Source of the DNA: Acinetobacter pollinis
Lineage (GTDB): Bacteria; Pseudomonadota; Gammaproteobacteria; Pseudomonadales; Moraxellaceae
NCBI RefSeq assembly: GCF_015627175.1
Contig: NZ_VTDQ01000009.1
Location: forward strand, 1-64,000
Length of the DNA: 64,000 bases
Direction: 5' to 3'
Shown one piece after another: positions 1-64,000 of this stretch (within the stretch, counting starts at the first letter, position 1; each line of letters opens with the position of its first letter). The position numbers and the translations under genes were made by a program. The notes beneath the pieces were generated by a model. The model had not been told where the DNA came from, ran no database searches, and saw only the letters and a program-made list of their open reading frames with translations.

Positions 1-540
1 GCATTTATAGTATCTATATTCTTAGCTAATTTATTATATTTTAAATCAAAAAAATCAATTATTACATTATCTATTCTATCTTTTTCGATGTTTTTTATAG
101 TATTGCAAGATAGTGTGCAAGAGATGATATTGTTAAGGTTTAATAGTAAAACAGTAGATGCATCTGATTTAGAAAGAATTATCCAACAAAGAAGTATATA
201 CTCTGCTATTAATGACTATCCGTTAATGGGGAATGGGTTAGGTTATTATATACCAAACTTGATTAGAAGTGATGTTGCAAAATATTTGTATGAACTACAG
301 ATTTCTGCATTAATAATGCAGTTTGGTATTTTGGGATTTATTATTTTATCTATAATTACTTTATTTCCACTATTTTCACAACTAAAAAGAAAAAGTTTTC
401 TCTGGTTTTTTGTATACTTCTTCATTATAACAATATGGTTAGGAGGTGCTATGATTAATGCTATTCTTTTCTCATCCTCATCGGCTTTGGTTTTTGCTTT
501 AGTATATATTTATAGCCAAAAAACGGACTTAAAAATATAG
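1..540 (+). CDS. Wzy-like O-antigen/capsule polymerase, C-terminal part (5' end outside window)
   Basis: The reading frame is open from base 1 to the stop at 538-540, so the gene begins before the window and only about 179 C-terminal residues are seen. They form several hydrophobic segments separated by a polar loop, and the last stretch before the stop is again membrane-like. This is the layout of Wzy-type inner-membrane polymerases that join lipid-linked repeat units in the periplasm. The family has little sequence conservation, so the call rests on hydropathy plus context: two glycosyltransferases follow at once (8-nt gap). Base use is extremely AT-rich (9 G/C in the first 60 bases), as is usual for polysaccharide loci that are exchanged between strains. 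An O-antigen ligase-like protein is an alternative. Confidence 0.6.
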   Translation, partial: AFIVSIFLANLLYFKSKKSIITLSILSFSMFFIVLQDSVQEMILLRFNSKTVDASDLERIIQQRSIYSAINDYPLMGNGLGYYIPNLIRSDVAKYLYELQISALIMQFGILGFIILSIITLFPLFSQLKRKSFLWFFVYFFIITIWLGGAMINAILFSSSSALVFALVYIYSQKTDLKI

Positions 541-548
541 GAAATTAA

Positions 549-1568
549 ATGTATATTAACTCTAGAAATTTAGTTGGACATACAACAGGTGTTCAACGTT
601 ATACGCAAAAAATTATAGAAGGCTGGAATGATTCATTATTTCAGGAAATTCGCCCAGACGAAAAATTTGCTTCAGGTATCAAAGGACATTTATGGGAGCA
701 ATTTGCCTTACCTAAGGAGTGTAAAAATCAGGAACTATTATGGTGCCCTAGTAATACAGGCCCCTTATCATACAAAAATCAGGTATTAACCATACATGAT
801 ACAGTACCCTTCGATCATCCAGAGTGGTTAAATCCTAAATTTGTTTTTTGGTATAAATTTCTGCAACCTAAATTAGTGCAGAAAGTTAAACATATTATTA
901 CGATCTCTGAATTCTCAAAAAATAAAATTATTGAGCATTTTAAAGTTCCAGAAGATAAAATCTCAGTTATATATAATGGTGTAGATCTGACAAATAAAAA
1001 ATCTGAGGATTTACCACATAACAGCTTTACGAAATTACCCCCTTATATTTTAAGTGTAGGTTCATTAGAACCTCGAAAAAACTTATCTAGATTGATTACT
1101 TCATTTATTGAATATAAAAATGAAACAAAGTCAGATATTAAACTTGTCATTGTTGGTAAAAAAGGCGTAAGCCGAGTTTTTAGTGAAGCAGGTATCAACG
1201 AAGTAGATACGGATGATATTATTTTTACAGGTCATGTATCAGATTATGAACTACAGTATTTATATAAAAACACATTAGGATTTTGTTATCCATCTTTATA
1301 TGAAGGATTTGGATTACCTCCTTTAGAAGCAATGCAGTTTGGTGTACCAGTTCTAACGAGTAATACAACAGCGATAAAAGAACTATGTGAAAATAGAGCA
1401 TTACTTGTAGATCCTTTATCGGTTTCATCTATTTCTGAAGGAATTTTTGACCTATTGAATGGTGGGATATCTAAAGAAATTTTGACAAGTAACTTGAAGT
1501 ATGTTCAGGATTTCTCTTGGAGCAAATGTGCTGATCAGACGCTTCAAATTTTACTACAACATAAATAA
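549..1568 (+). CDS. Glycosyltransferase family 4 (GT-B fold)
   Basis: A 339-residue cytoplasmic glycosyltransferase. The C-terminal half carries the GT4 pattern: SVGSLEPRKN (start of the donor-binding domain, about residue 170) and YPSLYEGFGLPPLEAMQFG (about 250-268), with the paired Glu residues that contact the nucleotide sugar. The family transfers mannose, rhamnose or related sugars onto undecaprenyl-linked repeat units. The neighbouring manC suggests a GDP-mannose-derived donor, but that is inference. It starts 8 nt after the polymerase gene with an AGGAAA-type ribosome site and is followed 11 nt later by another glycosyltransferase, so the three are probably one transcript. Specific sugar and linkage cannot be told from sequence. 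Confidence 0.85.
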   Translation: MYINSRNLVGHTTGVQRYTQKIIEGWNDSLFQEIRPDEKFASGIKGHLWEQFALPKECKNQELLWCPSNTGPLSYKNQVLTIHDTVPFDHPEWLNPKFVFWYKFLQPKLVQKVKHIITISEFSKNKIIEHFKVPEDKISVIYNGVDLTNKKSEDLPHNSFTKLPPYILSVGSLEPRKNLSRLITSFIEYKNETKSDIKLVIVGKKGVSRVFSEAGINEVDTDDIIFTGHVSDYELQYLYKNTLGFCYPSLYEGFGLPPLEAMQFGVPVLTSNTTAIKELCENRALLVDPLSVSSISEGIFDLLNGGISKEILTSNLKYVQDFSWSKCADQTLQILLQHK

Positions 1569-1579
1569 TAGGTTATCGT

Positions 1580-2386
1580 ATGGTTATTGCCTCTATAGTA
1601 ATATATAAGCATACATATAAAGATTTAGAATCTACATTAATGAGTTTATTCTCAGCTGATTCAATTCAGAAAGTTATCTTGGTAGATAATGATGCTAGTA
1701 ATTGGGCAAAAGATTTTAAACATGAGAAAGTCACTTATTTAAAATCGGATGGTAATTTTGGTTTTGGATATGGACATAATATCGCAATAAAAAAATTTGC
1801 AAAAGAAAGCGATCTTTTTCTTATTTGTAATCCAGATATCGCTTTTGATCATTTACAATTTGAAAAACTAGTAAACTTTGCTTTAAATCGTAAGGAAGGG
1901 CTATTTTTACCTAAGATTGTCTATCAAGATGGTGAGAATCAATATGGTGCAAGATTGTTACCCTCTCCGTTAAATCTTTTTGCACGTCGATTTCTAAGTC
2001 AAAGTTATGCTAAAAAACTAGATGAAAATTATTTGTTAAAGAAATTTGACTTATCTAAGCCTATATTTGCACCTTATTTACATGGTTGTTTTATGTTATT
2101 TAAATCGAAGGCTTTATTAGAGTTAAATGGTTTTGATGAACGATTTTTTATGTATATGGAAGACATAGATTTATCTAGAAGATGTGCTCAACAATTTGGA
2201 AATATATACTATGCTGATGCAGAAGTTATCCATTTGCATGAACAGGGTTCTTATAGCAGTAAAAAATTGATGAAAGCACATATAAGAAGTGCGGTACAGT
2301 ATTTTAATAAATGGGGATGGGTTTACGATAAAAATAGAGATGTCTTAAACAGTAAATGTACACTACAATTAGAGGAGGGTAATTAA
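1580..2386 (+). CDS. Glycosyltransferase family 2 (WbbL/rhamnosyltransferase-like)
   Basis: A 268-residue GT-A glycosyltransferase. N-terminal VIASIVIYKH and the acidic NPDIAF motif (around residue 96; metal and nucleotide-sugar binding) are visible. Further on GCFMLFKSKALLELNGFDE and MEDIDLSRRC (about residues 170-208) match the acceptor-side motifs of WbbL-like family 2 enzymes, often annotated as rhamnosyltransferases. It likely adds one sugar of the polysaccharide repeat at the cytoplasmic membrane face. It is the last gene of the plus-strand polysaccharide run and converges on manC, with only five bases between the two stop codons. Sugar specificity is not predictable here. Confidence 0.8.
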   Translation: MVIASIVIYKHTYKDLESTLMSLFSADSIQKVILVDNDASNWAKDFKHEKVTYLKSDGNFGFGYGHNIAIKKFAKESDLFLICNPDIAFDHLQFEKLVNFALNRKEGLFLPKIVYQDGENQYGARLLPSPLNLFARRFLSQSYAKKLDENYLLKKFDLSKPIFAPYLHGCFMLFKSKALLELNGFDERFFMYMEDIDLSRRCAQQFGNIYYADAEVIHLHEQGSYSSKKLMKAHIRSAVQYFNKWGWVYDKNRDVLNSKCTLQLEEGN

Positions 2387-2392
2387 ACCCTC
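2375..2392. terminator. Convergent hairpin spanning both stop codons
   Basis: GAGGGT (2375-2380), a 6-nt loop and ACCCTC (2387-2392) form a perfect 6-bp stem that covers the stop of the GT2 gene and reaches the first base of the stop of manC. No long T tract follows on either strand, so it is at best a weak bidirectional terminator. Confidence 0.4.
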
Positions 2393-3804
2393 TAGCAACG
2401 TCCATAAATGTCTTCAAAACGAACGATATCATCTTCACCAAGGTAAGAACCTGATTGTACTTCTATGAGTTCCAAAGGTAGTTTTCCTGGATTCTCAAGT
2501 GCATGTATTTCACCAAGTGGAATATAGGTCGATTGATTTTCGGTAAGTAAGAAACTCTCTTTACCTTTATGAATTTTTGCTGTACCACTAACAACAATCC
2601 AGTGTTCTGAGCGATGATGATGCATCTGAATAGAGAGTTTTTCACCTGGTTTCACAGTAATTCTTTTAACTTGATAACGAGATGAATGATCGATACTATC
2701 GTATTTACCCCAAGGGCGATATACTTCACGATGGTTAAAGTGCTCAGTTCGATTTTCTTTTTTCAACGACTCAACGATTTTTTTAATGTCTTGTACTTTA
2801 GATTTATCTGCAACCAACACCGCATCTTTTGTTTCAATTACAATAATATTTTCGACGCCAAGTAAGCTGACAAGTTTATTATTGCTATGACAATAACTGT
2901 TTTTGCTATCGATGCTAATCACATCGCCATGTAAAACATTGCCATGTTCATCTTTATTTTGTATATCCCATAAAGCTGACCATGAACCAACATCGCTCCA
3001 AGCAGCATCTAAAGGAATGACAACGGCATCTTGTGTTTTTTCCATAACAGCATAGTCAATAGAATCTGAGCGACATTGACTAAAGATTTCCGCGTTAATT
3101 CGTATAAAGTCGAGGTCTAATGTTGTGTCTTCTATACTTTTTTCACAAGTTTCATAGATATCGTGCGCATGCTGGCTCAATTGTTCTAAGAATATTCCTG
3201 TTTTAAACATAAACATTCCGCTATTCCATAAGAATAGACCACTTGCTAAATATTGTTCTGCAACGTCTAGACTTGGTTTTTCAACGAATTTTTTAACACT
3301 GTAACCAGAAAGTACTTCTGCACCTTTCTCGATATAGCCGTAACCTGTTTCCGCATGCGTTGGAACAATACCGAAAGTTACAAGCTTATTATCGTTGGCA
3401 AGTTCGATAGCCTGATGAATACCTTGTTCAAATGCAGTTTGGTTTTGAATCACATGGTCTGCAGCAAGTACAAGTAAAATACTGTCTTTATCTTTTTTAT
3501 TTTGGTATGCGGCAGCAAGTGCAACAGCAGGGGCAGTATTTTTTCCCTCAGGCTCTAAAATAATTTTTGCTGAAATACCAATTTCACGCATTTGCTCTGC
3601 TGCAAGAAAACGATGTTCTTCATTACAAATAAGAATAGGTTCTTCACAAGATAAATTTTTGAGTCTAAGAAGTGTCGCTTGGAGGAGAGTATAACCATCG
3701 GGTGAAAGTTTTAGAAACTGCTTAGGGTGTTGTGCTCTAGATAATGGCCAAAGTCTTGTTCCGCTACCGCCAGCCATAATAACAGGTACTATTTTTGCAG
3801 TCAT
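2392..3804 (-). CDS. manC: Mannose-1-phosphate guanylyltransferase / mannose-6-phosphate isomerase
   Basis: A 470-residue bifunctional enzyme of the normal family length. The N-terminal nucleotidyltransferase has the pyrophosphorylase signature MAGGSGTRLWPLSR (about residues 10-23) and FVEKPS (about 172-177). The C-terminal cupin has QMHHHRSEHW, which carries the metal-binding His and Glu residues of the type II isomerase. It makes GDP-mannose, the precursor of mannose, fucose, rhamnose and related units in surface polysaccharide. The gene runs opposite to the glycosyltransferases and lies 35 nt downstream of the sugar-phosphate transferase, probably co-transcribed with it. Sequence and length show no damage. 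Confidence 0.95.
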   Translation of the reverse strand: MTAKIVPVIMAGGSGTRLWPLSRAQHPKQFLKLSPDGYTLLQATLLRLKNLSCEEPILICNEEHRFLAAEQMREIGISAKIILEPEGKNTAPAVALAAAYQNKKDKDSILLVLAADHVIQNQTAFEQGIHQAIELANDNKLVTFGIVPTHAETGYGYIEKGAEVLSGYSVKKFVEKPSLDVAEQYLASGLFLWNSGMFMFKTGIFLEQLSQHAHDIYETCEKSIEDTTLDLDFIRINAEIFSQCRSDSIDYAVMEKTQDAVVIPLDAAWSDVGSWSALWDIQNKDEHGNVLHGDVISIDSKNSYCHSNNKLVSLLGVENIIVIETKDAVLVADKSKVQDIKKIVESLKKENRTEHFNHREVYRPWGKYDSIDHSSRYQVKRITVKPGEKLSIQMHHHRSEHWIVVSGTAKIHKGKESFLLTENQSTYIPLGEIHALENPGKLPLELIEVQSGSYLGEDDIVRFEDIYGRC

Positions 3805-3839
3805 TTATTCATGTTTCCATTTATTAAAACGAGTATTAT

Positions 3840-4505
3840 TTAATAAGCCGTCTTTTGTATAAAGCCACGGAGTATGGTCAGAAAAATTAATTTAATATCT
3901 AACCATAAACTCCAAGTTTGAATGTATTCAAGATCACAATTTACGCGTTGTTGCATTTTATCTAAAGTGTCTGTTTCGCCACGCCAACCTTTCATTTGTG
4001 CCAAACCAGTAATACCAGGCTTGACCATATGACGTAGCATATAATCGGGTATACATGTCTCATAATATTCATTATGACTAATTGCATGAGGTCTTGGCCC
4101 AACGATAGACATCGTACCAAAAAGAACATTAAAGAATTGTGGTAACTCATCTAAAGATGTTTTTCTTAAAAAACCACCTACTTTGGTTACACGTGAGTCA
4201 TTTTTTTTCGCTTGAACGACAGTATCGCCATTTTCCATGACAGACATACTTCTGAACTTCCAAACCTCAATGATTTGTCCGTGTAAACCATGTCTTTTTT
4301 GTTTAAAAAGAATAGGGCCTGATGAGGTTGTTTTGACTGCAATCGCAATAATGAATAAAAGTGGTGAAATCAGCAAAATAATAACAAACGAGATACAGAT
4401 ATCTTCTGTTCTCTTTATAACTTTATTTACTCCAGTAAATGGAGACTTTAAATTATTTAGTTTATTTTTTGCCTTATGCGATTGGCTATGAGCATCTATT
4501 ATCAT
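3840..4505 (-). CDS. Undecaprenyl-phosphate sugar phosphotransferase, short WcaJ-like form
   Basis: A 221-residue polyprenyl-phosphate hexose-1-phosphate transferase, the enzyme that starts a repeat unit on undecaprenyl phosphate. Visible: one hydrophobic segment (about residues 34-57), then KQKRHGLHGQIIEVWKFRSM, LRKTSLDELPQFFNVL, GPRPH and KPGITGLAQ, all in family order, ending near the usual C-terminus. The sequence matches the C-terminal half of WcaJ-type proteins, which normally have about 460 residues with four more membrane helices and a CoA-binding-like domain in front. Here the upstream frame is closed by a stop 9 nt before the ATG and the 270 bp up to guaA encode no such domain. The catalytic half alone can work in related enzymes, so it may be functional. 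Confidence 0.85.
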   Translation of the reverse strand: MIIDAHSQSHKAKNKLNNLKSPFTGVNKVIKRTEDICISFVIILLISPLLFIIAIAVKTTSSGPILFKQKRHGLHGQIIEVWKFRSMSVMENGDTVVQAKKNDSRVTKVGGFLRKTSLDELPQFFNVLFGTMSIVGPRPHAISHNEYYETCIPDYMLRHMVKPGITGLAQMKGWRGETDTLDKMQQRVNCDLEYIQTWSLWLDIKLIFLTILRGFIQKTAY

Positions 4506-4541
4506 AGTTTTTTAGAGATATACCAGATTTATTAAAAATTT

Positions 4542-4564
4542 AATTTAAGTCTATTACTTAAATT
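4542..4564. repeat. AT-rich perfect inverted repeat
   Basis: AATTTAAGT, a 5-nt spacer and ACTTAAATT form a perfect 9-bp inverted repeat in the gap between the sugar transferase and guaA. No T tract follows, so it is not an obvious terminator. In AT-rich DNA it may be chance. Confidence 0.35.
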
Positions 4565-4783
4565 TAGTTATCATATTTGGTGCTTACAGATTCTTTAGAT
4601 ATTTACTAAAATTATGATACCGCTAAAAGTACATTATTTTATATGACGATAGCAAGAGGAGAAATATAGTTTCCTTGTGAAAAATCGTCTGTGTTGTTTC
4701 AATTCATATACATATACTCAGCATCTGAAAAATGATACAATTATTCGCTATCTTTCTTCTTTAGCATTCTATAGTTGAATCTC

Positions 4784-6352
4784 ATGACGACCAATACTCA
4801 AATTACTGAAGACCGTATCCTCATTTTGGACTTCGGTTCGCAATATAGTCAGCTCATTGCACGTCGCGTACGTGATGCTGGCGTTTATTCTGAAATGTAT
4901 GCTTTTGATATGTCTGAAGAAGACATTCGTGCGTTTAACCCAAATGGTATTATTCTTTCGGGTGGCCCAGAAAGCGTACATGAAGCAGGCAGTCCGCGTG
5001 CACCTGAAATAGTATTTAATTTAGGTGTACCTGTCTTGGGTATTTGCTATGGCTTACAAACGATGTCTGAACAGTTGGGCGGCAAAGTTGAGCCAGGTAC
5101 TGTGCATGAGTTTGGTTATGCAGAAGTTGACATTCTAATACGTGACCAGCTTATTGGTGACTTACAAGACCAAGAAAACCAACTCCATGTCTGGATGAGT
5201 CATGGTGACAAAGTTAGTAAAATTCCTGAAGGTTTTAAAGTGACTGCAAGTACACCAAGCTGTCCGTTTGCAATGGTCAGTGATGAAGCACGTCGTTTTT
5301 ATGGTATTCAGTTCCATCCAGAAGTGACACATACCTCGAAAGGCAAAGAAATTTTATCAAACTTTGTACATAAAATTTGTGGTTGTCGTAGTCTCTGGAC
5401 TTCAGAACATATTATCGATTTACGTGTAGAACAATTACGTCAGCAGATTGGTAGCGAAAAAGTATTACTTGGCCTTTCTGGTGGGGTAGATTCATCTGTG
5501 GTTGCTGCTTTGTTACATAAAGCGATTGGTGACCAACTCACGTGTGTATTTGTAGATAATGGCTTACTTCGTTTGAACGAAGGTGATCAAGTCATGCAAA
5601 TGTTTGCAGATAACATGGGTATCCGCGTAATTCGTGCAGATGCTGAAGAGCGTTTTCTAACAGCTCTTGCAGGTGAAGTTGACCCTGAAGCAAAACGTAA
5701 AATTATTGGTCGTGAGTTTATTGAAGTCTTTGCAGAAGAGGCACGTAAGCTTGATGGCGTAAAATACTTGGCTCAGGGAACAATTTACCCTGATGTTATT
5801 GAATCTGCTGCAAGTAAGCAAGGTAAAGCGCATGTCATTAAATCGCACCACAATGTAGGTGGGTTACCAGAAGACTTGGCATTTGATTTGGTCGAACCAT
5901 TACGTGATTTATTCAAAGATGAAGTACGTAAACTAGGTACAACACTTGGCCTACCACATAGTATGATTTATCGTCATCCATTCCCTGGCCCTGGTTTAGG
6001 TGTTCGTATTCTAGGTGAAGTGAAAAAAGAGTATGCAGATATTCTTCGCTTAGCTGACGATATTTTCATGCAAGAATTACGTAACAGTGGTTGGTACGAT
6101 AAAACAGCACAAGCATTTGCAGTATTTCAACCTGTGAAATCGGTTGGTGTGGTGGGTGACGGTCGCCGTTATGCATGGGTCATTGCTTTACGTGCAGTAG
6201 AAACAGTTGACTTTATGACAGCGCGTTTCGCACATTTACCGTATGAGCTTGTGGATAAGATCTCAACTCGTATTATGAATGAAATTAAAGACGTATCGCG
6301 TGTTGTTTATGATGTTTCATCAAAACCACCTGCAACAATCGAATGGGAATAA
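4784..6352 (+). CDS. guaA: GMP synthase (glutamine-hydrolysing)
   Basis: Converts XMP to GMP with ATP and glutamine, the last step of guanine nucleotide synthesis. The 522-residue product has the class I amidotransferase domain first (GICYGLQ with the nucleophile Cys; the FHPEVTHT triad region), then the ATP pyrophosphatase P-loop [12 protein letters not shown] (about residue 230), and the conserved C-terminal dimerisation domain ending [10 protein letters not shown] chose the ATG at 4784 because homologues start [10 protein letters not shown]; a TTG nine bases earlier is in frame but less likely. It borders the polysaccharide locus on one side and an IS element on the other, and has its own terminator. 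Confidence 0.98.
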
Positions 6353-6365
6353 AATTCCCGTCTTA

Positions 6366-6399
6366 AAAAAAGCAGAAGTTTAAACTTCTGCTTTTTTTT
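6366..6399 (+). terminator. Rho-independent terminator of guaA
   Basis: AGCAGAAGTTTAAACTTCTGCT (22-base palindrome at 6371-6392, written here as its two arms AGCAGAAGTTT and AAACTTCTGCT) is followed by a run of T at 6392-6399, 14 nt after the guaA stop. Confidence 0.9.
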
Positions 6400-6448
6400 A
6401 CCCAATTGTTGTAGATAAAGTCTTTTTTAAATTGTGATCAACGTCGAT

Positions 6449-6600
6449 TTGACATACTCCCACCACTAACCTAACGGTATAGTGGGGGAATCTTTGCGAC
6501 CTGTACAAACCAATGTTTGCACCTTTCGACATTGCACTTGCACCGACAAGTATCGCAATGTAGGAACTCTTTACACAGCACTGCGTCCCAGTGCATCGGC
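6449..6600 (-). ncRNA. Candidate omega (reRNA) scaffold at the tnpB end of element 1
   Basis: In IS200/IS605 elements the guide RNA of TnpB covers the 3' end of tnpB and the right end, and its guide is the flanking DNA. Here that would be this stretch with the 6458-6489 stem, and the guide would be the minus strand starting at 6448. The position is inferred from the family; the exact 5' end is unknown. Confidence 0.3.
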
Positions 6601-7710
6601 TAATGCAAAATTGCGTATGTTGATCGAGGCGTTGATGTCCCGATCATGTACACTGTCGCAATCTTGACACGTCCATGTACGAATATGTAATGGCATCTGA
6701 TCACAAGTATAACCACAATATGAACAGACTTTAGAGCTTGGTACGAAACGTCCAATCTCTAAAACATTCTTACCATTCCATTTCGCTTTGTACTTCAATA
6801 AAGTTAAGAACTGCCCCCAACCAACATCCGATATGGCTTTGGAAAGCTTGGCATTCTTCACCATGTTTTTAATGCCTAAATCTTCAACTGCATAACTCGT
6901 TGCTTGGTTTTCACGAATGAGTTTATGGGTCAATTGATGATGTTGATTGAGGCGTTGATGTCTGACTTTCTCATGACTTGATGCAACCAATCGTTTTTGA
7001 TGTTGGTAGTTTTTTGAAGTCTTTTTCTTTCGGGAAAATATCTTTTGACTGATTCCTAAACGTGTTTGACTACGCTGAAAATAGCGTGGGTTCTCTATTT
7101 TCACCCCATCAGATTGAATGAGGAAATACTCTAAACCTAGATCAATACCAATGGTTTGGTTTGTATCAATCATTGTCGGTTTAGGTACATGCTCTGAAGT
7201 TTCTATAAGTACAGATGCGTAGTATTTGCCAGTTGCAGACTGACTGATAGTGACTGTTTTAATTTTACCTTGAATATCTTGGGTAATCTTGGCTTTAATC
7301 CCTTTGATTTTTGGGACATTCAAACGCTGAGAATTGATATCTAATGTACAGTGTTGTGGGCACTGATATGCACGCTGTGGAATCTTCTTAGACTTGAAAC
7401 GTGGGAACTTTGCACGTCCTTTGAAGAAATTACTAAATGCAGTATGTACATGAAGCAGACTACTCAATAGTGCTTGGCTATTGACCTCTTTCAACCAAAC
7501 GTATTTGGGGTGGTCTTTCTTTTTGACGAGTTGGTTTTGAAGACGTGTTCTTGAAATACTTTTCTTGAAGAATTTGTAATATCTATTTTGTAATGCTAAA
7601 GCCCAATTATAGACAAAGCGAGCGCATCCGAAGTGCTGTTGAATTAACACCTGTTGGTTTTTATTTGGATGAATACGGCATTTCACTGCCTTGTAAATTG
7701 TTTCGCTCAT
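6571..7710 (-). CDS. tnpB: RNA-guided endonuclease TnpB (IS605 accessory protein)
   Basis: A 379-residue TnpB when started at the ATG giving MSETIYKAVK; a start 36 nt upstream is possible but that extension does not look like the family. N-terminal helical domain with FGCARFVYNW. The RuvC triad is complete: Asp190 in GIDLGL, Glu276 in VEDLGIKNM, Asp358 in HDRDINAS, close to the D191/E278/D361 spacing of the ISDra2 protein. The zinc ribbon CSYCG and CQDC lies at about 329-351. TnpB is an RNA-guided DNA nuclease that helps the element persist at its donor site. Nothing suggests damage. Confidence 0.93.
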   Translation of the reverse strand: MSETIYKAVKCRIHPNKNQQVLIQQHFGCARFVYNWALALQNRYYKFFKKSISRTRLQNQLVKKKDHPKYVWLKEVNSQALLSSLLHVHTAFSNFFKGRAKFPRFKSKKIPQRAYQCPQHCTLDINSQRLNVPKIKGIKAKITQDIQGKIKTVTISQSATGKYYASVLIETSEHVPKPTMIDTNQTIGIDLGLEYFLIQSDGVKIENPRYFQRSQTRLGISQKIFSRKKKTSKNYQHQKRLVASSHEKVRHQRLNQHHQLTHKLIRENQATSYAVEDLGIKNMVKNAKLSKAISDVGWGQFLTLLKYKAKWNGKNVLEIGRFVPSSKVCSYCGYTCDQMPLHIRTWTCQDCDSVHDRDINASINIRNFALADALGRSAV

Positions 7711-7750
7711 ATTTATAATTTTAATCCAATACCAATTTAGTGTCAATCTA

Positions 7751-8149
7751 ATGAAGTCACACCATCATTGCGTTTATAAACTAACATACCATTTAGTGTT
7801 AGTTACAAAATATAGAAGAAAATGCTTTACCAATCAAATACTCAATCGACTAGAAGAAATTGTAAGAAAGAATTGTTCTGATTGGGATATAGAACTCATT
7901 GAGTTCAATGGAGAGGAGGATCATGTACATTTACTGCTTGAAATGCACCCCAACATCATGCCATCAAAATTTATTAATAACTTGAAAACAGTTTCAAGCA
8001 GAATGATACGAAAAGAATTTGCTGAGCATTTGACAAAATACTACTGGAAGCCTGTGCTTTGGACTAGGGCGTATTGTTTACTGACAACAGGAGAAGCAAC
8101 CATTGATACGATTCAACAGTATATTGAGAATCAGAATAGACCTGACTGA
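7751..8149 (+). CDS. tnpA: IS200/IS605 family Y1 transposase TnpA
   Basis: A 132-residue single-strand DNA transposase. The HUH pair is His58 and His60 in DHVHLL; the catalytic tyrosine is Tyr124 in QQYIENQ, which matches Tyr127 of the IS608 protein. The element is therefore expected to move by peel-and-paste of single-stranded DNA, with cleavage next to the sub-terminal hairpins. Length and motif spacing are normal. It is divergent from tnpB; the 40-bp gap must hold both start signals. Confidence 0.93.
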   Translation: MKSHHHCVYKLTYHLVLVTKYRRKCFTNQILNRLEEIVRKNCSDWDIELIEFNGEEDHVHLLLEMHPNIMPSKFINNLKTVSSRMIRKEFAEHLTKYYWKPVLWTRAYCLLTTGEATIDTIQQYIENQNRPD

Positions 8150-8230
8150 TCGTCAGGTGGGCTATCCATCTCCATCTGAGAAGCACTACTTCGCAAGAGA
8201 GATTATAGATGGAGAATTCCGCCCGTTAAG

Positions 8231-8833
8231 TTAAATAAGCACATGTTTTGGTTGATTGAGACGATTCAAAGCTGTATAAATTTCTGACACGTTTTCGCAA
8301 ACAATCAGTTTTGCTCGGTGTTGAGGTGGTAGAAAACCTTCATTTACAGCATGATCAAGTTGTGAAATTAATGCATCATAGTATCCACAAACATTATAAA
8401 GAATCATTGGTTTATGGTGTTGCTCAAGTTGTCCCCATGTTGCAACTTCTAATATTTCTTCAAATGTTCCTAGCCCGCCTGGCAAAGCAATAAAAGCACT
8501 TGCACGCTCAGCCATCATCGCTTTACGCTCATGCATGGTTTGTACGACATGTAATTCAGTCAATTCGTTGTGGGCAACCTCATAGTCCAACATGAATTCA
8601 GGAATAACGCCTACCGTTTCGCCACCAAATTCAATAAACGTATCGGCAACCTGTCCCATAAGCCCAATACTTGCACCACCATAGACGAGACCGAAATGAT
8701 GTTCTGCAAGTCCTTGCGCGAGTTGTATCGCACTTTCTAAATAAATAGGTTTATTGCCTGAGCGAGAGCCACAATATAAAGCGATTAGCGGTCTAGTTGT
8801 CTGTTTTTTTACTTGATCCATAGCATTCACCAT
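8231..8833 (-). CDS. LOG-family nucleotide 5'-monophosphate phosphoribohydrolase
   Basis: A 200-residue Rossmann-fold protein of the TIGR00730/LOG family. ALYCGSRSG (about residues 18-26), VYGGASIGLMG (about 54-64) and the hallmark PGGLGTFEE (about 117-125, contributing the catalytic Arg/Glu region) are present. Members release ribose 5-phosphate from nucleoside monophosphates; plant LOG makes cytokinins, while in bacteria the physiological substrate is mostly unclear (AMP or other purine nucleotides). Element 1 begins only a few bases after its stop codon and element 2 begins about 90 nt upstream of its start, so it is isolated from its ancestral neighbours. A 34-bp inverted repeat lies just upstream. 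Confidence 0.88.
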   Translation of the reverse strand: MVNAMDQVKKQTTRPLIALYCGSRSGNKPIYLESAIQLAQGLAEHHFGLVYGGASIGLMGQVADTFIEFGGETVGVIPEFMLDYEVAHNELTELHVVQTMHERKAMMAERASAFIALPGGLGTFEEILEVATWGQLEQHHKPMILYNVCGYYDALISQLDHAVNEGFLPPQHRAKLIVCENVSEIYTALNRLNQPKHVLI

Positions 8834-8860
8834 ATTATCTATATCTTCTCTTTAACATGC

Positions 8861-8894
8861 CTACCTAAAAATATACAAGTATCTTTTTAGGTAG
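8861..8894. promoter_or_regulatory. 34-bp inverted repeat upstream of the LOG gene
   Basis: CTACCTAAAAA (8861-8871) and TTTTTAGGTAG (8884-8894) are perfect 11-bp inverted arms with a 12-nt spacer, 28-61 nt before the LOG start codon. Neither strand shows a following T tract, so an operator for a dimeric regulator is more likely than a terminator. No regulator gene is adjacent. Confidence 0.4.
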
Positions 8895-9023
8895 TAGGAA
8901 AATAAAGTTTTTTATCCCTTTAGCCGTAAAACCTCGCCCTTCAGGGCGGGGATATAAGGCTGCAATCCGCTAGTCCCCCTTGTGGGGATTAGCTAGGATT
9001 GCTAATGCGGTGTTTTTTACGTG

Positions 9024-9431
9024 TCAGTAACACTCATGTTGAATATATTGTTTAATAATTCCAATAGGTGCACCACCACATGATGCAGCGAAATAGCTAG
9101 GCGACCATAGGGCATTTCCCCATAATTTATTTCTAATTTCAGGGTGTTTCTTTCGTAAAATACGGCTAGATGCTCCTTTTAGACTATTTACTAGGCTAGA
9201 GATAGCAACTTTAGGTGGATAATTTACAAGTAAATGAACATGGTCATGTTCACCGTCAAATTCAACCAACTCTGCTTCAAAGTCTATACAGACACGCTCA
9301 AAGACCTCTTGCATGGTTAAAAGCATTTTTTTTGAAAATACATCTCTACGATATTTAGCCACGAAGACTAAATGAACGTGCATGTTAAAAACACAGTGTC
9401 GACCTGTTCTAATCTCTTGACTATTACTCAT
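9024..9431 (-). CDS. tnpA: IS200/IS605 family Y1 transposase TnpA
   Basis: A 135-residue transposase if started at the ATG giving MSNSQEIRTGRHC; a longer version starting 30 nt upstream would overlap tnpB. HUH motif HDHVHLL and the catalytic tyrosine in IKQYIQH are present, with SPSYFAASCGGAP just before it. All residues needed for single-strand cleavage look intact, so this protein could still mobilise its own element even though the neighbouring tnpB is broken. It belongs to a different subgroup from the TnpA of element 1 (little identity beyond motifs). Confidence 0.92.
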   Translation of the reverse strand: MSNSQEIRTGRHCVFNMHVHLVFVAKYRRDVFSKKMLLTMQEVFERVCIDFEAELVEFDGEHDHVHLLVNYPPKVAISSLVNSLKGASSRILRKKHPEIRNKLWGNALWSPSYFAASCGGAPIGIIKQYIQHECY

Positions 9432-9451
9432 AGACCAAATATATTTAAACA

Positions 9452-10516
9452 ATGAAAACACTTAAATTACGCATAAAAGACAAACATTGCAAGGTACTAG
9501 ACCAATTGGCATCTGAGGTGAACTTTGTTTGGAATTATGTCAATGATTTGTGTTTTAAGCATCTCAAAAAAACAGGGCAATTCTTCTCAGCCTATGATGT
9601 TGCGAAATACACCAAAGGCACATCAAAAGAGTGTGGCTTGCATAGCCAAACTGTTCAAGCAGTGACAGAAGAACTCATCATAAGACGCAAACAGTTTAAG
9701 AAAGCCAAGCTGAATTGGCGTGTAAGTAATAAGAAATCTGCAAGACGTTCACTCGGTTGGATTCCATTCAAAAAAGTTGCTGTGAAGTACACTGATGGCT
9801 ATGTTCAATACGGTAAACATCAATTCAAACTATGGGATAGCTACGGACTTTCAAAATACAAAGTTAAGACAGGCTCATTCGTTGAAGATAGTCGTGGGTG
9901 TTGGTATGTGTGTTTGGTCGTAGATACACCAAAGATTGAGAAAACAGTATCAACCACAGCAATAGGCATTGATCTAGGGTTAAAAGACCTTGCTACATGC
10001 TCAGATGGTGTAAAACTCAAAGCCCCTAAAATATATCGTCAGTATGAATAAAAATTAGGTATTGCTCAAAGAGCTAAGAATAAAAAACGTGTTAAAGCGA
10101 TCCATGCCAAGATTAAGAATATTAGACAGAATATGTTGCATCAATTCACACATAAACTTGTGAATAGCCATGCAATGATCATTGTTGGCAATGTAAATGC
10201 CAAAGCATTGGCACAGACAAAATTAGCTAAGTCTGTACTTGATGCAAGTTGGACGACCTTTCGAGCCATGCTCAAGTACAAATGCGAGAACGCAGGCGTA
10301 TGGTTTGAGGAAGTCAATGAAATGTATACCACCCAAACGTGTTCGTGCTGTAGCTCACGGCTCAGTAGTCCGAAAGGTAGAATAGGTCTTGGAATAAGAG
10401 AATGGCAGTGCATGGAGTGCGGTACACTCCATGATCGAGATATAAACTCAGCACTGAATATTCTTGCGCTCGGACATGAGCGTCTCGCAGGAGGAATCCC
10501 CGTCTTGCGAAACTAA
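9452..10516 (+). pseudogene. tnpB: tnpB interrupted by one in-frame stop
   Basis: The two halves 9452-10051 and 10133-10516 are in the same frame, and translation between them continues without a shift: IYRQYE, stop (TAA at 10049-10051), then KLGIAQRAKNKKR. A GAA to TAA change would explain it. The first half ends shortly after the first RuvC motif (GIDLGLKDLATCSDG); the second half has the zinc ribbon CSCC / CMECG and DRDINSALN. At the position of the usual second catalytic Glu the protein reads VGNVNAKAL, as in a large subgroup of TnpB proteins. Read-through or a restart at 10133 could give partial products, but a working nuclease is unlikely. Confidence 0.88.
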
Positions 10517-10544
10517 TCGTTTCTCAGGTCGGGGAGGATGTCAA
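10440..10544 (+). ncRNA. Candidate omega RNA scaffold at the right end of element 2
   Basis: By analogy with other IS200/IS605 elements the tnpB 3' end and the right-end stem (10497-10535) would form the scaffold, and the guide would begin at 10545. Without an intact TnpB it would have no local partner, though it could serve TnpB made by related copies elsewhere. Confidence 0.25.
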
Positions 10545-10581
10545 TTGGTTTCTAATCAGAATTTATTTATGGTCAGAATTG

Positions 10582-11355
10582 CTATAGATACTTTTGTGCA
10601 TCAATCGTCGCTTTCATTTTTATGGTACCTTGTCCGCCAACGACCTCAAAACCTGCTTCGATAACATCAATATACATGGAATCATTAAAATGGTTATCTT
10701 TACCACGTGCCATATTTAACCATGATAAAAATGGCTTAGCATTTAAGTCTAAAGTCCCCTTTTTTGGAAGACTTAAATTTCTACCTACGGTATTTGAAGG
10801 GACAAAAGTATATACATAATATCCAGCAGCCGCGTTGTAGCCTTCCCACAGGTCAAAAGTGTATCCATTTTCTGTGAGTACATTGGATGCAGTTTTTTCC
10901 CCAAGTGGCCAAGAGTTATGATCACCCCAAATCATAATTTCGAGTTGAGGATGGCCACCATTTGCATCGTTGCGCAAGAAAATATCATATGCGAAATTTC
11001 CAGCCATATTGTTGCCACGTGTAGTGTAGTTAAACTTAAGCGGAATTTGTTTTAAAGAGGATACTTGTGTTGGAAACAATTTATCTCCTGTAGGATTCCA
11101 GCCATAGTGTGAACCACGTAAAATAGCGGGATAACCATAAAGACCTTTTTCAGAAATATTAAAATTTACTTCTAACTCAGGCGTTGCTTGTCTACCAAAT
11201 TTACCTCGAATTAAATGATTTGGGTCATTCCAATTATTGATCCATGCATAATGGACGTTAAAATTTTGATAAGAACCTGCATGTAATTGAGTTGTACCAA
11301 ATACTGAAATGATAAAAAAAAGAATAAAATGAAGAAATTTAGGGGAAGTAATCAT
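10582..11355 (-). CDS. Secreted glycoside hydrolase family 12-like protein
   Basis: A 257-residue exported protein: signal peptide with cleavage likely after LHA (residue 26), then a beta-sandwich pattern. GNFAYDIFLR and QLEIMIWGDHNSWPLG (about 119-152) match the GH12 core, where Glu139 in EIMIW would be the nucleophile; IEAGFEVVGG near the C-terminus offers the acid/base (Glu237 is my best guess). GH12 enzymes cut beta-1,4 or mixed-linkage glucans and xyloglucan outside the cell. Whether this one degrades plant or bacterial glucan is unknown. It stands alone next to element 2 with no sugar transporter beside it. Confidence 0.72.
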   Translation of the reverse strand: MITSPKFLHFILFFIISVFGTTQLHAGSYQNFNVHYAWINNWNDPNHLIRGKFGRQATPELEVNFNISEKGLYGYPAILRGSHYGWNPTGDKLFPTQVSSLKQIPLKFNYTTRGNNMAGNFAYDIFLRNDANGGHPQLEIMIWGDHNSWPLGEKTASNVLTENGYTFDLWEGYNAAAGYYVYTFVPSNTVGRNLSLPKKGTLDLNAKPFLSWLNMARGKDNHFNDSMYIDVIEAGFEVVGGQGTIKMKATIDAQKYL

Positions 11356-11682
11356 TCCGAAATCCCTGAAAAAGTCTCATCATACCATCACAAAGGGACA
11401 GTAAAAAAAATGTATGTTATTGATTGTAAAGTTATTGACTAGTTTTAATACTTAAAAAAATTATATTTTGTTCAATTTGTAAAAAGTAACAAAAATTAGT
11501 GAATTTAAATAAAATCTTTCCTATACTGATTGTTGGTTTAACAACATTTTTATGAATATGGGTTGTCGACGCTCGATAAAACTTTCGCCGCAATTAGAAG
11601 AAGCTTGCCAGTTTAAGGTAATGCCTTTCTCATTTTTTACATTTCAAGACAATAAAAGAAAATCAATGCAGGAGTATAGTCA
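11356..11682. other. Intergenic region between the GH12 gene and the TerC gene
   Basis: A 327-bp divergent spacer. It contains a TATACT hexamer (11522-11527) that could be a -10 element for the TerC gene, without a clear -35 box. It also has a small inverted repeat GTTG/CAAC right after it and a 44-codon leader ORF described separately. I compared the leader by eye with the yybP-ykoY manganese riboswitch often found before terC-type genes and saw no match. The GH12 side is AT-rich without a clear promoter. Confidence 0.5.
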
Positions 11683-11686
11683 ATGA
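11552..11686 (+). CDS. Possible 44-codon leader ORF overlapping the TerC start (ATGA)
   Basis: An open frame begins ATG at 11552, runs 44 codons ([14 protein letters not shown]...) and stops with TGA at 11684-11686, which overlaps the ATG of the next gene. That geometry is typical of translational coupling. Against it: no Shine-Dalgarno sequence precedes the ATG, and no homologue is known to me. It may be chance. Confidence 0.25.
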
Positions 11687-13278
11687 TGTTTGAATGGATG
11701 TCAGATCCTTCGGCATGGGTTGGACTTGCGACACTTGTCATTCTTGAAATTGTACTTGGTATAGATAACCTTGTCTTTATTGCCATCTTGGCAGAAAAGC
11801 TACCGCCAGAGCAACGTAGTAAAGCACGCCTAATTGGTTTGTCGCTTGCTCTGTGTATGCGTATGGTACTCCTTGCATCTATTGCATGGGTTATTACGCT
11901 AACTAAACCACTATTTTATATTTTTGACCATCCATTTGCAGGTCGAGATCTAATTTTACTTTTTGGTGGTGTCTTTTTATTGTTTAAAGGAACAATGGAA
12001 TTGCACGAACGCCTTGAAGGAAAAATGCAAGTTAAGGAAGAAAATCCTGTACATGCTGCTTTTTGGATGGTGATTGCTCAAATTGTTGTATTAGACGCAG
12101 TTTTCTCTTTAGATAGTGTCATTACTGCTGTTGGTATGGTTAAACATTTATCTGTCATGATGATTGCCGTAGTGATTGCGGTGGGTATTATGATGTGGGC
12201 ATCTAAGCCACTGATGAATTTTATTAACCGCCATCCAACGGTAGTTATGCTCTGTCTTGGCTTCTTAATGATGATTGGTTTCTCATTGGTGGTCGAAGGC
12301 TTTGGTTTCCATATTCCAAAAGGCTACTTGTACGCTGCGATTGGCTTCTCAGTCATGATTGAGTTCCTGAATCAAACCACGCGCCGTAATCAAGAAAAGT
12401 TGGTGACAACAACAGATTTACGCTATAAAACGGCTTCTGCTGTCATGCGTATGCTTGGTGGTAAACCAAAAAATAATAGTTCTACAGAAACGATGGATCC
12501 AGAAAGTGATGTGCTAGCAACAAAAGCTTTGGCTGATGAAATTTTTGATGGCGAAAACAGTACTTACCATAGTGTAATGGTTCAAGGTGTTTTAGGCTTA
12601 TCTGAAAGACCTGTTAAGTCTGTCATGACACCACGTCCAGAGATTGATTGGATTGATTTAGACGATACACCTGAAGAGCTACAAGAGCGTTTAATGCAAA
12701 TGACGCATTCGCGTGTCATTTTTGCTCATGGCGAACTAGACAATTTAGCAGGTATTGCATCTACTCATAAGTTGTTAAATGAGTATGTAGATACGAAGCA
12801 ATTGCACGTAGAGAAAAGCTTACGTGAACCAATGATTGTGCATGAAAATGCACACGTACTCATGGTAATGGAACAGCTCCGTCAAGCACCTTTGCAAATG
12901 GCTGTTGTACTTAATGAGTATGGTTCAATCGAAGGTCTAGTGACACCGATTGATATTCTTGAAGCGATCGCAGGAGAGTTTCCAGATGAAGATGAAATGG
13001 AAGCTGTTGCAGAAAGCTTAGAAGATGGCTCTTTACTTCTTGAAGGCTCTACCGATATTCGTCATTTGTCTTTATTGCTAGGTAAAGATTTAGTCGATGA
13101 TAGTGAAGAATACTCAACACTTTCAGGCTATTTATTATTACATCTAGGGCGTTTACCTGAAAATGGTGATGTTGTCCAAGCCGATGGGTATCAATTTGAG
13201 ATTGTGACCATGGATGGTCATAAAATTGAAAAAGTACATATCGTTTCAACAGAAACACCTGACACGCAAGATGAATAG
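11683..13278 (+). CDS. TerC-family membrane protein with CBS pair and CorC/HlyC domain (YoaE/YegH type)
   Basis: A 531-residue inner-membrane protein. Residues about 1-245 form the TerC domain with some seven helices and the conserved acidic motif [12 protein letters not shown] and a second [13 protein letters not shown], typical of TerC/Alx metal exporters. Then come a CBS-domain pair ([14 protein letters not shown] ... [34 protein letters not shown]; about 305-430) and the CorC/HlyC C-terminal domain (about 445-525). Members are thought to move divalent metal ions such as Mn or Mg or to protect exported metalloproteins; the substrate is not established. A GGAG ribosome site precedes the start; a second ATG directly follows the first. 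Confidence 0.9.
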
Positions 13279-13306
13279 TCATATTGCAAAATAAACCATG
13301 CCTTTT

Positions 13307-13335
13307 AAAATAGCCCTTTTATAAGGGCTATTTTT
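13307..13335 (+). terminator. Terminator of the TerC gene, ending at the next start codon
   Basis: A 12-bp stem (AAAATAGCCCTT 13307-13318 and AAGGGCTATTTT 13323-13334) is followed by T residues to 13335. The ATG of the following gene begins at 13336, so the hairpin and T tract fill its ribosome-binding region. Confidence 0.85.
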
Positions 13336-13806
13336 ATGGAAGATCAGCAACCTTGTCCATGTGGTGGACGTCTTTATACCGAATGTTGTTTGCCATTGCA
13401 TCTAGGACAACAGAAGGCAAAAGATGCAGAGCAACTGATGCGTTCGAGGTATAGTGCATTTGTAAAACAACAGATAAATTACATTATAGATACGACAGCG
13501 CTTGAACAACAAAAGTATCTGGTCTATGGCGATCTGCTCTCATGGAGTCAGGAAACAGATTGGAAATCCTTAGATGTGATTGCTTATGACTATCCTATTG
13601 ATAAAAATCATGCAAGTGTTGAGTTTAAAGCGTATTATTTGGTCGAAGGCCAAACCAAGGCACACCATGAAAAATCTTTTTTTGTGAGTCATCAGTCTAC
13701 ATGGTACTTTCTTGATCCTACGGTTGAGATTGCATATACCATGAAGCAAGCATGTATTTGTGGTTCACATAAAAAGTTTAAGCATTGTTGTGCGAAATAT
13801 CTTTAA
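13336..13806 (+). CDS. ychJ: YchJ-family SEC-C zinc motif protein
   Basis: A 156-residue protein of the YchJ/UPF0225 family. CPCGGRLYTECC at the N-terminus and CICGSHKKFKHCC at the C-terminus are SEC-C-type zinc motifs; between them lies the YchJ middle domain of the NTF2-like fold (DAEQLMRSRYSAFV). Function is not established; SEC-C motifs bind zinc and are found in SecA and other protein- or nucleic acid-handling proteins. The ATG at 13336 is required to include the first CPCG. It has no Shine-Dalgarno sequence, since the terminator of the previous gene abuts it. Confidence 0.9.
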   Translation: MEDQQPCPCGGRLYTECCLPLHLGQQKAKDAEQLMRSRYSAFVKQQINYIIDTTALEQQKYLVYGDLLSWSQETDWKSLDVIAYDYPIDKNHASVEFKAYYLVEGQTKAHHEKSFFVSHQSTWYFLDPTVEIAYTMKQACICGSHKKFKHCCAKYL

Positions 13807-13894
13807 TCGTCGAAAGGTGAAAGATTTTATGGAAAAAAACTTAAAATTCATTATCCTGTAAAAGAATAAAAAAGCTCCGTACAAGGAACTGAGT

Positions 13895-14536
13895 ATGCTA
13901 CTAACCATTATTTATATTATTGCGATTACTGCTGAGGCAATGACAGGTGCACTGTCTGCAGGAAGGCGGAGTATGGATTGGTTTGGCGTAATTCTAATTG
14001 CTTGTGTTACAGCACTCGGAGGTGGTTCGGTAAGAGATGTTTTGCTTGGTCACTATCCGCTAGGATGGGTAAAGCATCCTGAATATTTAGTACTCACATG
14101 TTGTGCTGCATTGTTTACAATTTTAATTGCAAATTGGATGAGGCATTTACGATCAATTTTTTTATTGTTAGATGCATTGGGACTTATTGGATTCACAATT
14201 ATAGGGTGTCAGATTGCCATTCAAATGGGGCATGGTTTTGTAGTGTCTGCTGTTGCAGGAATTATGACTGGTGTTTCAGGGGGAATCTTACGTGACATTT
14301 TATGTAACGATGTGCCTTTGGTGTTTCGTCGTGAGTTATATGCCAGTATTTCTTTTGTTTCAGTAATTTGTTATTGGTTATGTATTCATTTTGGTTTAAC
14401 GCTTGAATGGACTGTGGTCACTACGCTTGTTTTTGGTTTCAGTTTGCGCGTTATTGCAATTTATTTTGGCCTAGAAATGCCAAAATTTATTTATCAAGAT
14501 GATGATGAGCAGTCTGCATCTTCTAAAGATATTTAG
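13895..14536 (+). CDS. TRIC-type trimeric cation channel family protein (YadS/UPF0126)
   Basis: A 213-residue inner-membrane protein with about seven hydrophobic segments built as an inverted repeat of two three-helix units. Each unit carries the glycine-rich signature: GGGSVRDVLLGHYPL (about residues 46-60) and GVSGGILRDILCNDVPL (about 128-144). Prokaryotic TRIC homologues form trimers that conduct monovalent cations; older annotation also links the family to glycine uptake. The start ATG at 13895 follows an AAGGA-type site. No partner gene is evident; an exporter follows on the same strand. Confidence 0.85.
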   Translation: MLLTIIYIIAITAEAMTGALSAGRRSMDWFGVILIACVTALGGGSVRDVLLGHYPLGWVKHPEYLVLTCCAALFTILIANWMRHLRSIFLLLDALGLIGFTIIGCQIAIQMGHGFVVSAVAGIMTGVSGGILRDILCNDVPLVFRRELYASISFVSVICYWLCIHFGLTLEWTVVTTLVFGFSLRVIAIYFGLEMPKFIYQDDDEQSASSKDI

Positions 14537-14623
14537 GGAAACCCTTGTAGTTTTGTATCCAAAAGTAAAACTACTTCTATGATTGAATTATAATCGTTTC
14601 ATCATAGAGTGAAAAAGAACGGT

Positions 14624-15820
14624 ATGGATACTCAAATAGCATCAAATACGTCGAAATATGAATTAAATAAAAAAATTCTCTCTGTTGTTATATTTACTTT
14701 TTTTGCCTATTTGTCGGTTGGTTTACCATTGGCAATTTTACCCCAATTGGTGAGTCAACAATTGCAATATAGTTCATTTATTGCGGGCGGAATTATTAGC
14801 GTTCAGTATTTGGCAACGTTGTTAACTCGACCGAAAGCAGGCCAACTTGCAGATATGCTCGGTGCACGTAAGGTGGTACTGATTGGGTTAGGTTGTTGTG
14901 GAATGAGTGGGATTTTTTCTATCATTGCCGTATTTTGTATAGATAAACAACCTGCTTTAAGTTTAATTCTCTTTGCACTTGGGCGCTTATGTTTAGGGGC
15001 AGGAGAGAGTTTTGCAAGTACAGGCTCAACGTTGTGGGGAATGAACCTAGTTGATCGTACGGAAACATCGCGTGTCATTTCATGGAACGGTGTTGCGACT
15101 TATTCTGCAATGGCATTTGGAGCACCTTTAGGTGTGTATTTAAATGGTCACTTTTCAACATACGCTTTTGCTGTGACAACGCTTGTTCTTGCTGTAATTG
15201 GTTTTTTATTGGCATACCGTAAGCCTACCATTCGTGTCAAAGTCGATACGAAAATAGCCTTCTTAAAAGTTGCTTCTAAAGTTTGGGTCTTCGGTGCTGC
15301 ATTGGCTTTGGGAACAGTCGGTTTTGGTGTTATTTCGACATTTATAACATTGTACTTTAATGAAAGAGGCTGGCCAAATGCGGCTTATGCACTAAGTGTA
15401 TTTAGTATTGGCTTTGTATTTATTCGACTGATTTTAGGAAAAATGATTCCTAAATTTGGCGGAATTAAAGTGTCATTATTTTCTTTCGTGGTTGAGGCAA
15501 TCGGTTTGTTCTTTATCTGGGGAAGTACGCATATTAGCATGGCATATATTGGTGCTTTTTTGGTTGGTGCAGGTTTTTCTTTGGTCTTTCCTGCTTTGGG
15601 TGTAGAGGCTGTGAAACAAGTCGAAACAAAAAATCGTGGTTCGGCATTGGGTGTCTATAATGCATTTTTAGACATCGCCCTTATGTTTATTGGGCCGTTT
15701 GCAGGGTTGCTTATTCCACTCATTGGAATGCAAGATTTATATGGTGTTGCAGGTGTTATTACGGTACTTGCCGTCATTTTAATGTATTTTTTAAATAAGA
15801 ATGCGCAAAAGCCAATTTGA
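14624..15820 (+). CDS. MFS exporter, YhhS/YfcJ type
   Basis: A 398-residue major facilitator protein with twelve predicted helices. The sequence follows the E. coli YhhS/YfcJ (UPF0226) pattern almost motif by motif: YLSVGLPLAILPQLV, QYLATLLTRPKAGQLAD (the loop 2-3 signature, about 70-86), RLCLGAGESFASTGSTLWG, RVISWNGVATY and GAGFSLVFPALGVEAVK. Members have been linked to efflux of small organic acids and arabinose-like sugars; the natural substrate here is unknown. I start it at ATG 14624 (MDTQIAS); a GTG 15 nt earlier is also in frame. Confidence 0.88.
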   Translation: MDTQIASNTSKYELNKKILSVVIFTFFAYLSVGLPLAILPQLVSQQLQYSSFIAGGIISVQYLATLLTRPKAGQLADMLGARKVVLIGLGCCGMSGIFSIIAVFCIDKQPALSLILFALGRLCLGAGESFASTGSTLWGMNLVDRTETSRVISWNGVATYSAMAFGAPLGVYLNGHFSTYAFAVTTLVLAVIGFLLAYRKPTIRVKVDTKIAFLKVASKVWVFGAALALGTVGFGVISTFITLYFNERGWPNAAYALSVFSIGFVFIRLILGKMIPKFGGIKVSLFSFVVEAIGLFFIWGSTHISMAYIGAFLVGAGFSLVFPALGVEAVKQVETKNRGSALGVYNAFLDIALMFIGPFAGLLIPLIGMQDLYGVAGVITVLAVILMYFLNKNAQKPI

Positions 15821-15944
15821 GCATTTTATATTGCTATGAGAATTATCAATAAATCAGCGAAAAGTGCGCAAACACTTGTTCTTAGGTGGCACACAGACTA
15901 GCATAGGCAACAGATAACAAATCACGAATTGGCCATTTATAGTT

Positions 15945-18158
15945 ATGTCTAGTCTGACTCATCACGCAACTGAAAATCGTTCAGTTGCAGAATTTACTGA
16001 ACAAGCATATCTCGACTATGCAATGTACGTCATTATGGATCGTGCATTGCCTCACATCAGTGATGGTTTAAAGCCTGTGCAACGCCGTATTGTGTATGCA
16101 ATGAGCGAACTCGGTTTAAAACATAGTGGGAAACCTAAAAAATCTGCGCGTACAGTAGGTGATGTACTTGGTAAGTATCATCCGCATGGTGATTCGGCAT
16201 GTTATGAAGCAATGGTTTTAATGGCACAGCCTTTCAGCTATCGTTATCGTTTTATTGAAGGGCAAGGGAACTGGGGTTCACCTGATGATCCTAAATCGTT
16301 TGCGGCGATGCGTTATACAGAAGCTAAACTTTCACAGTTTAGCGAGTTATTACTTTCCGAGCTCGGACAAGGAACATGTGCTTGGCAAGATAACTTCGAT
16401 GGATCATTAAAAGAACCAGTTCATTTACCTGCTCGCGTTCCAAATATTTTATTAAATGGAACAACGGGCATTGCTGTAGGTATGGCCACAGATATTCCAC
16501 CGCATAATTTGCGAGAAGTGATTAAGGGCGCAATTGCATTAATTCGTAACCCACAACTTACGGATCAAAAAATAGCTGAATATATTCCAGGGCCAGATTT
16601 ACCGACAAAAGCTGAAATTATTACATCTAAAGAAGAATTATTAAAAATACAGACCACAGGTCGCGGTAGCTATCGTGCACGTGCAGTATATACTGTGGAA
16701 AAAAATGAAATTATCATTAGTGATCTACCTTATCAAGTTTCTGGCTCTAAAGTAGTTACACAGATTGCCGACCAAATGCAGGCAAAGAAACTGCCATTAA
16801 TTTCAGATGTTCGAGATGAGTCTGATCATAAAAATCCGACGCGCTTGGTTATTGTTTTAAGGTCAAACCGTGTAGATGCGGCAATGGTAATGAGCCATCT
16901 GTTTGCGACCACAGATCTTGAAAATAGCTACCGTGTGAACCTAAATATGATTGGTGAAGATGGTAGGCCTAAAGTTAAATCAATTCGCCAAATTTTACTT
17001 GAATGGATTTCTATTCGTAAGCAGACGGTAACGCATCGTTTAGAATATCATTTAAATAAAATTGAAAAGCGCTTACATATCTTGGCAGGCTTGCTGATTG
17101 CTTATTTAGATATTGATACAGTCATTGAAATTATTCGAGAAGAAGATCAGCCAAAATCTGTATTAATGACAAAGTTTGGAATTGACGAAATTCAAGCAGA
17201 AGCTATTTTAGAACTAAAATTGCGTCATCTAGCAAAATTAGAAGAGATGGAAATTCGCAAAGAACAAGATGAGCTTGCCGCACGTGCTGCGATTATTCGT
17301 GAGCAACTTGAAAATCCTGAATCGTTAAAAACATTAATTATTGATGAACTGAAAGCAGATGCTAAAAAGTTTGGTGATGAGCGCCGTTCACCTATTGTAC
17401 AACGCGATGATGCAGTACAAATTAAAGAACAAGATCTTGTTCCTGCAGAACCTGTGACCGTTGTATTGTCACAAGCGGGTTGGGTTCGTGCTGCAAAAGG
17501 TGCAGATGTAGATGCGGAAAAATTAAATTATCGGGCAGGCGATCAATATCTTAGTCATGCAGTTGGTAAAACGAATCAGCGTGTTTATATTTTAGATGAG
17601 TCTGGTCGTAGTTATGCGCTAGCAATTTCTACCTTGCCATCTGCTCGAGGGCTCGGTGAGCCATTAAGCTCTCGTTTGTCTCCTGCCAATGGTGTTAATT
17701 TTATTCAGCTTTATATTGCTGATGAAAAACAAGAAATGATGGTGGCGAGTTCGGCAGGCTTTGGCTTTAAAACGGTGACTCAGTCTTTAGATACCAATGC
17801 GAAAGCAGGGAAGGCATTTTTAACTCTCCCTGAAAAATCTCAGGTACTTCCATTACTGCCTTTAAAATCGCAAACACATTTGGCTATTTTGACATCTTCA
17901 GGGCGTTTGCTCATTATGGAATTAGCAGAACTGCCAATGCTAAACAAAGGTAAAGGGAATAAGTTAGTACAATTGGACAAAACTGAATCACTACTTGCCA
18001 TTTTACCACTCAATTTAACAGATACTTTAGAGGTCACAGCAGGGCAACAAAAGTTGAAGTTAAAGGGAGAAGATTTAGCGAAATATATTGGCAAACGTGC
18101 AAGTAAAGGGCAGATGCTCCCTAGAGGGTATCAAAAAGCATATAAGCTAGATGTTTAA
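15945..18158 (+). CDS. parC: DNA topoisomerase IV subunit A
   Basis: A 737-residue ParC, normal for Acinetobacter. With ParE it decatenates daughter chromosomes. The N-terminal breakage-reunion domain has [12 protein letters not shown], the quinolone-determining region [12 protein letters not shown] and the active-site Tyr124 in [11 protein letters not shown]. The C-terminal beta-propeller domain begins around residue 500. At the known resistance positions the sequence has Ser84 and Glu88, the wild-type residues, so ParC itself gives no sign of target-based quinolone resistance. The gene is transcribed alone; parE is not in the window. Confidence 0.97.
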
Positions 18159-18251
18159 ATACATCGCTTTTGATCTGTAAATCAATCATTGATGTTACGT
18201 TTACATCAATTGAATAATTAATACGTTCTTAAACTGGAGTTAGCTGGCATT

Positions 18252-19928
18252 ATGGAAAAGATATGGTTTGATGAATACAAGCGAACGGGTATTCAAAACG
18301 AGATCAAATTGCCACCTGAAAATACTTCTTTAATTGATTTATTTGAAGAAAGTTTTCAAAAATTTGGCTCGCGTGATGCATTTATCTTTATGGATAAAAA
18401 GCTAACTTATACAGATCTTGAGTTAGAAAGCCGAAAGTTTGCCTGTTATTTACAAAGCTTAGGGTTAAAAAAGGGCTCACGTGTTGCGATTATGATGCCA
18501 AACGTTTTGCAATATCCTGTTGCCAGCTTAGGGATATTACGTGCAGGATGCATCTTGGTCAATGTGAATCCCTTGTATACATCAAGAGAGTTAGAGCATC
18601 AGCTAAACGATGCAGGTGCTGAAACACTCATTATTCTTGAAAACTTTGCGTCAGTATATGAGAAAATTATTGGTCATACTCCAGTGAAGCATGTGGTTGT
18701 TGCCTCTGTTGGCGATATGCTTGGTTTAGTAAAAGGTACGGTGGTTAATTTTGTATTACGTACGGTGCGTAAGCAAATTCCTAAATGGCATATTTCAGGA
18801 CATATCTCATTTAATACCGCGCTTAATCAGGTGAACCCAAATCAATATAAGCGTCCTTCACTGAATTTAGATGATACCTTTATTTTACAATATACAGGTG
18901 GTACGACTGGTGTATCTAAAGGTGCAGAGCTAACACATCGGAATTTAGCTGCAAATATGCTTCAGATTCGAAATTTATTTGAAAGTAAATTTCGTACAGT
19001 AGAAAAACCAGAGTATCGCTTTTTAGCTGCCTTACCGCTATATCATATTTTTGCCTTTACGATTTGTGAGCTTTATGGTCTATGCCAAGGTGCAACTAAC
19101 TTACTTATTCCAAATCCAAGAGATTTACCTGCATTGGTGAAGGAAATTGCTAAGTTTAAACCGACATTTTTTCCAGCAGTAAATACGCTATTTAATGCGC
19201 TTGTACACAATGACGAGTTTAAACAACTTGATCATAGTCAGATGCAAATAGCAGTTGGTGGGGGTATGGCTGTTTTGCCTTCGACTGCTGAAGCATGGAA
19301 AAAATATACCGGAATTATTATTCATGAAGGGTATGGATTGTCAGAAACATCACCTGCTGTTGTTTTTAATCCACCAGTTTCAGAAGAGTTTACGGGAACA
19401 ATTGGTATTCCATTACCGACTACAGACATCGCAATTTTAGATGACGATGGTAAAGAAGTAGCTTTAGGAGAGCAGGGTGAAATTTGTATCCGTGGTCCTC
19501 AAGTTATGAAAGGGTATTGGAATCGTCCCGATGAAACAGAAAAAGTGATGACCAAAGATGGTTTTTTCCGCTCTGGTGACATTGGTGTGATGGACGAGCG
19601 TGGATATATTAAAATTGTGGATCGTAAAAAAGACATGATTTTGGTGTCTGGTTTTAATGTTTATCCAAACGAAATTGAAGAAGTTATTGCACAGCATCCA
19701 AAAGTATTGGAGGTAGCTGCTGTAGGTGTGCCAGATGAGCGCTCAGGTGAAGTGCCTAAACTGTTTGTGGTTAAAAAGGATAACTCACTGACGACCGAAG
19801 AGTTATTGGCATATGCAAAAGCAAATCTAACGGGTTACAAACGTCCACGTTTTGTTGAGTTTATGGATGAGTTGCCTAAATCGAATGTGGGTAAAATTTT
19901 ACGTAAAGATTTACGTAAACAAGGATAA
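18252..19928 (+). CDS. fadD: Long-chain fatty acid--CoA ligase
   Basis: A 558-residue acyl-CoA synthetase of the ANL superfamily. ATP/AMP motif YTGGTTGVSKGAELTHRN (about residues 212-229), GYGLSETSP (about 358-366), the hinge region SGDIGVMDERGYIKIVDRKKD and the C-terminal lysine in SNVGKILRKDLR are all present and spaced as in FadD. It activates long-chain fatty acids at the inner membrane for beta-oxidation and lipid synthesis. It stands alone, ends in a strong hairpin shared with the convergent gene, and its start is preceded by a CTGGAGT ribosome site. Confidence 0.94.
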   Translation: MEKIWFDEYKRTGIQNEIKLPPENTSLIDLFEESFQKFGSRDAFIFMDKKLTYTDLELESRKFACYLQSLGLKKGSRVAIMMPNVLQYPVASLGILRAGCILVNVNPLYTSRELEHQLNDAGAETLIILENFASVYEKIIGHTPVKHVVVASVGDMLGLVKGTVVNFVLRTVRKQIPKWHISGHISFNTALNQVNPNQYKRPSLNLDDTFILQYTGGTTGVSKGAELTHRNLAANMLQIRNLFESKFRTVEKPEYRFLAALPLYHIFAFTICELYGLCQGATNLLIPNPRDLPALVKEIAKFKPTFFPAVNTLFNALVHNDEFKQLDHSQMQIAVGGGMAVLPSTAEAWKKYTGIIIHEGYGLSETSPAVVFNPPVSEEFTGTIGIPLPTTDIAILDDDGKEVALGEQGEICIRGPQVMKGYWNRPDETEKVMTKDGFFRSGDIGVMDERGYIKIVDRKKDMILVSGFNVYPNEIEEVIAQHPKVLEVAAVGVPDERSGEVPKLFVVKKDNSLTTEELLAYAKANLTGYKRPRFVEFMDELPKSNVGKILRKDLRKQG

Positions 19929-19932
19929 ATAT

Positions 19933-19961
19933 AAAAAAGACCGATTCATCGGTCTTTTTTT
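19933..19961. terminator. Bidirectional terminator between fadD and the convergent membrane protein gene
   Basis: AAAAAAGACCGA (19933-19944), a TTCA loop and TCGGTCTTTTTT (19949-19960) form a perfect 12-bp stem with T runs on both strands. The loop contains the stop codon of the minus-strand gene, whose last codons (Lys-Lys-Asp-Arg) are written in the stem. Confidence 0.9.
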
Positions 19962-20344
19962 ATTAAACTTTGCTGCATGACCTGATCTAGATAGGGGCGT
20001 GCAACATGAAAAATAATTGTAAATATAAGCATGGTAAAAGCTTGCATTTCAAGCTTATTTAATACCAGTGTGCCATAGCTCAAATAGTTGTCTATACAGC
20101 AATACACCACAATAATTGTTAGCCACAATGAAATAGACCAGCGTTTAATACCAACTGCAATCAATGCAAACGTAAGTACAATAATCGTTCCTAAGGTTGA
20201 AAACCATGTCCAGTTTGCACAGATCATGCTAATTAAGAAGGCAACAATAGGAAGAACAATCATTAAAATACGATCAAGCTTTTTTTTGGCAAGCTGATGT
20301 TGATCTAGTGCTTTTAATAACTCTTGTTGGTCAGATTGTGACAT
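19946..20344 (-). CDS. Small inner-membrane protein of unknown function
   Basis: I do not recognise this 132-residue protein. It has a short charged N-terminus (about 25 residues with a helix-forming QQELLKALDQHQLAKKKLDR), then four hydrophobic segments (about residues 27-45, 48-66, 71-88 and 100-117), and a basic C-terminus, so it is most likely an integral membrane protein with both ends in the cytoplasm. Its stop codon lies in the loop of the fadD terminator. The YagU-like gene starts upstream on the same strand, 64 nt away, so they may be co-transcribed. Confidence 0.7.
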   Translation of the reverse strand: MSQSDQQELLKALDQHQLAKKKLDRILMIVLPIVAFLISMICANWTWFSTLGTIIVLTFALIAVGIKRWSISLWLTIIVVYCCIDNYLSYGTLVLNKLEMQAFTMLIFTIIFHVARPYLDQVMQQSLIKKDR

Positions 20345-20408
20345 TCAAATCTCATAAAACAGATATATTCACCACTATATTACTAGAGATTTTTATTTTT
20401 TGTTGCCT

Positions 20409-20960
20409 CTAACGTACCCACAAGTTATTTTTAATTGGTTTTGCAAAGAGGGCGAGCACAAACACAAAAGATACTTCAATTGAAAAAGCCCAATAAATAT
20501 GACCAAGCATTTCACTGGTTAATTCATAGGTATTCAAATTCCATAACCAACCTTTTACATTACTGTCATATGCAGGGTATCTAAATCCGAGTGCAGGTAT
20601 TAAAAAACCGTGCATTACTACCGTAATAACAATACCGTATAAAGCACCATAAAATGTACGAATTTTAGGAAAATAAGCTGCAAGAAAAATATAAACAAAA
20701 GCAAAGATAAAACTAAAAACCCAATGGTAAAGTGTTACAGCACCACTAATAGTAGTTCCCTGATAAATATAGTCCAAGCTATGTGCATCAATACCAAATG
20801 GTTTTAGCCATGCATTAATATGCGCAGCAGGCGGAGAAATTTCACCTGCAATACGTGGCGGCATATTTACTTCAGAGCCCCATTTCACAAGAGAGCTAAT
20901 AAATCCTGCGACCAGTGTACCTAAAGCCAATATTCTGAGGTTGATGCGATTCCATATCAT
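20409..20960 (-). CDS. YagU family inner-membrane protein (DUF1440)
   Basis: A 183-residue membrane protein. The N-terminal helix (ILALGTLVAGFISSLVKWG) is followed by a periplasmic stretch with MPPRIAGEISPPAAH, then three further hydrophobic segments, and the conserved tail EMLGHIYWAFSIEV. This is the pattern of E. coli YagU, which has been linked to survival at low pH; the mechanism is not known. The product is somewhat shorter than the about 200 residues of the E. coli protein. The neighbours give no functional hint. Confidence 0.8.
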   Translation of the reverse strand: MIWNRINLRILALGTLVAGFISSLVKWGSEVNMPPRIAGEISPPAAHINAWLKPFGIDAHSLDYIYQGTTISGAVTLYHWVFSFIFAFVYIFLAAYFPKIRTFYGALYGIVITVVMHGFLIPALGFRYPAYDSNVKGWLWNLNTYELTSEMLGHIYWAFSIEVSFVFVLALFAKPIKNNLWVR

Positions 20961-21085
20961 AATAAGTTCCCTATTATTATTGCTTTTGTTTCATAATATC
21001 TGACATAAATGTTCTAGTAAAATACTTTACGACATGATTTAGTATTTATTATGATTAAACAATATAGAAGTGAAGAGGGGATTTC

Positions 21086-21484
21086 ATGCAGAGCATAAGT
21101 GGCATTGTTTATTTAATTTTAGTTGCATGTCTATTGCCTTATGCTTTTTCAATGATTGCAAAAGTGGCAGGTGGGTTTACCTTTAAAGATAATCAAAATC
21201 CTCGCCAGTTTCTATCTCAGACACAAGGAATAGCAGCACGAGCAAACGCTGTACAACAAAACAGTTTCGAAAATTTACCTTTATTTATTGCAGCGATTTT
21301 AATGGCTGAATATATGGTCATTGACCAACATGTGGTGATGATTTTAGGGATTGCATATATTGTTTTACGTGTTCTTTATGGAATTTGTTATTTGGCCAAT
21401 TGGAGTAGTTTAAGATCAATCATGTGGTTCTTGTCTCTATGTTGCCCAATCTACTTGCTTATATTGGTTATTCGCCTAACTTAG
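21086..21484 (+). CDS. MAPEG family membrane protein
   Basis: A 132-residue protein with four predicted membrane helices. ARANAVQQNSFENLPLFIAA (about residues 50-69) holds the conserved Asn/Glu-x-x-Pro motif of MAPEG proteins (membrane-associated proteins in eicosanoid and glutathione metabolism), and LRVLYGICYLAN matches the third helix motif. Bacterial members are presumed glutathione-dependent transferases or peroxidases, but most are uncharacterised. It starts after a GAGGGG ribosome site and is divergent from the YagU-like gene. Confidence 0.85.
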   Translation: MQSISGIVYLILVACLLPYAFSMIAKVAGGFTFKDNQNPRQFLSQTQGIAARANAVQQNSFENLPLFIAAILMAEYMVIDQHVVMILGIAYIVLRVLYGICYLANWSSLRSIMWFLSLCCPIYLLILVIRLT

Positions 21485-21525
21485 GTCAATAATATTGGGA
21501 ATGATACATATCGCAAAAACGCTTT

Positions 21526-21554
21526 TTGTATCAATTTAATATAAAATGTATAAT
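21526..21554 (+). promoter_or_regulatory. Sigma-70 promoter of ppa
   Basis: TTGTAT (21526-21531), a 17-nt spacer and a perfect TATAAT (21549-21554) place a start site near 21561, about 30 nt before the ppa ATG. Confidence 0.65.
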
Positions 21555-21590
21555 TGATAAAGAACCAATCGTAAATACAAGAGTATTGAA

Positions 21591-22115
21591 ATGAGTTATA
21601 ACAATATCCCTGCGGGTAAAGATGCACCAAACGATATTTATGTTGTTATTGAAATTCCTGCAAATGCAGCACCTATCAAATATGAAGTAGACAAAGATTC
21701 TGATGCATTATTTGTAGACCGTTTCATGGCAACTACAATGTTCTATCCTGCAAACTACGGTTATGTACCAAATACACTTTCAGAAGATGGTGATCCTTTA
21801 GACGTATTGGTTGTAACACCTCATCCAGTAGAACCAGGTTCAGTTATTCGTTGTCGTCCTGTTGGTAAATTGAATATGGAAGATGACGGTGGAATTGATG
21901 CAAAATTAGTTGCTGTTCCTCACGAAAAATTATCTGCACTCTATTCAGATATTCAAGAATATACAGATTTACCAAAATTATTAATTAGTCAAATTGAGCA
22001 CTTCTTTGCACATTATAAAGATTTAGAACCTGGAAAATGGGTAAAAATCTCTGGTTGGGAAGGTGCAGATGTAGCTAAAGCTGAAATTGTAAAAGCAATT
22101 GCTGCAGCAAAATAA
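21591..22115 (+). CDS. ppa: Inorganic pyrophosphatase (family I)
   Basis: A 174-residue family I pyrophosphatase of usual length. [24 protein letters not shown] (given as [12 protein letters not shown] followed by [10 protein letters not shown], about residues 52-76) holds the acidic residues that bind the catalytic Mg ions; the later [13 protein letters not shown] is also conserved. It hydrolyses pyrophosphate in the cytoplasm and pulls biosynthetic reactions forward. Single gene with its own promoter and terminator, as expected for a housekeeping enzyme. Confidence 0.97.
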
Positions 22116-22134
22116 TTAGATTTTTTAATCAAAT

Positions 22135-22163
22135 AAAAAAAGCCTTCATAGAAGGCTTTTTTT
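22135..22163 (+). terminator. Rho-independent terminator of ppa
   Basis: AAAAAAAGCCTTC (22135-22147), an ATA loop and GAAGGCTTTTTTT (22151-22163): a perfect 13-bp stem with a T run. Confidence 0.92.
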
Positions 22164-22312
22164 ATATTCTACCTTTTAAGTGTGATTTTTATCAATTAAT
22201 TAAATAATATTGTGATTTAAATACATTTTTATTATATAAAAATATAGAATTATAAATACACTAGAAGACTTATTTTTATATGGCAATTGTAGCCATTTGA
22301 CGGTGTAATTAA

Positions 22313-22591
22313 ATGAATAAACTTTTTTTAGTGGGTCTATTTCTACTCGGGTCTGCTCAGATAAATATAGTACAAGCAGGAAACATTGGCGATATTACTG
22401 TAAAAACAGCAACCGGTAATTATAATTTAACGATGCGACAAGTATGGTCTATGCATTGGTCACCTGCATTTAATAAGTGTAGAGCAAACTATCCCCAAAC
22501 GAAGTCTGTCCAATTACAGCGTTTCGTTTTAAATGAACAAATGTCTCCTGCAAATCTTTTTAGTTTGTGGACTTGCCGAGATACAAAATAA
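22313..22591 (+). CDS. Small exported protein of unknown function
   Basis: A 92-residue protein I do not recognise. Residues 1-22 are a clear signal peptide (Lys, hydrophobic LFLVGLFLLGSA, cleavage likely after VQA). The mature part of about 70 residues is polar with two cysteines (CRANYPQ and WTCRD) that could form one disulfide in the periplasm. It lies alone between ppa and the convergent oprD-type gene, with an AT-rich upstream region. It may be lineage-specific. Confidence 0.65.
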   Translation: MNKLFLVGLFLLGSAQINIVQAGNIGDITVKTATGNYNLTMRQVWSMHWSPAFNKCRANYPQTKSVQLQRFVLNEQMSPANLFSLWTCRDTK

Positions 22592-22597
22592 CTTTAA

Positions 22598-22628
22598 TAA
22601 AAAAACGCCTAATGTATAACATTAGGCG
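22598..22628 (-). terminator. Rho-independent terminator of the OprD-type porin gene
   Basis: CGCCTAAT (22606-22613), a 7-nt loop and ATTAGGCG (22621-22628); on the minus strand it is followed by a run of T (complement of A at 22599-22605). It lies 26 nt after the porin stop. Confidence 0.8.
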
Positions 22629-22653
22629 CTTGGCAATCGTATCTAAAATAAAA

Positions 22654-23922
22654 TTAGAAGTTGATTGGATATTCTAGGTATAAACGCCATTCATTTGTGT
22701 TTCCTGCATAGTCGTTATAACTTGCATTTGCACGGTAAGTAGAGTTACGTACTTTAAAGCTTAAGTTTTTAGCAAAACCACTTTGAACGGTATATTTGAC
22801 TTGGTTGAAAATTTCACGCTCTTTAGCATCGTCTGCTTTACCCGCTACATGAATGTTCCAACCATATACATATGCAGTTGTCCATGTTAAGCCAGGAACG
22901 CCTAATGAACCAAAGTCTAAAGAGTACATTGCTTGTAATGATTTCTCATGATTACCATTGAAGTCAGAGTAATATGAGTTCGGTAGCCAAATTGACATAC
23001 CACCATCACCTACAATGTTATAGTCGTAGCCGACATCACCTGTGCTTTGTTGGTATGAAAGCATACCTGTATGTGCGCCTTTGTTATAAGTTGCAGATGT
23101 TGCCCAAATATTATTTTTCTTACTTGTGTCTTTCTCTCCAGTAGGGAAAGTTAGATTACCGTAAACATCTTTATTATATTTAGTATGGTAACCGCTTAAA
23201 TCAAATGTTAAAGAACTATCAGATTCAAGTGGCAGTTTATAGTTCACATTTAGGTAGTGACGCTGTAGGGCATCTTTAAATACTGCACCGTAGTATGAAC
23301 CTTGTAAGTTTTCATCAAACTTATATTTTGCACCCCAAACATCAGCGCGTTTTAAGTGATTACCATCGGTATTAATTTGGTTTGAATATTGGTCTTTTGT
23401 GAAGTGACCATAGACAAGCTCTAAATCTTTAATTTCATGACTTGTAACTAACGTCCCTGTGAAGTATTCAGGAAGTAAGCGTAGATCATTACTTGACAGT
23501 ACTGGTAGTTGTAAGAACTGTGTACCATATACAACTGTTGTATTTGAAATACGTGCTTTTACGTTTACGCCACCACGTGCCCAAATATCTTTTTGTCCAT
23601 CTTTGTAGAGCATTTGGTTACCAGCATGTGCATTTTCACCAAGTTTAAATGCAAAATCACCAAGTGCACCCACACCAAAACCTACAGTACCTTGTGTAAA
23701 GCCCGAATCGAACTTACCGATGACACCTTGGCCCCATGAGCTTTTATCATGCTGACCATTTGATAGGTCACGATAGATCCATCCATTTCGGAGGAGAATA
23801 GAGCCTTTTGCATCTTCAACAAAACCTTTTGATTCGCTTTGTTCGCTTGCATGTGTCACTGTTGAAAGCAAAGTTGCTTGAACGATAAATGCGAGTGCGA
23901 GTTTCTTGTGTATTTTTGGCAT
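22654..23922 (-). CDS. OprD family outer-membrane porin
   Basis: A 422-residue outer-membrane protein with a signal peptide ending near THA, then GFVEDAKGSILLRNGWIYRD, which matches the N-terminal strand of the OprD/Occ family, followed by alternating amphipathic strands to a terminal phenylalanine (YPINF), the signal for BAM-dependent insertion. Such porins are 18-stranded channels that pass small carboxylates, amino acids or aromatic acids; the substrate here cannot be told. I start at the ATG at 23922 (MPKIHKKLALAF), since an upstream in-frame start would put a polar extension before the signal peptide. Confidence 0.88.
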   Translation of the reverse strand: MPKIHKKLALAFIVQATLLSTVTHASEQSESKGFVEDAKGSILLRNGWIYRDLSNGQHDKSSWGQGVIGKFDSGFTQGTVGFGVGALGDFAFKLGENAHAGNQMLYKDGQKDIWARGGVNVKARISNTTVVYGTQFLQLPVLSSNDLRLLPEYFTGTLVTSHEIKDLELVYGHFTKDQYSNQINTDGNHLKRADVWGAKYKFDENLQGSYYGAVFKDALQRHYLNVNYKLPLESDSSLTFDLSGYHTKYNKDVYGNLTFPTGEKDTSKKNNIWATSATYNKGAHTGMLSYQQSTGDVGYDYNIVGDGGMSIWLPNSYYSDFNGNHEKSLQAMYSLDFGSLGVPGLTWTTAYVYGWNIHVAGKADDAKEREIFNQVKYTVQSGFAKNLSFKVRNSTYRANASYNDYAGNTNEWRLYLEYPINF

Positions 23923-24242
23923 GTATACTTTCCCCAAGGAGGTGAACTGTAATTTGGAGCTAATCAAACACAGTGGTTTAACAAAAGACCAACTAATCTA
24001 TAATAAAAAAAACCACAATTGCAAATTTATTTACCGTACATCATATATAAAATGCGGATTTACTAAGTGTTTTTTCCGATATTGATCTTTCTAATGTCAT
24101 TCTACACTGTATCTATCGATAAAATAATTAGCAAAAAGTATACCAATTTCCATAATTCTGAAAAACTTGTTAAAGTGAAAAAGTAAAAATTAAACAAAAT
24201 TTTTATAAATACGATTCACTCATTCGATGTTTAGGGGGAAAC
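23923..24242. other. Divergent intergenic region between two porin genes
   Basis: A 320-bp AT-rich spacer. It holds a 7-bp inverted repeat with a long loop (GTTT-type arms at 23973-23979 and 24010-24016) in the oprD leader, and a GGGGG-rich ribosome site before the TorF-family gene. No other clear operator or small gene is visible. Confidence 0.4.
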
Positions 24243-25031
24243 ATGTTTCAAAAAATTCTAATCGCTACCAGTATTTTCACGATGTCTGGCCTAACATGCG
24301 CTTCAGAAAATGGACTACAGCCCTATGGTCTAAGTTTTTCAGGAAGTGTTGGTTTAACATCAGATTATCGCTTTCGTGGACAAACACAGACCCAGAATGA
24401 TCCAGCATTGCAAGGAACTTTTACCCTAGCTCACGATTCGGGTATGTATTTTAGTGTTTTTGCTTCTAATGTTGATTTTGGTACAAATAATCCGAATATA
24501 GAATTAGATCCATCTGTTGGTTACACCACAAAGTTACCCCTTTCGGCAACGTTACAACCTAATTTGGATGTGGGTTTAGCATACTATAATTATCCAAGCG
24601 GTCATGACCTTAACTATCCTGAATTATATGCACGTCTTACTTTTGCAGATCTTTTTGCGAAAGGTGATAGCTTAATACCTAGCATTTCTTATAGTCATAA
24701 TTATGGTGGGAATCTTACAAAGGATGCATATCAGCACCGTATTAATAATTGGAATTTTAATCTTGCTTATAGTGTACCTATTAAAGAAACAGGGTTTGGT
24801 TTAGTCAGTAGTCTTGGATATAGTAAATCTGATCGAGAAATCGGATTGTATGGTAATGATGATAATTACATCGATTGGAAAGCTGGGCTCACTTATAACG
24901 TTCAGGCAATTTCAGGTTTAGTTGCAGAGTTAAGTGCTGTCGGCACAAATATCGATACTACCGGCTATGACCATGTGACTAAACGTGGTGTAGATACAGG
25001 TGCAGTATTTAGTATAACAAAATCATTTTAA
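24243..25031 (+). CDS. TorF family putative porin (TIGR02001)
   Basis: A 262-residue outer-membrane protein: signal peptide (cleavage near CASE), then SFSGSVGLTSDYRFRGQTQT (about residues 30-49), the signature of the Gcw_chp/TIGR02001 family, and beta-strand alternation to a C-terminal Phe (SITKSF). Family members form a small barrel; the function is unproven, although they often sit near nitrogen-regulated genes. Here glnK-amtB lies about 2 kb downstream on the same strand. The AGGGGG ribosome site is strong. Confidence 0.85.
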   Translation: MFQKILIATSIFTMSGLTCASENGLQPYGLSFSGSVGLTSDYRFRGQTQTQNDPALQGTFTLAHDSGMYFSVFASNVDFGTNNPNIELDPSVGYTTKLPLSATLQPNLDVGLAYYNYPSGHDLNYPELYARLTFADLFAKGDSLIPSISYSHNYGGNLTKDAYQHRINNWNFNLAYSVPIKETGFGLVSSLGYSKSDREIGLYGNDDNYIDWKAGLTYNVQAISGLVAELSAVGTNIDTTGYDHVTKRGVDTGAVFSITKSF

Positions 25032-25034
25032 AGT

Positions 25035-25062
25035 AAAAAAGCACCTTTTAGGTGCTTTTTTA
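25035..25062. terminator. Bidirectional terminator between the TorF-family gene and comM
   Basis: AAAAAAGCACC (25035-25045), a 5-nt loop and GGTGCTTTTTT (25051-25061). The last bases are part of the comM stop codon (25060-25062, minus strand). Confidence 0.88.
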
Positions 25063-26550
25063 TGGGAAAGGACTACGGTATGACAGCGCTTCAGTTAAAT
25101 GAGATGAATTTATATTTGATGTACCGTCTAAGTCGGCAATTGTACGCGCAAGTCTTAAAATTCGATGATAGCTTCTCGCGGAGAGGCCCAACTTTTTTTG
25201 AGCAAGTTCGAGAATTTTCTGACCAGTAGCATCAAGTGATGCATACGTTTGAAGTTCACTGGTCGAAAGTGCATGATTTTGCTTATTTTGTCGTTTTAAC
25301 TGTTTAGTATGCGCTGCAATAACGCGGTTTCTCACTGTTTCAGAACTTTCAGGTACCGCATTGGATTGTAGGTCGTGAGAGGATAGAGGTGGAACATCAA
25401 TGTGTAAATCTATACGGTCAAGCATAGGACCTGAAATCTTGCTCTGATAACGTCTAATCGTTTCTGGACTACACTGACAACGAGCATCTTGATGAAATGC
25501 GTAACCACAGGGGCAAGGGTTCATCGCTGCAATGAGTTGAAAATGAGCAGGAAAAGTAGTTTGCCTTGAAGCACGAGAAATTGTAACTTGTTTTTCTTCA
25601 ATAGGTTGACGTAAGGCTTCAATGACTTTTCGGTCAAATTCAGGAAGCTCATCTAAAAATAATACTCCTAGATGTGCAAGTGTAATTTCACCAGGTTGAG
25701 GCGATGAACCACCTCCCACCAATGCAATACTTGAAGCCGAATGGTGAGGTGCACGAAAAGGGCGCATACCCCAAGTATGACTTTGTTTTGCAACAGAATA
25801 TATACTAGCTACCTCCAATATATCTTGTGCAGTAAGGGGAGGTAAAATACTAGGAAGTCTTGAGGCCAATAGCGTTTTTCCTGTACCAGGAGGACCTCTA
25901 AACAGTAAAGAATGCCCACCTGCGGCAGCAATTTCTAAGGCTCTGCGAGGTCTAAGTTGACCTTTCACATCTTTTAAATCAAGCATTGATTTTAATGAAT
26001 AATATTCTTCTTGATTTGAGTCGTACACTGACATTGAAGAACCATGATTAAAATGATCACATACTGCTTTTAAACTACTCGCTGTATATATTTTTAATTC
26101 ATTTAATCGGCTAGCTTCTTGTGCATTTTGTTCAGGAAGAATTAGAGCACGTTTCGATTGCTGACATGCAATTGCAATAGTAATTGCACTAGAAACAGGT
26201 CTAAGTTGACCATCTAAAGAAAGTTCACCAATAAATTCATAATTTTCGGATTCTATTGGTGAAATTTGCCCAGAGGCTATGAGAATTCCCAACGCGATTG
26301 CGAGATCTAACCTTGCACTGTCTTTGGGTAAATCTGCAGGTGCAAGATTAATGGTTAATCTTTTGGTTGGAAAGGTAAAACCACTATTAATAATTGCTGA
26401 GCGTACACGGTCTTTACTTTCCCGTACAGCAGCTGCGGGAAGTCCTACAATAGTCAGGGAGGGTAAACCTTGACTTAGATGGACTTCAACTTCAATGCAT
26501 GGTGCAGAAATACCAAGAACACCACGACTGTAAACTTTAGCGAACGACAT
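25060..26550 (-). CDS. comM: ComM/YifB family AAA+ ATPase (branch-migration helicase)
   Basis: A 496-residue protein: N-terminal Lon-like domain (PSLTIVGLPAAAVRESKDRVRSAI split as VGLPAAAVRES / KDRVRSAI), Mg-chelatase-type AAA+ core with Walker A RGPPGTGKTLLAS (about 218-230) and Walker B VLFLDELPEF (about 290-299), a cysteine cluster CPCGYAFHQDARCQC, and the C-terminal helical domain. ComM forms a hexameric helicase that extends recombination of incoming DNA in natural transformation. In A. baumannii this gene is the classical insertion site of AbaR-type resistance islands; here it is uninterrupted. Confidence 0.93.
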   Translation of the reverse strand: MSFAKVYSRGVLGISAPCIEVEVHLSQGLPSLTIVGLPAAAVRESKDRVRSAIINSGFTFPTKRLTINLAPADLPKDSARLDLAIALGILIASGQISPIESENYEFIGELSLDGQLRPVSSAITIAIACQQSKRALILPEQNAQEASRLNELKIYTASSLKAVCDHFNHGSSMSVYDSNQEEYYSLKSMLDLKDVKGQLRPRRALEIAAAGGHSLLFRGPPGTGKTLLASRLPSILPPLTAQDILEVASIYSVAKQSHTWGMRPFRAPHHSASSIALVGGGSSPQPGEITLAHLGVLFLDELPEFDRKVIEALRQPIEEKQVTISRASRQTTFPAHFQLIAAMNPCPCGYAFHQDARCQCSPETIRRYQSKISGPMLDRIDLHIDVPPLSSHDLQSNAVPESSETVRNRVIAAHTKQLKRQNKQNHALSTSELQTYASLDATGQKILELAQKKLGLSARSYHRILRLARTIADLDGTSNINSSHLTEALSYRSPFP

Positions 26551-26603
26551 TTTGAACCAAATTGGTGCTTTACATTAGAGATAAAATAACTAATTGTGCA
26601 CTT

Positions 26604-26834
26604 TTATTGTGCATTTTTAGAGATGGCATGCTCCAATACAGAGATCTGCTCATTTAATTGATCAATACGTTCATTTGCTTGAGTTAATGCATGCTGATGT
26701 CGTGTGAGTTCTTCTTTCGACACTAGATCCATTTTATGAATAGCCTCATTGAGTAATGCACGTAAATGATGCTCTAAATCTGCTTTAGGTTGTTCTATCT
26801 GAGACAAAATAGATTGAATTAACTGTTCTTTCAT
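26604..26834 (-). CDS. ubiK: UbiK accessory factor (BMFP domain, YqiC)
   Basis: A 76-residue protein made of a short amphipathic helix (IQSILSQI) and a long coiled coil (about residues 20-72, heptad-like LTQANERIDQLNEQISVLEHAI). It matches UbiK/YqiC, which helps the UbiJ-containing complex in aerobic ubiquinone synthesis. It lies upstream of comM on the same strand, 53 nt away, the usual Acinetobacter order, and is divergent from glnK. Confidence 0.88.
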   Translation of the reverse strand: MKEQLIQSILSQIEQPKADLEHHLRALLNEAIHKMDLVSKEELTRHQHALTQANERIDQLNEQISVLEHAISKNAQ

Positions 26835-26993
26835 AAAAAACTCGGTTTTGGCTATAAAAATGTAAATTTTTTTAGAATTGCTTCACTATTCTAAAGCATT
26901 CATTTCATATTCAATAAACTTTAACAGTAGCTTGAATGTAAAGCATTTAAAATAAATTCTTAATGCTTGAGTTTTCATCAAATTAATTCAATT

Positions 26994-27011
26994 TTGGCAT
27001 GAAAATTGAAC
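26994..27011 (+). promoter_or_regulatory. Possible sigma-54 promoter of glnK-amtB
   Basis: TTGGCATG followed by ATTGAA: the -24 GG (26996-26997) is separated by exactly ten bases from the -12 position (27008-27009), which reads GA and not the consensus GC. glnK-amtB is a classical NtrC/sigma-54 target, which supports the reading, but the mismatch keeps it tentative. Confidence 0.4.
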
Positions 27012-27042
27012 ATAAAAAATGAACCATAATGAAATAACCTGA

Positions 27043-27393
<351 letters not shown>

Positions 27394-27450
27394 TCTTGGC
27401 ACAAAGATTGCTAAGAGCTGATTAACTTGCATGAATATGGGGTAGGGAAT

Positions 27451-28830
27451 ATGAAAAAAATTATCATGGCACTGAGTCTGACCAGTGCGCTTCTAAGTGG
27501 TGCACCAGCATGGGCAGAAGATACAGCATCTGCACCATCTCAAACCGTGGTTGTTTCTCAGGCTGCAGATCATTCGGCAAGTACGTCTACACCTGCCCCT
27601 CAACCTGCTCCCGCACCTGTAGCAACACCTAAGTTAGATACAGGTGATACAGCGTGGGTACTTATTTCAACGGCATTGGTATTGCTGATGACCATTCCCG
27701 GCATTGCACTTTTCTATGGCGGTATGGTGCGTAAGAAAAATGTCTTGGGCATCATGGCACATAGTTTAATGGCAACAGCATTGGTCAGCGTTGTATGGGT
27801 TGCAGTAGGCTATAGCTTGGCATTCGATGCAGGTAATGCTTTTATTGGTGGCTTCAGTAAGGCGATGCTTTCAGGCATTGGTTTAGATACCTTACAAGGT
27901 ACAATTCCTGAAGTTTTATTTGTAATTTTTCAGATGACCTTTGCCATTATTACCGTTGCTATCATTAGTGGTTCAGTCGCTGAACGAATGAAATTTGGTG
28001 CATTTGTTGGGTTTACAACGCTATGGATTCTTATTGTTTATGCACCAATTGCGCATTGGGTTTGGGGCGGTGGCTGGTTGGCAGCTGATGGTGCATTAGA
28101 TTTTGCTGGTGGTACGGTTGTTCATATCAACTCAGGTGTAGCAGGTCTTGTTGCTGCATATATGTTAGGTAAACGTGTTGGTTTTGGCAAAGAATCTATG
28201 GCACCACATAACTTAACACTTACAGTTATTGGTGCAGGCCTCCTTTGGGTGGGGTGGTTTGGTTTTAATGGTGGTTCAGCTTTGGGTGCAAACGGTGGCG
28301 CAGCTTATGCTTTAGTGACAACTCAAGTAGCAGCAGCAGCAGCAGCACTTTCTTGGTCTTTAATTGAAAAGCTAATTCGTGGTAAAACCTCTGTATTAGG
28401 TATTGCATCTGGTGGTGTTGCAGGTCTTGTGGTGATTACACCTGCTGCAGGTTATGTGACCGTTGGCGGTTCACTTATTATGGGTTTACTTGGTGGTGTG
28501 ATTTGTTTCTGGGGAACAACAGCACTCAAACGTTTCTTAAAAGCAGATGATTCACTTGACGCTTTTGGTTTACATGCAGTCGGTGGTATTGCAGGCGCAA
28601 TTTTAACAGGTGTATTTGCAAGCTCATTCATTATGGGCGATAAAGCACCTACGAATTTGCTCCATCAGGTATGGGTACAAAGCCAAGGTGTATTAGCAAC
28701 AATCGCTTATAGTGCAATTTGTACATTCATTATTCTTAAAATTATTGATGTAGTGATTGGCATTCGTGTACCCCATGATGATGAACGTATGGGACTCGAT
28801 TTAAGCCAACACGGCGAACGTATTGAGTAA
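27451..28830 (+). CDS. amtB: Ammonium transporter
   Basis: A 459-residue AmtB with a cleavable signal peptide (APAWA, then an Ala/Pro-rich linker to about residue 62), followed by eleven membrane helices. Signature motifs: MVRKKNVLGIMAHS, DFAGGTVVHINSGVAGLVAAY (given as DFAGGTVVHINSG; the first pore His region) and LHAVGGIAGAILTG (second pore His). It conducts ammonium into the cytoplasm as a trimer and is gated by GlnK. I chose the ATG at 27451 because the upstream in-frame TTG lacks a signal-peptide-like extension. Confidence 0.96.
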   Translation: MKKIIMALSLTSALLSGAPAWAEDTASAPSQTVVVSQAADHSASTSTPAPQPAPAPVATPKLDTGDTAWVLISTALVLLMTIPGIALFYGGMVRKKNVLGIMAHSLMATALVSVVWVAVGYSLAFDAGNAFIGGFSKAMLSGIGLDTLQGTIPEVLFVIFQMTFAIITVAIISGSVAERMKFGAFVGFTTLWILIVYAPIAHWVWGGGWLAADGALDFAGGTVVHINSGVAGLVAAYMLGKRVGFGKESMAPHNLTLTVIGAGLLWVGWFGFNGGSALGANGGAAYALVTTQVAAAAAALSWSLIEKLIRGKTSVLGIASGGVAGLVVITPAAGYVTVGGSLIMGLLGGVICFWGTTALKRFLKADDSLDAFGLHAVGGIAGAILTGVFASSFIMGDKAPTNLLHQVWVQSQGVLATIAYSAICTFIILKIIDVVIGIRVPHDDERMGLDLSQHGERIE

Positions 28831-28843
28831 TCCGATTTAGATC

Positions 28844-28872
28844 AAAATAGCCTCTATATGGGGCTATTTTTT
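28844..28872 (+). terminator. Rho-independent terminator of glnK-amtB
   Basis: AAAATAGCC (28844-28852), an 8-9-nt loop and GGCTATTTT (28862-28870) with further T, 13 nt after the amtB stop. Confidence 0.82.
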
Positions 28873-28948
28873 ATTTTAGACACAACATTTAGTATCTGTC
28901 AGTTTTTTGATACACTAGAGAAAAATAAATTGGCAGATAGAATTTAAA

Positions 28949-29419
28949 ATGCATTGTCCATTTTGTAATGTTCCTGACAGTAAAGTGATTGATTCTCGAC
29001 TTGCAGCCGAAGGACGTCAGATTCGCCGTCGTCGAGAGTGTGTCGGATGCGCAGAGCGTTTTACTACATTTGAAACATATGAAGTGGTAATGCCTCGCGT
29101 CATTAAATCAAATGGGAAAAATGAACCGTTTGATGAAGCAAAACTTCGTCGTTCCTTAATGCATGCATTACAAAAGCGCCCTGTTACACAAGAGAAAATA
29201 GAGGCGGTGTTGAGTGATATTCAGCAAACATTACGTCGTTTAGGTGAGCGAGATGTAAGTTCATTGCGCATTGGTGAAATTGTCATGAAAGCGTTATTTG
29301 TATTAGATCATGTGGCATATGTACGCTTTGCATCTGTATATCAAGACTTTCAAGACGTAGAAGCATTTAGAAAACAGATTGAACAAATGCAGCAAATGCA
29401 AAAAGAGCGCCAATCATGA
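28949..29419 (+). CDS. nrdR: Transcriptional repressor NrdR
   Basis: A 156-residue protein. The zinc ribbon uses Cys3, Cys6, Cys31 and Cys34 (MHCPFC ... CVGC); the ATP-cone follows ([22 protein letters not shown], split: [13 protein letters not shown] / DEAKLRRSL; about 50-140). NrdR represses ribonucleotide reductase genes when dATP is high. It is the first gene of an operon with ribD, whose start codon overlaps its stop (ATGA). Confidence 0.96.
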
Positions 29420-30507
29420 ATACGCTATTTTCACAACAAGACCAAGTATATATGCGTCAAGCCATTGAGCTGGCAAAAAAAGCAATTTATTCGACCAAGC
29501 CAAACCCAAATGTAGGGTGTGTTATTGTAAAAAATGGTGAAGTCATTGGACAAGGGTTTCACCCAAAAGCTGGGCAACCTCATGCAGAAGTATTTGCTTT
29601 ACGTGAGGCAGGGCATTTATCTGAAGGTGCAACGGCATATGTCACCTTAGAACCATGTGCCCATTATGGTCGTACACCCCCATGTGCAGAAGCATTGGTA
29701 AAAGCAGATGTGAAACAAGTATTTATTGCCAATACAGATCCTAATCCGCTTGTTGCAGGCAAAGGTATTTCAATTTTAGAAGCAGCAGGCATACAGGTTA
29801 ATACAGGACTTTGTGCAGAAGAAGCTAAAGTACTAAACGAAGGCTTCTTAAAAAAAATGGCAACGGGAATGCCATACGTTAGACTAAAAGTAGCTTCAAG
29901 TTTAGATGGCCGCACTGCTATGGCTTCAGGTGAGTCAAAATGGATTACAGGACAAGAGGCTCGTCAAGACGTTCAGCATTGGCGTGCAATCTCAGGTGCC
30001 GTGATCACGGGTATTGAAACGGTATTGGCAGATGATTGCCAATTGAATGTACGCCAGTTAGAAAATATTGAACGAGATGCAATTGTACAGCCCAAAAGAA
30101 TTGTATTAGATCGTCAAGGGCGTTTACCTTTAACTGCAAAAATTTTAGAGAATCCAGAAGATACATGGGTAATGACACCGTATCGTCAGGAGTTGGCAGA
30201 TTTAGGTGTTCTTCAGTTTGAGGTTCAACCGCTCAATAGTTTATTAAGAGTGCTTGCGCAGAAACATCATATTCATGATGTACTTGTCGAAACAGGTGCA
30301 ACGCTTTCGACCAGCTTTTTAACTGAAAAATTGGTTGATGAAATGATACATTATGTTGCACCAACATTATTGGGCCAGTCAGCGCGAGCGATGTTCCAAG
30401 CTAATTTTTCAATGTTGGCACAGCAACAACGTTTTACTGTGAAAGATATTACTCAATTGGGTGATGACTTCCGCTTAAGGTTGATACCAGTACAAGAGTC
30501 ATTATGA
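29416..30507 (+). CDS. ribD: Bifunctional riboflavin deaminase/reductase
   Basis: A 363-residue RibD. The N-terminal deaminase has the zinc site His56-Ala-Glu58 and Cys81/Cys90 ([17 protein letters not shown]); the C-terminal reductase (from about 150) has [21 protein letters not shown] (split: [19 protein letters not shown]) and VLVETGATL. It carries out the second and third steps of riboflavin synthesis. It overlaps nrdR upstream and the methyltransferase gene downstream by four bases each, indicating translational coupling. Confidence 0.95.
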
Positions 30508-31802
30508 GTTCAGAAACGACGGTTTATCATAAGCGCCGACATGCGGCACGAACAACAGATGAATACTTGTTCCATCAATTGGTTCCTTATTTAGGCAATA
30601 AACGCCGTTTACTTCATCTCATTTTAGAAGCACTGGAAATGACAGGCACGCTAAATACTGATGGTAAAAAAAAGCGTGCGCCCATTTTTGCAGATTTTTT
30701 TGCAGGTAGTGGTGTGGTTTCGAGATTGGCGCGTCAAAATGGTTATCGTGTTATTGCAAATGATTGGGAGCCGTACAGTCATGCACTGAATCATGCGGTT
30801 CTTTCTTGTGTTGAAGCTCCTGCCTTTAAAGAATTAGGTGGATATCAAAAAGCGATTGATTACTTAAACCGCTTACCTTTAGCGAAAGGTTGGGTAACTC
30901 ATAACTTATGCCCACGTAACGATGAAGAATATGACCCTGCGCGTGATCGTTTGTTCTTTAAACGTAGAAATGGCATGCGTATTGATGCAATTCGTCAGCA
31001 AATTGCAACATGGCAGGCAGAAGGTGCAATTGATGATGTGGAAATGAGTGCTTTATTAGCACCACTTCTATATTCAGCCAGCTTTGTGAGTAATACCAGT
31101 GGCGTGTTTAAGAGTTTTCACCATGGTTGGGGTGGAAAAACACAGACGGCACTTGAACGGATTGAGTCACTTTTGTGGTTAACCCCCAGTCGTTTTTGTG
31201 AAATTGGTCGTCCGAATCAGGCTGCTGCTGAAATGTGGTGTGTAGATGCACAGCACCTTGCAAATCAAATGAGCGATTTTGAAGTTGATGTGGCTTATTT
31301 AGATCCACCATATAATCAGCATGCATATAGTAGTAATTATCATGTTTTAAATTCGCTCACGTTATGGGATCAAACAGATTTACCATCTCCAGATACGAAA
31401 GGTTTTAAAAGTGGTATAGATCGGGCATGGCGCAAAGAGCGTCCGAGCTTATATAACTCTTCAAAATATGCCAAAGAGGCCTATGAAAAGTTACTTGCTA
31501 CGGTAAATGCACGTTTTATCTTAACGAGCTATTCGACGGATGGAAATATCTCGGCAACCGATTTGCTCAAAGCAAATTTAGAACGTGGCAAAGTCACGTT
31601 ACTCACACAAGATGTACCACGGTATCGCGTGAGTAAACAGCGTCAGTCTGAGCGTGCACGTGTACTTGAATTTATTGTTATTACAGATACAAAGGCCAAA
31701 TCTGGTCCACCACTGAGACAGCTACTCGGACAACTTTACCATTATGCCGAGTTAGGTGGTGTAGATACGACAGGTGTAAGCTCTCAGTTGGCATTATGGT
31801 AA
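30504..31802 (+). CDS. D12-class adenine-specific DNA methyltransferase
   Basis: A 432-residue N6-adenine methyltransferase. PYLGNKRRLL (residues 28-37) is the region X motif of the D12 class, FADFFAGSGVVSRLA (62-76) binds S-adenosylmethionine, and DPPY (267-270, in YLDPPYNQHAY) is the catalytic motif. No restriction enzyme gene is near, so it is an orphan enzyme. From memory, A. baumannii has an orphan adenine methyltransferase (AamA, A1S_0222, reported target GAATTC) that may be the orthologue; I cannot align it here. It is wedged between ribD and ribE, overlapping ribD by ATGA, so it is expressed with riboflavin genes. Confidence 0.88.
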   Translation: MSSETTVYHKRRHAARTTDEYLFHQLVPYLGNKRRLLHLILEALEMTGTLNTDGKKKRAPIFADFFAGSGVVSRLARQNGYRVIANDWEPYSHALNHAVLSCVEAPAFKELGGYQKAIDYLNRLPLAKGWVTHNLCPRNDEEYDPARDRLFFKRRNGMRIDAIRQQIATWQAEGAIDDVEMSALLAPLLYSASFVSNTSGVFKSFHHGWGGKTQTALERIESLLWLTPSRFCEIGRPNQAAAEMWCVDAQHLANQMSDFEVDVAYLDPPYNQHAYSSNYHVLNSLTLWDQTDLPSPDTKGFKSGIDRAWRKERPSLYNSSKYAKEAYEKLLATVNARFILTSYSTDGNISATDLLKANLERGKVTLLTQDVPRYRVSKQRQSERARVLEFIVITDTKAKSGPPLRQLLGQLYHYAELGGVDTTGVSSQLALW

Positions 31803-31815
31803 AAGGAAGATAACC

Positions 31816-32475
31816 ATGTTTACAGGTATTATTGAAAGTGTTGGGCAAGTGAAAAGCTTGCAAAATGTGGGTGGAGATATTCGTTTAACAGTAGGTACAG
31901 ACATAGACATGTCTGATGTTCACCTAGGTGACTCGATTGCAACCAATGGTATCTGTTTAACGGTAACAGCTTGGGGCGATCACTGGTATTCGGCTGACGT
32001 TTCACGTGAAAGCTTAGACCGTACAACTCTAGGACGTTGGAAAGTTGGACAGCCATTAAATATTGAAAAAGCGATGTTACCTACAACGCGCTTTGGCGGA
32101 CATATTGTGAGTGGTCATGTCGATGCAATTGGTGAAATTACGCTCATGCGTCATGATGCACGATCATTGTATTTTGAAGTGACTGCACCAAAAGAAATTG
32201 CAAAGTACTTAGCAGAAAAAGGCTCGATCACTGTTGATGGTATTAGTCTAACAATTAACCACTTAAATGGTTGTGTGCTTAGCCTAAATTTAATTCCACA
32301 TACTGCCGAGCGAACTAATATTTCAACATGGCAAGTAGGTACAGCAGTCAATTTAGAAGTAGATATCCTAGCACGCTATATGGAGCGTTTACTTTTAGGT
32401 GATCGTGCGGCAATTGAAAAAGAAGATTCGAAAATTAGTATGGAATTTCTTGCAGATCATGGGTTTTTAAAATAA
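31816..32475 (+). CDS. ribE: Riboflavin synthase, alpha subunit
   Basis: A 219-residue protein with two lumazine-binding halves: MFTGIIESVGQV (1-12) with VHLGDSIATNGICLTV (about 36-51) and HIVSGHVDAIGEI (about 96-108) with GSITVDGISLTI (about 135-146). It converts two 6,7-dimethyl-8-ribityllumazine molecules to riboflavin plus a pyrimidine product. It follows the methyltransferase gene by 13 nt and closes the nrdR-ribD operon; ribBA, ribH and nusB are not in the window. Confidence 0.95.
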   Translation: MFTGIIESVGQVKSLQNVGGDIRLTVGTDIDMSDVHLGDSIATNGICLTVTAWGDHWYSADVSRESLDRTTLGRWKVGQPLNIEKAMLPTTRFGGHIVSGHVDAIGEITLMRHDARSLYFEVTAPKEIAKYLAEKGSITVDGISLTINHLNGCVLSLNLIPHTAERTNISTWQVGTAVNLEVDILARYMERLLLGDRAAIEKEDSKISMEFLADHGFLK

Positions 32476-32501
32476 AGAATTCGGCATTATGCCGAATTCT
32501 T
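32475..32501. terminator. Long hairpin between ribE and the convergent coiled-coil gene
   Basis: A perfect 12-13-bp stem (32475-32487 with 32489-32501) centred on 32488. Each arm contains GAATTC (32477-32482 and 32494-32499). T-rich DNA follows on both strands. The last codons and the stop of the minus-strand gene are inside it. Confidence 0.75.
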
Positions 32502-33125
32502 GCTTTTATTTTCGTCTAGTAAAATTTTAACTTCTTCTTCGGCTGCTTGTTGTAAGTTTTGGTTGAAACTTTCTACTGATTTTTGAATGTGTTCAATCAG
32601 TCCTTCCGCTTCAAGTTCAAGACGTAATTGAATATTTTCAATAACCTGTTGTAGCTGTACATGATTCAGTTTTAATGCTTTGTCAGAGGTTTGAGATGAA
32701 GCAGAAGCAAAACTCTGTTTTTGGTAACGACTACTATATGACTTGGTTTCAGTGTTCAATTTATTTTGCAAAGATTTTAATTGCTCCACTTGCGATTGTT
32801 CTTGCAAGCGCTCATCAAGCTGTAAGTTTTTGAGATATTCATCTTCAGCTTTTCTTTGTTTGAAAATTTTATCTTCAAGACGTTTTTGCTCGCGACAACG
32901 AGCATCTTCGATCATTTGTGCTTTAAGTACTTCATAGGCGTGTTGAATTTTTTGTTCAGAAGTCGTTTGAGCAAGTTCGTCTGATGCCTTCCATTCGTCA
33001 ATATCACTTTCAGGTGTAAGGAGCTCACAGATGCGTGAGAGGTCATCAATATAGGTTTGTCGTGCAGCCTGCGGTGTATTTAACCAACGGGTTTTAAAGT
33101 CTTCACCAATATCTAATGCCACCAA
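32487..33125 (-). CDS. Coiled-coil protein of unknown function
   Basis: I do not recognise this 212-residue protein. It has no signal peptide or membrane helix. Residues about 55-130 are rich in Glu, Lys, Gln and Leu with heptad spacing (KQRKAEDEYLKNLQLDE, QSQVEQLKSLQNKL), and a second helical stretch covers about 155-205, ending in an acidic tail. The N-terminus (MVALDIGEDFKTRWLNTP) looks globular. It lies 25 nt downstream of holC on the same strand, so it is probably part of the pepA-holC transcript, and a cytoplasmic role is likely. Confidence 0.75.
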   Translation of the reverse strand: MVALDIGEDFKTRWLNTPQAARQTYIDDLSRICELLTPESDIDEWKASDELAQTTSEQKIQHAYEVLKAQMIEDARCREQKRLEDKIFKQRKAEDEYLKNLQLDERLQEQSQVEQLKSLQNKLNTETKSYSSRYQKQSFASASSQTSDKALKLNHVQLQQVIENIQLRLELEAEGLIEHIQKSVESFNQNLQQAAEEEVKILLDENKSKNSA

Positions 33126-33150
33126 TTTAACTCCTCATGACAAATATTTT

Positions 33151-33557
33151 TTATAGTTTAAATGTTCTTGGTTCAATACCAAGTTGACGGTACTGCTTAA
33201 ATTTATCTCGGCCTGTTATTTTAGAGGCTTCTGTATTTTCGACAATCTCAATAATGTGTTTAAACGTATCTTTAACATCAATCACATCATCACTAAAATT
33301 AAAAATAATCCATTCACCTTCGGTAGGTAAGTTTCCTGAAATACATACCTGTCCTGTGGTTTCATCTATACCATGGGTAATAAAACTTGTAGGATCAAAA
33401 GACCAAAGTAAATCGTCTAAAGTATGTTGTAATTCTTTCGATGGACAATACCACCATAGTTTTGGTGTGGTTTTTAAAACTTTACGTGCCAAACGACAAG
33501 CACTTTGTACTTGTCGTTCAACGCTTTTTTCAAAAAGATAAAAGCTAATAGCTGTCA

Positions 33558-33558
<1 letters not shown>
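33151..33558 (-). CDS. holC: DNA polymerase III chi subunit
   Basis: A 135-residue protein matching HolC: MTAISFYLFEKSVERQ at the start, CRLARKVLKTTPKLWWYCPSK (about 21-40, split: CRLARKVL / LWWYCPSK), LLWSFDPTSFITHGI (about 49-63) and NFSDD. Chi joins the clamp loader to single-strand binding protein. The start ATG overlaps the pepA stop by one base (TAATG), which decides it over a longer frame whose N-terminus would lie within pepA. The order pepA-holC is conserved in gammaproteobacteria; valS does not follow here. Confidence 0.9.
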
Positions 33559-35006
<1,448 letters not shown>

Positions 35007-35247
35007 TTAATTGTTAGAACAACTTCTATCATCATACTAAGCCAATTTGCCCTTATGGGTATAGAGGCTTTTACTAAAAGTCAAAAGATTGATTTAAAAC
35101 AAGGTCGAACAGCACTTATTTCAGAAAATCTTTGTTTTATTATAGAGGAAACAAAGGGGAAGGCATCTGATGAGAGGTTATTTATTCTGTGTATTCGGTT
35201 AAACTAGCAACATATTTAATTTTCAATGTAAAAATGGAAGTGTCCTT

Positions 35248-36339
35248 TTGATTATTCGACGTTATCTTGTGAAGCAAGTCGTGTCGACTTCCGTGGTTGT
35301 CGTGGCTTTATTAACCTTAATTATGATGGGTGGTCGACTCATTAAGTATTTTGGTGTGGCGGCACAAGGTCGTTTAGATGCCAGTGTTTTATTTAGTATT
35401 ATTGGCTATCGACTTCCTGAGTTTTTAACACTCATTTTACCATTAGGCTTTTTTATTGGCTTAATGTTGGTGTTTGGGCGTTTGTATACAGACAATGAAA
35501 TGGCTGTGCTCAATAGTAGTGGTTTAAGTCGTAACCATTTGGCACGCTTACTTATTCCCATGACAGCAGGTGTTATGGCAATACAAATTGCACTGATGGT
35601 CTGGGTTGGGCCTTGGGGTGTTTACAAGTTTGAGCAATTAACCAGTGCGCAAGCAGTGAGAACGGGCTTTGACCTCGTTAGACCTAAAGAATTTGTATCT
35701 TCTGGCCCCTATACTATTTATGCAAGTGATTTGTCTGAAGATCGAAAAAATTTAAAAGATGTCATCTTTTATCAACGTTCAGAACAAGACAATAAGCCGG
35801 ATTTAATTATTCTTGCGCGTGAAGCAAAACGTGTTGAAATTCCAAATGATACAGCCAATGTGGTTGATTTATTGGATGGTCGCCGTTACGAGATTTATCA
35901 AGGACAGCCACGTTATTCGCAAGCTGAATTTAAAAGCTATCGTTTACGTATAGAAAATGACAAAGAGTCATCGATTGGGAGCAGTGCGATTAACGCCGTG
36001 ACCATTGGGAAACTTTGGGCAAAAAGAGATGATTCAGTCGTTCAAAGTGAGTTAGGTTGGCGTGTTTTTGGTCCGTGGGTCATTGTTATTGCACTAATGC
36101 TTGCCACAGCTTTGTCTGAAGTGAATCCGCGTCAAGGGCGTTACTATAAGTTACTGCCTGCGATTCTTATTTTTGCAAGTTTAATTGTATTAATGATGGC
36201 GGTTCGAACACGTGTATCACGTGGTGATCTCAGTGTTTGGTTGTATCCTATTGTACTTGTTGCTTATGGTGTGATTACCTTTATTTTCTTGCGTAATCCG
36301 AATTTAACACCAAGACTTAAACAGAAATTGAGTAGATGA
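35248..36339 (+). CDS. lptF: LPS export permease LptF (TTG start)
   Basis: A 363-residue inner-membrane protein with three N-terminal and three C-terminal helices around a periplasmic beta-jellyroll (about residues 130-260). IIRRYLVKQV at the start, YRLPEFLTLILPLGFFIGL and the end LSEVNPRQGRY match LptF. With LptG and the ATPase LptB it extracts lipooligosaccharide from the membrane. The start is TTG at 35248, preceded by GGAAG at a good distance; the nearest upstream ATG is out of frame. lptG follows after 9 nt. Confidence 0.94.
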   Translation: MIIRRYLVKQVVSTSVVVVALLTLIMMGGRLIKYFGVAAQGRLDASVLFSIIGYRLPEFLTLILPLGFFIGLMLVFGRLYTDNEMAVLNSSGLSRNHLARLLIPMTAGVMAIQIALMVWVGPWGVYKFEQLTSAQAVRTGFDLVRPKEFVSSGPYTIYASDLSEDRKNLKDVIFYQRSEQDNKPDLIILAREAKRVEIPNDTANVVDLLDGRRYEIYQGQPRYSQAEFKSYRLRIENDKESSIGSSAINAVTIGKLWAKRDDSVVQSELGWRVFGPWVIVIALMLATALSEVNPRQGRYYKLLPAILIFASLIVLMMAVRTRVSRGDLSVWLYPIVLVAYGVITFIFLRNPNLTPRLKQKLSR

Positions 36340-36348
36340 GGTCTATAA

Positions 36349-37419
36349 ATGTTCGCACGTAGTATTATCGCTAAACATGTGACCTCTACAACAGCGCTTG
36401 CCATGCTTGGAGCAACCGCCGTGTTAACACTGTTACAAGGCTTGTTTACATATCTTGCAGAGTTGAGTGCATTAAAGCATGGTTATAATGCACTACAGGC
36501 ATTGCAATATGTGCTTTGGAATACCCCAGCTTTTCTCTATAAAATTTTACCTATTTCTGCATTAATTGGTGCGGTTATTGGTTTAGGTACGCTTGCATCA
36601 AACAGTGAACTGGTTGTGATGCGTTCGATTGGTGTAAGCCTATGGCGTATTGTTGGTTGGGTAGTTCGCTCAGCACTCATTTTGGTGGTTTTGGCATTTG
36701 CTTTAAGTGAGTGGGTTATTCCTCATACTAACGAAAGGGCAGATAGTCTAAAGAAGCATCAGAGTATTTCCTCTCTTGGCGAAGTACGTGGATACTGGAC
36801 AAGGGAAGCACAACGTTTCATTTATATTAATTATGCAAATTCTGAGGGTGAGCTAAAAGGGATTCAAATCTTAGATTTTGATAACAACTACCATCTTAGA
36901 CAAACTTTGAACGCTGAGGGTGGGCATTTTCAAAAGAATGGTCAGTGGCAGTTAAATGATGTAACGCAAATGACTGTACAAGACGATGGTCGGGCAGTAG
37001 AGCAACATTTAGCAACATCAGAGATTGCACTTGCACTACAGCCAAAATATGTGCATATGGTAACCATAGATCCTGAAGATCTATCACCAAGTCAGTTGGT
37101 TTCATTTATAAGATATTTATCTGATTATAGTCAGGTTCCAAAGTCTTACCAGCTCGCATTTTGGCAGAAAGTAGGTATGCCTTTTTCTCTTATTGCACTT
37201 GTTATTATTGCTTGCTCATTTATTTTTGGACCACTACGCCAACAATCTATGGGTTTTCGTTTGGTTATTGCATTATTTACAGGGCTTGGTTTTTACTATA
37301 TTCAAGACTTTTTTGGGTATGCCAGCTTAGTTTATAACGCATCACCTGCGTGGTTTGTGTTTACCCCAATTGTACTTATTTTTCTTGCAGGTGGGTACTT
37401 GCTCAATAGAGCAAAATGA
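36349..37419 (+). CDS. lptG: LPS export permease LptG
   Basis: A 356-residue partner of LptF with the same six-helix plus jellyroll layout. ALQYVLWNTPAFLYKILPISALIGAVIGLG (seen as TPAFLYKILPISALIGAVIG, about 58-80) and SNSELVVMRSIGVS (about 84-97) are the LptG coupling-helix motifs. It builds the gate through which lipid A-containing molecules leave the inner membrane. Directly downstream of lptF, ending 107 nt before gpmI with a long-loop hairpin in between. Confidence 0.95.
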   Translation: MFARSIIAKHVTSTTALAMLGATAVLTLLQGLFTYLAELSALKHGYNALQALQYVLWNTPAFLYKILPISALIGAVIGLGTLASNSELVVMRSIGVSLWRIVGWVVRSALILVVLAFALSEWVIPHTNERADSLKKHQSISSLGEVRGYWTREAQRFIYINYANSEGELKGIQILDFDNNYHLRQTLNAEGGHFQKNGQWQLNDVTQMTVQDDGRAVEQHLATSEIALALQPKYVHMVTIDPEDLSPSQLVSFIRYLSDYSQVPKSYQLAFWQKVGMPFSLIALVIIACSFIFGPLRQQSMGFRLVIALFTGLGFYYIQDFFGYASLVYNASPAWFVFTPIVLIFLAGGYLLNRAK

Positions 37420-37425
37420 GAAAAA

Positions 37426-37457
37426 AAGGTTGTATGTGCTTTGTAGCTTACAACCTT
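37426..37457 (+). terminator. Possible lptFG terminator
   Basis: AAGGTTGTA (37426-37434) and TACAACCTT (37449-37457) pair over a 14-nt loop, 7 nt after the lptG stop. No T tract follows on the plus strand, so efficiency is doubtful. Confidence 0.35.
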
Positions 37458-37526
37458 GGTAACATAGTCGCTTGTTTAAAAAGTATGTAATATGGAAATT
37501 TCAATAAACAACAAAGAGAATATACT

Positions 37527-39077
37527 ATGACGGACGTGAAGGCTGGCAAGATCCCACATATCTTAGTCATTATGGATGGTATAGGTCATCGTGAAGCAGA
37601 ACAAGACAATGCTTTTCTTGCAGCAAAGACACCTAATTTGACCGCAATGGAAGCGAACCATCCGCATAGTTTAATTTCTGGTTCGGGTGAAGATGTTGGC
37701 TTACCTGATGGCCAAATGGGGAATTCCGAAGTTGGTCATATGAACCTTGGTGCAGGACGTGTGCTGTATCAAGATTTTACACGGATTACTAAAGATATTC
37801 GTACTGGGGATTTTTTTAAGAACCAAGTCTTGGTCGATGCTGTAGAAAAAGCCAAAGTAAAAGATGGCGCTGTTCATATTATTGGTTTGCTTTCAGACGG
37901 CGGTGTACATGCGCATGAAGATCATATTGTGGCAATGTGTGAACTTGCATTGAAACGCAATGCTAAAGTGTATTTACACGCATTTACCGATGGTCGTGAC
38001 ACACCACCAAAAAGTGCAGAATCTTCATTAAAGAAACTAGACGCACTATTTGAACAATACCCAAATCAAGGTCGTATTGTTTCTATGATTGGTCGTTATT
38101 TTGCAATGGATCGCGATAATCGTTGGGATCGTGTAGAACAAGCATATCGTTTACTCACAGAAGGTGAGGCGGTGCGTGTGGCTGCAACGGCTGAAGAAGG
38201 TTTACAACAAGCATATGCGGCTGAAGAAACAGATGAGTTTGTAAAAGCGACTCGTATTGGTGAAAAGACACCAATTCAAGATAACGACAGTGTTGTGTTT
38301 ATGAATTTCCGCGCAGACCGTGCGCGTGAATTAACACGTGCTTTTGTAGAAACAGACTTTTCTGGATTTGAGCGTAAAGTTCAACCTAAGCTTGCAGAGT
38401 TTGTTATGTTAACACGTTATCAAGCGAGTATTCAGGCACCTGTGGCGTATATGCCAGAACCACTACATAATACGTTGGGTGAGTACCTATCTAATTTAGG
38501 GAAAACACAATTACGTATTGCTGAAACTGAAAAATATGCACATGTGACATTCTTCTTTAGCGGTGGCCGTGAAGATGAATATGAAGGTGAGAAACGTATT
38601 CTTATTCCATCGCCAAGTGTTGCTACATATGATTTAAAGCCTGAAATGAGTGCTTATGAAGTAACCGATAAGGTTGTTGAAGCAATTAACTCTCAAGCAT
38701 ACGATCTCATTGTAATTAACTATGCCAATGGTGATATGGTTGGACACACAGGTGTATTTGATGCGGCAGTTAAAGCAGTTGAAGCAGTAGATACCTGTTT
38801 AGGTCGTGTATATGACGCAGTGATGGCACAGCATGGACATATGCTTGTAACGGCAGACCATGGTAATGTTGAACAAATGCAAGATTACGAAAGCGGTCAG
38901 GTACATACACAACATACGACTGAGCTTGTACCATTTATTTATGTTGGTCCAACCAGTGCCACAATTGCAAGTGGTGGTGTATTAGCAGATGTTGCACCTA
39001 CGTTACTTAGCCTCATGAAACTCCCAATCCCACAAGAAATGAAAGGCCGTAATTTAATTACGTTGAACGAAAAATAG
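37527..39077 (+). CDS. gpmI: 2,3-bisphosphoglycerate-independent phosphoglycerate mutase
   Basis: A 516-residue alkaline phosphatase-like enzyme. The N-terminal metal site VIMDGIG, the phosphoserine loop [17 protein letters not shown] (about 67-83, with the catalytic Ser), DGRDTPP, and the C-terminal [12 protein letters not shown] and [10 protein letters not shown] (about 400-450) bind two Mn ions. It interconverts 3- and 2-phosphoglycerate in glycolysis and gluconeogenesis. ctpA follows 10 nt later on the same strand. Confidence 0.96.
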
Positions 39078-39087
39078 AGGTTAATGG

Positions 39088-40260
39088 ATGATTCACCAAC
39101 TGAAAAAACTTAGGATTTTACTTGGTTTGCTTGGTTGTATGAGTTATACCAGTGCTGCCACACCAAGTGGCAGCCAAACCCCCGAATATAATGAAAATGA
39201 GAAAGCACTCTATAGCCAAGAAATTCCAATTGATGGAATTCAACGATTTGTTCAGATCTATGCACTTATTAAAGATAACTATGTGCGTGAAACCTCAGAT
39301 GAAGAGTTGTTCGAACAAGCAATAAAAGGCTTAGTCAGTGGACTAGATCGTTATTCAAGATATCTTACACCAGAAGAATATAAGCAACTTGTTCAGTATA
39401 CAGATGGAGATGTTGCAACTGTTGATTTTGAGCTTATTTTAGATCGTGCACAAAAACAATGGTATATACGTGGCGTCCGCTCGAACTCAGATTCTGCAAA
39501 ACTGGGAATTCATAATGGAATGCCTGTTTATAAGCTAGATAATATTGAAATTAAAGATCTTACGCCTGAGCAGGTTAAAAATATTTTATTCGGTGCAGTG
39601 GGGACTGTCGTAAATATACAAGTTGCCCCAGTTGGACAACCACTGACCGTGGTTCGTAATAAAAAAATAGAAGTAGAAATTGCTGCCAACTTATTAAAAA
39701 ATCAGGTTTTGGTGATTAAGGTTCCTGTATTCCAACAAGAAACGGCAAATGAAATTAAGAGTATTTTGGAACAATATAAGAATACGAAATTAAAAGCAGT
39801 ACTGTTTGACTTGCGTAATAATCCCGGTGGGTTGTTATCGGCAGCCGTGGAAACAGCAGATCTATTTTTGAATAATGGGACGATTGTCACTACACGAAGT
39901 CGATCGGAAGGTAGTCAGACTTTTCAAGCCTTACCCAGTAAAGAATTTGATGACCTTAAACTAGGAATATTGATTAATGGCCGCTCTGCTTCGGCAGCAG
40001 AAGTTTTTACTGCGGCATTAAAAGAACATCAACGTGCTTGGGTACTTGGCGAAAAAAGTTATGGAAAAGGGGTTGTACAAAAGTTATTTCCATTATCGAA
40101 TGGTGCAGCAGTACAAATGACGGTTTCTCACTATTTTACCCCGAATAACAATATGATTGATGGCCGAGGGATACAACCGAATCAAAATATCCCTAGACCG
40201 CCAACTATGAAAGATAATGTTTATATAGAGACGATCTCCGAGGCATTACTTAAACATTAA
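39088..40260 (+). CDS. ctpA: S41 family C-terminal processing peptidase
   Basis: A 390-residue periplasmic protease: signal peptide (residues 1-23, cleavage near TSA; a lipobox LLGC is also possible), a helical segment, PDZ domain (about 105-190) and the S41 protease core with LFDLRNNPGGLLSAAV (about 240-255), catalytic Ser in GRSASAAEV and Lys in GEKSYGKGVVQ. Members trim C-termini of envelope proteins and control peptidoglycan hydrolases. It forms a pair with gpmI. Its stop overlaps the stop of the convergent pilR by three bases. Confidence 0.9.
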   Translation: MIHQLKKLRILLGLLGCMSYTSAATPSGSQTPEYNENEKALYSQEIPIDGIQRFVQIYALIKDNYVRETSDEELFEQAIKGLVSGLDRYSRYLTPEEYKQLVQYTDGDVATVDFELILDRAQKQWYIRGVRSNSDSAKLGIHNGMPVYKLDNIEIKDLTPEQVKNILFGAVGTVVNIQVAPVGQPLTVVRNKKIEVEIAANLLKNQVLVIKVPVFQQETANEIKSILEQYKNTKLKAVLFDLRNNPGGLLSAAVETADLFLNNGTIVTTRSRSEGSQTFQALPSKEFDDLKLGILINGRSASAAEVFTAALKEHQRAWVLGEKSYGKGVVQKLFPLSNGAAVQMTVSHYFTPNNNMIDGRGIQPNQNIPRPPTMKDNVYIETISEALLKH

Positions 40261-41687
40261 CCTTCATCTAAGCCAAACTTTTTTAGGCGATATCGTAAAG
40301 AGCGAAAAGACATATTGAGTTTTTTAGCAGCCTGTGTTCTGTTCCAGTAAGTTTTATTTAGCGTTTCTATAAGAATTCTTTTTTCAATCGCTTCTAAGTA
40401 AGGTTCTAGACCATCTGCCCAAACCTTTTGCATTTCAAGTTGAGTTGAGTCATCGGTATACGTAGTAGGGCTGATGACAGGAGTACTTATAGGTTGTGGA
40501 GGTGTTTCCACCTGTGGTGTAGGTTTATGTATATTAATAGATTTTAAATTAATATCACTAATTGCATGTCCATCGGACAAAGTAATAGCACGTTCGATAA
40601 TATTGCGAAGTTCGCGAATATTTCCTGTATAGCGTTGTTTCATAAGCCAGTCTTTGGCTGAAATAGTAAATTCTTTTGTTGGAATTTGCCATTCTGTACA
40701 TATTTTTTCTAAGAAGTGTTTTGCAAGCAAGATAATGTCTGCACCGCGTTCTCTTAACGGAGGAAGTTGAATGTCCATGACATGTAAGCGGAAAAATAAA
40801 TCTTGTCTAAACTTTCCTTCCTGAATAAGTTGCTCTACATTTTGATGTGTCGCACTAATAATGCGGAAATCTACAGGAATTTCGGTATCTGAACCAATCG
40901 GGCGAATACATTTTTCTTGTACTGCACGTAAGAGCTTCACCTGCATATTCATGGGTAGCTCTGCTATTTCATCTAAAAAGAGTGTTCCACCATCTGCCGA
41001 CTGTATAAGACCAACTTTATTTTGTGTGGCACCCGTGAAGCTTCCTTTTACATAGCCAAATAATTCACTTTCCATGAGGTCTGCTGGAATGGCACCACAA
41101 TTAATTGGAACAAAAGTAGACTCTTTACGATGGCTAAGAAGATGAACCAATTTTGCGATGACTTCTTTTCCTGTCCCTGATTCGCCCATAATAAAGACAG
41201 GAGCTTGTGTCTTAGCTACTTTTCTTAAAGTATCTCTGAGGGTATTCATCACAGGTGATTGACCAATAAGTAGCTTATACTCAATGTCTGATGAATTTAG
41301 TTTTTGTTCTGCTGCCTTGTTTGAAAAAGCTTTTTCCAAAAGGTTTTTGAGAGACTCCAAATTGATGGGCTTGCTCAGAAAGTCAAAAGCACCTGCTTTT
41401 AATGCAGCAATTGCAATTTCCATATTGCCATACGCACTAAGTACGGCAATTGGCAAATCGTGATAGTGATCAGTCACATATTTGACTAATTCTAATCCAC
41501 TTTCATCGGGAAGGTTTAAGTCAGTGAGGCAAGCATCATACTTATGTTTGCTAAGCTTCTCTTTGGCTTGTGCGACATCATGTGCAATATCACAATAAAT
41601 ATGAATACGTTTTAAGCTCATTTGGATGAGCATACATAGATCCACTTCATCATCGACGAATAAGATTTTAGGATTATTTATTGTCAT
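40257..41687 (-). CDS. pilR: Sigma-54 response regulator PilR
   Basis: A 476-residue NtrC-type activator: receiver (Asp56 as phosphorylation site in CLTDLNLP), AAA+ domain with Walker A GESGTGKEV (about 162-170), the sigma-54 contact loop GSFTGA and Walker B GGTLFLDEIAELP, and a Fis-type helix-turn-helix at the end (NRTQAAKKLNMSFRSLRYRL). PilR switches on type IV pilin genes with RpoN. pilS is 16 nt upstream on the same strand. The loop reads GSFTGA, not GAFTGA, as in other PilR proteins. Confidence 0.94.
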   Translation of the reverse strand: MTINNPKILFVDDEVDLCMLIQMSLKRIHIYCDIAHDVAQAKEKLSKHKYDACLTDLNLPDESGLELVKYVTDHYHDLPIAVLSAYGNMEIAIAALKAGAFDFLSKPINLESLKNLLEKAFSNKAAEQKLNSSDIEYKLLIGQSPVMNTLRDTLRKVAKTQAPVFIMGESGTGKEVIAKLVHLLSHRKESTFVPINCGAIPADLMESELFGYVKGSFTGATQNKVGLIQSADGGTLFLDEIAELPMNMQVKLLRAVQEKCIRPIGSDTEIPVDFRIISATHQNVEQLIQEGKFRQDLFFRLHVMDIQLPPLRERGADIILLAKHFLEKICTEWQIPTKEFTISAKDWLMKQRYTGNIRELRNIIERAITLSDGHAISDINLKSINIHKPTPQVETPPQPISTPVISPTTYTDDSTQLEMQKVWADGLEPYLEAIEKRILIETLNKTYWNRTQAAKKLNMSFRSLRYRLKKFGLDEG

Positions 41688-41703
41688 CTTGTCTCAATCA
41701 TTT

Positions 41704-43266
41704 CTATACCACAACCAGTGGGCACTCAATGCGAAAGCATGTTGCATGCTTTAATTTTATATAGTTTAACGTTGCTTGGTTTGCATCACATAAACTACGT
41801 GATAAATACAAGCCTAGCCCAGTCCCATTAATTTCAGTTGTAAAAAAAGGTGAAAATAAGTTTCTAATGTGATGTTCAGGAATGCCCGAACCAAAGTCGA
41901 TAATATCTATAACAGCATATTGATTTTTTGTATAAGCTTTTACTTCTACGGTAGCCTGCTCTTTTGAAGTATGACGTAATCCATTGCGTATTAAATTAAT
42001 CAAAATCTGTCTTAGGTGCGTTTCATCAAATTTAATATAAATTTGTAGCAAAATAGATAATTGAATTTGGTCTTTAGGTACATCAGAGAAATCATCTTTT
42101 AAACATTCTATCAGAAAATGGTTTAAAAGAATTGTTTTTGTAATAGGGGTTTGGCTTCGTGCCATATCTAACGTAGATTCAATTGTATGGTTAATTCTAA
42201 GGCTTTGTTTCGAAATCATGTTTTGTAACATGGCTCTTTCACTGTCATCTGCATCTGCAAGTAATTCATTGGCTTGAACAATACTAGCCAAAGGGTTACG
42301 AATTTCGTGAGCAATGCTTGCAGAAAGCTGTCCTAATGCAGCAAGTTTTAATTGTTGTACATGGTCATTAAATTTTTGTGCATCTTGCATAATAAAAAGT
42401 GTAAGTAACTGCTGAGGAACTTTTAGTTTCTGTATTCGGATATGAATCTGCTTGGTTAACCCTTGTGGCTCGAATATAAAACGCTCTCCTTGACTGAGCC
42501 GATTAAAGATAATGTACTCATATAATTCTGGTTGAATACTCTGTAATGGTGTGTCTTTAATGGGTTGAGCTGCTTCTATATTTAATAATTCATGAGCTGC
42601 TGGATTCACCAAAATGACATGTTGTTTGTCATTAATGACTAAATATCCCATATCGACTTGTTCAAGGATATATTGATTTAGATCTTGCAGTTGAAGAATA
42701 GCAATAGATTGTGAGTTATTTACTTTTGTTAAGTTTTCAAAACGTTTGACAGTAAATTGCGCTGTGAAGTAAATAACTAAAAATAAAAATGCAAGAAAAA
42801 GCGTACTACCAATATTGTTCAGATGATGGGTATATAGCCATGAGTCTATAAATGGAATATAAACAACAGAAATAATAGAAAGCAGTGTTAAAGAAAGTGC
42901 CTTTCGATGAGATAACAGTAAATTAGTAATAAAGATTGTAATTGCAAATAATAAGCTGATATGAAGGTTTGGCGCACCTTGTGCAAAGGTGAGTAAACTA
43001 AAACAAGAGACATCGATAATACTAAAAAATATAATTTTTTTAGGTAAAAGCGACTGACTTAAATATAAGAGTAAGAATTGAAGTAGACTAATAAAGGTAT
43101 ATACAATAAGGGTGATGATATAAAACGTCTGATATTTATAGTCATCTGTCGATTGAGATAAATTTAAAAAGAAAATTGCAAGTAAACTACTTGCAATAAT
43201 CAGTCGATAAATACCATACCATAATCCGAGACGGCGAAAGCTAAAAGAATCGGAAACAACACGCAT
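41704..43266 (-). CDS. pilS: Sensor histidine kinase PilS
   Basis: A 520-residue kinase with about six N-terminal membrane helices (residues 15-175), a PAS-like domain (about 190-300, MGYLVINDKQHVILVNPAA), the HisKA phospho-acceptor His320 in ASIAHEIRNPL, and a HATPase domain (N box LINLIRNGLRH, GTGLGLYLS). The six-helix membrane domain is characteristic of PilS, which senses pilin in the membrane in Pseudomonas and controls PilR. gacA lies only 8 nt upstream, pilR 16 nt downstream. Confidence 0.93.
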   Translation of the reverse strand: MRVVSDSFSFRRLGLWYGIYRLIIASSLLAIFFLNLSQSTDDYKYQTFYIITLIVYTFISLLQFLLLYLSQSLLPKKIIFFSIIDVSCFSLLTFAQGAPNLHISLLFAITIFITNLLLSHRKALSLTLLSIISVVYIPFIDSWLYTHHLNNIGSTLFLAFLFLVIYFTAQFTVKRFENLTKVNNSQSIAILQLQDLNQYILEQVDMGYLVINDKQHVILVNPAAHELLNIEAAQPIKDTPLQSIQPELYEYIIFNRLSQGERFIFEPQGLTKQIHIRIQKLKVPQQLLTLFIMQDAQKFNDHVQQLKLAALGQLSASIAHEIRNPLASIVQANELLADADDSERAMLQNMISKQSLRINHTIESTLDMARSQTPITKTILLNHFLIECLKDDFSDVPKDQIQLSILLQIYIKFDETHLRQILINLIRNGLRHTSKEQATVEVKAYTKNQYAVIDIIDFGSGIPEHHIRNLFSPFFTTEINGTGLGLYLSRSLCDANQATLNYIKLKHATCFRIECPLVVV

Positions 43267-43274
43267 GATGGTAT

Positions 43275-43910
43275 TTAAGGTTGAACGAGGTTATAACGAA
43301 TCGCAAGATGCGTTAATTTGACGTCACTATCGATATTTAATTTTTCAAAGATGCGATAGCGATATGTATTTACAGTTTTTACGCTGACAAAAAGCTTGTC
43401 TGCAATATCTTGCGCGCTATGACAACTTACAACCATCATGGCAACTTGCATCTCTCGCTCAGAGAGTTGATCAAATGGTGAGAGTTGTGTATCTGCTAAA
43501 TATGAACTTGCCAGTTGCTCCGCAATATCCGCACTAAAATACTTACCACCTTGGCTTACTTTTTTTATCGCACGTACCATTTCTTCAATGGGTGCGCCTT
43601 TGGTAATGTAGCCTTTGGCACCTGCTTTTAAAACCAAAGAAGGGTAAGGTTCTTCAGATAGCCCACTGACAGCAATAATTTTAGTGGTTGGTATACTTTG
43701 AACGAGACGACGGGTCGTTTCTATTCCTCCAATGCCAGGCATATTTACATCCAGTAAAATAATGTCTGGCTGATTTTTTCGTGCAAGCACGAGAGCATCT
43801 TCTCCTGATTCAGCTTGTCCCACTACTTCGATATCGACCTGATCGGTGAGCATTCGGCAAATGCCTGTTCTTACCAATTCATGGTCATCTACGACTAAAA
43901 CTGAAATCAC
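43275..43910 (-). CDS. gacA: Two-component response regulator GacA/UvrY
   Basis: A 211-residue NarL/FixJ-type regulator: receiver with Asp54 in ILLDVNMPG and a LuxR-type helix-turn-helix (LSEREMQVAMMVVSCHSAQDI, seen as LSEREMQVAMMVV; VSVKTVNTYRYRIFEKL). Residue pattern and length match GacA, which with the kinase GacS controls virulence, biofilm and aromatic metabolism in Acinetobacter. gacS is not in the window. It is the first gene of a tight run with pilS and pilR, and two perfect tandem 13-bp repeats lie upstream of its start. Confidence 0.92.
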   Translation of the reverse strand: MISVLVVDDHELVRTGICRMLTDQVDIEVVGQAESGEDALVLARKNQPDIILLDVNMPGIGGIETTRRLVQSIPTTKIIAVSGLSEEPYPSLVLKAGAKGYITKGAPIEEMVRAIKKVSQGGKYFSADIAEQLASSYLADTQLSPFDQLSEREMQVAMMVVSCHSAQDIADKLFVSVKTVNTYRYRIFEKLNIDSDVKLTHLAIRYNLVQP

Positions 43911-43938
43911 GTTCTGGTTACCTCATGAATTGAACTTT

Positions 43939-43964
43939 TTTGTTACATAAATTTGTTACATAAA
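43939..43964. repeat. Two tandem 13-bp repeats upstream of gacA
   Basis: TTTGTTACATAAA occurs twice without a gap (43939-43951 and 43952-43964), 29-54 nt before the gacA start codon (minus strand), in the gap to pbpG. The spacing of 13 bp puts both copies on nearly the same face of the helix; a regulator site is possible. Confidence 0.5.
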
Positions 43965-44136
43965 GCAAATTAAACTTGCAATCACAACACAAAATTAGCA
44001 ATGCTATCCTAAAATATTACCTGAAATTTATGCATAATTACTGGTTTTATACAAATCAGTGCCTTGTGCAAATGTAAGGCATATTCGTGGTAATAAGCAA
44101 ATTTATCTTATCACCTTTTTAGTCGAGTGAAATATT

Positions 44137-45138
44137 GTGAAAAGTTTAAAGAAGTCTTTGGTACACATGTTAAGTGTACCCCTTTTACTGGGATTAAGTT
44201 GCTATAGCTTTGCAGATCTTACAATCGATGGAAAGCCGCCTGTTCATCAAAATTTTTCAACACATGATGTCAAAGAGCTATTGGCAGATGATGATGAGAT
44301 AAATATTGCGCCACAAGGCAGTACCACGACATCTACAACATTGCGTCCTGCACAACCAGGCGTTGTAGATACTAGCTTCATGAATAATGCAGGTCCAAGT
44401 GTTCATGCAGGTTCTGCATTGGTGATGGATGCACAAACGGGTGAAGTACTGTTTAGTAAAAATAGTAGTTTTTCCAGGCCAATGGCATCGATTACTAAGT
44501 TGATGACAGCAGTCGTGACAGCAGATGCACATTTAGATATGTCTGAAAATATTACATTAGAGCCAATTGATTTTGATGGTCCTAAAAAGGCAAGTACCAA
44601 ATTGCGTGTTGGCGACAAAATGAATCGTGCAGAAGTGTTATTGGTTGCACTGATGAAGTCTGAGAATCCTGCTGCTGCCGCGCTAGCAAGAACTTATCCA
44701 GGTGGAAAACCCGCATTTATTGCAGCCATGAACGCAAAAGCACGTGAACTAGGAATGAGTTCAACGCATTACTTTGAATCGACTGGTTTGGACCCACGTA
44801 ATGTTTCTTCTGCAAGAGACTTAGCAATTTTAGTGACTCAAGCTTATAAGTATGGCGTGATTCGTCAGTTCTCATCTACACCACATTACGATTTTAATTT
44901 AGGGTATAGAATGCTAAATGCCAGTAACACAAATGCATTGGTACGTAATGGCGGATGGAATATTAATCTTTCAAAAACAGGCTTTATTAATGAAGCAGGG
45001 CGTTGTGTTGTTATGCATACCACTGTTAATTCACGTCCTGCTGTAGTGGTGTTGATGGGTGAACCAACCACACAAGCTCGAAATACAGATGCAACACAGC
45101 TCCTCAACTGGCTTACAGGTTTACCAAAAGACACCTGA
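44137..45138 (+). CDS. pbpG: D-alanyl-D-alanine endopeptidase (PBP7/8)
   Basis: A 333-residue class C low-molecular-weight penicillin-binding protein. Signal peptide (cleavage after SFA, about residue 26), then an acidic linker and the DD-peptidase core with Ser118-Ile-Thr-Lys121 (SITK), SEN at about 173 and KTG near 271. It cuts DD-crosslinks in peptidoglycan; in A. baumannii PBP7/8 is needed for full serum survival. The start is GTG at 44137. It is divergent from gacA and ends at a strong bidirectional terminator. Confidence 0.93.
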   Translation: MKSLKKSLVHMLSVPLLLGLSCYSFADLTIDGKPPVHQNFSTHDVKELLADDDEINIAPQGSTTTSTTLRPAQPGVVDTSFMNNAGPSVHAGSALVMDAQTGEVLFSKNSSFSRPMASITKLMTAVVTADAHLDMSENITLEPIDFDGPKKASTKLRVGDKMNRAEVLLVALMKSENPAAAALARTYPGGKPAFIAAMNAKARELGMSSTHYFESTGLDPRNVSSARDLAILVTQAYKYGVIRQFSSTPHYDFNLGYRMLNASNTNALVRNGGWNINLSKTGFINEAGRCVVMHTTVNSRPAVVVLMGEPTTQARNTDATQLLNWLTGLPKDT

Positions 45139-45166
45139 TTTTTTATATAGACTCGCTTTTTACAAT

Positions 45167-45200
45167 AAAAAAATCCCTGTGTGCTCACAGGGATTTTTTT
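45167..45200. terminator. Bidirectional terminator between pbpG and thrC
   Basis: AAAAAAATCCCTGTG (45167-45181) and CACAGGGATTTTTTT (45186-45200) form a perfect 15-bp stem with a 4-nt loop and T runs on both strands. Confidence 0.93.
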
Positions 45201-45216
45201 ATTGCGAAGAGATAGT

Positions 45217-46362
45217 TTATTTATCCATATGAGACAAGATTGAGTTTTTCACATCATTCATTGTCGCATCAATGGTAAGCATAACTGCATCGGCACATTG
45301 TTTAATGGCTGTATCTGGATCTTTAAGACCATTACCCGTTACAGTACATACAATTACTGAACCTTCAGCAATTTTTCCTGCTTTAATGTCGCGAATTGCG
45401 CCACCAATAGAAGCTGCAGATGCAGGTTCTACAAATACACCTTCGTACATTGCTAGCATACGCTGTGCATCTAAAATTTCACTGTCTTGTAGTTCATCAA
45501 ACCAACCATTTGAATCTCGTACAACCGCTTTTGCATGATTCCAACTTTGTGGATTACCAATACGAATAGCCGTCGCTACAGTTTCAGGTGCCTCAATCGG
45601 AGCACCACGTAAAAATGGAGCTGCGCCTGATGCCTGATAACCTACCATTTTAGGTAAGCCTTCTGGTTTAGGGCCTGTAAACTGATCTGTTGTTGGATCA
45701 TAAACAACTTGTTCAAATGCTTCTACAGGTTGATCTGCAACAGCTTCTGTATAACCCATCCAATGCGCAGTAATGTTTCCTGCATTACCTACAGGTAGGC
45801 AATGGTAGTCAGGAGCTTTTCCTAAAGCTTCTACAATTTCGTAAGAAATCGTTTTTTGACCTTGTAGACGATAAGGGTTAATCGAGTTCACAATTGTTAC
45901 AGGTGCTTGATCTGCCATTTCTTTGACAAGACGCATACCATCATCAAAGTTACCACGAATTTGCATGGTAATTGCACCGTACATCATGGCTTGTGCCATT
46001 TTACCCATTGCAATTTTGCCTTCAGGAATAAGTACGAATGCTTTAATTCCTGCACGAGCTGCATAAGCTGCTGCAGCAGCAGACGTGTTACCAGTAGATG
46101 CACAAATAATCGCTTTTGAGCCATCTTCAACTGCTTTTGTAACCGCCATAGTCATACCGCGGTCTTTAAAAGATCCTGTTGGGTTAAGGCCTTCATATTT
46201 CACATAAATTTCAACATCTTTGCCAATAATACGTGGAATATTTTCAAGTTTAATCAGTGGTGTGTTTCCTTCACCTAAAGAGATTGCACGTGTAGTTTTT
46301 GATACAGGTAGACGGTCGCGGTAGCGATCTACAAGTCCAGTATAGCGATTGGCATTAGACAT
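45217..46362 (-). CDS. thrC: Threonine synthase
   Basis: A 381-residue PLP enzyme. The cofactor lysine is in NPTGSFKDRGMT (about residues 54-65); STGNTSAAAAAYAARAG (about 87-103) and VGNAGNITAHW (about 187-197) bind the phosphate and substrate. It turns O-phosphohomoserine into threonine. I use the ATG at 46362 (MSNANRYTGL), the family start; a longer frame would add 13 residues of no similarity. It lies 65 nt downstream of hom, as in Pseudomonas and Acinetobacter. Confidence 0.95.
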   Translation of the reverse strand: MSNANRYTGLVDRYRDRLPVSKTTRAISLGEGNTPLIKLENIPRIIGKDVEIYVKYEGLNPTGSFKDRGMTMAVTKAVEDGSKAIICASTGNTSAAAAAYAARAGIKAFVLIPEGKIAMGKMAQAMMYGAITMQIRGNFDDGMRLVKEMADQAPVTIVNSINPYRLQGQKTISYEIVEALGKAPDYHCLPVGNAGNITAHWMGYTEAVADQPVEAFEQVVYDPTTDQFTGPKPEGLPKMVGYQASGAAPFLRGAPIEAPETVATAIRIGNPQSWNHAKAVVRDSNGWFDELQDSEILDAQRMLAMYEGVFVEPASAASIGGAIRDIKAGKIAEGSVIVCTVTGNGLKDPDTAIKQCADAVMLTIDATMNDVKNSILSHMDK

Positions 46363-46427
46363 GATGTTGTTCCAAGAAGATGTGTAAAACATGCGAGACA
46401 ATAATCAGCCTCGCAACTGAGCTTAAA

Positions 46428-47729
46428 TTAATTTTCCAGAGATTCCAAGCGGATTCGAGTCACTTCGCCGTGTGTTGCAGGCAATGCTTGGATTTTAGCA
46501 ATGGCTTCATCCATTTTTGATTCAACAATTGGATCGGTCATAATGACGACAGGAACACGATTTTTTAAACGTGGTTGTTGCATAATGGCATCGATACTGA
46601 TCCCACACTGACTTAAAATAGTCGTAATGTCTGCTAAAACGCCTTTGTTGTCATCAACATTGACACGTAGGTAGTATGCAGTGGTCATTTCCTCACGTTT
46701 TAGAATTTGAATATCTTCAAGTGATTCAAATGCAAGCTGTGGAATTGTCCCTGAGCCATCTTCGGTGTACGAAATATCACGAACCAAGTCAATAATATCT
46801 GCAACAACAGCAGATGCAGTTGGGCCACCACCTGCACCCGGACCATAGTACATAGTTTGACCAACAGCACTTGCCTTAACAGAAACAGCATTTTGAACAC
46901 CGTTTACATTTGCCAAAGGCTGTTCTTCAGGAATAAGTGTTGGATGAACACGCAGTTCGATACCGTTTTCTGCACGACGTGCAATTCCTAAATGTTTAAT
47001 ACGGAAGCCAAGTTCTTCTGCGTATTTTACGTCTTGTGCTGTAATTTTACTAATACCTTCGGTATAGACTTTGTCGAATTGTAATGGAATACCAAATGCG
47101 ATAGAGGCAAGTAAAGTTAATTTATGTGCTGCATCAATGCCTTCAACATCGAATGTAGGATCTGCTTCTGCGTAGCCTAAAGCTTGAGCTTCTGCAAGTA
47201 CATCTTCAAACTGACGAGATTTATCACGCATTTCAGTCAGAATAAAGTTACCTGTACCATTAATAATACCAGCTAACCAGTCAATTCGGTTAGCTGCAAG
47301 TCCTTCACGCATGACTTTAATAATAGGAATACCGCCTGCAACCGCAGCTTCATATGCAATTTGTACGGTGTTATTGTCAGCCGCTTCAAAGAGTTCATTG
47401 CCTTCTTCAGCAAGTAAAGCTTTGTTTGCTGTAACAACCTGTTTTCCATGTTTTATTGCTTCTAAAATTAAATCATGTGCAGGTTGAATACCACCAATGA
47501 GTTCAACAACGATATCTACATCGGGTTGGCGAACAATTTCAAATAGATCTGCACTTTGTTGAATACCTTCCAAATTGAGATCTGGGCGTGGACGGCGAGT
47601 GCCTACGTGAGTAATTTGAATTTCTCGACCTGTACGGCGTTTAATTTCTGTGGCATTTTCTTGTAATAATTGAAGAACTCCACAACCAACGGTACCAAGA
47701 CCAAGTATAGCCAGACGAACTGGTTTCAC
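46428..47729 (-). CDS. hom: Homoserine dehydrogenase (GTG start)
   Basis: A 433-residue monofunctional enzyme: Rossmann NAD(P) motif ILGLGTVGCGV (about residues 7-17), the catalytic domain with VAGGIPIIKVMREGL and NGTGNFIL, and a C-terminal ACT domain (about 350-430) for threonine feedback. It makes homoserine for threonine, methionine and isoleucine synthesis. The start is GTG at 47729, with GGAG eight bases before; an in-frame TTG 12 nt upstream is less likely. It is the third gene in the conserved order xerD-dsbC-hom-thrC. Confidence 0.96.
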   Translation of the reverse strand: MKPVRLAILGLGTVGCGVLQLLQENATEIKRRTGREIQITHVGTRRPRPDLNLEGIQQSADLFEIVRQPDVDIVVELIGGIQPAHDLILEAIKHGKQVVTANKALLAEEGNELFEAADNNTVQIAYEAAVAGGIPIIKVMREGLAANRIDWLAGIINGTGNFILTEMRDKSRQFEDVLAEAQALGYAEADPTFDVEGIDAAHKLTLLASIAFGIPLQFDKVYTEGISKITAQDVKYAEELGFRIKHLGIARRAENGIELRVHPTLIPEEQPLANVNGVQNAVSVKASAVGQTMYYGPGAGGGPTASAVVADIIDLVRDISYTEDGSGTIPQLAFESLEDIQILKREEMTTAYYLRVNVDDNKGVLADITTILSQCGISIDAIMQQPRLKNRVPVVIMTDPIVESKMDEAIAKIQALPATHGEVTRIRLESLEN

Positions 47730-47827
47730 GTCACACTCCAAAATAAATTAGCAAATGATCTTAGATCATAGCTAAAAAAATCGGCAGAGTGTAGGTGAAG
47801 ATTCGCGAATCTTCACCTATTTTAGTA

Positions 47828-48643
47828 TTATTTTTCTAATTTTTTGACAATATCATCGGCTGAAAGGTAACCACCTAGGTAATGACCGTCTTGACTATAT
47901 ACAGCAGGTGTACCATTTACACCGATATTTAGGCCAAGTGCATATTGTGATTTGACTGGGTTTTGGCATTGTGTTTGTGGAATATTTTCACCTTTTACCA
48001 CTGAAGCAAATGCAGCTTGGCGATCTTTACTACACCAAATACTTTCCATCATTGGGAGGAACTGATCGCCACGAGGCCATGCAATGTAACGAACCTCAAT
48101 ACCTTTTGCTGTAATTTCTGGCAGTGATTCATGAAGTTTATGGCAGTAAGGGCAGCTTGCATCTGTAAATACATAAATTATATGTTTTGTCTGACCTTGA
48201 GCAGGATAAACAATAAGATCTTTTACATTCAATTGTTCAAAGAGTTTTTGGTTTTCTTGCGCCTGCAATCCTTCACTTACGTTATGTAGTTTTGTATCGC
48301 CTAAACGTAAAATATCGCCTTGAATAATATATTTACCATCAGATGTAGCATAAACCGATGGCATACCTTCTAAGTTTACCCAGTAAATATTTGGAACTTC
48401 CGTCTTTTTAATGTCGGTAACTTTAATTTTAATATTTGCTTTTTCCAACTGCTCTTGGAATGTTTTCATTAAGCGTTGTTTTTCATTGCGCTCTAGAATA
48501 GGTGATACGTCACCTGTTGCTGGACTTGTCGCTGTCAGTGAATCTGATTTTGTTGTTTCTGCTTTGTCTTTAGAACAACCAGACATAATGGCAGTTACAG
48601 CGAAAGTGCAAGCAAGGAGTGTTTTAGAATAAGGAAATGCCAT
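47828..48643 (-). CDS. dsbC: DsbC-type thiol:disulfide interchange protein, probable lipoprotein
   Basis: A 271-residue disulfide isomerase: short N-terminal dimerisation domain (about 55-120) and a thioredoxin domain with the active site Cys164-Pro-Tyr-Cys167 in DASCPYCHKL, plus the cis-proline TPAVYS. The N-terminus ends in IMSGC with Cys23, a lipobox-like site, followed by Ser at +2, and a Thr/Ser-rich linker, so it may be a membrane-anchored lipoprotein and not a free periplasmic dimer. It reshuffles wrong disulfides in exported proteins. Order xerD-dsbC-hom matches Pseudomonas. Confidence 0.9.
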   Translation of the reverse strand: MAFPYSKTLLACTFAVTAIMSGCSKDKAETTKSDSLTATSPATGDVSPILERNEKQRLMKTFQEQLEKANIKIKVTDIKKTEVPNIYWVNLEGMPSVYATSDGKYIIQGDILRLGDTKLHNVSEGLQAQENQKLFEQLNVKDLIVYPAQGQTKHIIYVFTDASCPYCHKLHESLPEITAKGIEVRYIAWPRGDQFLPMMESIWCSKDRQAAFASVVKGENIPQTQCQNPVKSQYALGLNIGVNGTPAVYSQDGHYLGGYLSADDIVKKLEK

Positions 48644-48755
48644 AAAAAACTCTTTAACTGATCAAGAATAATAAAAATAATGCTTAAGCATATCAAAAAA
48701 TATGATCAAGTTCGTGAAGTTTCATTACTAAGTGTGACAATCTCACATACCTGTG

Positions 48756-49676
48756 TTACGGGCGGGGATGATATGTCTCATGTACTTTTTGCAATCTGAC
48801 TTGTGCCACATGCGTATAAATTTGTGTAGTGGACAAATCGCTATGACCTAAAAGCATCTGTACAACACGTAAATCTGCACCATGATTGAGGAGATGTGTT
48901 GCAAAAGCATGTCTTAAAGTATGTGGTGAAAGTTCAGTCTGAATATTGGCAATTAGGGCGTAACGTTTAATGGCATACCAAAAATTTTGTCGACTCATAA
49001 TTCCACCATGTTGGGTTAAGAATAAATAGTCGGTACTGGTTTTATAAAGGGCAGGGCGCGCTTCATTAAGATATTTTTCAATCCACTCTGTGGCGACTTG
49101 TCCGATTGGAACGAGCCTTTCTTTATTACCTTTACCAAGAATGCGTAAATAGCCTTGTCTTAAGTTGAGTAACTCGATGCGTAAATTAATGAGTTCACTT
49201 ACACGTAGACCGCTTGCATACAGTACTTCAAGCATGGCACGGTCTCTTAGACCAAGATGTGTGTGAATATCGGGTGCTTGAATTAAAGCTTCGACATCTT
49301 CTTCACTTAGGTCTTTAGGAAGCGCTCGACCAAGCTGAGGCGTTTTATGTGTTTCTAACGGATCATCTGTACGGAGTTTTTGCTCGCGCATAAATTTGTA
49401 AAAAGACCGAAGTGCAGAGAGAATCCTTGCAATAGAGCGTGGGCTTTTTCCTTGTTTGGTCAGCTCAATAAGTACATCTGAAATATCGTCTTTACACCAC
49501 TGTGATAGGGGTAAACGACTAAGTTCACTACATTGTATTAAGTCAGACAAATAGGCATTACGTGTATGTGGGCTGACGGTTTGTGCAACCAAATAATCTC
49601 TATACCCAATTAAAAAAGAGAGCTTTTTCGGTATTTTGACAGGCGCAGGTACGCGAGGTTTTTTATTGTTTAGCAT
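48756..49676 (-). CDS. xerD: Site-specific tyrosine recombinase XerD
   Basis: A 306-residue tyrosine recombinase with N-terminal SAM-like DNA-binding domain (about 20-110) and catalytic domain carrying the full set: Arg in YASGLRVSEL, Lys in LGKGNKERLVP, HTLRHAFATHLL (His, Arg), LLGHSDLSTTQIYTHV (His and the nucleophile Tyr). The sequence RVVQMLLGHSD with the ending VHETYHPR is the XerD type. With XerC it resolves chromosome dimers at dif. A basic N-terminal extension of about 20 residues (KKPRVPAPVKIPKK) is longer than in E. coli. Confidence 0.95.
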   Translation of the reverse strand: MLNNKKPRVPAPVKIPKKLSFLIGYRDYLVAQTVSPHTRNAYLSDLIQCSELSRLPLSQWCKDDISDVLIELTKQGKSPRSIARILSALRSFYKFMREQKLRTDDPLETHKTPQLGRALPKDLSEEDVEALIQAPDIHTHLGLRDRAMLEVLYASGLRVSELINLRIELLNLRQGYLRILGKGNKERLVPIGQVATEWIEKYLNEARPALYKTSTDYLFLTQHGGIMSRQNFWYAIKRYALIANIQTELSPHTLRHAFATHLLNHGADLRVVQMLLGHSDLSTTQIYTHVAQVRLQKVHETYHPRP

Positions 49677-49814
49677 GGCAATATCATAATTAAAAATAAT
49701 TTAATTGAGAAGACTAAACTGATAAATGTTGCATTTAGTTAATAGCTGATGATGTGTATGTAAATTGTTCTCATTTATGTTTATAATAATTAAAAATGTT
49801 AAGGATGCTGCGCG

Positions 49815-50075
49815 GTGCTGTTATCAGAGTTAAAGGTCAAGCAAGCTGCTGTTATACAAAAGATTAATCACCTAAATGCTGTGGATGGGCAAGATGATTT
49901 AATTGCGAGCCGATTGGAAACTTTAGGATTCTTACCAGGGACCCTTGTAAAGATTATTGCACGAGGCGTTTTTGGTGGCGATCCCATTCTTATTCAGATC
50001 GGATTTACACGGTTTGCGTTAAGAAAGTTTGAAGCAGAAAAGATTGAAGTGAATCATGAGGGAGCACCTGTATGA
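49815..50075 (+). CDS. feoA: Ferrous iron transport protein A (GTG start)
   Basis: An 86-residue SH3-like protein. SELKVKQAAVIQKINH at the start, LETLGFLPGTLVKIIARGVFGGDP in the middle (seen as LGFLPGTLVKIIARGVFGGD) and IQIGFTRFALRKFEAEKIEV at the end follow FeoA. It supports FeoB in Fe(II) uptake. The start is GTG at 49815 with AAGGA nine bases upstream; no in-frame ATG is available. Its stop overlaps the feoB start (ATGA). Confidence 0.92.
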   Translation: MLLSELKVKQAAVIQKINHLNAVDGQDDLIASRLETLGFLPGTLVKIIARGVFGGDPILIQIGFTRFALRKFEAEKIEVNHEGAPV

Positions 50076-51925
50076 GTGAGGTGCTTCGAGTCGCTTTAGT
50101 CGGCAATCCAAACTGTGGTAAAACATCTGTTTTTAATCAGTTAACAGGAACTCGCCAAAAAGTTGGTAATTATGCAGGTGTGACTGTAGAGAAAAAGGTT
50201 GGTTTCTTTAATCTACCTTCTGGTCAAGCTGTACGTGTACTGGATTTACCGGGTACCTATAGTTTAGATGCTACAAGTCCAGATGAAGCGGTAACACGTG
50301 ATGTCTGTTTAGGTAAAATTGAAACTGAAGCAGAACAAGATGCATTTTTGTGTGTTGTTGATGCAACAAATTTGAGTTTACATCTGGGCTTAGTATTAGA
50401 AGTCATTGCCTTAGGACGACCTGTTTTAGTCGTTTTAAATATGATGGATGAAGCACGCCGTCGTGGTATTCAAATTAATATTCAAAAACTTTCTGAACGT
50501 CTTGGTGTACCTGTTACTGAAACAGTAGCAACAAACGCATCTGGTGTCGCAAACTTAACAAAAGCATTAGATCAAAAACGTTTTAATACACCGAATACAG
50601 AATTAAGTGGTCTGGTTGGGAATCCTCATCAGAAAGCACAACAAATTTTAGATGATGTTATTGTTTTTGCAGATAAAGAAGATAAGCGAACAGCCTTCTT
50701 AGATCGTATTTTTCTCCATCCTATTTTAGGATTGGTAAGTCTTGCTTTACTCATGTTTATTGTATTCCAAGCTGTATTTACTTGGGCTGCTCCTTTTATG
50801 GATGCCATTGAAGGTGCGTTTAAGTGGTTAGGTGAAGCTGTAGGTAGTGTCATTACTCAGCCAATGCTTCATAGTTTGGTTGCAGATGGGATTATTGCGG
50901 GTGCAGGTAGTGTTGTGGTGTTCCTACCTCAAATTCTGATTTTGTTCTTCTTTATTTTGTTGTTAGAAGAAACAGGTTATTTACCTCGTGCAGCTTTTCT
51001 ACTTGATAAATTGATGTATAAAGCAGGGTTAAGTGGTCGCTCTTTTATTCCGCTGTTGTCTAGTTTTGCCTGTGCTGTACCAGGTATTATGGCCACGAGA
51101 AGTATTAATGATCCACGTGATCGTTTAACAACGATCTTAGTTGCGCCACTCATGACTTGTTCTGCCAGACTTCCTGTTTATGCATTACTGATTTCAGCAT
51201 TTATTCCAAATACGCAAATTTGGGGCTTTTTAAGTTTACAAGGACTTGTATTGTTTGCACTGTATATGGCAGGAATTTTAAGTGCATTGATTGTTGCTTT
51301 TATTATTAAGTTATTTCAAAAAGATAAATCTGAATATGCATTGCTGATGGAGCTTCCAAGCTACCGCTTTCCGAATATGAAAAGTATTGCTATTGGTTTA
51401 CTCGATCGTGGACGTATTTTCTTAAAACGTGTTGGTGGAATTATTTTTGCACTTTCAATTCTCCTTTGGTTTTTAAGTACTTTCCCACAGCCCCCTGAAC
51501 ATGCCACTTTACCTGCAATTGATTATAGCTTCGCAGGACAATTAGGCCATCTGATTCAGCCTTTATTTGCACCAATTGGGTTTAATTGGCAAATTTGTAT
51601 CGCACTTATTCCTGCAATGGCTGCACGAGAAGTAGTGGTTGCTTCTTTAGGAACGGTTTACGCACTCTCTGGTGCAGATGATGATGCAGTTGCACAAGGT
51701 TTAACACATTTAATTAGCTCACCTGACTCAGGTTGGACAATTGCTACTGGATTATCGTTACTGGTTTGGTTTATTTATGCACCACATTGTATCTCTACGC
51801 TTGCAACTGTGCGCCGTGAGACTGGCTCATGGAAAATGGTTGCCTTTATGACAATTTATTTGTTTGGACTTGCATATTTTACGGCATTTCTAACTTATCA
51901 AATTGCCTCACATTATTTTGGCTAA
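50072..51925 (+). CDS. feoB: Ferrous iron transporter FeoB
   Basis: A 617-residue GTPase-coupled Fe(II) permease, the shorter class of FeoB. G domain: GNPNCGKTSVFNQLTG (about 10-25), DLPGTYSLD (about 66-74), NMMD. The membrane domain has the two Gate regions (LEETGYLPRAAFLLDKLM, seen as EETGYLPRAAFLLDKLM; SFACAVPGIMATR; ARLPVYALLISAF; AAREVVVASLGTVY). feoA overlaps upstream and a small Cys-rich gene follows 12 nt later. No Fur box was identified by eye. Confidence 0.96.
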   Translation: MSEVLRVALVGNPNCGKTSVFNQLTGTRQKVGNYAGVTVEKKVGFFNLPSGQAVRVLDLPGTYSLDATSPDEAVTRDVCLGKIETEAEQDAFLCVVDATNLSLHLGLVLEVIALGRPVLVVLNMMDEARRRGIQINIQKLSERLGVPVTETVATNASGVANLTKALDQKRFNTPNTELSGLVGNPHQKAQQILDDVIVFADKEDKRTAFLDRIFLHPILGLVSLALLMFIVFQAVFTWAAPFMDAIEGAFKWLGEAVGSVITQPMLHSLVADGIIAGAGSVVVFLPQILILFFFILLLEETGYLPRAAFLLDKLMYKAGLSGRSFIPLLSSFACAVPGIMATRSINDPRDRLTTILVAPLMTCSARLPVYALLISAFIPNTQIWGFLSLQGLVLFALYMAGILSALIVAFIIKLFQKDKSEYALLMELPSYRFPNMKSIAIGLLDRGRIFLKRVGGIIFALSILLWFLSTFPQPPEHATLPAIDYSFAGQLGHLIQPLFAPIGFNWQICIALIPAMAAREVVVASLGTVYALSGADDDAVAQGLTHLISSPDSGWTIATGLSLLVWFIYAPHCISTLATVRRETGSWKMVAFMTIYLFGLAYFTAFLTYQIASHYFG

Positions 51926-51937
51926 GAGGAGGCTAAA

Positions 51938-52195
51938 ATGGTTGAAACACTTATCGTTACTGCATTGGTAATCTGGAGTGCGATTTATACATTTAAGAAG
52001 GTTTTTCCAAAATCTGCTTATAAGGTATTTAATCATTTGGCCAATATCTGTGAAAGGCAGGGTTGGCATAAAATTGCAAACTGGATTAGACCTGACATGG
52101 TTGCCGGATGTGGTGGTGGCTGTGATTGCAGTAGTTCACCAAGCAAAAGTAAAGTAAAAGTTCCTGAAACTGTTGAAGCAGTAAAATGGAAATAA
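51938..52195 (+). CDS. FeoB-associated Cys-rich small membrane protein
   Basis: An 85-residue protein: one N-terminal membrane helix (VETLIVTALVIWSAIYTF), then a basic amphipathic part (VFNHLANICERQGWHKIANWI) and a Cys/Gly cluster VAGCGGGCDCSSSPSK near residues 55-70, with a Lys-rich tail. Small Cys-rich membrane proteins encoded after feoB are widespread and are placed where FeoC would be; I expect it to take part in Fe(II) uptake or to bind a metal, but no function is proven. It is 12 nt after feoB and ends at a strong terminator, so feoA-feoB-this gene is one operon. Confidence 0.82.
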   Translation: MVETLIVTALVIWSAIYTFKKVFPKSAYKVFNHLANICERQGWHKIANWIRPDMVAGCGGGCDCSSSPSKSKVKVPETVEAVKWK

Positions 52196-52209
52196 TATTT
52201 CTTATAATG

Positions 52210-52236
52210 AAAAAGCCATCTTAAAGATGGCTTTTT
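52210..52236 (+). terminator. Rho-independent terminator of the feo operon
   Basis: AAAAAGCCATCTT (52210-52222) and AAGATGGCTTTTT (52224-52236), with a T run in the right arm. Confidence 0.9.
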
Positions 52237-52342
52237 ACGTGAATAACACAAAAAAATAGTGATGTTCTTTAATCTATAAAAGCAATCTAAAAAGCAAAGT
52301 GCTACCATTCATAAAAGTAAAAGAATGATGCTCGGGGCATAA

Positions 52343-53689
<1,347 letters not shown>

Positions 53690-53691
53690 GC

Positions 53692-54903
53692 ATGATTCAA
53701 AAAAAAGAACGCTTAGGAGTAAGCCCAAGTACAAAGTTACAAGACCTCTATACACGTATCAGTCATATCCTTCCTAAGGAAATTACCGTAAGAAACATTT
53801 TAGTTTTTTGTGTACTGACATTACTTGTGATTGGGACGGTCATGGTGGCTTCGGCATCAATGCCTTATGCTGCAAATGTGCAAAATAATCCGTTCTACTT
53901 CTTAGAGCGACATATGATCTCAATTATGATTGCGATGTGTGTTGCTTTTGTCGTTTCAAGATTTGCCTTAGAAAGCTGGTTTAAAAGTATTTTTCTTCTG
54001 TGGTTAATTACGATTGCTTTATTGTTCGTAACTTTCCTTATTGGTACTGAAGTAAACGGTGCAAGGCGTTGGATTCGTTTAGGTTTCTTTACATTACAGC
54101 CGACTGAAGTTGCTAAAATGATTATGGCAATATTTACTGCAGACTATGTCGTACGCCGTGCCAGTGAGGTTAGAGATCGAGGTTGGATGGGACTCATGCG
54201 TTTAGCCTTGGTTATGTTCGTTTCTATTGTACTCATTATTCTTGAGCCCGATTTTGGTTCTACGGCCGTAATTGTCATGATGATGGTTGGTGTGTTTTTC
54301 CTTGCAGGCGCACCGATTAAACAGTTCCTTGTTATGGGTGGTGTTATTGTATTGGCCTTGGCATCACTGGTTATCTTTGAGCCTTATCGTCTTGAACGCT
54401 TAATGTCTTTTTCAAATCCATGGGCTGATCCGCTCGGTGCAGGTTATCAGCTATCGAATGCGCTTATGGCATTTGGGCGTGGCGAGTGGTTTGGTGTAGG
54501 ACTAGGGCATAGTATGCAAAAAATGTCTTATCTTCCAGAAGCACATACAGACTTTATGTTGGCAATTTTAGGTGAAGAGTTTGGTTTCTTTGGTATTTTT
54601 ACCATTTTAACACTTGAATTTTTAATGCTCGCATGTTGTGTTCGCATTGGTTATCGTGCACTAAAAAATAACTATCTTCGAGCAGGTTATTTGGCTTATG
54701 GCATAAGCTTTATATTTCTCATGCAAATTTTAGTGAATGCGGGTATGAATATGGGAATGTTACCTACCAAAGGTTTAACACTACCTTTTATTAGTTATGG
54801 TGGATCATCGCTCATGATGTGTGCGGCAATGATTACACTGGTACTTAAAATCGATGCTTCTACACAAGATGAAAATCCAACCAAAGAGCTTTCGAATTTC
54901 TAA
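53692..54903 (+). CDS. ftsW: Peptidoglycan glycosyltransferase FtsW
   Basis: A 403-residue SEDS-family membrane protein with about ten helices. GARRWIRLGFFTLQPTEVAK (about 123-142), the catalytic-region EPDFGSTAVI (about 184-193), AHTDFMLAILGEEFGF and KGLTLPFISYGGSSL (C-terminal SEDS signature) are all present. FtsW polymerises septal peptidoglycan with FtsI. Directly downstream of murD (2-nt gap); a terminator follows. Confidence 0.95.
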   Translation: MIQKKERLGVSPSTKLQDLYTRISHILPKEITVRNILVFCVLTLLVIGTVMVASASMPYAANVQNNPFYFLERHMISIMIAMCVAFVVSRFALESWFKSIFLLWLITIALLFVTFLIGTEVNGARRWIRLGFFTLQPTEVAKMIMAIFTADYVVRRASEVRDRGWMGLMRLALVMFVSIVLIILEPDFGSTAVIVMMMVGVFFLAGAPIKQFLVMGGVIVLALASLVIFEPYRLERLMSFSNPWADPLGAGYQLSNALMAFGRGEWFGVGLGHSMQKMSYLPEAHTDFMLAILGEEFGFFGIFTILTLEFLMLACCVRIGYRALKNNYLRAGYLAYGISFIFLMQILVNAGMNMGMLPTKGLTLPFISYGGSSLMMCAAMITLVLKIDASTQDENPTKELSNF

Positions 54904-54915
54904 AATACACTTAGC

Positions 54916-54947
54916 AAAAAAAGCACTTGATCGGAAGTGCTTTTTTT
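54916..54947. terminator. Terminator between murD-ftsW and gluQRS
   Basis: AAAAAAAGCACTT (54916-54928) and AAGTGCTTTTTTT (54935-54947): a 13-bp stem with T runs on both strands; it lies 4 nt from the gluQRS stop. Confidence 0.93.
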
Positions 54948-54951
54948 ATAG

Positions 54952-55839
54952 CTAGAAATAGGTACCTGAGAGCATGGTTGTTTGAGGAACACGATGAATT
55001 TGCCACTGTTGAACAGCTTGCTTGAGCATATTTGAAGGTCGATCTAGCGCTACATCGGGCTGTTGAAGTGCACTAAAAGCCTGTTGTAAGAGTTTTGATG
55101 CATTGGATGGATCGAGTGCTTGAGCCAAATTCTGTTTAGAAAGTTTTTGACCTTGATCATTCATTGCTAGAGGAAGATGTAAATAACGAAGTTGAGGATA
55201 GTCAAGTAATTGGCTTAGCCAAATCTGACGGGCAGTATTATCTAAAAGATCTGCACCGCGAACGACATGCGTAATTCCTTGGAGGTAGTCATCCACCACA
55301 ACTGCAAGTTGATAATTAATGATACCGTCACGGCGTTTTAAAACAAAATCGCCGAGTTCAGTAGCAAGATTAGCGGTTTGCTCACCTTGTAATATATCTA
55401 TAAAAGTAATGGGATCTTCATTGACTTTGACACGAATTGCCTGATGTTCAAAATCTAAGTGAAGGTTTTTACATGTACCTTGGTATATTGCATTTGATCC
55501 GAGCATCTTACGTGTACACTGACAAGCATAGATAGCGTGCTTTTGATGAAGTTGTTCCAATACATCATTGTAGATATCGAGTCGATCTTTTTGAAACAAA
55601 ATTTGCTCATCAATTTCAAACTCAAATGCTTCTAAACACTGAAGAATATGTGTTTCGCTACCAGGATAAATACGAGGAATGTCGGTATCTTCTATTCGAA
55701 CCAGCCATTTTCCATGGTTCGATTTTGCTTCGCAATAGCTCGCAACAGCAGTAATGAGAGAGCCAAAATGCAAAGGGCCAGTTGGCGATGGCGCAAACCG
55801 ACCCCGATAAGGTGTATGTTCTGAGTGTTGATCACTCAT
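54952..55839 (-). CDS. gluQ: Glutamyl-Q tRNA(Asp) synthetase
   Basis: A 295-residue paralogue of the catalytic core of glutamyl-tRNA synthetase without the anticodon-binding domain. FAPSPTGPLHFGSL (about residues 15-28) is the HIGH-like motif, QKLSKQN the KMSKS-like motif, and CQCTRKML ... GTCKN a zinc site. It glutamylates the queuosine base in tRNA(Asp). The gene follows dksA by 3 nt, the widely conserved dksA-gluQRS order. Confidence 0.94.
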   Translation of the reverse strand: MSDQHSEHTPYRGRFAPSPTGPLHFGSLITAVASYCEAKSNHGKWLVRIEDTDIPRIYPGSETHILQCLEAFEFEIDEQILFQKDRLDIYNDVLEQLHQKHAIYACQCTRKMLGSNAIYQGTCKNLHLDFEHQAIRVKVNEDPITFIDILQGEQTANLATELGDFVLKRRDGIINYQLAVVVDDYLQGITHVVRGADLLDNTARQIWLSQLLDYPQLRYLHLPLAMNDQGQKLSKQNLAQALDPSNASKLLQQAFSALQQPDVALDRPSNMLKQAVQQWQIHRVPQTTMLSGTYF

Positions 55840-55842
55840 GAT

Positions 55843-56367
55843 TTAACCTTTATTTTGTTTTTCTTTAATCTCTGCGAGTGTTTTGCAATCAATACACAAT
55901 GTTGCAGTTGGTCTTGCTTCTAGACGACGTAAACCGATCTCAACACCGCATGTTTCACAGAAACCATAATCATCATTTTTAATTGCTTCAATTGACTTCT
56001 CAATTTTACGAATTAAGCGACGCTCACGGTCACGAGTACGCAGTTCAATCGCGAACTCTTCTTCTTGTGTTGCACGATCATTTACATCAGGAAGTGCTGT
56101 AGACTCATCTTGCATTGTGTTTAATGTACGATCAACTTCTGACATTAAGTCAGACTTCCATGCGAGAAGAATTTTTCTGAAGTGCTCTAATTGTGCATCA
56201 GACATATACTCTTCATTTTTCTTTGGTTCATACGGTGCAATACCAAAAAGGCTTGCAGTAGAACCGCTACTTGCTGTTTTTGGTTTTGCTTTGCGACCAC
56301 GTTTGGGTGCTTCACCTTCAACAGCTGTTTGCTCATCTAAGACTTGGTTTAGAGTATCATTTGCCAT
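55843..56367 (-). CDS. dksA: RNA polymerase-binding transcription factor DksA
   Basis: A 174-residue DksA. The coiled coil with the tip residues Asp-x-x-Asp-Arg-Ala (LPDVNDRATQ) and the zinc finger (CETCG, then CIDC) are present. It binds the secondary channel of RNA polymerase and works with ppGpp. It is longer than the E. coli protein because of a Lys/Pro/Ser-rich N-terminal extension of about 30 residues, usual in this family of bacteria. The ATG at 56367 is chosen over one 9 nt upstream since homologues start MAND. Confidence 0.95.
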   Translation of the reverse strand: MANDTLNQVLDEQTAVEGEAPKRGRKAKPKTASSGSTASLFGIAPYEPKKNEEYMSDAQLEHFRKILLAWKSDLMSEVDRTLNTMQDESTALPDVNDRATQEEEFAIELRTRDRERRLIRKIEKSIEAIKNDDYGFCETCGVEIGLRRLEARPTATLCIDCKTLAEIKEKQNKG

Positions 56368-56580
56368 ATAGGGCATTCCTCATCATATACGTCAAAGTTA
56401 CGTACTCGTTAGGGCGATATGCAAATTTTTATTATTGCCTTTCAAAGCTGTAAAACCAGACTTTTAAGGGCTCGTTATCATAAAGACTTTTTAATGACTT
56501 GGATAGTCCTTAAAGCATATTTGATATGAAACCAGTTTTACCGATGAGCTAACTTAATATAATTTCTAAGAAAATAAAAG

Positions 56581-57357
56581 TTAATAGCCTGAAATATTTT
56601 CATTTATTTGGTGTGGGTGTTCATCTAAACGGTGCACTTGAGTCTCAAAATGACCGTTATCGTGTAAATAAAGACAGCGATAACCAGGTTCAATGGTGTC
56701 TAAAGCAAAATCTTTACTTTTTGGCTTAAATTGTATGCTTGTTGAAGGGACAGAAAGAAAGCGAATCTGATGAAGTGTAACATCAGTTTCTTGATGAACA
56801 TGGCCGTTAATTACACCTTTCACCTGAGGATAATTTTTGAGTATCTCAATGAGTTCATTACCATTTTTTAAGCAATGCTCATCAATCCATTCCGATTTCA
56901 TGGGTACAGGATGATGGTGACAGCCTATTATTGTATGAAGGTTTGAATGTGTTTGAAGCAATTCTTCAAGTGTTTGAAGTTGATGTTTGTCAATATATCC
57001 ATCAATTCGGCCAGAAACAGCGCTATTTAATAAAATAATACACCACTGATCTAAATGGATGAAAGAAATTGGTTGATTCTGTGGATACGGGAAAATTTCT
57101 AAATCATCATGATTACCTGGGGTTTGATAGAAAGGAATATTTAAACTTTCCATATAACTGAGGTAACGACTATACGTTTGGGGTTTGGCAACCTGTGCAA
57201 TATCTCCTGTATGAATGATCATATCAATTTTATGATTTTGTTCTAATATATCATTCATCACTTGATGAAAAGAAAGCTCAGGATCTATTTTAACGAACTG
57301 CTCATCGCATGAATCCATTAAATGTGTATCGCTAATTTGGATAATCGTTTTCATAGA
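56581..57357 (-). CDS. cpdA: CpdA-like 3',5'-cyclic-nucleotide phosphodiesterase
   Basis: A 258-residue class III metallophosphoesterase. Metal ligands appear in order: DTH (about residue 8-10), HTGDIAQ (about 50), TPGNHDD, CHHHPVPM and NGHVHQETD, as in CpdA/Icc. It likely lowers cyclic AMP and so affects Crp/Vfr-type control. I start it at MKTIIQISDTH (57357), which leaves 26 nt to nudF; the longer frame would overlap nudF. The nudF-cpdA order recalls the E. coli nudF-yqiB-cpdA cluster. Confidence 0.88.
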   Translation of the reverse strand, partial: SMKTIIQISDTHLMDSCDEQFVKIDPELSFHQVMNDILEQNHKIDMIIHTGDIAQVAKPQTYSRYLSYMESLNIPFYQTPGNHDDLEIFPYPQNQPISFIHLDQWCIILLNSAVSGRIDGYIDKHQLQTLEELLQTHSNLHTIIGCHHHPVPMKSEWIDEHCLKNGNELIEILKNYPQVKGVINGHVHQETDVTLHQIRFLSVPSTSIQFKPKSKDFALDTIEPGYRCLYLHDNGHFETQVHRLDEHPHQINENISGY

Positions 57358-57383
57358 AGATACATTCTCATACAGAGGAGCAG

Positions 57384-57992
57384 TTAGTTTTGAAGTGCCT
57401 GAATATGTTGTTTGAGCCATTGAAGTGCAATAATTACAGGTGCATTTCTTAATTGTTCGTTTAGAAATAAATCTTGAACTTGTGAATAATCAAATAAGTG
57501 AAGTTTGATATTTTCACCCTCTTCGGCCAAGCCAAAGATACTGCCACTTTCAGGAAAATCTGCTTGTGCTGTGTATAAGTAGAGTAACTCATCACATGAA
57601 CCTGCTGAAGGATAAAACGTAAAGAGATGTTCTAAGTCATAGAGTTTACAGCCAGCTTCCTCAATACTTTCTCTGTAAATACACTCTTCAGGCGATTCGT
57701 CCCCATCTAATACACCAGCAATAATTTCAAGATGCCAAGGCGTTCTTGTGTCCTCTATTGCTCCAATGCGAAACTGTTCAATTAATGCAAAACGTTTTTG
57801 TTCATCATTATAGATCAGAACACCAGCAGCCTTTTTACGATGGATTAACTCTCGTTCCACCACCTTGGAAAATTTATCTTGATTAAATAATCGGTACTGG
57901 ATCGATACTTTTTCTAGTTTTACAAAACCCTGATATATTGATTCTCTTGAGAGAACTTTTATATCCTTTTGTGTATATTGTTCTTTCTTCAT
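57384..57992 (-). CDS. nudF: ADP-ribose pyrophosphatase
   Basis: A 202-residue Nudix hydrolase. The Nudix box GVLDGDESPEECIYRESIEE (about 98-117) with its Glu metal ligands is complete, preceded by RTPWHLEIIAGV as in NudF. It splits ADP-ribose to AMP and ribose 5-phosphate and keeps reactive ADP-ribose low. The ATG at 57992 (MKKEQYTQ) is preferred; a start 12 nt upstream is possible. It is followed by cpdA, and the two are probably one transcript. Confidence 0.9.
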   Translation of the reverse strand: MKKEQYTQKDIKVLSRESIYQGFVKLEKVSIQYRLFNQDKFSKVVERELIHRKKAAGVLIYNDEQKRFALIEQFRIGAIEDTRTPWHLEIIAGVLDGDESPEECIYRESIEEAGCKLYDLEHLFTFYPSAGSCDELLYLYTAQADFPESGSIFGLAEEGENIKLHLFDYSQVQDLFLNEQLRNAPVIIALQWLKQHIQALQN

Positions 57993-58171
57993 CAATATGA
58001 TCAACTTATATAAAAGCTATGTGTCGTTATGCTAACCGAGATATATCGGAGAGGAAATGCTTATTTTTTATAGAAATGTGAAGCAAAAATAAATAGATAA
58101 TTTTAATGTGCGTTATTTCACTATTTTTTTATAAATTTTCTGTAAATGCTAAGGAAATAATAGCACAATAT

Positions 58172-58202
58172 ACACACAACCTATACAAAGTAGATTGTGT
58201 GT
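58172..58202 (-). terminator. Possible thiC terminator
   Basis: ACACACAA (58172-58179) and TTGTGTGT (58195-58202) pair over a 15-nt loop, 25 nt after the thiC stop. The following minus-strand sequence is only moderately T-rich. Confidence 0.45.
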
Positions 58203-58226
58203 TATTTAAGCTAATTACATTTGAGC

Positions 58227-60032
<1,806 letters not shown>

Positions 60033-60115
60033 TCAACGAATCAAGCTCAACCAAAAACGGTGACGGATGTATCCTAATAAAAGAATAAATAGGGCATAAG
60101 TTTGAGGTGGCTTGA

Positions 60116-60212
60116 TTCCTACGCAGGTATTAACCTGATCAGGTTCAACGGTACTCACCTTTAAGTTAAACTTAGGTGATCTCAGCGAGTCATTACTCGC
60201 GCTCCGTCAAGC
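60116..60212 (-). promoter_or_regulatory. TPP riboswitch (THI element) of thiC
   Basis: On the minus strand the leader reads CTGAGA, a variable hairpin, then ACCTGATCAGG and TAATACCTGCGTAGGA, the conserved pyrimidine- and pyrophosphate-sensing parts of the TPP aptamer. About 105 nt separate it from the thiC start. When thiamin pyrophosphate is bound, thiC expression is expected to fall; no strong terminator is seen in the remaining leader, so control of translation start is more likely than attenuation. Confidence 0.96.
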
Positions 60213-60252
60213 GGTGTTCAAAGACTAGCACGTTTTAAAGAGTTGGGTAAAT

Positions 60253-61353
60253 TTAAAACTCTTGTTTTGTCGCAAAGCTACTTGAAATATTTCCTAGATG
60301 GGTTACACAGATAGAATCACTGAAACAATCTCGATTAATGTGTGTGCTATCAAAACTTAATGGATCATATAGACCAATATATTGATCTAACTGTTTCATG
60401 TCTTTAATGATTTCAGCACGCTTAGAGCGTTGTTCTACAGGGCTGAGCTCTATTGGAAACTTTGCATCACGCGTTGCTATAGGAATTTCAATGAATTTTA
60501 AGAATTTTACTGCACGCTCTGAAAGCTGAGAATGTCCATTTGCTGCAAGGCCTTTAATTTCTTGTAATGCTTCAGGATGAATATTTTCTTCTCCCTCATA
60601 ATTGGTTGAAATAGGCATATTCGGCAAACCATGAAATAAAAAGCGTGTATAGGCAAACTTAAGGCGCTGAGCATCTTCAAAAAAGATACTATTTGGATAA
60701 GAAATGGTATAGCTTTCCCAAAATTGTGCACGATCTGCAATTTCTTGCCATGTTAAATTAAAGGTATTATTTGAAATTACAGGTTGTCTATTTTGTTTTG
60801 CTAAATTAATAATAAACATTTGTTCTGCAGCAGGTAAAAAGGGCGCAAAAATATCTTTTAAGTAGTCAGGTTGTCTGCGATATTTCGTTAAGTTATTTCC
60901 TGCATCGTATAATTCATAATACGCAGCATTACTTTGATGTTCTATAAGATATTGATCTCGCTTAGAAAAACGAGATTCATAGCTCTGTTGTAGGGTTGGG
61001 TAACTACTTGTATTTATTGCATATTGCTCAAAATACTGTTGTTGATCTGGTGTTCGGTCTACAAATAAAAAGCGCTGATACATGGCTGTCGTGGCATAAA
61101 TGAGTAAGGTACGATCATTCATACTAAATTGAGGTAAACATTGTTTAAGACGAAAGTTAACTTCTTTTAGTGCTTCCACTGTACTTCGATTGTCAATATG
61201 CTGTATATCTTGTCTTAAGTAGGTGCATGGACTTTGTATCGATGAAGTTTTATGATCTTGCCGCTCTTTAGGGTAGGATGGGTGACTTTCTTGTTGGCAA
61301 CCACTGAGTAATGAACAAACTATCATGAATATGAAGACAAGTCTTTCTCTCAT
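60253..61353 (-). CDS. Predicted lipoprotein of unknown function
   Basis: A 366-residue exported protein I do not recognise. The N-terminus is a lipoprotein signal peptide with lipobox LLSGC (Cys19) and Gln at +2, which suggests outer-membrane sorting. The mature part is mostly helical and rich in Gln, Tyr and Phe, with several cysteines (CTYLRQD, KQCLPQF, RDCFSDSICV) that could form disulfides. No catalytic motif is evident. It lies upstream of thiC on the same strand, but the riboswitch leader separates them. Palindromic sequence lies upstream of its start. Confidence 0.75.
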   Translation of the reverse strand: MRERLVFIFMIVCSLLSGCQQESHPSYPKERQDHKTSSIQSPCTYLRQDIQHIDNRSTVEALKEVNFRLKQCLPQFSMNDRTLLIYATTAMYQRFLFVDRTPDQQQYFEQYAINTSSYPTLQQSYESRFSKRDQYLIEHQSNAAYYELYDAGNNLTKYRRQPDYLKDIFAPFLPAAEQMFIINLAKQNRQPVISNNTFNLTWQEIADRAQFWESYTISYPNSIFFEDAQRLKFAYTRFLFHGLPNMPISTNYEGEENIHPEALQEIKGLAANGHSQLSERAVKFLKFIEIPIATRDAKFPIELSPVEQRSKRAEIIKDMKQLDQYIGLYDPLSFDSTHINRDCFSDSICVTHLGNISSSFATKQEF

Positions 61354-61691
61354 ATAGTTGTAACCTGCATAGTAATCCTTATCTAAATCTCGATTTTTAT
61401 CTGTAGAATCTACAGGTCGATCTAGATAATATTATGTATTTTTTCAGTCAAGAAAACTGTAAATGAATACAGCCTTTTAGTAAAAGAATTGAAAAATATA
61501 AAATTACTTTAACAATTCTATGAGAGAATTATTTTCACATAACATAACAATTGTAACAATAAACAATTTGAATTATTTATAAATGTATAAATAATGGATA
61601 AGCAAGTTTTGTAATTGTGATGTTTGTCATTAAATATTAAGTTTAGTGTGTTGTACTTAATGTGTTTTAATTTTTTTTGGAGATACCCCTC
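61354..61691. other. Intergenic region between the lipoprotein gene and phoU
   Basis: An AT-rich 338-bp divergent spacer. Near the lipoprotein it holds the perfect palindrome CTGTAGA/TCTACAG (61401-61415) inside a longer TTATCT/AGATAA pair, and CTGTA/TACAG (61457-61461 with 61468-61472). Near phoU it has long AT runs and no convincing -35/-10 pair or PhoB box by eye. No ORF or RNA gene is seen. Confidence 0.5.
61396..61430. promoter_or_regulatory. Nested palindrome upstream of the lipoprotein gene
   Basis: CTGTAGA-A-TCTACAG (61401-61415) is a perfect 15-base palindrome, and TTATCT and AGATAA flank a region that includes it. It lies about 45-75 nt before the lipoprotein start codon. It may be an operator or an mRNA hairpin in the leader. 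Confidence 0.35.
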
Positions 61692-62414
61692 TTGAGTGTA
61701 AAAAATCCAATGCTGGCACATCACATTTCTTCTCAGTTTAATGAGGAGTTACAAGAAGCAAATGCAAAATTTATGTCTATGGGGGGACTCATTGAACAGC
61801 AAGTTACTGATGCAATGCATTCATTGTTAGACAATGATATTGCTTTAGCGATAGATGTTCAGTACACAGAGACAACAGTAAATCGTTTAGAGCGAGAGAT
61901 TGATGAGTGCTTAACTATTATTCTTGCACGTCGTCATCCTGCTGCAATTGATTTACGTATGGTTATTGCCATGAGTAAAGCCAATACTGATTTAGAGCGT
62001 ATTGGAGATGAAGCAAATAAGATTGCAACGATTTCACAAAGTTTGAGTGAAGAAAGAAGTAATTCTTATGGCTTTATGGAAGCACGTCATATTGGAAATC
62101 AAGTTCGTGTGATGATTCATGAAGCATTAGATGCGTTCGCTAGATTAGATACCGAGCAGGCGCTGAAAGTATTACGTGCAGATGTAGATACCGATCGTGA
62201 ATATCAAGCAGCAACGCGTACACTTATGACTTATATGATTGAAGATGCACGTCAGATATCTCGTGTTTTAAATGTGCTTTGGGTACTACGTTCATTAGAG
62301 CGTATAGGGGATCATGCACGTAATATTGCTGAACAGGTAATTTACATTGTGAAAGGATTAGATGTTCGTCATGCGAGCATGGATGAGATTGAGAAGAAAG
62401 TACATGATGATTAG
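61692..62414 (+). CDS. phoU: Phosphate transport system regulator PhoU (TTG start)
   Basis: A 240-residue helical protein of two three-helix bundles, each with the metal-binding motif (DLERIGDEANKIA, about 95-107; SLERIGDHARNIAE, about 204-217). PhoU links the Pst phosphate transporter to the PhoR/PhoB system. The start is TTG at 61692 (MSVKNPMLAHH), with GGAG nine bases upstream; the first ATG gives a shorter product missing conserved residues. pst and phoBR genes are not in the window. A candidate small RNA converges on its 3' end. Confidence 0.93.
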   Translation: MSVKNPMLAHHISSQFNEELQEANAKFMSMGGLIEQQVTDAMHSLLDNDIALAIDVQYTETTVNRLEREIDECLTIILARRHPAAIDLRMVIAMSKANTDLERIGDEANKIATISQSLSEERSNSYGFMEARHIGNQVRVMIHEALDAFARLDTEQALKVLRADVDTDREYQAATRTLMTYMIEDARQISRVLNVLWVLRSLERIGDHARNIAEQVIYIVKGLDVRHASMDEIEKKVHDD

Positions 62415-62431
62415 ATACGAAAGCGAAAGAT

Positions 62432-62465
62432 AAAAAAAATCCCAAACCTTGGGGGAGATTTGGGA
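62432..62465 (-). terminator. Terminator of the candidate small RNA
   Basis: TCCCAAA/TTTGGGA stem with a 12-nt C-rich loop and an eight-T tail on the minus strand. On the plus strand there is no T tract, so it does not serve phoU. Confidence 0.85.
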
Positions 62466-62514
62466 CCAATAACTTACATATTTGTTATGTTACGAGAGTT
62501 AGTGTCTCTCTATG
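62432..62514 (-). ncRNA. Candidate small RNA between phoU and yggX
   Basis: A complete transcription unit is visible on the minus strand: -35 AAGACA (62549-62544), 17-nt spacer, -10 TATGAT (62526-62521), predicted start near 62514, hairpin 1 (GAGAG/CTCTC, 62510-62494), hairpin 2 (ACATA/TATGT, 62490-62476) and a terminator stem TCCCAAA/TTTGGGA (62465-62440) followed by eight T (62439-62432). The terminator loop contains CTCCCCC, which could pair with Shine-Dalgarno sequences. It encodes no ORF of note. The upstream gene yggX has its own terminator, so this is not just its tail. Homology is not known to me. Confidence 0.6.
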
Positions 62515-62520
62515 TGATAA

Positions 62521-62549
62521 ATCATATGAAAAATACAGGAATCTGTCTT
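62521..62549 (-). promoter_or_regulatory. Promoter of the candidate small RNA
   Basis: -35 AAGACA (four of six matches) and -10 TATGAT (five of six) with a 17-nt spacer, in the gap downstream of the yggX terminator. Confidence 0.55.
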
Positions 62550-62619
62550 TAAGCTTCTTGTAAGGATATGTGTTTTTATAAGCGTTGTTTGTAATAGTAT
62601 GTAATTATCATTAAATGAG

Positions 62620-62653
62620 AAAAATAGGGAGAAATATCTAACTCCCTATTTTT
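62620..62653. terminator. Terminator of yggX/argH transcript (bidirectional)
   Basis: AAAAATAGGGAG (62620-62631) and CTCCCTATTTTT (62642-62653), a 12-bp stem with T runs on both strands, 10 nt from the yggX stop. Confidence 0.9.
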
Positions 62654-62663
62654 TATATACAAA

Positions 62664-62933
62664 TTATTCTGGTTTCCAACCTTCAGCTTTTTCTATAGTT
62701 TCATCATTTGAAAAAAACTTTTCTCTTTGCTCTTCTAGAAATTTTTTTGCTTCGGGTTCAAACACATTTAAACGCTTCTCATTAATGAGGGTGGTTTGAT
62801 GTTGAAGCCATTCTTGCCATGCTTGTTTAGAAACATTTTCGAAAAAGAACTCGCCTTTTACTCCTGGAAAGGGAGCAAAATCGAGCCCATCCATTTCTTT
62901 TTGGTACTTCTGGCAAAAAACTTGACGTGCCAT
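62664..62933 (-). CDS. yggX: Fe(2+)-trafficking / oxidative damage protection protein
   Basis: An 89-residue protein matching Ygg[21 protein letters not shown] (with the single conserved Cys7), [20 protein letters not shown] (about 33-52) and [15 protein letters not shown]. It protects iron-sulfur proteins and DNA from oxidative damage, probably by handling Fe(II). It lies 11 nt downstream of argH on the same strand and ends at a strong terminator. Confidence 0.95.
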
Positions 62934-62944
62934 TTTAAACCCTC

Positions 62945-64000
62945 TTATTTCGTTGCGTATAAAGCTTCAATGCGTGTATGTGCACGTGCGATAGCTGCTT
63001 CTACTTGTTTTGGCGCTGTGCCACCAATATGGTCACGTGCACTTACAGATGCTTCTAAAGTGAGTGCTTTATCGAAAACATCTGCTTCAATAAGTGAAGA
63101 GAACTGTTGTAATTGTTCGAGACTGAGCTCAGACAAGTCCTTATCTTCTTCAACTGCAAGTGCAACAGTTTTACCCACAATTTCGTGTGAATCACGGAAA
63201 GGTACACCCTTTTTCACTAAGTAGTCTGCAAGATCTGTTGCAGTAGAAAAACCACGAAGTGCAGCTTCACGCATAGATTCGATATTCGGTATTAATGCTG
63301 GAATCATATCTGCAAATGACATGAGGCAACCACGAACAGTATCAATAGCATCAAATAACGGTTCTTTGTCTTCTTGGTTATCTTTGTTATAAGCCAATGG
63401 TTGACCTTTCATAAGTGTAAGTAAGCTAATTAAATCTCCAAATACACGACCAGACTTACCACGAACCAATTCAGGAACATCTGGGTTTTTCTTTTGAGGC
63501 ATAATTGAAGAGCCTGTACAGAAACGATCTGGAATTTGAACAAATTTAAATTGTGCGGATGTCCAAAGGATTAATTCTTCTGACATACGTGACAAGTGCA
63601 TCATAATTAAAGATGCAGCAGCGTTAAACTCAATAGCAAAATCACGATCAGAAACAGCATCAAGTGAATTTTCTGATACTTCATCAAAGCCTAGTAATTC
63701 AGCAGTATAAGCGCGATCGATTGGGTAAGTTGTCCCTGCAAGCGCAGCAGAACCTAAAGGCATACGGTTTACACGTTTACGGCAGTCTTGTAAGCGTTCG
63801 GTATCACGTACTAACATCTCGAACCAAGCCATTAAATGATGACTAAAAGTGACTGGTTGAGCTGTTTGTAAATGAGTAAAGCCAGGCATAATTGTATGTG
63901 TATGTTTTGATGCGAGCGTTAATATACCTAGCTGTAGACGTTTCAGTGTACTTAAAACAGCATCAATTTCGTCGCGTAAGTATAGACGAATATCTGTAGC
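62945..64000 (-). CDS. argH: Argininosuccinate lyase, C-terminal part (5' end outside window)
   Basis: The frame is open to the last base of the window, giving 351 C-terminal residues of an enzyme that is normally about 460-480 long; the true start lies beyond 64000. [19 protein letters not shown] and the fumarase/aspartase superfamily signature [12 protein letters not shown] (with the catalytic Ser) are clear, as is the C-terminal domain ([19 protein letters not shown]). It releases arginine and fumarate from argininosuccinate. yggX follows 11 nt downstream. Confidence 0.96.

Follow-up and report, generated by a model that had tools for sequence, protein, structure and literature searches.

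A probable small regulatory RNA gene with a C-rich terminator loop, kept in most Acinetobacter genomes examined

What, if anything, is encoded between phoU and yggX in Acinetobacter pollinis? The window analyzed here, the whole 64,000-nt stretch of one contig, carries these two genes near its end. An initial annotation had placed an undescribed-looking small RNA gene on the minus strand of the gap. Its elements, a promoter (AAGACA and TATGAT, 17 nt apart), an RNA of 83 nt predicted to start near 62514, two small hairpins, and a T8 tract, were all recovered where it had put them. The features of the locus are as follows.

62432..62514, minus: small RNA gene, predicted 83 nt (promoter and terminator geometry, fold z-score, conservation of synteny)
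62521..62526, minus: -10 element TATGAT (sequence; positions 1, 2, and 6 identical in 25/25 representatives)
62544..62549, minus: -35 region, AAGACA here and CATGA(C/T) in most species; it matches the consensus weakly
62551..62604, minus: likely activator array of ACA/TTACA half-sites, repeated in tandem every 10 bp or so (spacing compared with shuffles)
62494..62510, minus: 5' hairpin, GAGAG-loop-CTCTC (minimum free energy fold)
62476..62490, minus: second small hairpin (fold of this genome's RNA only; weak)
62438..62467, minus: intrinsic terminator stem-loop, 12 pairs and a loop of 6 (covariation over 42 aligned copies)
62451..62455, minus: proposed seed, the CCCCC run of the terminator loop (C4-C6 in 56/56 copies)
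62432..62439, minus: T8 tract for termination and a possible Hfq-binding tail (sequence)
62622..62651, strand unassigned: yggX terminator hairpin with T-runs on both sides (sequence)
62664..62933, minus: yggX, the neighbor that stays with the RNA (synteny)
61692..62414, plus: phoU, the convergent neighbor (synteny)

The promoter match proves nothing by itself, since a scan of 2 kb found four such sites compared with 7.3 ± 2.5 in shuffled sequence. The same scan found three terminators compared with 1.2 ± 1.1 in shuffles. The predicted RNA folds with a z-score of -3.48, which only one of 200 shuffles equaled, and of the 18 sequences folded, only one (L039, z -1.44) was not significant. By eye, about 14 of the 18, the window's RNA among them, have a 5' hairpin of changing sequence. 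The two small hairpins are less well supported, and the second is known from the fold of this genome's RNA only. The terminator stem, described at first as perfect, contains G-U pairs. Its loop is C-rich, as had been proposed, but it folds as CCCCCA and not as CTCCCCC, with the CU at the top of the stem. The hairpin assigned to yggX as its own terminator is indeed present at 62622-62651, but it also ends in T6 on the plus strand and could therefore serve phoU too. The longest closed ORF within the RNA is one codon, and the element occurs as a single copy in this genome. No Rfam family matched over the element at gathering score. RgsA (RF00628) was rejected as an identity, as its sub-threshold match is no better than chance (13.8 bits, E 1.6; gathering score 88.4 bits). 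The locus thus has what a stand-alone intergenic small RNA gene has: an intrinsic terminator, no ORF, and its own promoter, the last recognized by conservation only. The case for a small RNA gene rests on conservation.

In a BLAST search with the whole block, the matches, in 24 of 149 genomes with its own among them, fell mostly on the terminator, so conservation was read by synteny. The sample was made of the best 80 of 112 phoU relatives at named loci, plus the window; among the matches listed, the closest named species by PhoU is A. nectaris (93%). At 56 loci of this sample, yggX lies beside phoU inside the stretch retrieved, and the same RNA layout was found at 55 of them. Conservation in related genomes with the same gene order, whose absence was one of two outcomes that the initial annotation had named as refuting it, is present. 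One Moraxellaceae MAG (L113) has phoU and yggX without such an RNA. Pattern matching gave 59 copies, of which three (L065, L071, and L091) were removed as false and one (L094) was re-cut by hand. The resulting 56 aligned copies are the 55 syntenic loci and L066, whose contig ends early. In the type strain of A. baylyi, the copy is located at L111:2762-2854. In all 25 representatives (<80% identity), positions 1, 2, and 6 of the -10 element are T, A, and T. The -35 region, recognizable by CATGA, lies at a fixed distance from the -10 element across a variable spacer. The 5' half of the RNA diverges freely among copies, and conservation of the element is highest in the terminator. In the alignment used to compare drift along the RNA, which 45 of the 56 copies entered, the C-run is kept while the remaining sequence drifts. 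No ORF is conserved. In 37 of the 56 RNAs closed ORFs are absent altogether, and the longest in any copy is 19 codons. By this comparison of genomes, the predicted promoter, the RNA's own terminator, the C4-C6 loop, and the upstream 10-bp ACA repeats are conserved. The proposal of an independent non-coding transcription unit is supported by conservation of its promoter, its terminator stem, and the C-rich loop. We regard 62432-62514 as very probably a real, stand-alone gene for a small regulatory RNA, found in most of the Acinetobacter genomes examined.

Upstream of the -35 region, ACA repeats recur with a regular spacing. In 24 representatives (L066 was excluded, its block being too short), 45 ACA pairs lie 9-11 bp apart compared with 13.8 ± 3.8 in shuffles (0/500), although this is not a strict p-value since the representatives are related. 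The spacing peaks are at 10, 20, 30, and 40 bp. The window's block taken alone is weak for this array, with shuffle fractions of about 0.03 and 0.08. OmpR/RstA-type regulators have half-sites in 10-bp phase, and OmpR binds 10-bp tandem half-sites. From its spacing, the array may be a set of sites for an activator of this type, with BfmR or OmpR as candidates. The window has TACATACTATTACA, which was compared with BfmR/RstA boxes of the form TACA-N6-TACA, and the P. aeruginosa BfmR motif is given as TACAA-N3-GATACA, also in 10-bp phase, in an excerpt of PMC8025907. By eye, no such array was seen in 30 bfmR promoters, nor is it shared by 30 ompR promoters, and the pstS promoter is without it. 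The bfmR promoters (L114, L165-L193) have a strongly conserved CTTGTTTACAATGTAAACGTGTGTATATTGC-like block upstream, which is a near palindrome. Control through a Pho box had been expected since phoU adjoins. The Pho box consists of two 11-bp repeats of CTGTCAT (PMC11828411). Membership in the PhoB regulon was rejected, as the array is made of 10-bp ACA repeats and not 11-bp ones, and no Pho box was found by eye. In the same genome, pstS has a Pho box (CCGTCATATGAGTGTCAT), which differs from the ACA array.

At the other end of the gene, the terminator was examined for covariation in 42 of the 56 copies (39 distinct). Of the stem cells, 95.6% are paired, compared with 5-65% in slid controls, and two-sided changes occur in seven of ten terminator pairs. 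Four of five covariation measures exceeded all 500 shuffles; the fifth, further pair types, did not (12 vs 12.6). A run of C4-C6 lies within the last 42 nt in 56/56 copies. One loop-finding procedure located the terminator in 54 of the 56 and at least four C in the loop of 52 of those; the two exceptions (L035 and L036) were scored on an alternative pairing. Applied to the yggX side, in a permissive search without a shuffle control, the same procedure found 49 terminators in 55 loci, and 0/49 had even C3 in the loop.

Other C-rich-loop terminators occur in Acinetobacter, and the C-loop may therefore be a wider trait of the genus. Four genomes (G007, G008, G085, and G053; L223-L226) have a second conserved terminator with the loop TTTTCCCC (GCCTACATTTTCCCCAAGATGTAGG-T8) after a AAAAAGGA...TCCTTTTT hairpin, with no yggX within the stretch retrieved; this is perhaps a sibling C-loop RNA. 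A further C-loop terminator (GCCCAGTTCTCCCCCAAGA..CTGGGC-T8) is common to G113 and G084 (L231 and L232), and both of these genomes also have the yggX-side RNA.

How might such an RNA act? Somewhat more probable than not, in our judgment, is a stand-alone regulatory RNA of about 83 nt that is activated through the array, bound by Hfq, and blocks Shine-Dalgarno sites with its C-run, with phoU a mere neighbor. An OmpR/RstA-type response regulator, with BfmR or OmpR as the candidate, would bind the ACA array and, under a stress signal, activate the promoter with its weak -35 element. Hfq would bind the U-rich tail, and the exposed C-run would pair with the G-rich Shine-Dalgarno regions of several mRNAs, where pairing would block ribosome binding. 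A U-rich tail after the terminator, as in Hfq-dependent RNAs, is present (T8 at 62439-62432), and the RNA is probably trans-acting and Hfq-dependent. A role of the C-run as a putative anti-Shine-Dalgarno seed is plausible. Candidate targets were sought crudely, as TTGGGGG before ATG with a reversed control. This gave 35 strings vs 13 reversed in this genome and 40 vs 14 in A. nectaris (G103). Five strings are common to both genomes, and none of the five has a convincing ribosome site: one is differently placed and four are not followed by a convincing start codon.

The C-run could also bind a protein that the RNA titrates, with no seed role toward mRNAs. The retention of the C-run while the rest drifts would suit such a role, as would a second run of at least four C upstream of the terminator in several species (15/56 copies; absent in this genome). 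We know of no C-run-binding protein titrated in this way in Acinetobacter, which counts against it. In addition, several small RNAs are described in PMC4132741 as blocking translation with a C-rich UCCC motif as their seed. We consider titration unlikely, and pairing with mRNAs is the reading carried forward here.

The distribution of the RNA across the genus bears on whether phoU matters to it. A covariance model of the terminator (R1) was searched in 149 Acinetobacter genomes and matched in 134 at E <= 0.01 and in 109 at E <= 3.4e-5; with strict filters, 15 of the 149 had no match. Among the 109 strong matches, 88 face phoU convergently across a gap of 1-620 bp and 21 do not. In all 20 inspected of these 21, the RNA follows yggX on the same strand, and the same is true of 9 of the 12 inspected among weaker best matches away from phoU. 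In total, 29 of 32 inspected genomes with the best match off phoU keep the yggX-RNA order, the promoter, and the C-rich loop. Since the RNA travels with yggX, control of phoU is not its general role.

Altogether, 40 regions were examined, 29 with yggX beside the match and 11 without. Eight of the 11 are second matches in genomes with a stronger match by yggX or phoU. In G144, G098, and G014 (L227, L228, and L229), the sole listed match is weak and away from both genes. It is a C-loop terminator preceded by a C-rich stretch, which reads ACCCCCGAGG in two of the genomes and ACCCTTGAGG in the third. PhoU identity is low in these genomes (69-71%), no yggX is present in the 3.5-4 kb stretch, and the match may be a diverged ortholog or another RNA. 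A relaxed C-loop scan of the phoU side found nothing at threshold in 17 genomes, which are these three and 14 of the 15 without an R1 match. The same scan recovers known copies in 54/56 and 27/29 cases. Outside the genus, in a sample of the family, weak R1 matches occurred in 10 genomes (E 5.9e-4 to 8.6e-3).

These data weigh on the idea that the RNA acts on phoU by antisense pairing or transcriptional interference, which the initial annotation had raised. In the window, the RNA faces the 3' end of phoU across 17 bp. By eye, no obvious phoU terminator intervenes before the RNA gene there, so read-through from phoU could be antisense to the RNA, and the convergent order holds in the 88 strong matches noted above. 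Against this stand the 21 strong matches away from phoU; in the 20 of them inspected, and in 9 of 12 weaker ones, the whole architecture is kept beside yggX. Also, a conserved C-loop would be superfluous for antisense action, and in several species a terminator of phoU seems, by eye, to precede the RNA. Control of phoU by antisense pairing or collision finds no support as a conserved role, and we consider this explanation very unlikely for the RNA.

The company of yggX raises another origin, in which the RNA would lack its own promoter and be processed from the 3' UTR of a long transcript of argH and yggX. The RNA is downstream of yggX on the same strand in 55/56 syntenic loci, besides the 29 of 32 others inspected, as this origin would have it. 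However, in the permissive search described above, a terminator-like hairpin on the yggX side intervenes in 49/55 loci. Furthermore, the spacer is variable, whereas the -10 and -35 columns and the upstream array have been conserved and keep their distances. This origin is thus highly improbable, and a stand-alone gene with its own promoter remains the preferred reading.

Has this RNA been seen before? A TPP riboswitch is located at 60099-60216 of the window (minus, 70.1 bits), upstream of an ORF at 58227-60017 (minus) that we take to be thiC. Its counterpart was used as a distance anchor in relatives. Eight genomes were taken, from PhoU score and one named match, as members of the A. calcoaceticus-baumannii complex. 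In seven of them the RNA lies 5113-5127 bp from the riboswitch and in the eighth 4259 bp, and the predicted size of the RNA in the eight is 85-92 nt. In AB5075, the forward-strand position is predicted at about 3.66-3.72 Mb from the tmRNA anchor and at 3.677-3.683 Mb from the ABUWs076 probe site. Table 1 of the 2016 RNA-seq study by Weiss (PMC5320573) lists for AB5075 art73 (ABUWs079; 104 nt) and art74 (140 nt), which lie 5116 bp apart on the same strand. With three anchors in eight relatives, place and strand agree with art73/ABUWs079, with one relative deviating. We infer that art73, which is alike in strand, size class, and position, is the A. baumannii ortholog of the RNA, an identity drawn from geometry; art74 would be the TPP riboswitch leader. 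The RNA is therefore not wholly undescribed, contrary to what had been claimed for it, as its ortholog by position is an RNA-seq transcript of 2016. Beyond the art73 row, no naming of it was found in the literature, although it may be listed in supplements or in the 2018 list for ATCC 17978. The main text of PMC5320573 has art73 only once, in the table, and gives no function there. Neither phoU nor yggX appears in the main texts of PMC5320573, PMC11472050, PMC12802169, PMC12646401, PMC3976366, PMC5538643, and PMC6978653.

The least credible explanation reduces the element to a conserved terminator, or an insulator of transcription, in the gap from yggX to phoU, with an incidental promoter. It would account for conservation being strongest in the terminator. 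Against it, termination needs no fixed C-loop (0/49 neighboring terminators have one), the promoter columns and array are conserved too, the element persists where phoU is located elsewhere, and in A. baumannii its position agrees with that of an RNA-seq transcript.

A stand-alone regulatory RNA of the kind preferred here can be compared with known systems. OmrA and OmrB of enterobacteria are small RNAs activated by the response regulator OmpR. The activator of the window RNA is a candidate only, and no similarity to OmrA/OmrB in sequence or seed is claimed. LhrC of Listeria monocytogenes is under two-component control. Its C-rich UCCC motif occurs in the loop of the terminator, in loop A, and in the linker, and covers the ribosome site of the target (PMC4132741); the window RNA may work alike. 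LhrC is multicopy and its control by LisRK has been demonstrated in that source, whereas the window RNA is single copy and its control is deduced. Unlike in LhrC, the C-run of this genome's RNA is in the terminator loop only. LhrC was not among the Rfam matches at E <= 5, and the likeness is an analogy with no claim of sequence kinship. Within Acinetobacter, Aar is an independent small RNA of about 100 nt whose CUCC seed sequesters ribosome sites, according to PMC11472050 and PMC12802169. Its locus is different (861839 in AB5075 vs about 3677044 for the counterpart of the window RNA), and its seed is at nt 29-32 and not in the terminator loop.

A broader reading is that the RNA is a genus-wide, general anti-Shine-Dalgarno repressor, acting through the C-run of its terminator loop under an OmpR/RstA-type stress regulator. 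It would then be a Gram-negative counterpart of LhrC, and possibly one of several C-loop RNAs that share targets. We put this forward tentatively, as a possibility rather than an expectation.

According to the abstract of PMC12802169, more than 100 small RNAs are listed for A. baumannii, and few have validated targets. The element described here is very probably a conserved small RNA gene that had already been glimpsed as art73. The species that retain the RNA range from those of nectar to close relatives of A. baumannii, and for the window element there is no matching Rfam family. Its fixed loop, as a proposed 5-nt seed, and its 10-bp operator array, as a candidate regulator site, would offer two exact handles for tests.
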